Below, in pieces: positions 1-64,000 of a DNA stretch of 64,000 bases (the stretch's first letter is position 1; each line of letters begins with the position of its first letter). The stretch is from positions 3,638,129 through 3,702,128 of the forward strand of contig OZ025871.1 in the NCBI GenBank assembly GCA_964019415.1. Reading direction: 5' to 3'. The notes under the pieces are model-generated. The model was not told where the DNA came from. It ran no database searches and saw only the letters and a program-made list of their open reading frames with translations. The stretch comes from Ianthella basta. Its lineage: Eukaryota > Porifera > Demospongiae > Verongiida > Ianthellidae. A program made the position numbers and the translations under genes.

Positions 1-1642
1 TAAGAAATAACATAAACAGTGATGCACTCAGCAGTTATCTGTGACCCACAAATGTGGCTTTGCAAGATAACATACCCTTTTAGCAAGAACCATGCAAACA
101 AGAAACAAATTTGCATATACAATTTACCTGATTACCTGACATTGGAGTATCCATTGATAGAGCGATAATTACATTTTTCTACCTAGCTACACCACACACA
201 CTACTAGCTGATAATGCATGACCATGCCATGGAAAAGAGCTTGCACAAGTAAAAGCTAGTGCAAGGAGCAGAAGCAAGTGGACAGTGCATGCACATGTGC
301 TGCACTGAGGGGAGGGGGGGGGGGGGGGGGGGCAACAAGCAAGGAGGTTGGTAGACACTACATCTCTATGATTAAAGCTTTGCAGGGAGGTTGGATTGAA
401 TTATTGCTAAGCATGTAAACCTATTTAAATCGATAATTAAGAGCAGCACCGAATATTGCTACTGATCTTCTTGATACAAGTATCAAGATTGGGTGGTACA
501 GCGCTGGCCCATATCTAAGCCTATACGGTCAAGTCGAAGGCGTTTCGACTATCCACAGGCTCACAACTCACTCTTGTGCTCCAGCGAGGTGTGTCTGCAG
601 AAAGCAAAGTAGAATGCAAGCGCCGAAGAAGCACTCGGCTACTCTCGCCATCCTCTCTTTTCGCTCCAGCGACGCAGGAAGTAAACAAATCGCGGTGTAC
701 GGACACAAAAGTCTGCCTTCTGCGCCGGCCCGCTCTAGATCTGACGTAGCCGCTGGCTGTAAAGGAGTGCGGTGGTGATGATCCTATGCGAAACTCCTAG
801 TATGATCACAGTTCTGGTGAGATAGCGTTTCGAATCCAGTTATAACGGGCTAAAGGTGGCTAACACGTCGACGTCATAGCCATTAATATGGCTTCTGACG
901 CTGCTGTGTGTAATCAAATCTTGTAAACGTTTATGTCGCCTGCAGGCCCGTATATGCTGGGTGGTTCAGGGGCTTCAGAAGAACCCCCCACAGCACTGGA
1001 TAAGTTCCCACTGAAAACTCTACATTATAGTCCCATAAACTTATCATTCCATGTTAACTTCTAATACAAGTGCCTTTAGGTAGTAATGTTCAACTGAACA
1101 CTGCTCAGCAGCACTCATAGTATTGCACTGTGTTCCACTTTGGCTGGAAAAGAACTCCCCATTTTCTGACCAGGCTACGGGCCTGGCCTGCGGGTTTCAG
1201 GGATGACTGCTAACTGCAGGGCATGAGCCATGGGAGCCACCTGCAGCGAACTACATAACATGACTTCGAATCCATGACTAGACCAGGTGTGTGCACTGCA
1301 TGGGAAACTAGCTGCTGCACCAATTAGTCTAGCTCTCCTCTGTCACGCAGGTGATGACCTTGGGAGAATCACCTATCTTAGCACTCATCGTATGTAAGTA
1401 AGAGCCATTCTCTATAATGTGTACGAGCTGTACAAGTAGCCATCCAGTCTTTGCCTGTGAGTTGGTAGTTGCTACATAACTGAAAACTCCATTTGAATTA
1501 CAATCCCTTACACCGTTTACAATCAGTGTCCACAGTGTTGCAAGTGAATACAGTGGAATAATTATGTAATGTACATAACTCGGGAAGAGGCTTAGGAGGC
1601 TATAGCTAGCTCTGTGTATAGCACAGACTGCACTTATCCACA
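1..1642. other. Gene-free left flank
   Basis: No open frame here shows a recognisable domain, and no exon with good splice sites is evident. A G19 homopolymer lies at 314-332. The 490-780 stretch is richer in CG dinucleotides than its surroundings and could be a promoter or 5' exon of a gene pointing out of the window, but nothing decides this. Confidence 0.4.
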
Positions 1643-1692
1643 CTAATATTATTGTCCACACTATAATATTATTGTCCACACTATAATATTAT
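1643..1692. repeat. Short AT-rich tandem repeat
   Basis: About 20-21 bases with the core TATTATTGTCCACACTATAA are repeated twice in direct tandem, with a partial third copy. It is a small local duplication with no coding content. Confidence 0.6.
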
Positions 1693-1856
1693 GCTTGGCC
1701 ATGCAGGTACTAATGCTAGTTGGGCTAAAGCACATCAAAACCAGAGGATACGCAGCAACTCTCGAATTTGGTGCAGCACAGAAGGAACAGTCTGTCCACT
1801 CCCACCATGCATAATTACATGCACCAGCACAAGTTGCTGATCTCGAGGGCAACCAT

Positions 1857-2193
1857 CACCAGTGCAAGTAGAGTGTTTAGGTTAGTTGATGGAAGGAAAA
1901 TGCCACCAGTGTAAGCTGCAGGTCAGGGAGACCAAGCACCAGCATTAAACGGCATGCAGAGGGGAACCACCTGAATATGACTGTTGGTGCTAGTTGATGG
2001 AAGAAACACCACCAGGGTAAGTTGCTGCAGTCAAGGGAACCAGGCACCAGCAGCGATCAGTGCAAGTCAGGACAAGATGCAGCAACAACATGCAACTTGC
2101 AGATGGGCACTCATGTGTAAGTTGCATGTTGTTGCTGTATCCTGCTCCAACTTGCGCTAATCAATGCTGGCATACACTCTACTTGCACTGGTG
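1857..2193. mobile_element. Miniature inverted-repeat element, about 337 bp
   Basis: A 20-base sequence, CACCAGTGCAAGTAGAGTGT, at 1857-1876 reappears in inverted orientation at 2174-2193. Inside are two diverged direct copies of a block beginning TAGTTGATGGAAG (near 1882 and 1990) and an inner hairpin of about 30-base arms around 2065-2149 (core AAGTTGCATGTTGTTGCTG). There is no coding capacity. Terminal inverted repeats, small size and internal hairpin fit a non-autonomous DNA transposon; the superfamily cannot be named because no clear target duplication is seen. Confidence 0.6.
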
Positions 2194-2388
2194 GTCCTGA
2201 ATTATACGTATACATTCTCATGTCTTAACCAGTGGTATTCATATAAATTTTCTTCACACTGTATGAAATGTAATTAATAACAAACATGAAGTACAAACAC
2301 AAATACACCAATTACATAGTAATTCATATAATACTACTGTATTACTCGTTCAAATCACACAATGGCGGTTTGGTTCGAACAGAAGAGT

Positions 2389-3228
2389 TTAGAAAACCTG
2401 CACACGCTTGTTCCCACAATCAGCTACATACACCAGCCCATTGTTATCAATACATATCCCCAAAGGCTCATCAAACTTTCCCAGTTCAGAGCCTTTCTGT
2501 CCAAATTCATGAACCAATTCCCCTTCCAATGTATACACCATTACGGTGCGGGACCAGCGTGAGGTCATCAACAAATGATTGTCACCAGTGGCAGTAATGT
2601 AGAATGGGTCATGCTTGGTCTTGAACTCTCTCTGAAAGTCTCCCTCTTTAGACCACACACTCACTTTCCTCCCTTCATCAGTAACATACACAAAGCCATC
2701 TGAACCAAAGGCTACATCTCGAGGTCCATTAAAGCACCCTGGACGAGTTCCTCTGACACCAAAAGCATGCAGAAACCTGCCATCTTCATTGTGAACAGTG
2801 ACAGAGTGGTTGTCGTGATCACAGATATACAGCAAACCTTCTGGGCTGACGCATACACCCCAAGGGCACTTAAGCAAATCACATTGCCGGCCTGCATAAG
2901 AAATGGTCTGAAGGAGTTCATCGTCTTGTGACAGCTTGATTACACTATTCTGAGTTGTAGTACACACATTCCCCTTCAGATCAAATGAAATACCGAACCA
3001 ATCATTTCTAAAGAAAGCCGCAAGAACATTTCCAAGCTTGCCTCTTCCAATGGACTTCACCATACCTTTCTTTGGGACAAGATGAATAACCCTCTTTCCT
3101 GCATCCACCACAGCTAGGAGGCCATCACCATTCACTGCCACTGCTTTATACAAGTCACCCCCGGGATTGTGTTGGATAACCTTACGGCATGTTCCAAGCT
3201 CCTTCCAGTTTCTGGTAGGGCGCTTCTC
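2389..3228 (-). CDS. NHL-repeat beta-propeller protein, C-terminal exon
   Basis: This exon gives 279 residues plus stop and opens after a minus-strand acceptor (CCTGCAG, exon from 3228). The protein has several blade-like NHL repeats. Examples are the stretch containing CPWGVCVSPEGLLYICD, then GPRDVAFGSDGFVYVTDEG, and a last repeat, EPLGICIDNNGLVYVADCGN. NHL propellers mediate protein, RNA or ligand binding and are typical of TRIM/LIN-41 proteins, but no RING or B-box is present here. The exon begins in phase 0 and has no good ATG, so it is not a complete gene. The next same-strand exon with a matching phase-0 donor is the kinase/coiled-coil exon ending at 11207, so a kinase-NHL protein is the favoured model. 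A separate NHL gene with undetected small 5' exons is the alternative. Confidence 0.75.
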   Translation of the reverse strand, partial: EKRPTRNWKELGTCRKVIQHNPGGDLYKAVAVNGDGLLAVVDAGKRVIHLVPKKGMVKSIGRGKLGNVLAAFFRNDWFGISFDLKGNVCTTTQNSVIKLSQDDELLQTISYAGRQCDLLKCPWGVCVSPEGLLYICDHDNHSVTVHNEDGRFLHAFGVRGTRPGCFNGPRDVAFGSDGFVYVTDEGRKVSVWSKEGDFQREFKTKHDPFYITATGDNHLLMTSRWSRTVMVYTLEGELVHEFGQKGSELGKFDEPLGICIDNNGLVYVADCGNKRVQVF

Positions 3229-3923
3229 CTGCAGGTAACACAGTAGTAGTGCATAATTACATGATTCGAGGTAGGTATGTCGTACTGTATATGTAAGTCT
3301 TTGTGGGTCAGTGCATGATCACAGTCATGTAACAAAAAAAAGAAGTTTCTTCTTTCCCCAGGACACTTACATACAGTGATGGCTGTGTTATATTTTAAGC
3401 AAACTAACACATATCTCTGTGACATGCCCCTGAAGACGATTGGCTACAGTCAGACCACAGACAGTTTACGCATCTTAGAAGAGGCCAAAGGAAGGTACCA
3501 AAAAGTTTATCAGGACAAAGCCAAAATTGGGCAGTAATGGCACTGATAATCAGATATAACTACGACATCGATATTGTACAACTTCAGCACCTAAACAGGT
3601 CTGACCCTACTGCCAACCAGGGACTGACTCGGTTTGTTAATTTGGGTTCAACTTGCACACTAACAAGGGTATAACTCATCAGAATCTGCTGTGATAACCT
3701 TGCATCGCATACATAATATAATTACTACAATTCCTATACTATTATTATTAATTTCTTCTTTATTTTACGCCATACCAATTGTTGCATATTAATTATTACT
3801 AGAAATAATAAAAATAACAACAATAAATATTTTTCTACAAAAAAGTAAGGATGTAAGGATGGCATAAAAAGGACAGAATCTAGTAAATGCTGCTACACAA
3901 TGAAGCCTTAACAATGGTCCCTA

Positions 3924-4311
3924 GGGTGCGGCATCGAAATTCGGCCGCCATGTTAGTTCAGATGCCTGTTCTCTGGAGCCAAACGCAGCTGGGGCATCAA
4001 ACTTGCTCTGCATCGAGGACGAGTGGCTGTCACTTTGGTCTGTATAGGAGACGATTGTAGCTGCTACCGTTGTCACACCAGGCGGTCGAGAACGATCTGT
4101 CCGAAGTAACATTACTTCGTACGAATGGCATCACAATTCGGACGGCTGCTGTTTCATCGCGGAAACGCTTGTGTTCGAGCGGTTGATGTGGTGAGTATGA
4201 AGCCTCATCTTTGCCCTACCTACAGCAGCATGCCTAAGCTAAGGCATTCTACCACCGCGCGATGGCGCTTTGCGACAGTTGGCTGGGTGGGGGGATCACA
4301 ATTCGGACGCC
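3924..4311 (+). repeat. Left terminal inverted repeat of pogo-like element
   Basis: It matches 7209-7597 in inverted orientation over nearly its full length. Three spaced copies of a subterminal motif close to GGCATCACAATTCGGACGGC lie at 3930-3949, 4127-4146 and 4293-4312, with mirror copies in the right repeat. They are likely transposase-binding sites, by analogy with other long-TIR mariner relatives (inference). Confidence 0.85.
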
Positions 4312-4824
4312 CACGCTACGGAAATCCAATCACGTAAGTTCAAATTTTGCGACTTTTCGACCAGGAAGATAATTGCTTTTGACCGGTGTCTGTTCGTTGT
4401 GATCTGCGGCGTTGTCCAAGCTCTTGATCGTGCTACATATCATATATACGACTGTATATATCGTCCTCTGCAGGTATGCTAAACGGTGTTGTGGAATTAC
4501 ATGTATGGCTTTGTTTTCCAGACGTGATTGTGCAACGCATACGCAACATTTGGGCCCCCGTGCAGCTCCTAGACATCAATCATGCATCTACAATACCTGG
4601 TGCAAAAGGTCCAAGGGCACAGATTGAAGAAGACCATAAAATTGGAGATGCATTGTGTGTGTAACCATAATTATTACAACCAGGAGCGCTCCTGTTACAA
4701 CATGCAAATCACATGTTTACACAATCAGACCACAGTTATGACTCCAGTACAATAAGCACAACACCAAGAAACTTAATGGTAAAGATGTCAAAAGAAAATA
4801 CTGGCGTTTTCTCCCTGTAGAGCC

Positions 4825-7000
4825 ATGGCATCCTCGGTGCCAATCTATCATGGCCAAGTCAGACCTTTGCAAGCACGTTTCGTCCGATCCTCTGGTAGGT
4901 CTCGTGTGGCAGTGCCAAGTGTGTCAGCCCCTGATCGCCTGCTGTCTTACCGCAACTACGATGACCAGAAATTGGTCAGTGCTGTGGAAGCAGTTCAGCG
5001 GGGGATGAGCATCCGCCGAGCCTGTGAGGAGTATGGAGTGCCGAAGTCCACGCTGCATGACAAGGTGTCAGGGAAGACTGGGCTCAATGCGAAATCTGGT
5101 TCTCAGAGGAAGCTTTTAAGTGACGAGGAGGAGAGCAGACTAGCTGCTTTCCTTTGTGAGTGTGCTGCTTTCCTTTGTGAGTGTGCTGCTATAGGATACG
5201 TGAAATCACGTAAAGACGTCCTGGCCATTGCACAGCAAATTGTAAATTAGCACCATCCTGAAAGTCAACCTGAGGTGAGCAAAGGATGGTGGGACTCCTT
5301 CAAGAGGAGACATCCAGAGCTCACACTCAGGCACTCGGAAGCACTATCTTATGCCAGGGCAGCCGCAAACAACCTTGAGGCAATCCAGAAGTATTTCAAT
5401 CTCCTGCAGCAAACCCTGCAAGAGAACGGCCTCACCCACAAGCTGCACAGATTTTTAACTGTGATGAGAGTGGGCTACCTCTTACACACAAGCCTCCTAA
5501 GGTGGTTGCGAAGGTTGGGCAGAAGCACCCATATGCTGTCACTAGTGGCGACAAGGCTCAAATCACCATTCTAGCTTGTGGGAATGTGGCAGGCTATTGC
5601 ATACCACCAATGGTGATTTTCAACAGAAAATCACTGAACCCAGATTGGGCAATTGGTGAGGTGCCGGGCACCTTAATGGCCTATCAGACAGCGGCTGGCT
5701 TGATACAGAGTTGTTCGACGAGTGGTTCAAGAACCACTTTCTGCACCATGCACCACCAACCCGACCCCTTCTCCTCCTGCTGGACGGCCACTCTTCGCAC
5801 TATCAGCCTGAGCTGATACAAGCAGCTGCCACCGAAGGCGTAATAATCTTCTGCCTTCCTCCCCACACTACCCACCTGCTGCAGCCACTTGACAACTGCA
5901 CATTTGGCTCACTCAAGCAGCATTGGGGTGAAGAGTGCCAGAAGTATTGCGCACGAAACCCGGGAAAGGTTGTGACCTGGTACAACTTTTCCGGCATATT
6001 CAGCTCAGCCTGGTTACAAGACATGTCTATGGCCAACATAATAGGCAGCTTTAAGCATGCAGGCATCTACCCTCCAAATAGGCAAGCTGTGCTATCACAG
6101 CTCCCTAGTTCATCAAAGGAAGATAGTGCTTCCCAACATCACCCACCTGCTCCTTTGCCTTTTGTGCCTTTCTGCACTCCATGCCACTCCTCGTCTCCCC
6201 GGCACGAATTGCCGACTATTGCAGCAGTGCAGCCCAGCACGCAACTGAGTACACCAACCACAGGCACTACTTCGAGCATGGGGACAGCACTCCCCACACA
6301 CACGCCTAGTCTTCTGCCTAGCAATTCTACATTTACAACGGCAGAAGTGAGGCGTTACAAGAGGAGGCTAGCCGAGGGTTATGATCTCCCAGACCCCAGA
6401 TATTCACAGTGGGTATCCACCTTGCCACCAAGATCAACAAGCAGCAGCACTGTCCAACCGCGTGAGTACTCCAATGATGGTTACAGACCAGTATCATCTT
6501 TGGATAGGATCCTCCGCCCACCGACGCCACCGGCAGAGAAAAAGAGTGGGACATACACAAAAGGTGCCCGCGTCTTGACCAGCGAGGAGTGTATCCAGGA
6601 AGCACTAGAGAAGCAAGAGAAGAAGAAGAAGAAAGAAGAGGAGAAGCAACTGAAAGCAGAAGAAAGGAAGAGAAAGGCAGAAGAGAAGCAGAAACTGTTA
6701 GAAGAGAGGCAGAAGAAGAAGGAGGAGAAACAGAGGCAGAAAGCAGATGCAGAGGCACTAAGGAGAAGACAAAACCAGATTGATGAAATTCCAGATCCAT
6801 CGCTGAATCCATTGCAGAGTTCCATTCGACAATCAGCTGAAACAGCTTGTGAAGTCAAAGCTTGCCAGCATTCCAGGGCCACACGCTGGGTCCAGTGTGG
6901 CCAGTGTAAAAGATGGCGCCATTGCATCTGCGCTGGGGTTAGCTATAAGAGGGTGAGCTCCAAGTCTTTTACTTGTGCTGCATGTACTTCAGTTGTTTGA
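4825..7000 (+). pseudogene. Broken pogo/Tigger-type transposase with C-terminal zinc finger
   Basis: From the first ATG the product shows an HTH_psq domain (core SIRRACEEYGVPKSTLHDKV), then a CENP-B/Tc5-type HTH (SKGWWDSFKRRHPELTLR). DDE catalytic blocks follow: CDESGLPL in a shifted frame near 5465, LLLLLDGHSSHY, and CLPPHTTHLLQPLDN. Then come a proline/threonine-rich linker, a K/E-rich coiled coil (about 6590-6790) and a Cys/His cluster, CGQCKRWRHCICAG...CAAC, resembling a PHD-like finger. Visible damage: an in-frame TAG at 5248-5250 where a Gln would fit, frame changes near 5455 and near 5675, and a 21-bp tandem duplication (5148-5189) that repeats AAFLCEC. Pogo-group transposases cut at TA dinucleotides, matching the element ends. 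Confidence 0.88.
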
Positions 7001-7208
7001 ACCACCATTTCTTTTTGCTTGTATAATTAGCTGACTCAGCATGTGCCATATTAAATGTTATCTGACAGCTGATACACAGTCAATTTGCAACTCACGGGTT
7101 TACTTTACTGTCAGACGATAGGCCCCGTCGAAGAACAAGTGAACAAACATAAAACAGGCACTCTCCCGTGTCCGACGACTCTCAGAAAGCGAATATACGC
7201 TATCGCGC

Positions 7209-7597
7209 AGGTGTCCGAATTGTGATCCCCCCACCCAGCCAACTGTCGCAAAGCGCCATCGCGCAGTGGTAGAATGCCTTAGCTTAGGCATGTTGCTGTA
7301 GGTAGGGCAAAGATGAGGCTTCATACTCACCACATCAACTGCTCGAACACAAGCGTTTCCGCGATGAAACAGCAGCCGTCCGAATAATGATGCCATTCGT
7401 ACAAAGTAATGTTACTTCGGACAGATCGTTCTCGACCGCCTGGTGTGACAACAGTAGCAGCTGCAATCGTCTCCTATACAGACCAAAGTGACAGCCACTC
7501 GTCCTCGATACAGAGCAAGTTTGACGCCCCAGCTGCTTTTGGCTCCAGAGAACAGGCGGCCGAACTAACATGGCGGCCGAATTCCGATGCCGCACCC
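7209..7597 (-). repeat. Right terminal inverted repeat of pogo-like element
   Basis: Inverted partner of 3924-4311. It carries the mirror motifs near 7209-7228, 7371-7395 and 7572-7592. A (GAA)n microsatellite at about 7655-7682 lies just outside the element. Confidence 0.85.
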
Positions 7598-7779
7598 TAC
7601 ATGCAAGAATGTAGCACCATCCTTACTCATTGTGGTTCGTTCGCTACTGCTGTTGAAGAAGAAGAAGAAGAAGAAGAAGAAGACAAAAAAGGAAAAATAT
7701 CGAGGTCATTTTCGGCCGGAGCGTGTGCTTTCGCCGGGAAGTAAGGTTAGTCCTACGTTGTACATATGCAACAGATGCT

Positions 7780-7875
7780 TCCTCTTGGGTAGCCTTCTTC
7801 GCTGGTTTTCAGCCCTAAACGGCGATAGGGCTACTCTTTGTTTGTGTTACAGCATACAACCAACCACTGCCATTC
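7780..7875 (+). repeat. Dispersed direct repeat, copy 1
   Basis: A block running from GGGTAGCC through TTACAGCATA is found again at 10820-10917 in the same orientation with moderate divergence. It is non-coding and probably a fragment of a mobile element family. Confidence 0.55.
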
Positions 7876-8039
7876 CTACATAGCTAACACTACCATGCTG
7901 TCTGATACCATTCTCAAACAAGGGTTAGTTAGTTGATGTTGCTTCTTAAAACGATCCTGATTCAACATACATGTATGCAATAAAGCAGGTAACACAGCAC
8001 ATTATCATGAATAACACCATTTAACCAGGTTCAACCTGG

Positions 8040-8345
8040 TTACGAAAGTGTGAAAGCAAGAGCAGAACAAGAACAAACTTGGAATGAGTGTGATGTTTGC
8101 ACTTTGCTGTCAAAGTGGCTGGAGAATGGCATACAATGACAGCTGTTCGGGCAGGGAATGTGCAGACCCACAAAGAGATTGCTGATGAGGTGTACAGGCA
8201 GGGCTTTGATAATGACTACAAACAGTGCTGCAAGAAGATTGTTCAAGAAGCACTACACAACTACTACAGAAAAAGCCAATGCAAAGCATACGCAGAAGCA
8301 CTGGCATGCATAGAACTAGACGACAACTTGGGAGGATGCTGACAT
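8040..8345 (+). pseudogene. Myb/SANT-like (trihelix) DNA-binding domain remnant
   Basis: Two adjoining frames together resemble a Myb_DNA-bind_4 (trihelix) domain. The first holds TWNECDVCTLLSKWLENGIQ, with the spaced tryptophans of helix 1. The second, from about 8097, holds HKEIADEVYRQGFDNDYKQC followed by KKIVQEALHNYYRK, matching helices 2 and 3. They are separated by a stop/frameshift near 8130-8160. Such domains accompany Harbinger/PIF transposons (as the MADF/Myb partner) and have been domesticated into host factors. No transposase is adjacent, so the origin is open. Confidence 0.55.
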
Positions 8346-8994
8346 CAACTGCAGATGGCTGTTACAATTCACAGTGTAATCGAAAGCAGAGCTGTGGAAA
8401 ATTCTCTAATCTGCTGTTGGACATGTGTGACCTTGCAGACACTGCATGAAGATGAACAAGGGGCATCGAGTGGATAGCATCACAGACTTCAGGGGCACAA
8501 GTGGGGAATAGCAAGTGGCTCCAGGAACTGGCAGTATGGAGCAACTACCACTGCTGGACCATACTTATAACCAAGATGGACAGGCTGGAGCTAGACGTCC
8601 AACAAAGATACATTCCTAGAAGCTCAGGAAGAGTATAGGAATGATGAGCGCATGCATTTAGAACACAAGATGGTTGTATGGTAAGCCAAGCCATCACCAA
8701 AGGATGACGAAGTGGAAGTGCGGTTCATGTACAGCCTTAAGTAAGCATGGCTGACATCAAAGTGGTTATAAAATTATTTATAGGTAAGTGCAGATGACTA
8801 TGTAGTTTAGCTGCATAGCAGATGATATGACATACAAGCATATTTCTCAGTTCTTACAATGAATGCAATTTAAAACTATCTGCACAGGTAGCAACGGAGG
8901 ATTGCTGCTATAATGACAGTAGAGTTTAATTTGAACGTTTGCCGGCAAGGAATGAGATCTCCCACAATCAGAAGTCCTAGGAACTGACAATTAA

Positions 8995-9295
8995 AATGGC
9001 GTCTTGGACCGCAAAGAAAAAGGAAGCACTCTTTTCGACTGCAGAGCAGCTAGGTGAACACACCCCTCTAAGCTTATGTCCCCCTACTCCCTTAACTGGC
9101 ATGGCACGTATCAAGTCCACCAATGACCCATAGTGGAAGGGTCAATAATATAAAAATGACGTGTTGGCCCGCAGAGAACGGACGAAGGAATTGCGCTCTT
9201 TGGCCACAAGGCAACTAGGCAAACGGTACCCCTCTAAGAACATGCCCGCTCAGTCCCTCAACCGGCATGGAGCCTCTCGAGCTGATTCCTGCAAG
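8995..9295 (+). repeat. Diverged tandem duplication
   Basis: Two units of about 140 bp (near 8995-9130 and 9165-9295) share the order AAAATGRCGT...CCCCTCTAAG...GGCATGG. They are clearly related but diverged, and both carry stops. Likely an old local duplication of a mobile-element fragment. Confidence 0.5.
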
Positions 9296-9452
9296 GCGTC
9301 GATTTTATGAGGGAACAAACAAACTCACAAACTGAGATCCGGTGCATTATAGTAAGATTCGCGAAATTCACAAAATTATTGATTGCAAAACTTTTGTGAT
9401 ATACAGTAGTGGCTGGGTTCTACCTGCTGGGTTTCACAATATTTACAACAAA

Positions 9453-9627
9453 ATCCAGGATAGGGTACCAGGTGAGCTTGCTGAAGCCTCTGCCACTGCT
9501 ACAGGTAGTATAGTATGAACATGGTAACGATGAGCTATAGTGGTTTGGGTCAATTCAGAGAATAGTGCTGCGATTGGTCCCCTCCTGCACATAATTTTGT
9601 GCACGTGTCCTTGCAGCACAATGGTAC
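9453..9627 (+). repeat. 175-bp dispersed repeat, copy 1
   Basis: It matches 10271-10445 at high identity over 175 bp in the same orientation. Both copies begin ATCCAGG and end near ATGGTAC. GTACCA near the left end and TGGTAC at the right end form a very short inverted pair. There is no coding potential; it is probably a small non-autonomous element. Confidence 0.7.
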
Positions 9628-10270
9628 TATCCCTGAATTGTCGCAGCCTTATAGCAGCCATAAACCGACAAAATTTTGAATGGTCCTTGTACATAACAAG
9701 TACATGTACATGACTAATATATAAAGCCTAGTCAACAGTGGAATTAGAGAGAATGAAAATTCACACGAGTAGAGTACATACATTTGAACAAATTTTTCCT
9801 TGACCAAATTTAGAATGACAAATTTTACAGTGGATTCAGTAGCGATATTAAAGTATACATACTGTAGCAAACTTGTTCCCTCAGAACATGCCTACAGTGT
9901 GTGCTGTGGAAATGGGAATTCTTGAGCATGAACACAGCAGCCACTTCATTAAAGGACAGGACGTTTTGATCTGTGGAACCTATTCAGCAGTTAGAAATCA
10001 TAGCATAGCACAACTTGAATAAACAGGGTTATGGGAAGTTTGTCTTATCTGCTCAGAGCATTTAAAATGCTAGGGAATCAAATGACGTGCCAATAAAATG
10101 GTTGCCTTGCACAAAGGTTTAAGCATTCACTCCTTCAGAATCGTGTTGAGAAAGGTTTGATATGGAATGAGATGCAAAAGAAGTGAAAAACAACACTAAT
10201 TCACTTGATTTGTGCTACTAACGAAGGAAAACGTTTAGTAAAAAGGGCAGAGATAATAAAAGGCATCAAC

Positions 10271-10445
10271 ATCCAGGGTAGGGTACCAGGTGAGTTTGCT
10301 GAAGCCTCTGCCACTGTTACAAGTAGTATAGTATGAACATGGTAATGATGAGCTGTAGTGGTTTGGGTCAATTCAGAGAGTAGTGCTGTGATTGGTCCCC
10401 TCCTGCACGAAATTTTGTGCACGTGTCCTTGCAGCACGATGGTAC
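10271..10445 (+). repeat. 175-bp dispersed repeat, copy 2
   Basis: Second copy of the repeat at 9453-9627, with only scattered substitutions, which suggests fairly recent spread or duplication. Both copies lie in the proposed intron of the kinase-NHL gene. Confidence 0.7.
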
Positions 10446-10819
10446 AATTCTACTGAACTGGTGTAAAGCATCCAACGGCAAACTAGCTTCTGTCACAAAG
10501 CTTTGGTCCAGTCATGGCCAGAGTGTCTGGAGCAGTTCCCAACCCTAAATAATAAGTTACATAGTTGCACCAATAGTCATAAAAGTGTTTCAAGGATGAC
10601 CGGATTTTGTAATGAGGTACGTAACTAATAAGGTTGTCAAAGGGAAGAGAATATGCCAGAACCCCCAGTGTAACTCATACAGTTCACATACAGTTCATCC
10701 ACATACAACACATGAATCAAATTTAAAGTGCCCCAAGTGTGCCAGACTTTTACTACATGTAACTGCCCTATGTATACTGCCAGAAGAAGTGTAATAATAA
10801 GGATGGAGCAGTTAGTCAG

Positions 10820-10917
10820 TGTCTGCATTGGGTAGCCTTTTTGCTGGCTTTCAACTCAATACAGGAATAGTGCTCCGTTTCGCTATATTACAGCATATGA
10901 ATAACCACTACCATCCA
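10820..10917 (+). repeat. Dispersed direct repeat, copy 2
   Basis: Related to 7780-7875, sharing GGGTAGCC at the start and TTACAGCATA towards the end. Confidence 0.5.
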
Positions 10918-11206
10918 GGCCGGTAGGCTGGCTGGCAAATGGGGGGATCTCCTTTACTGCATGAGCGTTGCTGAACAGCTCATCTGACACCAAATAGTGC
11001 AAATCTGAGGGGCCAGCGGAACTCACCCAGTTATGCTGGGGGATTCATCTGAACCTCCCAATCTCCCCCACCATACAGGCCCACATCCCAACAGACAGCA
11101 TTACTGTGCTGTCTGAATTCTAATTACGAGACTATGGAGAATGCAAAAACCCAGCACACTATGTAGTACTGTAGTAGTGTGCACAAAGAAAAATGTATCA
11201 GCTCAC

Positions 11207-12577
11207 CTTTTGAGCCGCTGCCTGATCATCCAAAGGCTGAAGACAATTCAAAATTGGCTCCTCCCTCAGTGCATCAATACTCTCCCTCAATGACTCGATC
11301 ATTGTATCCTTAGTCCTCAATTCTTCAACCTTCATACTTAAGGCCTCGTCCTTCTGCCTAATCTCTTCATGCTTCTCTTCAATCACTTCATCCTTTCCCT
11401 TCAATACCTCGGCCTTCTCCTGCAATGCTTCATCCTTTCCCCTCAATGCCTCATCCTTCTCACTCAAGGCCTCCTCCTTCTGCCTAATCTCTTCATCTTT
11501 TTCTTCAATCACTTCATCCTTTTGCCTCAATGCCTCATCCTTCTCCCTCAAGGCCTCCCCCTTCTTCCTAATCTCTTCATCTTTTACCCTCAAGGCCTCC
11601 TCCTTCCGTCTGCACTCTTCCTCCTTGGCCAATAAACGCATTCGAACCTCAGCAGGATCAACATCATCGCAAACCATCAATGCTGATTCAATGTCTCTCA
11701 GCTTTTGTACCAGCATCACACTGGAGGGACGCCTGTCAGGCCGGTTCTCCAGACACTGGCTGACCATGTGCTGAAACAGCTGCTTCTCTTCTGCACTGAA
11801 GAGTTCAATGTGGTGTGTGCGACGCTCCAACTCATTTAATGCAATCAGTTGGTCTCCGTCATATTTGGTTGATGATTCAGGGTTTGGCCATTCATGGGTC
11901 ACAGTGGAGATGACAAGGTTACCAAAGGAAAATACATCCAAACTGGTGCCATACTTAGGCACCTTTTCCAAAGCTTCAGGAGGCATGAATACCTGGGTTC
12001 CTTTAATGGAGGTGGGGTTCCTGGAAGACTGCTGAACAGCTCGGCTCATACCGAAGTCGCTCACCTTGGCCTCCAAAGCAATGATATTCAACAACACGTT
12101 GTTTCCGCTCAGGTCGTGATGAACGACAGGGGGATCCTGGTTATGGAGAAAGGCCAGCGCTTGGGACACCTGACGGAGTATGAGCGCTTTGAGACGGAGA
12201 GGGAATTGTTCCTTGCTGTGCTCCTCCAGGTACTTCCAAAGACTGGTATCCATTCTCTCCATTACCAGCACTGGCAAAGAAGAACTGGCCGTGGGCTCCT
12301 TGTAAACGCCCAGGAACTGGACTATACCGGGATGACGCAGTTTAGCCCATGTTACGCATTCCGTGGCGAAGATGCTTACTAGTCTTTCAGCTCCTCCGGG
12401 AGAATCGTCTTCGAGCAGAACATCGTGCAGACGCTTGGCGGCACAACGTGTGCCGTTCCATTCCACTTCCAATACAGTAGCGTACGCCCCTTTGCCCAGT
12501 CGTTTGCCGGTAAACACGAGGTTCAAAATTTGCGGCCCGGGGAACCCTGCGAACCCAGAGTTCGATGAAGTCGCCAT
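11207..12577 (-). CDS. TKL-like protein kinase with long coiled coil
   Basis: From MATSSNSGF (start at 12577; an in-frame MGES start lies at 12592) the product has a complete kinase domain. It shows the glycine loop GKGAYATVLEVEW, the ATP lysine in CAAKRL, the catalytic loop HHDLSGNN (HRD replaced by HHD, Asp and Asn kept), DFGMSRA, and MPPEAL in place of APE. Key catalytic residues are present, so activity is plausible. After about residue 310 comes some 130 residues of E/K-rich coiled coil built of repeats like EALREKDEALRQKDE. The open frame runs to a stop at 11198, but AAAQK is followed by a strong donor, AAAAG|GTGAGC (exon end 11207, phase 0). The coding sequence therefore probably continues; the best matching acceptor is the NHL exon at 3228. 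TKL affinity is judged from motifs only. Confidence 0.85.
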
Positions 12578-12639
12578 GTTCGACTCTCCCATACACACAC
12601 GTGGCAGGGGGGGGTCGGTCAAGGTCACGTGTGTCCGCA

Positions 12640-13436
12640 AAATGGCCGACGCGGCTGCTCTTTACTGTGTATTTTACCTATACTAGCAAAGAGCAGACAT
12701 ATTTCGAGAAACACGTCGCATCGCTTGTTTCTTTGCTTCTGAGCACACAGTTGGACAAGGGCTATCAGAAAATGGACCCTTCCCCGCCCTTCCCCAGTAT
12801 CTAGGTAGGTTTTGCGAGCATTTTCCAACACCGGTGTACGAGTGTTCGCTGCTGCTGGCTACGAGGCAGATGAAGCCTAATCTGGAGTACTGAGCAAGTG
12901 CTCCTGTGGAAGTTACTGCTGTGAAGCTGGTAGCGAGTCCTCATTGATCACTTCAGGACTGCAAGAGTGATAGGTTGACTGCTTCTGCAATGGGAGTGCA
13001 ATCGGCAGCCACGTCCTTGCAATCGTCTTGGTTCTGTACACGATTTGTCACATTCGATAGGAGGGATGCTAGAAATGGCTTAAGCGTGCTGGCAATCCTC
13101 AGGAAACGCTGCGATAGCTTGCAAAACTAAATCGTGAAAGCGGTCAGACAATTAAGCCTAATCCACCGTATGGCTCCTTGGCTACGTACGTACTGGTCAT
13201 ACCAGGGGCGCGAATGCAGTACAAGGCCCTGCCATGGCTCAGGGTATGCACATTCGGCCTTGGAGCACAGTCAGCTAACATATGGATACGCGATTGGAAT
13301 GTCAGGAATGCAATTATTGAGGTGCTGGTATTGCGCAATCCCAGGACTTGTCCGACCCCCCCTGCACACGTGGAGCCTCTAATAGATGAAACGCGAACGA
13401 AAACAGCGAAAAACGGGCTGGCTACGCGAGACTAAT
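12640..13436. other. Upstream region of the kinase gene; no gene seen
   Basis: This stretch lies just 5' of the minus-strand kinase and presumably contains its promoter. No conserved motif or exon could be supported. Confidence 0.35.
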
Positions 13437-14102
13437 ACCGTATGCCGGAAATTTTGGTGGGAATGTATTTGGCGGATTACTGAAATTTCTGTATTTGGCG
13501 GAATTTACTTTGGCGGTTAGGCAAAAAGCCTGTGCCATAATGATATTCATAGCAAAATGGCTAACCCGGACGAACAGTGCTAGATTGCTGAAGAGTCTCT
13601 GAGGAGTACACGCGCTGTTCTTTGACCATAATTGGGTTATTTTTGCTCCAATCCTTAGCTTTTCGCACGAGTGCTGCAACGTACAAAGGCTTTCAAGCCT
13701 TCTTTTGGCCGATCTGCTGACGCTCGCCTGCAGCCTGTGACCTCGCACACAATTATACCGCTCCAACGCAGAAACAGAGAACAGGCTGTCGAAATCTGCC
13801 GCAGTAAGTTACCGACAATGATCTCAACGTCAGTCTTTACTGCGACCGCATATACGACGCCGTTCGGATTGCTGTCGGCTTCCTCGCGCTCTTCTTCCAC
13901 CTCCGGTGTGCAAAACTCTTTAGAAACGTAGTGTCCTCCCGCTGCTGTCATTTGTGAACTCCATGCTGACGATTAATCTATAGACCTGGCGCAATCAGGC
14001 TTGTTAAGCGAAAAATAACTTATGATTGCACGAATTGGCGGAAGAAATATTGGCGGATTCCTCTCAAAACCGCCAATCCGCCAAAATTTCCGGCCATACG
14101 GT
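13437..14102. mobile_element. TIR miniature element, TACCGTATG family
   Basis: The left end TACCGTATGCCGGAAATTTT (from 13437) and the right end (to 14102, inverse TACCGTATGGCCGGAAATTT) are inverted repeats differing by one base insertion. The outer TA on both sides could be the target duplication, suggesting a Tc1/mariner-type non-autonomous element of about 660 bp. GGCGGAWTT-like words recur near both ends. Internal open frames (for example 13671-13931) show no recognisable domain. Confidence 0.8.
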
Positions 14103-15352
14103 ACTTATTATGGGTAAAGGTGGAGCGTGTACATTTAGGGTGAAATACATGGCGAGTGGAGTTCAGAAAGGGATCAAAGTAGATCTCCATGGTATGGACC
14201 TGAGACAGGAGCTAGTGCTGGATGTTCTGGTCTCTACCAATAGCTAGCTATGTAGCGTTGCTAGCTAGTAGCTAAACAAACATCTTTTAGCCTACCCTGA
14301 ATGGTCTGTGGAGGCAATGGATACCAGATGCAAGACAGACATGTACATGGTTGAAGTATTGTCAACAAACAAACATGGGCATAGTCTAAGACACTATAGC
14401 TATAGCTATGGCATGAAACACTGCACTGCTCATTTTCACTGCCCTTCTGGGAGCCAGCATGAGCCAAAGTAGAGTTTGCTATACACAACAGTAAAATATG
14501 AGAGGTCGGTTCATTGCAGTAAGCCACTGCAATGGCCAGGCCGGGCTAGGTTGAACAAGGGTTAATCACTGGATATTACGCCTACCAGCCTTCTACACCG
14601 AAGTGTTTCAGGAGGCTGGGGGGCCGGAGCCCTATTGATGGCAACCAGTGATCGCCCTCCCCCATTACTAGTCATCCTACAAAGATGGAAGAGCCACAGA
14701 CAGCTGTTTCGCCCTGATTGGGGCTCATCAGTGTGGCGTACTGATGGAATGCAGAATGACTAGTCACACTTGTATCCCCCACCAGTGAAACACTTGTGGT
14801 TTCAACAAGAGTGAATATTAATGGGGGAAGGCTAAGTCATGAGCTCATGACTTAGCCTTCCCCCATTAATATGTTCAACAGTAAAATATGAATCTGATAG
14901 AATATCATCAGTAGTGATAATGGGCATTCACATAGTGAAACAAGTGCAAAACGGATGCAATTCTGGCCTTTTAATTAGCTATGCAAGTCTAATTAAAATG
15001 CCAGAACCAACAGGTCAAACAAACAAATGTGAATAGGGCTAAGCTATGGGGGTGTGCTGGTCACAAGCACAACAGCACACCACATCACACAGTGCAGTGT
15101 GCCACACTTGCAAAGCAAGAACGAGAAAAAGCTAGGTGATCAGATTGACTGCACAGTCACTTCAAGGGGTTAACTATGAAGGGTCCGGCATTCAGAAACT
15201 CGTGATCTAATGAGTGACAACCCATACAACCTACAGACTGAAGGACAACAGGACTATGCATGCGTTGGTCCGGTGGGTTAGTCTCTGACCCATCCTGTAC
15301 TAATGGTTATACACATTACAATAACGATCTCACCTGTAAAATTACTTTTGCA
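14103..15352. other. Gene-free stretch with small inverted repeats
   Basis: No exon with a recognisable product. Contains the perfect palindrome at 14815-14872; otherwise nothing could be assigned. Confidence 0.4.
14815..14872. repeat. Perfect 58-bp palindrome
   Basis: Two 29-base arms meet at GAG|CTC (between 14843 and 14844) with no spacer and no mismatch. The arms run from ATATTAATGGGGGAAGGC to its exact inverse. Perfect spacerless palindromes of this size are unstable and usually recent, or arise from head-to-head insertion or repair. Confidence 0.9.
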
Positions 15353-15435
15353 TACCGTATATGTCCGAATAGAGGCCCTGGCCTCTACTTCTTTCAAGAG
15401 GTTTTGACCCGGCCTCTATGCAGACATATACGGTA
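15353..15435. mobile_element. 83-bp hairpin element, TACCGTATATGTC ends
   Basis: TACCGTATATGTC at 15353 is mirrored by GACATATACGGTA ending at 15435. Next inwards, AGAGGCC pairs with GGCCTCT. It is a tiny foldback element sharing the TACCGTAT terminus with the element at 13437-14102, so the two may be mobilised by the same transposase (inference). Confidence 0.7.
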
Positions 15436-16350
15436 TGTACATATTCAAGGTTAAATGGCTACTTGGGTCCATTGATCATGGTCATATCGAGGTTGTACGT
15501 GCTCTTCCGATGAACGCACAGAGTGAACAAAGAACCTGGTAAGTTGCTGTTGATTTTGGCCTGCCTACATCTACTGTTGGGATCGTGTGCTAGGGCATGG
15601 TGGACAGACTCGGACTCTTTCTGATGTGCTGTTTGCAGTCCGCGAATCGTGCCCCCTGCATGTATGTAGCTATTGAATAACAACTCTTATTTGTTGGTAG
15701 CCAAATTATTGGCACACCGGTCTGACTATCCAAACCGATTCATCATCAAACCCTGACTGGACGGGGGTTATGATAAGGTCAGACGGCTACTTAAGTCACG
15801 GAAACTAGGTACAGTCGACTCTGGATATAAGAAACCCAGCAGTAAAGTCCCAATACCATTGATAATGTTCAGCACATCGAATGCATAATGCTTTCAATCC
15901 TTATTTCCATCCAAATACCCAGTTAAAACCTCTTTCTGAGGGAATTCTCTGGTGCATTCACGTTACCATGCAACCAATTTAGTTCTTTATATCAGGAACG
16001 AGTTTGTTGTAACAGAGGTGAATTGTATGTATGCAAACCTGGCCATTCCAAACGGTTTATTATAAGTAAGGGTCGAACGAATAACCGAATAGTCGAATAT
16101 TCGTTCGGTAGCATGATATTCGAAGGATAATTAATTTTTATTCATTTGAATATTGGTGACGCTTAATGACGTCATAAACATGGCCGTCGACACATAGAAC
16201 CGGGTTCGCTCATAAATCAGTCAATATGTACGGAACGAAACACCTCTTATCTTTTAATGATTACACAAAGACTGCAGAAAATGATTTCTGTCAGGTCAAA
16301 TTTGCCAGTTCTGCTCTTCATCTGACTTTCTACTGGGCGCTTGCTAGAAT

Positions 16351-19300
16351 GGAACCATAATAATAATAATAATAATAATAATAATTGGGCCATGCAAACA
16401 GCCTTATACACCAGTAAAGCTAAACAGCACAAACGCTACTATTGTCTCTTATGTTTGGGTCAGTGTTGGACAGATCCACCGCTGGTGATGATTGAAATCA
16501 TGGTGGGATCTGGCGGTGGCAGTGGGGGAAATCTGGTTGCTCTGATTGCACTGATTGCGGATCTCAAAAGGCTGAAGGTCAGTCTTTGTCTGATCCATGT
16601 GATCACCTTTTGATAGGTGTGCCCTCTTTTGGCCGCAATCATAGCTGCCAATTTCTGGAAGAAGATCGATGCAGATGGCCCCATTCCTCCTGTGGCAGAG
16701 AAGACCAATGGTGTGAAGGTACCCCGCTCAACCTCTCGAATTCGTTGGTCATACACTCTTTGCTTCTCTCTTTCATGTTGCTGGTACGCTGCCTTGATCT
16801 GCTTGTTCCGGTTGCACGGCACAAGCGGGTTGAAAACCCTCACATCTAAGAATGCATCTTGATGTGTGTTCCAGAATCCAGTGCACTTTACATCCACTCT
16901 GGCTGCATCCTCTGTGTTTGCACACCTGCCTTGGAGTACTTCTCCTGTGAGTGGCTGTAGTGATGGTTCGGTCTCAATGTTATGGGTCACCTCCCCCAGC
17001 AGCGAGGCAGTAGCGTCTCTGATCTCGTTGTGCCGTCTAATCACGTGGCCTCCTTTGAAACAAATCAAGGCATGCTCAACTCCATTTGCTTTGCCACACA
17101 CACAAACACTCGGCATACCTGTTGGTCGCCATCCATACCTTAAAGCTATAGCATCCCGAAAGGCGCCTTCATACAGGGCAAAGCCATCTTCCTCCACAGG
17201 AAGGGTGCTCAGCCATGAGGATGACCCTTTTTGCTCTGCCAAGAATAGGGCTCTTCTCTCGTTCGCACTCACTTCTTTGCGCACCCCTTCTGCTTTTCTC
17301 TGGTGTCTTTCTTTGTTATCATTCTTCACTTCTCTGGAGAGTCTGTTCAATTCTGCATCAATCTGTGACTCATCAATGTCCTCTGTGCTATGAATTGAAT
17401 TCTTCAGGGGTTCTGCCACTTTCCTTGAGTAGCTGTGCATTTGATCAGCTATCTCTAGCAATATCTCAATTCCTAGCCCTCCAAGCCGTGTGGGCAAGGC
17501 AAACATCCTTCTTTCTGCATCACTTATCGCCTGTCGTCCAGTGATTGCTGGAATTAGATCATGCCTTAGGACGTCTTCAACGGGTTGTAACAGATGCCCG
17601 ATGTTTTCTGTTGTTCTTGCTAAGTATGACCACTTGTTCTGGATGCTCACGATCAAAGCTGAGTAGGTGGCCTGTGGCTGGGTAGCAGCAATTTCTACTA
17701 GGGACCGGAGTTCCTCCTTCCACTTGTCGACCTTGAGTTGAACATACGTCTCCTTGAAGGAGGGTACCCCAAGTGGTGATCCTAAGTATCCTTTGCCGTT
17801 TGTGGTGATCTGAACATCTGTATCCTCAAAACATTTCACGGCATCCTCATAATGATCCTCCTTCACAACAAGCCACGTCTTCACCGGGTTGACTTTGTAT
17901 CCAAAGGCTTGGCCTTTTTGAACAATCCCATCCCACCAGCTTCGGAGTTCGTTTGCACCACCACCGGCAGCAGAGTCATCAGCGAACCAGATCTGTTCCA
18001 CTTCGGCTACTCGCTGTAGGCTTTGAATGAGTGGTAGCATGGCCATGGCATACATTGCCATGGCCAGTGGATCACCCTGGGTGGTTCTCTCCCTGGGTGG
18101 TTCCCTCCCTGGATAGGATGCACTCATCATCGATAAAAAGCTTCGGCTCTGAACGATAGGTGTTTGTCAGCACTGTTCCCAGAGCCGGGCAAAGGTTGCT
18201 GATGTTTGCCAGCACTACTTTCCTGTTCAGGCACTTAAAAGCATTAGATGCATCCACCAATATAACTCCTTCCGTGGACTCCTCTTCAAAGATTGCATTG
18301 AGTGCGTGGACTGCTGCCTCACATCCACATTTCGGCCCTGCACACAGCTGAGATGATCCAACCATTGCTCGAATTTCAGGTCAAATGACAGACAGGATGG
18401 ACTTAAAGATGATCCTCTGTACCACCTCTCCTACCCCTACTGGTTGAATGCTCGGACACTTGTCCAATGCCACAAGTCGACAGGCAGTCAGTGGGCTAGA
18501 GGATCTACGAAAGCACCAGCTATCCTTCTTGCTGTCATGGCAACGGCCGCACAAAGATCGGTGGACGGTTTCTGGAAAGAACTGCACATTCTCTTCCATG
18601 CATAGGCATCCAATCCCGAAGGACCCACACATCCCTCTGTGTGCAGTGCTGCCTCCATGATGGATAACCCCGTGATCTCCTCAAAGATGGCGGGGTGCAC
18701 CGTCCTTCCTGTTGGTTCTGCAACAATATCAGGCTGCAGCTCTCCTCCTGCAGGATGCTTCTCGAGCAAAACATTGTACACTTTCCGGTGCTCATCAACC
18801 TGATCGCTCAGTGGGAGCACCTTGGAACTACCCCCATCAGATATCAGTCTTGTTGCTTATTTTACCTTGCCTTGAGGGCTTCTGAAGTACAAGAGCAGGA
18901 TATACCATTGCAGCTTTCAGGGCTACTTACTCCCTTGCAGAGGCATCGGCATAAGACTGGAATAGACTGGCCTTTTCTTGTACAAACGCCTTCCCTTGCC
19001 CACCAGACGGAATCTTGAACAAGTTCCTACGCCAGTGAACCACTTTGTCATATGCCTCACTTGACTCATGATCAACTTCTTCTCCATTCAGATCTCCCCA
19101 ACTGAAGGCAAGGTCGTGCACTGGCGTGTAGGACGGTAGAAAATCGTTTGACTCCAAGTTTCCCGAGACTTCCAGTAAGGGAACATCCTCTATGTGTGGC
19201 CGAGATGTCATGAGATCTTGGGTTGTGATTTCGTCAGTATGTGGCTCACCCTCTTGATCATTGACTGGTGCACTCAAGGCTGGATCTCCGATCACGTGGT

Positions 19301-19524
19301 TTTGACAATTGCCCAACCTGGCTGGCATACACGTGGTACATCTTCTCCCTGATTTCGCGCAAACACAGGAACGGCATTTGCCTGATCTGTTACATCTACA
19401 GCAGGACATTGGAGGCCAACGAGCCAGCAGGTAATCGCTAATTAATGTTTCGCTGTGGAAGACACCAACAATCTTGTCAAATCTCAACTATTCTCACGTG
19501 GACGCCAATTTTTTCACACACTCT
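16351..19524 (-). mobile_element. Non-LTR retrotransposon with TTA-repeat tail
   Basis: The insertion is bounded by a 14-bp target duplication, GCGCTTGCTAGAAT, at 16337-16350 and 19525-19538. On the minus strand its 3' end is a short (TTA)n tract (16356-16384), a tail type known for LINE-like elements. It carries one protein region in order: Cys-rich N-terminus, reverse transcriptase, Cys/His cluster, and a C-terminal region with endonuclease-like motifs. The gene appears broken in several places, so this is a fossil copy. The clade is uncertain; the C-terminal nuclease-like part suggests a restriction-like-endonuclease LINE rather than an APE-type one. Confidence 0.82.
16460..19409 (-). pseudogene. 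Reverse transcriptase gene of the non-LTR element (fossil)
   Basis: The N-terminus from about 19409 is a compact Cys cluster (CCRCNRSGKCRSCVCAKSG) that may bind nucleic acid. The RT core lies near 18365-17400, with the catalytic FADD box around 17977-17988, preceded by TTQGDPLAMAMYAM. After the RT comes the helical segment ALPTRLGGLGIE. Then a zinc-knuckle-like CVCGKANGVEHALICFKGG with RHNEIRD, and finally RVDVKCTGFW...FLDVRVFNP, which resembles a PD-(D/E)XK nuclease core. From memory this architecture is common in multicopy proteins of sponge and cnidarian genomes; that recollection was not checked. Overall frame integrity is lost. Confidence 0.78.
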
Positions 19525-19682
19525 GCGCTTGCTAGAATCCGACTTTCTACTCCCATTTTCGGTAATCGCTCCACAGAAGACGGCCATATTTGGTAATCAC
19601 TTTCGGTGGAACGAATATTCGAATGTTCGTTCATTGGAAGCAACGAATAGTCGAAGTTATTCATTCGACCCTTAATTATAAG

Positions 19683-20676
19683 CATAAATTTGTTATATCA
19701 GAGTTCTTTATAGGTGGAGTGGACTGTAATTCAAAATTTCCCTCTACGCACTGGAGCACACTTTTTCTGTGAATATGTAGCTGGCTTGAATATTTGTGCA
19801 CTTTGAGAGGATAGGTAGGTCCACCTAATGTACAAGTTTGAGGAAGTTTGATTTGAATGATTGTTGTGCACATACGTTAGCCATGAAGTGTTTTAGTAAC
19901 CCGTCCTGCCTTACATTTCCAAATGCCAACTTAAACAGCAGTTTTGGAACCTTTGCCGTGCACCATTTCGACCAGGTGCTCTGGTCGTCTTCAGGGCAAA
20001 ACTAAAGGCTAGCATGAGCTCTCATCATTTATAGCCATGCATCTCATCTTTCGCTGTCACCTTTAGTTGAGTCATTTAAGGGTGTCATTGGGAGTGGCAG
20101 ATTGTCTTTGGTTGGCTATGCTTTCTTTACCCTTTAAGGCATCCATCCAACATACAGTCAGCTGGAGCAGACTGTTTCATAGTCTTGCATAGTCAGACCA
20201 ATTTCAGGGAAAGGGTCTGGTGTAGTCTGGCTTGCTAGACTGTCCCATCTGAATCTAGGGATGATGAATTTGAGCCAGTCACAGTATGATAATAGTATCC
20301 GTATATAAGGGTTCCCCCTGGATAACCAGAGGTTCATTAAATGACAGGGATTTTATGTAAGAAACTACATAGTAAAGAGCACCCTGCTACAGGAGAGACT
20401 TCCTACTACCAGCAGAGACTGTTAGGCATTGATATCTCCGAACCCTGTACTTCCTTTGCAGTCCATGCCGAAAACTACTTCAACCATGTTAACTGGCGGT
20501 CATGGTGAAGTTTTTTGTCCTTGTACCATGGCTGGGATGCTTGTGTAGTTCCCTGGATGCTTGAAATGTCAAGAGGGCACTACTACAATGAGCAGAAGTG
20601 TTTGAGTAGTATGGTGGTGTGCAGTTTCGCAAACTGGTGGCCATTGATATGCAGCATGAGCATGTGATGAGGAGGA
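19683..20676. other. Gene-free stretch
   Basis: No exon or repeat with good support was found between the hAT element and the inverted repeat at 20677. Confidence 0.4.
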
Positions 20677-20900
20677 AATGCACTCATACGAGATTCTTGA
20701 GCAAGACACAACTGATAATGATATATCAAATGCAGGACATTTCAACCCAGAGGTCTTTGTCAACTGCATACAGGGTACTCAGGTGGGACAGGTATACGAA
20801 TATACGCAGTTGACAAAGACCTCTGGGTCGAAACGTCCTGCATTTGATTGATTTATCATTATCAGTTGTGTCTTGCTCAAGAATCTCGTATCAGTGCATT
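20677..20900. repeat. Long foldback repeat with 30-bp loop
   Basis: The arms 20677-20772 and 20801-20900 are near-perfect inverses; shared cores include ATACGAGATTCTTGAGCAAG and GACAAAGACCTCTGGGT. The spacer is about 28 bp. It is a foldback/MITE-like structure without coding content, and its transcript would form a roughly 96-bp hairpin. Confidence 0.8.
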
Positions 20901-21315
20901 ATCAACGCAACTATGAGCCTCTACAATATCATCGAGGAGGAAATGGTCCACATCTTAGCAATTGCTTGTCCCGGACCAGAAGGATTGATCGATGTCACAA
21001 CAACCCCTGGGTAGAATACACCAAGAAGAGTTAAGAAATACTCGATAATTTAAAGTATCCTAATATATCTTACCCCAAGGGGATAGAGTAAACCAGTAAC
21101 GATTAGTTTACACCTTCTGTTTATCAATCTCACACCTATGTCTATACATTTTGTGTCTCAGTACACCTCATCCTTCATCTGAGAGTGTTGCTCATCTCGT
21201 TTCTGTACTGCATACTTTTCTGGTGGATCACGCCTACTAACCATTCATCCTCTAGTAGTACGGTACAGTCACTGCTTCACCTGTTCCCTCATCCTGTCCC
21301 CTGTTACTGTAGAGC

Positions 21316-23318
21316 ATGAGACACTTTCCCAATAGGTACAGAGCTGTTCGTGTTCGGCACCCAGCATACCCACTGACCATCTTTGGCTGTGTCAGATTGA
21401 GAAATGCTGCAGAACAAGTCAGAAGCCTTGTGTGGACAGTGGTGCGTGTGTTCTTCCTGTATCTGATCTTGTTGTCAGCTGTGTGCATCTCAGCACAGCT
21501 CAACATGCCTCCACCAAGATCAGAGATACCAGTGTCAGGTTGGTGGTTTGATCATGGTATGTGTTGTGTGTATGTTGTGTCGCTCTGTGCAACCTACCAT
21601 TGGTGATTCATAGTGCATGTAACTGCTAAGCACCTACTTGGCTCCACCTTTTTTGTGACACATCAGCCGTAGTTGTTTATTCACACCCCACCCCCCAGAC
21701 TCCCTGTACCATGACTTGCCACTGTTGAGAGATCTCAATCACTTTCCATACTTAGACTGGCCCACTCCTGACCAGGGTAATGACCTGCTCTGTGATGAGT
21801 GGCCTCATACTGAATTGATTGATAACTGCTTGAGTTGTCTGTTTGGAAAGCAGATGGAGCATGGTCCAATATTGCGCAACTCAAGCTGTCCACTCTCAGC
21901 TGTGCCTGCATTTTCTGATGATCACCTCAGTACCAGTCATTTTGAGTTCAAGCCAGAGGATACTCTTGTACACTTGTCAATGGGGAGAACTCACACAGTA
22001 AGGGTCACACTAACTGATGTACCTTGTTCGCCACGTGGCACTGCATGGCTGTTTTCATTTCTATTCATCCAATATCATGCCTACATGTGCATGTTTTGTA
22101 CCCAGTTCCCTTAGGCTATCCTATGTACATATCTCTGTACAAGTTACTGCGCTAGCCATGCACAAATCACCAGGCTTGGCACTTGATTACTGTTACTACT
22201 GGCCTACAAAGGCTACATTTCTAGAGCATGCAAAGACAACTTTGACTCACTGGACACTGCAGACTAAATCAATTATTCATCATACAGTACAAGCTTAAGT
22301 ACAACAGCAAGTGGTTGTCCAGAAAATTCCACATGCTTAACAAATCACTTAAAGCATGGGATGGCAATACAAACATCCGGCATAATCAGAAGTGATACAA
22401 AACAATCATGCACAACTCCACAGGCTACTTTTCAAATGTCAGGAGTTGTGGAATATGTCCTGCTGTATATGTAGGTTCCCATAGTTCTTGAAGGGCTGAG
22501 TGGACCAACCCATCTTTGTCTTCCTGTGACAAGTTTCAATCCTGTCTTAACTGCTACGATGAGAAAGACTGCTGAATTGCTCAAATTCATCCTTTGGCAA
22601 GCCACTTTGGTTGCCTTTGACATATACCTACAGCTGGCGTTAATTGTACATGAAGGACTCCCTCGCACAACCAACAGGCAGCAAGGTTGGAAGGCAACTT
22701 CATTATCAGGTGAGATGGTTTCTATAGTAACATGTACTATAAATACATTGCCAGTACAAGATGATTCTGATAGCTGCTGACAACAGTTCTTGTCTAATGT
22801 AGGTCGCAAATGCTCCACAAACCTGAGGACACGTGAAGTCCAATGCACTTTTGCTAGCAGTCTGTCAACTATTACCATTGCCTTTATTTCAGTTGTCATG
22901 AGGCGAGTTATACACATTTACTAATTTTGTTCATCATTGTTACCTGTGGTCGTGATGAATAGAAAATGTAACCTGATACAATTCATTCTGCAGATACAGG
23001 CACAAAGCAATGTCCAAGCATCTTCGCTGTCTGCTGATGAAGTTTCCTTCACTGAAGCTACGAAAGGGGTTAAAGTGTGTGAAAAGGATACATGGTCGCT
23101 TAGTGGTGTCGTTAACCATCCAGAGATCCTTTGTGCTGTGCATTAGGGTAAGTGAGCCATCACTCTGCCTTTGCAGTGTCAGTTGCTTTCTACTATGTGT
23201 CAGTGCACATCTCCACGGGTGCTTCCTATCTCCACAGTCCAGACACTCCAGTTCCTGTCTTGCACTCCAAAGACATGTTGCACACCTTGTCAAGAGGTTG
23301 GCTCAAGCTGTGTCTGTA
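21316..23318 (+). CDS. Unrecognised membrane module spliced in frame to a 2A motif
   Basis: Exons 21313-21556, 21699-21997, 22475-22709, 22803-22902, 22994-23147 and 23238-23391 all agree in phase (1, 0, 1, 2, 0, 1). The conceptual product is about 370 residues before the 2A exon's ATG. It has hydrophobic segments FFLYLILLSAVCISA (exon 1), LKFILWQATLVAFDIYLQLA (exon 3) and STITIAFISVVM (exon 4), and a Cys-containing loop with an NSS sequon in exon 2. The first listed exon follows a pyrimidine-rich acceptor, so earlier exons probably exist. The fourth intron would use a GC donor (ATGAG|GCGAGT). I do not recognise the family. It could be the upstream half of one 2A-separated transcript with the NLR, or a separate gene. 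Confidence 0.5.
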
Positions 23319-24165
23319 ATGCCCTTTGTCCTTGTGCATGCATTGCTGCTACTGGCAGGAGATGTAGAGGTCAACCCGGGACCTACCCAAGGTAAGAAGA
23401 TGGTATATCAGCATGGTGTAGTTGCATCGTGTCTGGGAGTTGTAGCAGTAGTGGGTGTTGTGGTGGGGCTGATGGTGGTGGTGGTATTAGTACAGTTGTG
23501 TGTGCTCATGGCTTTATATACATTTTGAGGCTACAAAAATTTTAGCGACGATTAAATTTAGTTTTTGAGCAGTCAGGATTTGGTGGGTACTAATGTTAGG
23601 GATTTTCAAGTTTATCCTAAGTTTTGGCCTGTACAAAATTGTATTAGGTACGTACAACATTTTGCGATTGTTTTACCACTTGCTAAGTTCAATAAATTAG
23701 TACCCATTAAAATTAGTAGCCTTAAGGTATATTGCTGTGATAGTGTGTTAGCTATGGCAGTATACAAGATATACGTACCTTTGAGCCCTGCATGTTTTGT
23801 TATACATGTGTGATTCCGCTCAATATATGGGTGGGGTGGCCTACACAGGGATTTAGTGTATCATGTCACTTCTCTTTCTATGCAGCTGAACTGGTTCTTG
23901 ACCAGTATCGTGACCGATTCATTGCAGAAATGGATGCAAATGCTATAGTAATGGAACTTCTATATAGGGGAATTATTAATGATGGTGTGCAGGAAGATAT
24001 ATCAAAGACTAGCAGTTCAAAACAAAGAAATGAGAAACTGCATTATTCCTTGACAAACTCTTGCACTGATGAAGCATTGATGGAGGTCTGTGGTATTATC
24101 ATTAATGTGGGAGGCAACCCAAAGATGAGTGCTTTGGGCGCCGACATGAAGAACAGCCTGGAGGC

Positions 24166-24244
<79 letters not shown>

Positions 24245-27200
24245 GTTGAAGTGCTGTGGTGTAGTCCCATGACTGATTCAACATCTAGTATATTTTTCCT
24301 CTATATCCACGTGTGCATGTGCAGGTTTGACTGGCAATGGAACATTGCAGGAGTGTGTGTCCCCTCCCGCTACTGCAGCACCGCGTGTCATAGGTGAGCC
24401 CCTGCAGATTTCTCCTTGTAACACAGGATATGGTATGCAATGAATGGTATAGACCTGTCACATTAGAAGTACTAAATGATGTGGTGTTGTGTTTGTTGAG
24501 CTCAAATGGACAGTCAACCTGCCCTGTATGATCAGGGAAGACCAAGTGAAAGTTTCGTATGTTTGTGTATGTGTTTGCAGAATTCCTTTTCATGATGAAG
24601 TTGTTTTTAGGTACTATTTAGTGCACAACCTATTGCAGAAACAAAGTGCTGTACATGACATTTCGAGAACATTTTGTAGATCTGCAATTGTTTCACAACT
24701 GACCATGATTTGAAAGCTTTTGTATGAAGAAAATGGCATCAATTGGTGGTCAACACCCAGGGTAGCGCAAATTTTAATCCAATTGAAGGTGTTTGAAGAG
24801 AATTATGCACTTCATTGCCCAATTTATGAAACCTTTGAACAGAAAAGTGATTGACAGATTTGCCTGTTTTGAAAATAGAGGATGGCACTAGAGAAATAAT
24901 TCAATGAATTCAACCACACTCTTAGCATTGAAAAGAAGAGGGATCACGGGTGAATGACACTTGTTTCTTTGCACAAGATAGGTGATTTATCGGTGATGAA
25001 TTACAGACATGTCTTGATGTTTAACAGCTATACACAGGCAGCCACTTCTCAGCTGGATTGAAGCAAATACAGTAGGTGCATTTCAGTAAGATGTAAGTGA
25101 GTAATAGCCTACAAACGATACAATCCAGAGCCTTGGAGTAAAGCTGGGAAGGCAGCCATTATTGGAGAGACAGGGCCAAAGTGATAACCAGTGGCAAGCT
25201 ATCTGATTGCTGTCATTGAGCCTCTCAACCAGCTAGAAGTGCAGTAAGGGTCAGTGCCATTGTTCTATAGAAGAAAGAACGTAAGTCTTCTAAGTACCGC
25301 ACTGATGTGGGGGGCAACAGAGAGTATGGCTTCCCTTGTGGTAGCACCGAATGGAGTCCCATAACCCAATTGGAATGGGCACACAGAGAGCGCCCATGGC
25401 TTCTATTACACGAGCGCAAACACAATCGGCAGCCAGATGCCGGAGAGTGCATCCAACAGCAGTAGGCCTCCACCTGACTTTCCAGTGCAACATGGTATAC
25501 ACTGAAAAAGAAAGGGTAAACTGAAGGAGTAGGTGATCCCTCCAGGACAAGGTTGACAAAGATGTGAGGGCCCGCAGCAAGTGGGGGACACAGCTGCCAG
25601 CAGTGTGGCTAATCATAGATTACGACTGGTTCTTTGTGGGAGAGATCACCAACCAATTAAAATGCCCGCCAACTGCCACCATTTTCATACTGTACTACTA
25701 TACAGTACTTGCAAGAGTTAACCAACTTCCCTACACTTTGGGTAGCACATCAATTGGTAACTCACCCATAGCACATCAACCATTACATTAATTGTGGGAA
25801 CCTGACTGTTGCCATAACTTCTTGCATGTTCTTCAGGTACCAAGTCTTTCCCACTGACTATGCATATTGTGTAACAAGCATCACTACTTGTACTTGTTCT
25901 ATTGTGCAGGTACCAAGCCATCCCTGTTAGATCTGGTGAGGTATGTGGTGCCAACTGTTGCAGACCAGTGGCCATCGATGAGGGATGCCTTGAAAGTAGA
26001 GCAGTCATTTGTTGATCAATTGAACAATGTCAACTACAATGAACAAAAGGCAGAAAATTGTGCATTGAATCTTCTGGTTCTGTGGATGGATGGTAGCAAA
26101 GGAACGGGTACGCAACCTCGTACATGGCAGTCCATTTTAGAAGCAGTTAATACAGTCTTTGGACCAGCAAAGAAGGAGGAAATTGAGTCTAAAGTGCAGC
26201 CAGCATCATCACAGTCTGGTTGTAGTGCAACTAGTCGGAATGAAGTTCTAGTGAGTGTCTAGTTAGTCAGTCATAATGGTGAATAATTGGGTGTAACTGA
26301 ACTTATAAGTTATTGACATACACTGCATGACTGCATGCTTGTAGGTTGGCAATCTGCTGTGGTGTATATGTGCATTGAGATCTCTGCATCCTACTGTATG
26401 CCTATTGCTTACATTATGCAGGAGAGATCCTTCACCCTACTGCGGAGATTCTATACTTGTATGAAGATTGTGGAGGATGAGCAGTTCCCCGATCAGTCCA
26501 TGGCCTACATCAACCTGGCTCTTGCTCCCTTCAGTTTGGACTTTCCACGTGCCCAGGAAATGTTCGTTAAAGCAGTGAAAGAAGGTGTTGACAATGTATA
26601 TACATATAGGGCTGACAAGTTGGAGTGCGAGAATATTCCTAAACTTGTGTCAGAGCATAAAGTTGTTGTCATTAGTGGAGCTCCTGGGGTAGGAAAGAGT
26701 ACTTTAGCTCGGAAGGTGTGTGCAGATATCTGCCAATCTCCCAATTTCCATGGTTTCAGCTTAGTTATCCTCATTGAACTGCGTAAACTGCTACACTGCA
26801 AGGGTGACATCAAATTAACAGATGTTCTGCAGCAGGTCAAAGGACAGATTCGATCACCAAGTGAGCTAGCAGAAGCCATTGAAAATAACCTAGGGAGGGG
26901 TGTCCTTTTCATCCTGGATGGTTTTGATGAATTACCCCCTCATCTTCGCCAGTCTGACTTTCTTCTGAGCCTTCTGTCATACAACTTGCAATACGATGCC
27001 CCTCTGCCATTCTGCAAAGTTGTCCTGACATCTCGGTCCATTGCCACCAGTGAAATCTACCGCAGAATGCAGGAAGCCTCTACTCAAGGTAGCTTTACTA
27101 ATATTGAAGTGCTTGGCTTCACTCAGATGCAAATCAATGAGTACGCAAGGCACTACTTCACTAAACACCATCAACCAGAACTGTTGAAGTTGTTCATCAA

Positions 27201-30200
27201 AAAGATTGACTCATTTCCTCACATCAGAGGTTTGTGTTCTACCCCGGTTGTGCTTTCCATTGTATGCCATGTCTTCTTATTCATAGGGGACCTCCCCCCA
27301 ACATTAACACAAATCTACAATAAATACATGTGTGTGAAAGTCCTCAAGTACAGCGAAGATATTCCTAAACTGGATTCCATCCTTGAACTTCCACGGGACC
27401 CAGCTCATGATATCTATAAGCTTGCTGAAATAGCCTATCACTGTATTCTGAACCAAAAGGTAGTGTTTGATTCGGATGACCTCAAAGGTCTTGGTGAGCC
27501 CTTCTCAAACCGTGAAAAAGGTTGTGGTTTGTTGACAGCCAGACCTGTTAAACCTGATCTCAATCCTAAGCAAGGAGCAGTTAAAAGCTTCTTCTTCATC
27601 CATTTGACCGTGCAGGAATTCCTAGCTGCAGTTCATGTAGTTCTGCAAACAGCAGAAGAACAGTGTGAGATCTGGGCAAGGTATCTAGGTGAGCCCCACA
27701 TGGCACAGGTGTGGCGCTTCTACTGCGGACTTACCAAGTTGCAACACTTTAACCTCCTAGAGCACAAAATTGGTGCTTATTCAATAGATTTTCAACTGCA
27801 ATGTCTTTTTGAGACTCAGGAAGATTCTTTGGTTTCTCGCCTGATGCCACATATTGTAGGAAGAGAAGTGCAAGTGAACCCAAAAAGTGCATATGAATCA
27901 ACAGCATATGGCTATTGCTTTTCAAGACAACCTGCACTGAAGCTTCTCATTGTGGATGCACAGTTAGGTGCAGGTTCTACCGAAGTTTATCGATTACTGG
28001 AGCCAGTCTATGCCAATGGAACACTGCAGACTTTACATCTTCAGTCAGGTGAGACTTTCATAGCCACAAGCACACTCTTGTACAATTCCTCTGGAGGAGC
28101 ATTGGGCATGTTTTACGGCACATGAATAATACATGTCAACACAAAGTTGCTCAAATCCATTTTAAGTTCAAATCTGTTTCTAGACCACCACCATTGCCAC
28201 CACTGGTATGCCATTGTGTACAGTTTGCAAGTGTGCGTACATTCAGTGCATGCATACGTAGCTGTCCCTTACCTGGTCTCCTATCACCATGCTGACTTCC
28301 AGTGTGCATTAGAATCATGTTCTGAAATGTAGTAATGGGACCTTATGTAGTTGTATTCAACCTGTGAAGCCAGCTGTTTATATTTGTTGCCTCACGTTTC
28401 GACTTCTATTTGTCTGTAAATGTACTAAAGTCACCATTATATCTATCATGTTTGGTTTGCTTTAGTCAACAACTGGAAAGATGTAGAGATTGCTTTGGAC
28501 AGAATGCTATCACAAGTGAGCAGAGCTCTGCCAGAAGACAGCCCAAAAGGTTGGTTGTCTCAAAGTCCATGTGGTGTTGAACTCTACATATGTACTGTAC
28601 ATACTTGTGTGTAGCCCATAGAACCCCTGTATGCATGTGCAGATGCAATAAATTGGTAGGCACTTGTGTCTAGATTGTGGTGAAGGAGAGTAGAGCTCGT
28701 GAATGCTAACAAAACAATGTCAAGTCAAATGAATATGACTACGGTCCCTTGCTTGCTAACACCAGTACTGGTGTAGCAAGCTGGTTGGCGTATCCAGTGA
28801 CTACCCTTTGATGAGTGTCAATAAGGCAATCTTTCAGCTATTTCCCTGTGTTATTTTGTATGCTCCAAAGAACCAGAAAGCTCAGAACTGTGCCAGACAT
28901 ATTTGAAGTTGCTGACTGCATGACATGCTCTGTATGTTTCATTTCACAGATGGTGCCTTGAGTGGCTCCTTTGGCAAGGTACACTTGGAGCGACCTCCCG
29001 CCCATGCTGCAGTGAAAGCACTGTGCCTCCAACATGTGCAGGAGATTGAGTGTTGCTGCATACAGAATTGTGAGGTAGGCAGCAGTTTAAGATGGGGCTA
29101 TGTGAGACTGCATGTGTGACACTTGTGTGGTATATCCTCTGTACTAGTTATTACATGGCACGGTGGTACTGACTAATTTATCACGAGAACATGCTGACTA
29201 TAGCTGCATGTCAAACATTTTGCATATGTGAGGCAGCTGGGTTGATATACAGTGCCATGCTACAGTATGCAAATACTCTTTAATTAATGCAGGATGGGTT
29301 AAGAGAGGAGTTAAACAAAATGCAACGGATTCTGACTGGGACAAGGAGTGTGAAGAAGTTGGTGATTGGAATGGAAGATGGAAATGTAAGTTTAATTATT
29401 TTGGCAAGTGTTCCCAGAGATACGTGTTCTAATTTTTACAATCTACTGAGATGACAATTGATGACAGATTTTCATGCTTATTCAAGGTCTTTTAAGTATT
29501 TTGAAGTGTGTATTTGTACTAAATTGTGTTGCCCCACTCCTAATTGCTATGTAGGTGTGGACAAGTGTTGGAGTGCCGATTTTAAAGGGAGTTGCAAGGA
29601 ACAATTGCATCACTGACTTTGTCTTGTACAGTGAAAGTAACAGGGTTGATGCTGTCCAGAACTTGCTGTCATGCCTCTCACCTGAGGAAAGGAATAGGTT
29701 CTCAACCTCCAACTACACCGATAGGTTTGGCATCAGCTACCCAAGCATTTGCCTCTCCTCATCAAGTGAGTGACAACACTGACAGTATTGTTGAATGAAT
29801 GGCACATGTAGAGACCATTTCACAAGCACTTGTACTGCAGATCCTGCCACAGTACACTTCTTTGTGTTTGGTAATCCTGCACCCCAGTATATACAGTAGC
29901 TTTAGTCTACACCAATCTTTCTATCGCATTTACGCACCGTTGCTATGAAAGGCTATATGTGTTAGTGAGCTTAAATATATCACAACATCGGCCTTAATGA
30001 AGGCACTAAAATGCTAAACCCTCGGCGTAATAAGCTATATAGAAGTTCCATTCATCAGAATCAAAATGTTAATTAGAATGTATGGTTCTATTTTAAGAGC
30101 TGGTCAAAAGTACTGCATGGGAGAATGATAGCAATTGTTATTAGCTACACTGTAGTAAGCGTGCATTAAGGCAACAGTGCTGACTCTGCAGTATGAGCAA

Positions 30201-31979
30201 TTATTACAGAAGGACCTCACTCAATGGGGTAGCTACTGCCCTGAGGACATACCTTCCTTCAGGCCAAAGAACACACCTTCCTTCAGGATCACCACCTGGT
30301 CCAGAGCAACCACCAGAGATGACCATACCCACGTGCGCTATATAGCTATGCACAAGCACAACGTCAAGTGGGCAGCTAAAAAGACTTCATGGTCCAGAGC
30401 AACGCCATGTGAATGAAGTGCACTCATGCACTATCCAGGGCAAACAGTATGGCTGATAGGTGCGTTAGTAGCTTCGAAGCAAATTCTGTAGCTTTGTGAA
30501 GAGGCTGTTTTACAAAAGCCCGCTCATTTTGATTCAAGATTTTGCAGCGCTTAGGCGATCCACAGGTCTTCTTGTCTGATTTGTTACTGTATGGAAACAC
30601 ACAAAGCCGAACACACACACACCCAACTACTGTGGCGCATGTGCCAAAGGTTAACAAGGTACAGGACATTTCAATCACCTAGCTATTCATACATGCATAC
30701 CTGCTCATCCAATCCAGGACACTGCAGTTGAATAGTGTCCCCCTAGGACACTACTGACTGAATAGTGTCCCCCTAGGACACACTACCGATTGAGTAGTGC
30801 CCCTAGGACACTACTTTTGAATAGTGTCCATCAAGGACATAACCCTTTGAATGGTGTTCACCCTAGGACACTACCGACTGGATTGTGTCCTCCTAGGACA
30901 CTACCGACTGGATTGTGTCCCCCTAGGACACTACCAACTGGATTGTGTCCCCCTAGGACACTACCGACTGGATTGTGTCCCCCTAGGACACTACCGACTG
31001 GATTGTGTCCCCCTAGGACACTACCGACTGGATTGTGTCCCCCTAAGGTACTACCAACTGGATTGTGTCCCCCTAGGACACTGCTGTTGAATATTCTCCA
31101 CCTACATAGATATTCCTCAGTTTTGACAAGAGCATGAGTCATACTTTAAGGGGGGGGTGTCAGTGGATGTCATAAGGATGGTGGGATATTGAGTAATGTG
31201 GAGTGATGTAATGGAAGCATCAAATTATATATGTAGACGATACTGTAAGCCTATGTATGTACAATGATTGCACTACTACGTACATAAGTGTTTATACCCT
31301 TACACTATACAGTATTTTCTATTAGCTGTCACCATTAAAAAACAATTCTATCTACCTTTGCCTTGAGTACTATGACCACTGTGCAAGCTAATTGAGCTGC
31401 TCCATATTCTTTACCTATCCATATGATATGCGTCATATTGCCAAAGCCTTGTGTACGCTATACTGTCTATAACAGCTATCTGTCTTACCTACACTTGTTT
31501 CTGGTCTCTTACTTAGGACTCTCCCATGCATCCACACATCTGTACATATACTTAGGACTAGTTATGGGTGGTCATGCATGCATTGGAGTGCCTAGAAACA
31601 ACTCAAGCACTAAGACACAGGTCACATGTGTACCCTGATGGTCATGCAGTCTTTCATAATGAGTGTGTACAACAGCATTAACCAATAACCTATTTTATAT
31701 TCAGCTTAACTGCCACTGTGTCTGGAAATAATATATAGACTACACATCTCTACCATCAGTTCCACCTCCACTCATCTCCCTTTACTCCTCTATTGTCTAT
31801 TTTGTCCTATAGTGTGGCATTGGCTCCAGGACCATCTCAGTCTCAGACAGTGGCTGGACCGTACAAGCTCTCCTGCCTCCAGACCTGGCCACGGCAGTGC
31901 GTTGTACAACTCTGTGGTCACATTGGCAGTGACACTGCTCATCTGTGCCATCTTTATGATTCTTACATATTTCTTGTAA
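23319..31979 (+). CDS. NLR receptor: 2A leader, CARD, DEATH, NACHT, TM tail
   Basis: Phase-consistent exons: 23319-23391 (or from 23238), 23886-24167, 24325-24393, 25910-26250, 26422-28048, 28466-28549, 28950-29074, 29293-29385, 29555-29765, 31813-31979. Order of parts: hydrophobic leader ending in the 2A motif; a CARD (from LDQYRDRFIAEMDANAI); a short linker; a DEATH domain (LLDLVRYVVPTVADQWPSM). Next a NACHT ATPase with Walker A GAPGVGKST and Walker B VLFILDGFDELP, then its helical/winged-helix region. Only a short LRR-like start (TLQTLHLQ) and small exons follow. The last exon carries SVVTLAVTLLICAIFMILTYFL and a stop. If the exon at 29555 is not spliced, the protein stops at 29773. NLRs of this type are known in sponges as immune-type receptors. 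The CARD and DEATH calls are pattern-based. Confidence 0.82.
23361..23384 (+). other. 2A ribosome-skipping motif DVEVNPGP
   Basis: The encoded LLLLAGDVEVNPGP fits the 2A consensus D(V/I)ExNPGP, where the ribosome fails to join the final Gly and Pro and continues with Pro. It is directly preceded by a short hydrophobic stretch beginning MPFVLVHAL, as in 2A-like signal leaders described for sea urchin and sponge NLRs (established knowledge, recalled). The exon ends 7 bases later at a phase-1 donor joining the CARD exon. Confidence 0.85.
24168..24241 (+). repeat. (GT)n microsatellite at the CARD-exon splice donor
   Basis: About 37 GT units begin at the intron's first base, so the donor GT is the first unit of the repeat. 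Exon phase (1) is kept only by the first position, GCAG|GTGTGT. Confidence 0.9.
30720..31095 (+). repeat. 30-bp minisatellite, about 12 units
   Basis: The unit is exactly 30 bp, with the core GGATTGTGTCCCCCTAGGAC. The last seven units are nearly identical and the first five are degenerate. Each unit contains GTGTCC...GGACAC, a small inverted repeat able to form a hairpin. Because 30 is divisible by three, long frames stay open on both strands, but this is a by-product. It lies in the long last intron of the proposed NLR gene. Confidence 0.92.
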
Positions 31980-32234
31980 ATCATTCATCACATTTGGTCA
32001 CTCTGTACAACACTGATGATGCTCATTGAATTGTAGCACAGAATTAACCTTACAGTATCAGAAAGATGACAAGGAAGTGAAATTAGTTTCATTGTGGTTG
32101 CCATGTACAGCCTTGTCTGATCTTGTGTAGGGACATTTGAGTGCCAGTTTCTCCTTTCAACAGCAGCACACCATCCGGTGCAGTCCTTCCCTTGATGGAC
32201 GAGTAACAGCTTAATGGCTCTGCCAGTTCACCCC

Positions 32235-35200
32235 TCAGGCAACTGAATGTCTTCTCCATGGCCCTGTTTGTGTGGTAGTCACTCTCGGTGCTGTGACCAC
32301 TCCTTGTAGAGTGGCATAAATACTGTAAGAGCAAACAACAATATGATATCTTTGAGACAAGGGGCTAGGCTCATGAGGAGCCAAGTTAACAACAGTTATA
32401 TACGTAGTAGGTAACATACTGTATAAGAAACAAGGCAAGTGCAAATGTATGTCAACAGCAGCTGAGCAGTAATGTGATTGGTGAGTGAATACCACTTTCA
32501 TATAATGACCAGCATACACACCACTGTGTTGCCATTGAGAGGAGTCGAGGTGATAGTGCATCCTTCTTTGTCCATGAGTGACGTCTGCGCACCTTCAGTG
32601 CTGAATTGAACACACATACAGTACACACACATGGGCACAATGATGAATTCAAATTCAGATGTATGTGTCTTGTCAGTTGGTATGTCAGCTGCCCGTGTAC
32701 TCTTGATGGCATGATGTAAAGATATAACTTTAATATAACCTATAACTCTTATATACTTATAACTCACTAACCCCATACAGCTGTACTGTAAGTTATAACT
32801 TTACATCAGGCCAATAATAATACATGGGCAGCATACATACCAACTGACAAGACACATCTGGCAGTGCATGAGCTTTCCAAACTGAATGCCATTATACCTA
32901 TGCATTTTGTAGCATAGTCTTAATGCGAACATTCATTAGAACAGCAGGAAACTTTAGTAGGTACTATTTGGCTATACTCTATGTGACCAGTAAATAAGGT
33001 GTATATGTACCTCGGATTGGTTGGAGGTTGCTTTCACAATGAATGTCTGTTCTTGCATCACCAACACCCTGCTCGCCCTCTTTTGGTATGACAGAATCCA
33101 CTTCCTCCAAGATGCCTGCTTCACCTGCCTCTGACAAACATATTGATTGCCATGGACTGCTTCCTCCAGTAATACTGAAATAATCACTAGTTTCAGAACT
33201 GCGCCGTCGCCCAAAGAACCTGACTGGGAGTGACTGTATATGTGCTCCAGTGACTGAGTCATCCCTTTGGCACTCCTCTTCATCAGAATCCACCACTCCA
33301 GAGATCTCCTCATTACCACCTGGGAAGCCATCCACAGCAGCCGTAACAGGTCTACAGACATGTCCTGAAACGAAACCTAAACATGGAGGATAAGTGATGA
33401 AATGCTCAATGTACATATTACTAATCTATAGACAAGTGTCCATTTGGTGCCAGATGTAGTTACATATGACGGGGTACAAGTTGAACACAACTGCATTCTG
33501 CATACCTGGTTTGTGTGAAAATTAAACTCTATGCTAAGTGTTTAGTGTAGTGTTGTGTCTAACAATATACAGTAAGATTTACGTAGTATTAGTTGAGGGA
33601 AAGTATAATATTATGGTATTGCTAGTATTACAGTATTTACATTAGAAATGTACATCTTTAATACTGAGTGTAATGATGCAGCATTAGTGTACATGTGCAC
33701 GTGCGTGCGTGTGCCTGTCTGTGTGTGTGTGTGTGTACATGTGATTACATACTGTAGGGTAATGTACGTAGGTAGGTAATAGGAGTATGTAAAAACATTC
33801 GTATACACATAATGAACGATACTATTGTACATAGGGTTTTAGCTATGTGCATGTACGTGCATCAAGAGTATTTAACAGAATGGAGAGAGAATGCAGTTAC
33901 AAACCTCTGTTTCTCAGGAAAGCGAGGGTGTCAGTGTAGCCCTGCTGCTGTATCCTACTGAGTTCGTCTAGGCTGGGCGGGACCAGGCAGCAGATGAGAC
34001 GCCGCCAGTTCCATGTATTCACTTGAATGTTCATGTTGTTGACGTCAAGGAAGTGTTGGGTAGCATCAGGGTAGGGATCAAGGTGTGAAGGACAGATATC
34101 AAAATCACCCGGGAAAGGTGACACTGTGATAACATCTTCATTTTCACCAAATGGGAGGTTGTTCGTGAATCCACCATCAATGATAGTCTAAGAACAAAGT
34201 AAACGATATGTGTGCAGATAAGCCTTACTGGGTGAGCTAGCTTTAATTGCATAGTCCAGTAAGCTAGCCTATTGTTCACTTAACACTGGCAGGGGCAATG
34301 GAACAAGGGACTCCTCTGGTGTAAGGGCCTGGGGACAGGGAGGGCTCTGGTTCACTATACACTAGCCATTAATGCAAGCATATTGCATTGAGCACTGCAC
34401 ACACAATTGCAAAGCAGTTGAAGATAGATAGATAAATTTAATCTATGTAGGAAGTGCCCAGCCCTTCAGCAGATGCTGGTCTTCCAGGGAGTCCTACCTC
34501 AGCTGTACCTCTCAAAGTGAGCCCTGGCAGCACTAAGTACTCTTTGGATACACTATCTCACTATGGACAGTATAAGGAATTGTACTAAGCCTAGGTCTCC
34601 CATATTGAAGGGTTTATTTCAGAAGAGCAACTGAACATTACTGCTGAGCCAATATTCTGTGCAAGCGGACTTTATTACGGCAAATTTTACAAAGCAGTTG
34701 GCATTCAAAAAATAAATCTTAACGGACATTTTGTGCTTTACACATCCAGTATGCAATTACACTGCACATATGTCATGTTGCCAATATTAATAACAAGGTG
34801 ACCATTTGCTTAAATAAAATGTGAATTGCTCTTCCAAACAACCACTGTGAAATGTTTGTAGTTATCATATAAATTACATGGCACAGCGCCATGGACAATA
34901 ATAATTATGCTCCCAATTCTTTGTCTGTATGCTGGTGGAGTGCATGTAACAGGCATACAGTAAGTATAAAGAGGACAGTATTAAGCAAAAGAGCACAGGC
35001 AAGAACTACCACACAAACAGCAGGGAGACAACTGCACACCACACTGTACTACTACTGAATAATGTAATGGATTAACACTCATTATACCTTTCCTCTATAT
35101 TGTCGCAGGTTCCAATTGGAGAAGATTGGAATGAAGCAACTGCCGCAGAGGGCCTGCAGAGGATGAAGGGGCTGCATACACGCACGTGCTGATACCTAGA

Positions 35201-35682
35201 CATGAACACTCTTGCACAACCGTTCACATACTTGTAATCGATGACTACACACGCACACACATTGATACGTATCTACGTACAGTGATGAGTTCGTTGCGAG
35301 TGTTGAAGTCGTCCAAGATGCGGTTCTTTAAGGATGGAACTTCTGTTACAGAAATCCTCAGTCGTCCTTTTACCTTCCTGTGCGCATCCTTCGGGAGGAG
35401 GCTATCTGCTAGCCGGTAGAGAATATCAGCAGCATCAAACTTGCTGCTCAGCACACCGAGACGGCTTACGTTAGCTCTCTCCACAAACTCTGTAAGCGCG
35501 ATGTGCATTTCCGCCATAAAGCTCCCCCCACACGCAAGCTTGGCCGCTACAACCGACCCAATGGAGCATCCGTAGAACCCTTCCATGTTCTCTAGCAACC
35601 AAGGAGCATTCTCCCTCATGCAGTCGCCAACGGCAAATTGATAGACGCCAAGGAACCCGCAACCAGCAAAAGAAATCTTCAT
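32235..35682 (-). CDS. PNPLA: Patatin-like (ATGL/PNPLA-type) lipase
   Basis: Exons (minus): 35682-35281, 35153-35088, 34187-33905, 33376-33011 (or from 33364), 32600-32522, 32322-32235; phases agree throughout. The protein begins MKISFAGCGFLGVYQF, giving the oxyanion-hole glycines. The nucleophile elbow is GCSIGS (GxSxG) and the catalytic aspartate is in IIDGGFTNNLP. ITVSPFPGDFDICP and the helix ending YTDTLAFLRNRG also match the adipose triglyceride lipase family (PNPLA1-5). These enzymes hydrolyse triacylglycerol on lipid droplets through a Ser-Asp dyad; both residues are present. The C-terminal part (exon 4 onward) is acidic and unconserved, and the last two exons rest on splice phase alone. 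Orthology to a single vertebrate paralogue cannot be fixed. Confidence 0.88.
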
Positions 35683-37224
35683 AGCTGCAATCACGGCCTG
35701 ATGTAGCAAATCGAAGCAAGTTGTAATCTATTTCTCTTGAAAAATCAACCGGTTAGAGAATCTTTACATGATCATTAGTAGCAATCACTGGCAATTAGGA
35801 GTGACTACCTTACATAATTCTTTAATTTATGGCCAAGCTCATGTACGCGATACGTCACGTGGGATCCATGCTGCGCCCCTTTCAGTCGCTGTCAGCAGCG
35901 ACTGAGTTAATGACTGCTCAACATGAAGCCCAGCATGGCGCGGACGCTGTGCATGACTGTTGCGTATTGCATGCTATATAGCTTAGAACAAGTTGCACGT
36001 GGCAAGGCTGGTGCACACATCTTGCCACAGTCAATAAGCAACTTGCTGACTAAAATATAATTACAGCAAACAGACGCAGTGTACTGAGAGAAACAGTCGC
36101 AGCTACAAGAAGGCTTGAGGACTGCCAAAAGCAGTCAGTGCACTGAAGTATAAGAAGCTGCTGTCACACTGCACACTGTTGTCCAGATTACCACTGGTTG
36201 CCATGGGCGAACACATCTGGGACAGATAGCTAATCATCGGATGTCCTCGAGCTCACCATTCACCACTGCTGTGCGTATGACTCAAACTTTGGGATATTAA
36301 TGATGATGTGGCCACTTTCAAAGCTTCTTCCTGTGCATCAGTGGTTGAGTCAGGGTGGGCCAACATATAGTCACAATGCAGCAAGAAGTTCAAGAACAGG
36401 CATGCCCAGCAGTATTAGCCATATGGCAGCTCATCTCCCAGATGTACCAAGTGTGAATTCCTGTATAGAGCTATATAGGCCATCCCTTGCAATGGGTGCC
36501 ACAGCTTTGACCATGCTGAGCGCTCTAACTCTAATTTGCTTAGCACCTTTTACATAATTATATGTACTTCTCTGGACCTCATGCACATGCTTGGTGGTGA
36601 CTAGCTACAGCTGTTCCACCTCACATTGTATGATTTCACATATGCAAGCCCCCTTACCGTGTTTTGGATCAGAGCTCAAAAACTGACACAAAATTCATTT
36701 TAAGTTATTACACAAACACAACTGTTGGATTGATAGATTCATTTATTCCTATCATGATTGTTTGAAACCCTTGTGTACAACTTCTATTGGCATGAGAATT
36801 GAAGGAGCATTCATAAAACTGTCACGTGAAACACCACGCACTACAGTCCACCACATAATTATGTACTGCACTCAATAGCAAACACGTTGTGTAATAGTTT
36901 GTTGCAATTCTCCACGAACCCCTTACAGAACAATCTCCAACAGTTTGTGGAACAGGCACCAGGCACAGACAACAAGTGCCTTCAACTTACAAACATACAA
37001 CTGCATCTTACACAGTTCATGCACTGTCTAATGTTCCTCATCACATCTACTCAATATGATATACAAGCCTAATTACAATTTATGTGTTCTAGTTCACAGT
37101 CCAAGCCAGAAGTTACATGTTAGAGTCAACCATGGTTCAGGTCGCCACACACGAGCTGCACAACCCTTTCTCAAAGATGTGAGTCATGTCAAATGACAGA
37201 ACTCTGGTCTGTGTGCTGGAAGGT
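35683..37224. other. Gap between PNPLA and AKAP7-like genes
   Basis: This holds the presumed PNPLA promoter on the left and the AKAP7-like 3' flank on the right. A frame near 36300-36557 has no recognisable domain and no good splice sites. No repeat with clear ends was found. Confidence 0.4.
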
Positions 37225-38107
37225 CTATGCACTATTTCTACTCGCTTCTTCCTTCCTAACCGTGGGAGCAGGAAGAGGAGGTGGCTCATTCACTGCTGGC
37301 AACCAGCTGCACTGAGCAAAATAATGATAATAACCTTCCTCAGTGTTGGGTCGATTCATGGAGAGAAGTTCCAGTTCGCTCACAGGATGTGATCCATGGG
37401 TCTCCTCTGTGAATGCACTGTAAAGGTCTTTTGACAGACGGACTTGTCTGGAGTACTTTCGTGGCATTTTGGACAGCTTGGCTATGGTTAGGTGTGGGGT
37501 AAAGGGACGCAAGTCAGTGGGCTCCAGACCAGCTTCAAGGAAGGAGGAACGGACAAGGCCTGCCAAGTTAGGGAGTGTAAGGCAAAGGGGAGACAATGGA
37601 ATAAGAAGTCTTGATAACTACTGTGTGTGCATGTGTGCGTGTGTATGTAACCATACAATATCCGCACATATGTAGAAATTGTTGTCATATTTCACAGGCA
37701 GCAGCAACATGCACTTTTACATTTGAGCTCAATCTCTCTTCCACACACCAGCCACCTCTCCCTTGGCTAACTCCCACTCCCTCACACTCCAATTTCACAT
37801 CCTCACTTGCAATGATCCTCAGATGTTGCAACACATCAGTTTCACTTGGATCTACACACGCAAACAACAAAGATGAGGAGAAGGCACCAACTCCTTTGAA
37901 GGGCACAGTGAGAGGAGAACCATGGCCACCATGACTGTCAAAGTGGGTGGCTATCTTTGCACAAGACTGAGATAGAGCCTCCTTGGCCCTGAGGACACAC
38001 AGAGGACAAGGATTGGGTGTAAGCCACTGTTCAAACACATCATCTGCCACACAAACCATGTTTTACATATGAGCTGATATACTACTCGTACACACCTCTT
38101 ACCCATT

Positions 38108-38163
<56 letters not shown>

Positions 38164-39695
38164 CCTGTCCACTTCCCATGCACTTACCGTGCTATCCTCT
38201 CTTCGTCCTCCCCAAGCTTAAGCACCATTAAAGTGAGGTGAAGTTTGTTCAGGGACACCATTGCTTGGCGCAACCTGCTCTCAACAGATACAATGGAGCT
38301 TTGAATGTATTCCAAGGAAGACCTGATCTGTGGAGAAGAAATACGAATGGCCACAAAGGCATCTGGATGCTGTTTTTTTGGGCGGGCACCTCTCCTGTCT
38401 ACCCTTTCCTTCTGATCCATCTCTTGAGGGGCACTACCAAAAGCAGTGCCACTGTTCCCAGTTGCACCTAAACTTTGCACTTGCTCCTTTGTTGTCTGCT
38501 GTGTCCATTCTAACCCTCCTCTACCCCTCTTTACCTCCTGCACATCACATGTCCCACTGTGCCCAGTCTCTCTCAAACTGTCCCCTCTACTGTGTGTTCC
38601 GCTTGCATGCTCCATACATCCCTGGACACCACCGCCATTGCTGCACCTGACACCATCATCTACATCAAGCAAGCTAGAGTCACGCTGTGTGGTACCACCC
38701 TGTTGCAGCCTGGCAGCCATGCGAGCAGCAAACATCACACTGACTGCTTTCAGCTGGAAAGCAGCCAAGGGGAGACCAGCCACGCCTAAACTGTAGCTAC
38801 CACCAAAGGACACAACCGGCGGAAGAGGTGGCAAGGCGATTCGACCACGTGTGGGCAATGGTAGGAAAGTAGTGGAGGACAAAGCTCCATCAAGTGCAGT
38901 TAGAGGTGTGTCATCCTTTAATTGAGGAGAAGTGTCCAACTGTGTCTTCTGCTCTAACTCACATTGGGCTACAGAAGCAACTTCATCCGTGCAGCTGGTA
39001 GGTCTGTGATTTTTACGCTGTCGCTTCCTGGAGGATGAGGAACGTTGCACCGTGAGGGTGGGAATGATTGAACTAGTGCCTTGGTGCAATGGCATGTGTG
39101 GTTTCTTATGCCGAGCTCGTTTATGGGGAGGCGTATACTTAGTGACTGATGGTGTAGCAGCAGGCTCGAAATGGCTGGGCTGAACAGAAATGGTGCTTGA
39201 AGAATGTTCTTCCATTGCAGAGTATGGAATCTGCATGGTAAGGGGTAAGTAAAAACGCATGTAGCAAATTTAAAGTCATAAAAAATTGCATGAATACACA
39301 GGGGGCCGGGGGGGGGGGGGGGTTACAACGAGTAACACAGCCACTAGTCATTACCAACTACAGTATTCTTGGAAGAAGTACAGTCTGACCATTGAACTTA
39401 GTGTGATCTATGGCGTGAACTATAGCTACGTAGATAGAATCCTATACCTGACTCGCATATAAAGATACGTGTCCTGATTCTATCCTATACCTGATTCGCA
39501 AAATAATTATAAAGATACGTAGGCTTATCCTGATTCGGTTTGGTTTAGCTTACTTACCGCGTTATTATCTGTGTCTTGGAATACGTTGGCACCACACTTG
39601 CGTGTAGTACTCAGTAGATAGATCACGCGTATATTCAGGAGAAAACGAGAGTTCGAGCTCTTCGTCCGGACAACACTACGACACCATTTTGTCAT
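37225..39695 (-). CDS. AKAP7: AKAP7-like 2H phosphoesterase domain protein
   Basis: Exons (minus): 39695-39558, 39230-38188, 37988-37807, 37559-37225; phases 0, 2, 1 fit. The product is about 565 residues. The N-terminus (MTKWCRSVVRTKSSNSRFLL) is Arg-rich and could act as a mitochondrial presequence (inference). A long low-complexity region follows, with a basic cluster HKRARHKKPH that resembles a nuclear localisation signal. The C-terminal half is the AKAP7_NLS/2H domain: PDAFVAIRISSPQIRSSLEY, the first HxT box in KLHLTLMVLKL, LTVPFKGVGAF, and the second HxT box in FTPHLTIAKLSK. Both catalytic His-x-Thr motifs are intact. Vertebrate AKAP7 gamma anchors PKA and has 2',5'-phosphodiesterase relatives; whether this protein binds PKA is not visible. 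Confidence 0.87.
38110..38162 (-). repeat. (AC)n microsatellite, GT in the sense of AKAP7-like gene
   Basis: About 26 AC units on the plus strand, starting some 25 bases downstream of the exon-2 donor in the transcribed (minus) sense, where it reads GT. Confidence 0.9.
39308..39322. repeat. G15 homopolymer
   Basis: An uninterrupted G run in intron 1 of the AKAP7-like gene (C in the sense strand). It is one of four long G/C runs in the window. Confidence 0.85.
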
Positions 39696-40099
39696 TTCGC
39701 AACACACCTGGCCTAGTTAGACCTATTCCCTCGCGGCCTCTCGAGCTCCGTCCAAGTATTTCCACGTATTATAGTGCCATAGATTCTCTGAGGACCGCAC
39801 CATCTGGTTTTCTCCTTGTTCCTCGACTTTTCATGTCAGTAGATGGCATACAATGGCAATGGCCATACTTGGCATTAACTCCAAATTACCAGTGGCCATG
39901 ATATGTATGGGACAGTAGTGACCAACATGGTATGTGTCTCACAGTATTCCACGCAGCTACGCATTACTGTAGCTATATACGTACGTAGGTCACACGCATA
40001 CTATTATAGTGTCTATCCAAGCATATTTTATGTAGCTCAAACAGCAAATGTACAGTTTGAAAAAATCCATTGGGACCACAGCACCTTATTAAATGGTCA

Positions 40100-40266
40100 C
40101 AGCGAAACCTGTCTAAGACCTGTGGGCTAGTCCTAAGTGACCTTTATAGAGAGGTGGTTGCTCTGCAGAGGTAGATTGCAATGATTTAGTGCTAATTGGG
40201 GGCAAGGAGGCTGGCTGCTTCAGAAAGGTGGCTGCCTGATGCAGTGACTATCTTAGACAGATTCCT
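40100..40266 (+). mobile_element. Miniature element, GAAACCTGTCTAAG family, copy 1
   Basis: The left end CGAAACCTGTCTAAGA and the inverse of the right end (GAATCTGTCTAAGA) form terminal inverted repeats. Internal sequence (CTTTATAGAGAGGTGG, GTAGATTGCAATG, CAAGGAGGCTGGCTG) recurs at 50801-50945 and, inverted, at 55333-55445. The element sits between the divergent AKAP7-like and EGF-receptor genes. Confidence 0.75.
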
Positions 40267-40394
40267 TTGTACACGACTGCAGATTCCCTGCATGCCACAC
40301 ACTCCTGGAATGGAGCTAGCTATGCCTAGCTGGAGCCCAAGTACAAAAGAGCTGGACGCTTACACTCTGAAACAGATTTGCCTTGTCTGATGCC

Positions 40395-53008
<12,614 letters not shown>

Positions 53009-54700
53009 GTTTACTCATTTGCTGAATGCAAACATTTACGTATGTACAGCAGGTAAAGAGCTGAACATATAGCAATATAATTATGTAGTATAGTAGTAAT
53101 GACAGAGGAATACATGCAGTCAATCCATGGCCAGTGAGACGACCTCTCTCTTGTATCTTATGTACAGTGTCACCGTATTATCTGATACTCTACTTGATGA
53201 TCAATTTCAGCTGCCATAATAAAGCATGAAACATGTTTCGGGGTGAAATTGTAGGAAATAGTGGCATGTGTACCATGTGTGTGTGTTACTTAGACAGCTG
53301 GATGCCTGTAAAGCAACAGGTACGTACTCACCACACTACCACTGCATGTTCACATTTCTGGCAATGTATCATAGTTCCCTTATGAAATTGTCTGTGCTTC
53401 TATTTGTCCATGAAAGCTAGAATATGAATGCATGTATATACGATTGTAGGCATTCATGCCACTGCAGTAATTCCTTACACCTTGACCAGATGGCTAGCAA
53501 TGTGCTATAATGCAATGTCTGGATTTAATGTATATCAGTGCCTGTGCTATGATTGCTTGTGCACATGTATGTTCCATAAAACAGCTACAGCTGCAGTGGA
53601 TAACTACGTATTGCCACACAGCATGGGTGGCGGAATTGGGGGCTGTACCCCTGCATATTGTTTTCTCAATAACTATCAGAGGCACAAGCAGGACACCATT
53701 AACATTACATGCATATTCAGTGGTGGTGGAGCATGATTGGGCTGGGGAGGGTTTGCCTGGAGACAAAACCATAGCCACTTTATTCTGGATCAGTTTTTTT
53801 TGGGGGGGGGGGGGGGGGGGGGGGGCGTCCATGGCACTTGTACTCATCTTCATCACAGGAGTGACGGCATGTTGCTCATCATTAATATTTAGCAACTGTG
53901 AGATAGCCCTACCTAGATATATACCAAGCATAATTTAATGCAAGAATTCATCTTTTTCCTCAGAGAAGTCAGCTATTGTTAGTGCTTAGCTAGCTAGCTA
54001 GCTACACAGATACAGAAATGCTATATATAATAGTTATATAGCTAAAAGGTAATGCTTTTTATCCATAGCAATGTACCCTATATCAACATGGACTCACATC
54101 CTCTGTGGTAATATACGTATATATGGATACCACTGTTTATTGACTGACTGCTGTTTCAAATTAAGCTGTGTAGCTAATTTTTTGCACACCAAATCTGGTG
54201 GGTATACGTACGTACCTTCACAGGTTTTAGCCCACCATCCAAGTTGCATGCTGTTGGTGTATTCTGTTCCAATTTGGGATGCCTCTATTCATGCACAGCT
54301 TGAAATTTTGCTGTTGGTCTTCTTGACATCATCTGACACAAGTGCATCCATGGTGGTCCCTTCAATACATAGCTAAGTTGCACACTACTCTTTCCCCTGG
54401 AACAGCTAGCTAGCTAGCTAGCTAATGTAGGAACAAACTGCAACTTGCAGTGTAGTGTTAGTGGTACCGGTAGGGTGACAGATGTAGAAAGAAACTACGA
54501 CAGGCTTGCTGCGCCGCACCATTGTACAGTAGCTAATGGGCCATTCACCATTGTGTCGTGCTCACACAGATTTGTCGCCCACCCAGGGCGTTTACTTGGT
54601 TCGGCTACCTAATTATATTCATGATCGCTGATTCCATGGCGACTATCATAACACCGTGGGATACGTACAAATGGCGTCAGTGTTGGACTGACTGTGGATT
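53009..54700. other. Intergenic region, EGF receptor to MAK-like kinase
   Basis: It holds a G24 run (53802-53825) and two short (TAGC)n tracts (about 53985-54003 and 54408-54424). No exon with a recognisable product was found. The right end is probably promoter and 5' UTR of the MAK-like gene; a non-coding first exon could end at the donor AAGAA|GTAAGG near 54724. Confidence 0.4.
53802..53825. repeat. G24 homopolymer
   Basis: The longest uninterrupted G run in the window, preceded by a T run. Confidence 0.9.
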
Positions 54701-55198
54701 TGGCGAAGCAAGCTAGAAGAAGAAGTAAGGTGATTTATTCTTAGATATATGCGAAAGCGCAGGATGATGAACACTGATTTGTACTAACAGTGTCCTTCTG
54801 TGTCAACCGTGTGTGAAATATTGAAGTAGTTACACTGTTCTAGCTACCCTAGTGCGAACGTTGTGTACAACGAATGTAGCGTGCATAACTTAGCCTAGTA
54901 ATAGAGGGCGTGTTGCTATAGTTATTTGGGTTGTGTTTGTGTGATCAGTGGATGGATGGTAGAGACGGACAATATTGTGTGTGCATCTATTCTACATACT
55001 GGCAACCTCGAGCTTTGAATAGGCGTTCCCCCACTTTCTGAATTATAGCTGTGCTGTTGAAATGTTCTTTGCACAATCATTCAGCAAGATGTCACAAGAG
55101 GTAGCTGGTGGCAGTGCTTAAGCCACACCGTCTACAGTTTCACATCACTTAGTAGTTGTGCCATGGTTATCAGTTCCACTCTCCTGGCACCTGCAGCC

Positions 55199-56653
55199 AT
55201 GCAGAAATATCAAGTTGCCAAGCAGTTGGGTGATGGCTCATATGGCTGTGTGTACATGGCAAAGAATACGGAAAATGGGGAAGTGGTGGCCATCAAAAAG
55301 TGAGTGCCAAAATGCATTACAAACACACTCATACAGTGAAACCTGTCTAATAAGATGGTCACTGTATTAGGCAGCTGCCTCTCTAAAACCACCACCCTCC
55401 CTGGTCCCAAATAGCACTAAAGCATTGCAATCTACATCTGTAGAGTGATTTTCATCCATCTTTGTATTGACTGCATATCTGTGTATCCAATGTTTTGCCT
55501 TTCCAGGATGAAGAAGGAATTTAAGTCTTGGAAGGAGTGTTTGAACCTCAGGGAGGTGAAGGTAAATCAGTCTGTACAAGTGGTATTGGTTTGTTTGCTA
55601 TGAAGTTTGTGAATGTGTCATTTCTTAGTTTCGCTTGATTTTCTTGGCTCACGCTCGCCCCACACTGATCAGTTGTACACCGATTTGTCTGTGTGTGCTG
55701 TACATCCGTTTGGGCCCTGGGGAAAGTTTTAGTGCAATAGTTTGGGCACCGGGGTCTGCAACACATGCAGTAGGCGTATATATGGTATACACTTCGCGAA
55801 TGCCATTTATACCATTCATTTTGCATCTCATAAACATTGTGGTCGCACTATCATGCATATTATTGTGCCTGCACAGTGTGTGGACACAATGTACGGTATA
55901 ATATTATTTGGCGTAAAATGGCTGCCGCTTGCGAACCTCTAGAACATTCGCCAGGGAAAACTTTCAGTGCCAGTTTAAACAAGCGACAAGGAGAATTACC
56001 TAACTACTATCCAGCCAACGACCACTGGCACCCCACAAGCCCTCACAAGACTCTTTTAGCTTCAGACTTTCAACTATGCTTAGAGATGTTGCCACAGGTG
56101 TGGACTACTAGTGGCTATGGACATATCAGGCACGACCACATGGAAGCTACAAGAGCTCAAACCAGCCTCAACAACAATATCACAATAGGAGTGCTGATTG
56201 CATCCTTGCTACCCAACATGTAGGCCCACTGCACAGAATACCATACTAGCTAAATGCACTGTTCCTCTGCTTTTGAGCACCCTCAGAACTACTATGGATC
56301 CCACGGAAAGTTGCAGCGCTACCAGACTCTAGTCTCACTCAGACTCGCCCCCACAATGATGATCATCTGCCTAGTAGTGTAGTTGTGGTAGTCATGGTGT
56401 CAACGAGTCAATCAGTACCCTTGTATTGACTGATGTGTTGGTACCCACAGTGCTTATTTTGGGTCTGGATGCCATGGACAAGTGACTGGTACATACTGTG
56501 CTAAGAAATGCTATGAGTTTGGGGTAGGTCCTCATTTGTCATGTAAGTGGGCAGGCTGCCTTTCATGTACGTACAAGAAGAGTCTATATAAAGGTATTCT
56601 GGCTACACAAGACCATGTAGTGGTATGGCTGTAATACAGAGTCATAGCAAGTG

Positions 56654-56722
<69 letters not shown>

Positions 56723-59700
56723 AATCTGTCACTGTAGTACCAGTAGTAGTGTTGTACATTGCCTCTTATCACCCCTGTACCGACTGCTTCCTCCTCAGTC
56801 TCTGATGAAGGTCAAGCACCCCAACCTGGTAAAGCTGAAGGAGGTCATCAGGGAAGACAACAAGCTGTACTTTGTCTTTGAGTATATGAGGGACAACTTG
56901 CTAGAACTCATTCAGAAGAGAGGGTGAATACATGCATACAACACACCTGTCAATTGGCCTTGTAGCCATGCGTCCATGAGAAGGAGGTACAATTGGACCT
57001 CTTCATAAATGCAGTCACAGTACACACTACTGGTGGTCTGGTATAGCAGATTTCTACAATCTCACAATAGTTGCTCCCGGTCAGTGTCAATGGTTACCTA
57101 GGATCACCATGTCCACTTCCTAGGTAATGGCTAGCCATGTTTTTGGGAATGATTACAAGACAACATAAGTCTGCTGTGCTGTGCTGTGCTGAACTGTGTA
57201 CCTGCATATTGTGCATTGATCTCTGGTTAATATTTGAGTGTTAGGCTACATTTACATACATGGCAATGCTGTTCCACATAAATGTTTTCTGCAGTTAGCA
57301 TCTGGTAAAATTAGTTTGCGTTTACACAACAACTTTATGTAGCCAAATAGTGGGTAAGAATGGCTGCCGGAACTTTAGAGTTTGTAAAAAAAATGGCTGT
57401 CAGAGTCGCCTGTGTCCTCTTTTGCTGGGTGCAACTGTGAATCATCAAGTGTATTGTTGTGATAACACGTGTAAATTGAGTGTATCATTGTCATAGCAGG
57501 TGTAAATCAACCTCCTTCACTGCTTCTTCTGTAAATGGTAGCTGTATGTATTGTGGCCCATGGTGTGAGAAATGGCCTTCGTCACTCTGCGAATGATAAG
57601 AGACACAGATGAATGAGATATTTCAATTGCATTGGCCATCTTTCGCACTCTTCCTTCATCGCTCAAGTAATATAGCGTTGTAGCAACTTTGCACTCCACA
57701 GAGATTTCAGCTTTGCACATAGCCGTTTGAAGTTATTTTTCTGCACCCTAAAGCTCTCCTTCCACTCTTCTGGTAGGACTGGGCCGTTGTCAATGTTCTG
57801 CCACCTGAGTCCTTCCTGGCCTTTTCCAGAATTGCCTCCGCCGTCTTTGTCTTCTTGCAGAGTTGCTAGGTGGCAGAAGTAAGGCCAAAGGCACTAAGCA
57901 TCACCGTCTTCGATTGAACTGGGCACAGTGGGCCACCATCGAGTGATGCGCTGACGAATACAAGTCAACCAAGAGGGTGAAAAGAGCAGCAATGATACCA
58001 ACCACCATTTCCAAAACGATAATACCATTTACACGGCAATGTTCCTGGCAATGACAGGCGAGATTTCACTGTTGTTGCAGATGTGAAAAGTTCCATAAGT
58101 CATGCTGTATTTTGTCGTTGCCATATAGACACGAGGCCTAAACACAACAAACTTTCATGGATATGTCTAAAATCGTTGTCATGTAAACATAGCCTTTATG
58201 TGCCAGTACATCTGTCATGGTCATGTTTGTGTTTCACCACTGTTAGGACCAAGCTCTTCCCAGAGTCGGTGGTTCGCAACATCATGTACCAAGTGCTGCA
58301 GGGGCTGGCCTACATGCACAAGCATGGCTTCTTTCACCGGGACCTCAAGCCAGAAAACCTCCTCTGCAATGGTCCGGAGCAGGTCAAGATTGCTGACTTT
58401 GGGCTAGCAAAGGAGATCCGCACTAAGCCTCCTCACACCGACTACATCTCCACTCGCTGGTCAGTGCTGCTTGTAGTGAGCATACATGTGTACATTGACA
58501 TCATTCTTTAAAATTTCTAAAGAGGTGAACCCCCTGGATATTCTGGTGCCTTGCCCAGAATAACATGCTTCATCTGGCTGCATTGTACTTTACACTCATT
58601 ACAAGTTAAGCTCTTTGTGTACCTGTTGTATGATTGCACTAGTAACTCCCTCACCTTGCAATGCCTCCCTCCCCCTCCCCCTTCTCCTCAAGGTACCGTG
58701 CCCCAGAGATCATGCTCAAGGCCACCAATTACAGCAGCCCCATTGACCTGTGGGCCGTGGGGTGCATCATGTATGAGACGTACACCTTCAGACCACTTTT
58801 CCCAGGAAGCAGCGAGATTGACACCCTATTTAGGATCACCGCGGTACTAGGGACACCAACTAAAGTATGTCACTAATGTCCTTGTATATTTGTACTTACC
58901 TACGTATATTGTAAAACACGTTTGATACATGGTTAGAATTGTGAGCAAACGTACAGGTCTTTGTACAGTGTTTTGTTCCTTAGATATTGACTGATTCAGG
59001 AACGAAACGAGTTTATGTGGATGGATGCCATTTTTATGATGTCATTAGCCCACACGAATATTCAAATGAATAAAATTATCCTTCGAATATTTGGCTACTG
59101 AACAAATATTCAACTATTTGGTTACTTGTTTAACCCTCAGTCACATGTAGCATGTGTGTTATGCAGAATAGGTCTTGTGCTATAACTAGAGTCACGGTAT
59201 TGTACCCTTGTATGGTGCTTGGCACTGTTTGCTCCTATGTACATAGGATGTTTGGGCTGAAGGTCTGACCCTGGCTACCAGCCAGCACTTCAAGTTCCCA
59301 TCCATGGTCAGCAATGATCTCAAGAACCTGGTCAGGAGTGCAGGAGAGGAGGGACTGCAGCTAATGAAGCACCTGCTCATGTGGGACCCACACAAGAGGC
59401 CCAATGCTGTGCAGGCCCTTCAGTACCCCTACTTTCAGGTTGGTCATTCCCTGGCCCAGCCCACTGCTCATACAGGCCGGACCAGTGTTGCTCGCAAAGC
59501 CCAGCCTCAGGCTCCACTCCCAAAGCAGCTGGCCGCCCCAAACAATGTCCAACGGCAGAAACCATTGCGTGGAAGGGACTCGTCCTGCACAGCAAGTATG
59601 ACCAGTCTAGACCATTTCATGTTATCACCCACACACAATAGTGTTGTACCAGACCTTCCCCCAAAGCGCATCTCTCCTGATGGTGTATCAGAGTCCAATG

Positions 59701-60954
59701 ATCATGATTCAGCCAGGCTCCGGGGATCAAAATCCACGGCAGACAGAGTCGGTGAGCAGCCGACTGCAGTAGAGTCTGTGAATTCCCACGTGGACAGTGT
59801 GGCACCATCAGGGCGTGCTCGTTGGAACCCAGTCCACCAAAGGCAGCAGCAGCAAGCCAGTGGTGCTGCACAGGAAGGAGGGATTGACAGCATGCTGTCC
59901 GCAAAATCTATAGTGCCACAGTGGAGAACAGTGCAGGCACAGCCGTAAGTGAGAGTGTGTTGGTGAGCTGTCAAGTTTGAGAAAGGATATCCCTCTGAAT
60001 ACCAGCTTGAATAACTGGATTGGATACTTGCCAACTTTTGACCAGATGCTGTTGTCTACAGGGTGAAGGTGAAGAAATTGAGAGCATCTGGTTGAATTGT
60101 TGGCAAAGTACTGTGTTAGGCTGGTAGCTACCCTTCTCATGTCTGAGCTATCTCAGAGCTCAGATGTCCTCACTTTAGCTGTCAGGCTGCCCATGTGTTC
60201 AGATCCCATAACTCTACTTATTCATACATACGTTACTGATGTGTGCCTATTACGATTTATGTTCCATCTGCCTCTCTCTTAGGAACGTTGCCAGACAAAA
60301 CTGGTTGCCCAATGGTGACCCTTCCTTCCCTGCCCAACGGAGAAACAACCCACAGGCACTGCCTAGACAAAGGTCTGATTTCAGTCTGACCAATGGCGGT
60401 GCCGCCCAATACTACCTGAGCAAGGCCCGCTACTCCCCCTCCTCAACCACCAACACAACTCAACAGCGAGGACCCAGCGGACAGTCCCGCATCTCTGCAA
60501 CGAACAAAGCCCCATTTGGTTCCACTCAGCCCCGGTTTGGCTACCTGGGCAACCCTGAGTCTAGTGCCTTCAAGAAGCACCCTTCTGCCAGTGTCCTTCC
60601 CTCTTTGCCTAATCCAGGCCAGGGAATGAGCGGTCGGAGAGCTGAGGGGGCAGTGGGCGCAGGTGGTACTTGGCGCACAGCAGGATTGTACCCTTCCATC
60701 AGTGCCTCCACCACCAAGAGCACCTACCCAGGGCGAACAGACTGGAGAGCAAAGTGAGCGGAGGCAGGGATGATAGAATATATTGTAGCATTCTGAATGT
60801 TTTATTAAATTAACTTGCAAGGTGATGAGCTTTGATGTTCATGTTTATTCAGAGGCTGTCATTAGCTGTGAGGAGGATTAGCACGCCAAGTAATGTAGCA
60901 TGGCAATGCAATAGTGTTCTCTTATTCCTTTGTAGGTACGGTGGGAGGATATAG
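55199..60954 (+). CDS. MAK: MAK/ICK-type ciliary protein kinase
   Basis: Exons: 55199-55299, 55507-55561, 56799-56923, 58247-58459, 58693-58864, 59247-59944, 60283-60753, 60936-60954; all phases agree. The start [20 protein letters not shown] matches RCK-family N-termini and lies two bases after an acceptor. An in-frame ATG at 55163 is less likely. The kinase shows [24 protein letters not shown], the TDY activation motif ([13 protein letters not shown]) typical of MAK and ICK/CILK1, and WAVGCIMYE. All catalytic residues are intact. A long Ser/Pro/Gln-rich tail follows and ends in [13 protein letters not shown], the conserved RCK C-terminal type. These kinases act in the cilium and limit its length; sponge choanocytes are flagellated. 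MAK and ICK cannot be separated here. Confidence 0.93.
55333..55445 (-). mobile_element. Miniature element, GAAACCTGTCTAAG family, copy 3
   Basis: Inverted copy relative to 40100-40266, in intron 1 of the MAK-like gene. It begins CAGTGAAACCTGTCTAATAA and retains the ATTGCAATCTAC core. Confidence 0.72.
56656..56719 (+). repeat. (TG)n microsatellite in MAK-like intron 2
   Basis: About 32 TG units, 80 bases upstream of the next exon (56799). GT orientation in the sense strand. Confidence 0.92.
57240..58195 (-). mobile_element. Harbinger/PIF-derived DNA element
   Basis: AGGCTACATTTACATA near 57243 is inverted at the right end (ATGTAAACATAGCCT, ending about 58193), with TTA-like flanks consistent with the PIF/Harbinger 3-bp target. 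It carries a short minus-strand fragment of a Harbinger-type nuclease (next entry). It is inserted in intron 3 of the MAK-like gene and is too degraded for autonomy. Confidence 0.7.
57517..57720 (-). pseudogene. Harbinger nuclease fragment (HARBI1-like HTH region)
   Basis: The 67-residue frame reads [20 protein letters not shown], then [20 protein letters not shown]. This matches the helix-turn-helix stretch before the DDE domain of PIF/Harbinger nucleases. The rest of the nuclease is not found in a good frame. It is a remnant, not a host gene. Confidence 0.72.
58965..59145 (-). mobile_element. Diverged hAT-type miniature element copy
   Basis: Read on the minus strand from 59145 it follows the left arm of the element at 16067: TGAGGGTTAAACAAGTAACC, then TATTCGAAGGATAATT, TTCATTTGAATATT and AATCAGTCAATAT. 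Identity is moderate and the other end is not found, so it is an older, truncated copy. It lies in intron 5 of the MAK-like gene. Confidence 0.75.
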
Positions 60955-61259
60955 GACACACGCGCATCCAATGCTTTCCCTGTGTTCATTATGTTGTTTT
61001 TCTTGGTTTGTTGTCACCTTCTTCTTGTGTCTTATAATAGAGTTGTCAGTCTGCATTGGTTGACATCGTTGAGTCTGCTGGATGTCGATCGTGACATCTA
61101 TTCATGTTATAATTATGGTATGTAGTGGGTATTCATCGGAGCAGGCATGTATGCTGCATGGGCTAGACTGGCATGGCGCAGCAGGAAGAAATGGCAAATG
61201 GCATGACTCTAAGCGCCACAGGCTTTTATGTACATATATAGGCTACTAGCCCATGAAAG
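60955..61259. other. 305-bp gap between MAK-like and oxidoreductase genes
   Basis: It must hold the 3' end of the MAK-like transcript and the promoter of the next gene. No canonical AATAAA was noticed. Confidence 0.4.
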
Positions 61260-63194
61260 ATGGCTATCCTGCGGATCGCTTTCGTTGGCTCCGGAGCTGT
61301 CAACTTTGGAGGTGCAGAGGGTCCTTGGGACCACTCTGACCGCGTTGAGCGTCTAGGCGGTGTGGAAGTAGTGGCCATAGTGGACCCACTGAAGGACAAA
61401 GCGCGTGCCGTGCTGGAACGGAAGAAGACGGGCGCACACGGTGACCTTTACAAGAACTGCATCGTACTGGCCTCTTGTAGCGAGGCGATTGCCATGGAGG
61501 AAGGAAGGAGGCCGCAAGCAGTATTCATCGGTATGTGTATGTGTGTGTGTTTCATGCAGAAAGTATCTAAGTGCTCTTGTACGCCAGATTAGTAGCTATT
61601 GCTGTGGGCTCGTATTTAATGGAGAATCTGAATTAGCAGCCGTCTCCGCGGGCATCATGTTTTGCAATTTAGAACTACTTTAATCTTTACTACATCTCTA
61701 GCTGTAATGTTGTTACATTCTACTGCATGTAAACTGTAACCATGCACACAGGGCCCCATGTTCCGAGTACCCTTCTGTAACGTTAAAAGTAGTCAATGTA
61801 CAGTTGTAGTAGACCACTGATGAGTCACATTGTTGTGTGTGTCAGCTTGCTGGTTGGGTATTGTTGATGTTTATGCTTTAGTTGTGTACATGTGTATGTA
61901 GGTGTCCCTCCATTTGTACATGGCAGCCTGGATGAGGGGCTTGACCTGGAGCTGCAGTTCATTCGGGCAGGAATCCATGTGTTTGTAGAGAAGCCTGTCT
62001 CTGTGCAGTCACCAGAGAAGTTCAAGGCATATGTGGAAGCTGTCATGACTGAGCAGAAGAAGCACAATGTGATTGTGGGTGTTGCGTACATGTTCCGATA
62101 TCACCCAGCTGTGGACAAGATTAAAGAGGTAAACCCTCAAGTGACATGTTGGCTGAAGCATTTGTTCCTTCTTTCTCTATAAAGATACTTGCATCTGTCA
62201 GTAGAGTAGATAGATTGGATGGATGGATGGATAGAGTAGATGGATACTAGTCCAATGGTGCATCTAGGGGGACCCAGGGGTGCAAAGGAGTGCCCAAAGG
62301 AGTGCCCTTTTGCTGGTCCTATGTAAGTTATTGGGCAGATTTTGGATCAGAAATAAACAAGGTTCCATTACTTCAGGGGCACTGTGTGCACCTAACTACT
62401 TTACAACCCCCCCCCCCCCCCCCTTCAGAAATATTAGATCCATCATTGTAGTCTGTCAATGGAATAATTCTATGCTTCCTGATTGTAGTGCTAGTTATAT
62501 GTAGGGCCTGTCTTTGCACTTTGTTGTGCCTATCTGTGTGCAGGTACTGGCCTCCCACAAGAAGACACTGCTGTCAGTGAATGCCAGATACAATTGTGCT
62601 TACTCTGAGTTGGACCATCCCTTTTGGTGGGACACAAGGAAGTCAGGTGGTCCCATTGTGGAGCAGGCAACACACTTCTGTGACCTGATTCGTTATTTTG
62701 GAGGTGATGTTTGCCTCAATACCGTCAAAGGTATATCTATCCCTGCATCTACCTCTGAAGGAGATGTTGGAGCTCTAGCTCATGTGCCATCTGTTGTGAA
62801 TGAGTCTGACCTGCCGGTGGAGGCACGCATCCCTCGGGTGACCTTTGCCCACTGGCAGTTCAAGGAAGGTGGCATTGGCTCTCTCAACCATGGCCTCACT
62901 TTGTGGGGCAAGAAGTATGAGGCAAGCATCGATCTGTGGGCTGATGGCCTTCGTATGTCACTGGAAGAGCCTTACCAACCTGACTGTAAATTGCGGGTGA
63001 GGTGTGGCTTTACGGATGAGGACAAGGATGAGGTTTTTACCTTCCCAGATGCAGACCCTTACCTGGAAGAAGATAAGGCTTTCCTTGAAGCAGTTCGTAC
63101 AGGCAACCAAAGCATCATCCGGTCAAGCTATGAGGATGCAAGCAAGACGTATGAACTGTCCTGGGCCATTAGGAAAGCATCCACTAGTGCTTAG
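61260..63194 (+). CDS. Gfo/Idh/MocA-family NAD(P)-dependent oxidoreductase
   Basis: Exons 61260-61530, 61902-62128 and 62544-63194 join in phases 1 and 0 into about 383 residues. The N-terminal Rossmann fold opens ILRIAFVGSGAVNFGG, a glycine-rich nucleotide loop. VEVVAIVDP ends strand 2 with an acidic residue. AGIHVFVEKPVS carries the EKP motif shared by this family, in which the lysine takes part in substrate and cofactor handling. The C-terminal half has WWDTRKSGGPIVEQATHFCD, with the GG...HxxD pattern typical of the catalytic region. Such enzymes oxidise or reduce sugars, inositols or small carbonyls. The substrate cannot be told, and no signal peptide is seen, so it is probably cytosolic. 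Confidence 0.92.
62407..62423. repeat. C17 homopolymer
   Basis: Uninterrupted C run in intron 2 of the oxidoreductase gene, 120 bases before the last exon. Confidence 0.85.
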
Positions 63195-63302
63195 TTGAAT
63201 ACACGCGCGGACTAGGAACTAATTTTTTTGAGTGCAATCATGGTGCAATTTATCATTCTCGCCCCCGTACGTGCGCGTATATAATTTGTAGATTTAGGCA
63301 AA

Positions 63303-63548
63303 ATGGCTGACGTGGATGAAAGCGAGCTTAGAGACTCGTGCAAGCTATGGATGGGCGATGTAAGTAGTGGATGTTGACGTAGTTCAAATGTAAGCGGTGA
63401 CACATTTTTATCGTGCTTTAACATGACTTGTCTTCCTCGTTTGGATGTAGCTAAGCCCTTGTATGGATGAGACACTCATTAGAAGTGCTTTCAGAGCGCA
63501 CAGCTTCGAACTCGTATCAGTCAGTTGGGTCAAGAACCAAATTTACGA
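63303..63548 (+). CDS. TRNAU1AP: TRNAU1AP (SECp43)-like RRM protein, 5' exons only
   Basis: Exon 1 (63303-63359) encodes MADVDESELRDSCKLWMGD and ends at GAT|GTAAGT. Exon 2 (63451-63548) continues LSPCMDETLIRSAFRAHSFE...VSVSWVKNQIY and ends at a donor in phase 2. LWMGDL.P.MDE..I..AF is the hallmark start of the first RRM of tRNA-Sec-associated protein 1, which works in selenocysteine incorporation. No third exon was found in the last 450 bases, so the gene runs out of the window. It starts only 108 bp after the oxidoreductase stop. Another RRM protein with the same start is possible. Confidence 0.7.
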
Positions 63549-64000
63549 GTAAGGATGTAGCTATAACTATTTTGTCTACCTTTTGAAGAAGGTTGTATTA
63601 GTGCTTGTGCACCGTGCGCGTGGTGCATATGTGTATTAAACTAGCTACCTTCCGTTGTCCTAGAGTGTTGTGGATTCGCCCGATGCGTTACTTGGTACGC
63701 TGTTAGTTCCACTGTAATAGCAATTGTGTCACTTTAGTCTCTGTCTGTCTGAGGAGTATCAGAATTGTTAAATGTCATAATTATGACCTCCCACCCAGCT
63801 CCTGTTTTTCAGCACAATTAATGGCTGCATGCAAGACTACTGAGTGACTGCGTGCTACGGGCTTGGCCTTCATTAATATTTCAGTACTGCTGAAATGTAT
63901 GATGTATAGTGGCACTGTGTGTTCTGTTGGGATGTCATGTATACTATTACGGGAAGTACATATATCAGTAAGTGGCCTGATATTGATGTGTATTGTGTTG
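63549..64000 (+). other. Right edge, presumed intron
   Basis: No further RRM exon (for example one with RNP1) could be seen; probably intron 2 of the RRM gene. Confidence 0.4.

Follow-up and report, generated by a model that had tools for sequence, protein, structure and literature searches.

The window, that is the whole stretch of 64,000 nucleotides analysed here, corresponds to C4:3638129-3702128 of the Ianthella basta genome, which was scanned over 209 Mb in 96 contigs. In the window splice model 15 exons run in one frame from 21316 to the TAA at 31977-31979, with a predicted product of 1368 amino acids. Exons E1 to E6 precede or contain a 2A motif; E1 to E5 (21316-23147) are called the module below, and the exons after E6 make up the NLR part. 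The features are as follows:

21203..21230, + strand: 28-nt conserved leader, a candidate promoter or 5'UTR element (64 genome sites with at most 3 mismatches)
21316..21538, + strand: E1, start ATG, basic N-terminal tail and first transmembrane (TM) stretch VVRVFFLYLILLSAVCISA (TM-like in 15/15 intact models)
21756..21997, + strand: E2, whose window copy has four Cys and a single N-glycosylation sequon (acceptor TACTTAG kept in the paralogues shown)
22475..22709, + strand: E3, containing the hydrophobic stretch ILWQATLVAFDIYLQLALI (splice model, paralogue models, hydropathy)
22803..22902, + strand: E4, TM-like, GC donor AG/GCGAGT (splice model, paralogue models, hydropathy)
22994..23147, + strand: E5, basic, entry phase 2 and exit phase 0 (frame open in 27/28 loci)
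23238..23391, + strand: E6, hydrophobic segment and 2A GDVEVNPG/P, core octapeptide at 23361-23384 (62 genome matches; 2A dN/dS 0.08-0.13)
23886..24167, + strand: CARD-like exon, the first after the 2A exon (Pfam CARD E 0.034, below cutoff; acceptor in phase 1 in 5/5 loci)
24325..24393, + strand: linker exon (splice phase only)
25910..26250, + strand: death-fold-like exon, earlier read as DEATH (splice model; no Pfam match)
26422..28048, + strand: NACHT exon (PF05729 E 1.1e-22 for the ORF containing it; at least 134 genome matches)
28466..28549, + strand: exon after NACHT (splice phase only)
28950..29074, + strand: exon (splice phase only)
29293..29385, + strand: exon (splice phase only)
29555..29765, + strand: exon (splice phase only)
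31813..31979, + strand: proposed last exon, with the C-terminal hydrophobic tail SVVTLAVTLLICAIFMILT and the TAA (in phase; uncertain)

The E1-E6 junction phases are 1, 0, 1, 2, 0 and 1, the exons are stop-free and each is compatible with its neighbours. Introns 3 to 5 measure 90-93 nt, intron 5 being 90 nt long. E4 has a GC donor in two of the 20 models, the window and L046, and a GT donor in the remaining 18; all other donors of the window are GT. For the junction between E1 and E2 a phase-compatible alternative (donor 21556/21557 with acceptor 21698) was dropped in favour of 21538/21539 with 21755, which is conserved in the paralogues shown. The sequence-only reading had placed five module exons and the 2A exon in one continuous splice phase, and this is borne out by the window chain and by the 15 intact models out of 20. 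Hydropathy yields TM-like stretches in E1, E3 and E4 of all 15 intact models, and a variable result for E6.

The same reading had put the 2A exon in phase with exons for CARD, DEATH and NACHT. Here the frame holds and the NACHT domain is firm; the CARD match is weak, and for the DEATH exon of the window Pfam gives no match. In the window, the one locus whose frame was modelled as far as NACHT, the TM-like segments share a reading frame with NACHT and lie on its N-terminal side. No LRR family is present among the 25 listed of 28 Pfam matches for the NLR part, the 3' exons of the model being uncertain. When used as a genome query, the last (C-terminal TM) exon matches itself alone, and it may be wrong.

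The end of E6 reads GDVEVNPGP and agrees with the core motif (D/G/C/N)(V/I)ExNPGP. Exact DVEVNPGP occurs at 63 sites of the genome and DxExNPGP at 368, and the reversed controls gave none. A comparison of the upstream module with other NLR loci, as had been proposed earlier, was run on paralogues in the same genome, and both the linkage and the frame recur there. Searching with E1-E3 returned 152 exon matches (the 150 listed were used in counting), and searching with E6 returned 62. Module exons are found at most 9 kb upstream on the same strand for 56 of these 62 2A exons; for 3 of the 56 the distance is 6.5-8.7 kb, and these modules may belong to a neighbouring copy. Six 2A-exon matches have no module inside 9 kb. 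For two of them an E1 lies farther off, at 10 and 12 kb; another three are weak (E about 1e-3), and the remaining one, C4:11436252, is a strong match for which no module was found. Starting from the module, 52 of the 63 E1 matches have an E6-type 2A exon within 9 kb, two more have one at 10-12 kb, and five further matches are followed by a different DxExNPGP site 0.7-1.7 kb downstream. Four E1 matches are unpaired with 2A; for three of them the list of 2A sites is partial, and for the fourth (C2:15276941) the sites of the contig are listed in full. Paralogue module exons are approximately 50-65% identical, and many module-2A copies lie in same-strand clusters.

Twenty loci were taken for spliced models (19 long-type loci and the compact L048), and smaller pieces of further loci were added. 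The six-exon frame is open through the 2A in 15/20 long-type models, the window counted, and the ATG of E1 was found in 20/20. Four of the broken models (L031, L035, L038 and L047) have frame-breaking indels; in the fifth, L045, the end of E3 is either broken or misaligned. In the C1/C2 models E2 begins six bases late, with the frame unchanged. On the downstream side, the E6 donor and the CARD-exon acceptor are in phase 1 in all five loci checked, so the 2A is in frame with both of its flanks.

NACHT homology lies at most 6 kb downstream of the 2A in 15/19 long-type loci. Linkage over 25 kb can be given as lower bounds, 134 of 436 genome candidates having been scored: on the same strand, NACHT homology is present at this range for at least 33/59 long-type 2A exons, at least 19/24 sites picked for compact-type 2A codons and at least 28/30 plus-strand sites of a third cluster, on C4. 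Counted from the NACHT side, 77 of the 134 scored matches have one of the 113 2A sites at most 25 kb upstream and 57 have none, which makes the module-2A-NLR genes one part of a larger NLR repertoire.

The conserved leader is located about 110 nt upstream of the E1 ATG and occurs at most once per locus examined; its genome scan had no hit in the reversed control. A listed 2A follows on the same strand for 60 of the 64 leader sites, at 0.76-4.5 kb (median 2.0 kb), where about 0.1% would be expected per site. A TATA-like site at 22738 in intron 3 is absent from the paralogues shown.

Selection was measured on the 15 intact models, and in what follows the first value compares the window with C1/C2 and the second refers to pairs within C1/C2. 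The 11 codons of the 2A have a dN/dS of 0.13 and 0.08, and the motif is selectively conserved. Values for the 39 E6 codons before it are 0.60 and 0.34, and for the module exons 0.68 and 0.87 (E1), 0.46 and 0.29 (E2), 0.67 and 1.16 (E3), 1.07 and 0.52 (E4) and 0.49 and 0.54 (E5); the whole module comes to 0.61 and 0.59. By these ratios the module is coding and, in parts, fast-evolving. Between the window and C1/C2, intron p-distances are 0.19-0.29 against a module pN of 0.23 and pS of 0.34. The duplication is recent, since introns are nearly as similar as exons, and part of the similarity is due to it; the argument is consequently carried by the frame and by the constraint on the 2A.

This similarity of introns, together with the same-strand clustering and the five broken models out of 20, would also be expected if the module-2A block were a functionless by-product of segmental duplication or a decayed mobile element, and non-LTR retrotransposons carry 2A as well. 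L003 and L004 look like elements of that kind. For the family at large we regard a functionless block as highly improbable: it is spliced and multi-exon, stays in frame in 15/20 models, has a whole-module dN/dS below 1 and is linked to NACHT downstream.

E6 could be read at 28 loci and is open to the 2A at 25 of them. Seven of these 25 exons lack an in-frame Met ahead of the 2A, which at those loci must be reached from upstream exons; among the other 18 the position of the Met varies. The window copy has a Met of its own in E6 (at about 23319), giving MPFVLVHALLLLAGDVEVNPGP, which resembles the leader type of sea urchins, and it could start there and yield a shorter product. For NLRs of Strongylocentrotus purpuratus, Roulston et al. 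2016 (PMC4981915) describe 2A-like signal sequences at the N-terminus; in the available text of that paper 14 tabulated NCBI entries have 26-aa N-terminal leaders, and others of 85/241 carry the 2A within the N-terminal region. These observations would suit two adjacent genes, a membrane gene that ends before the 2A exon and an NLR that starts at the E6 Met with a short leader of the sea-urchin type. A 2A within about 26 aa of a start Met is possible for the window, but it does not fit the seven loci that have no Met. Moreover, the 39 E6 codons before the 2A, for which dN/dS is 0.34-0.60 when taken together, include 27 that lie upstream of the window Met, and the gap of 90 nt between E5 and E6 holds no AATAAA or ATTAAA.

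A separate membrane gene could find its end in E5, where one frame of the window (IQAQSNV...CAVH, then a stop) terminates. We rejected this candidate: it needs an E4 donor other than the one conserved among paralogues (AG/GTGAGT), and the stop sits in the wrong frame for the latter. Over 28 loci the alternative frame has a terminal stop in 27 and internal stops in 9, while the frame required by the chain is open in 27. No AATAAA or ATTAAA occurs in 20501-23550. An end of the module before 23238, marked by a stop and one of these two poly(A) signals and named earlier as an outcome that would speak against fusion, was not found. All in all, we think it improbable that two genes are present. The intron that follows the 2A exon does contain poly(A) signals (23551, 23691 and 23706), and they could yield messages with the module only.

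The reading we prefer is one mRNA that carries module, 2A and NLR, from which a membrane protein ending in NPG and an NLR starting with Pro would be made; we consider this probable. It is the best reading because module and 2A co-occur in 56/62 cases, the frame is kept in diverged paralogues, some 2A exons lack a Met, and a conserved leader lies in front, and the single message proposed from the window is supported on the same grounds. Under this reading we infer a single transcript, skipping in vivo and membrane insertion. The mRNA of such a gene, a member of a large family, would start upstream of the module and run through module, 2A exon and NLR. The module would be translated first and enter the membrane by the TM of E1. 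At GDVEVNPG/P one peptide bond would be skipped, as the canonical motif and its strong conservation suggest, and two products would be released, a membrane protein some 366 residues long with NPG at its end and a cytosolic NLR that starts with Pro. The purpose may well be to match the expression of the NLR to that of a membrane-anchored partner, which could act as sensor, regulator or anchor; this is speculation on our part.

If the 2A were inactive or leaky, the same gene would mainly give a single membrane-bound NLR. Some 2As do give full-length fusion products according to the available text of PMC4981915, and NLRs bound to the membrane have been put forward for sponges (PMC12909245, available text) and for sea anemones (PMC5094078, available text). 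Against an inactive 2A, the octapeptide matches the canonical core, and no other part of the leader region is as strongly constrained (dN/dS about 0.1); a dead 2A should drift. Leakiness itself overlaps with the two-protein reading. We judge a mainly single product unlikely, though it deserves to be kept in mind.

For the module there is no Pfam family and no PDB chain, and its DNA has no Rfam match. Residues 1-365 of the fused model, used as a protein query, gave 0 of 4459 candidates at E <=0.001, in a database seemingly of exon-sized open frames, and an E1 profile found 2 proteins at 56-57%. The NACHT exon retrieved 669 proteins (7994 candidates scored), and none of the 120 listed is named.

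In the available literature, 2A skipping is viewed as a mainly viral device (PMC12846837), and animal 2A is described at the N-terminus of some sea-urchin NLRs and, besides, in retrotransposons. Like viral StopGo/2A polyproteins (PMC12846837), the proposed gene has one frame for two proteins parted at NPG/P; unlike these, it is a spliced, cellular, multicopy gene family. With the S. purpuratus NLRs it shares an NLR protein, a canonical DxExNPGP at or near the N-terminus and a hydrophobic stretch directly before it. It differs from the tabulated 26-aa leaders in that the part before the 2A is a membrane module of several exons and about 366 aa, and in that a start codon is missing from some of the 2A exons. 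Sea anemone NLRs have 3-5 N-terminal TM domains and are interpreted as putatively membrane-bound (PMC5094078), as are TM-bearing sponge NLRs (PMC12909245). The family resembles the former in having several TMs N-terminal to NACHT and the latter in having a TM in the architecture, but here the 2A would cut the TM part off the NLR, and no mention of 2A was found in the available text of either paper. The family thus combines two known ideas, 2A on NLRs and N-terminal TM on NLRs.

The sequence-only reading had named 2A leaders on sea-urchin and sponge NLRs as known. This stands for sea urchins (PMC4981915), and a 2A on a sponge NLR was not found in the open-licence literature as far as its text is available. 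Within the same scope, no description was found of a 2A-NLR preceded by a membrane partner of several exons, in agreement with the earlier remark that it is no standard description; PMC5890393, PMC5009743, PMC11512398, PMC5972666 and PMC8623073 contain no comparable case in their available text. If the two-protein reading is true, it would be a natural two-product design in which a multicopy family of the host pairs a membrane protein with an immune NLR. Membrane and cytosolic sensing could then be coupled, and some NLRs annotated as membrane-bound would in fact be cut loose.

Different membrane modules appear to sit ahead of 2A-NLRs. In L048 the common leader and E1 are followed by a single exon ending LGGISLSALVVIAILLLRSGDVEANPGP. 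By splice-site reading this part is in phase, and it comprises about 197 aa before the NLR with two TM-like stretches by hydropathy. We put forward, leaning in its favour by no great measure, a class of animal innate-immune genes in which ribosome skipping would turn one message into a matched pair, a cytosolic NLR and its membrane protein; the modules behind the one leader (long E1-E6 and compact two-TM) would be exchangeable. If true, two proteins may be hidden in NLR models of other invertebrates that are taken as "membrane-bound" by their N-terminus. Pfam recognises a Death domain in L048 (E 3e-6). For approximately 16 leader sites the distance to the 2A is about 0.97 kb, as in L048, which is the one copy of this type that was read.

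The arrangement of a 2A site ahead of a NACHT domain recurs further along the contig that carries the window (C4). Between approximately 3.95 and 8.2 Mb, 30 more DVEVNPGP sites are found on the plus strand, and at least 28 of these 30 are followed by a more distant NACHT within 25 kb. At one locus of this cluster (L051) the 2A exon is similar to E6, the 2A exon of the window.

A compact leader, in which a short two-TM module precedes the 2A-NLR, is illustrated by the following locus:

G000:C2:1141402-1151401, minus strand: L048, compact leader type

Here the leader consists of E1 and a single exon carrying both the second TM and DVEANPGP, with a Death domain downstream (Pfam, E 3e-6). Genes of the compact type and those with the long E1-E6 module have a 28-nt leader in common, present at window 21203-21230 and at 63 other genomic sites; it is a strong candidate for a shared promoter or 5'UTR element. 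Upstream of it (20677-20900) lie nested, MITE-like inverted repeats with arms of 53 and 46 nt.

Two loci (L003 and L004) show DVEVNPGP followed by a zinc-finger-like motif, an arrangement like that of non-LTR retrotransposons.

Within the window gene, reading through the E6 donor (23392-23528) yields a very hydrophobic tail and then a stop, after which AATAAA/ATTAAA signals occur at 23551-23711; a module-only isoform is possible. The E4 donor is GC at 22903 and in L046, another long-type locus, and GT in 18 of the 20 spliced long-type models. The proposed last exon (31813-31979) is in phase and encodes a C-terminal TM tail; a genome search returned no match besides itself. The last intron of the model holds a tandem repeat of 30 bp in 11.6 copies (30735-31082).
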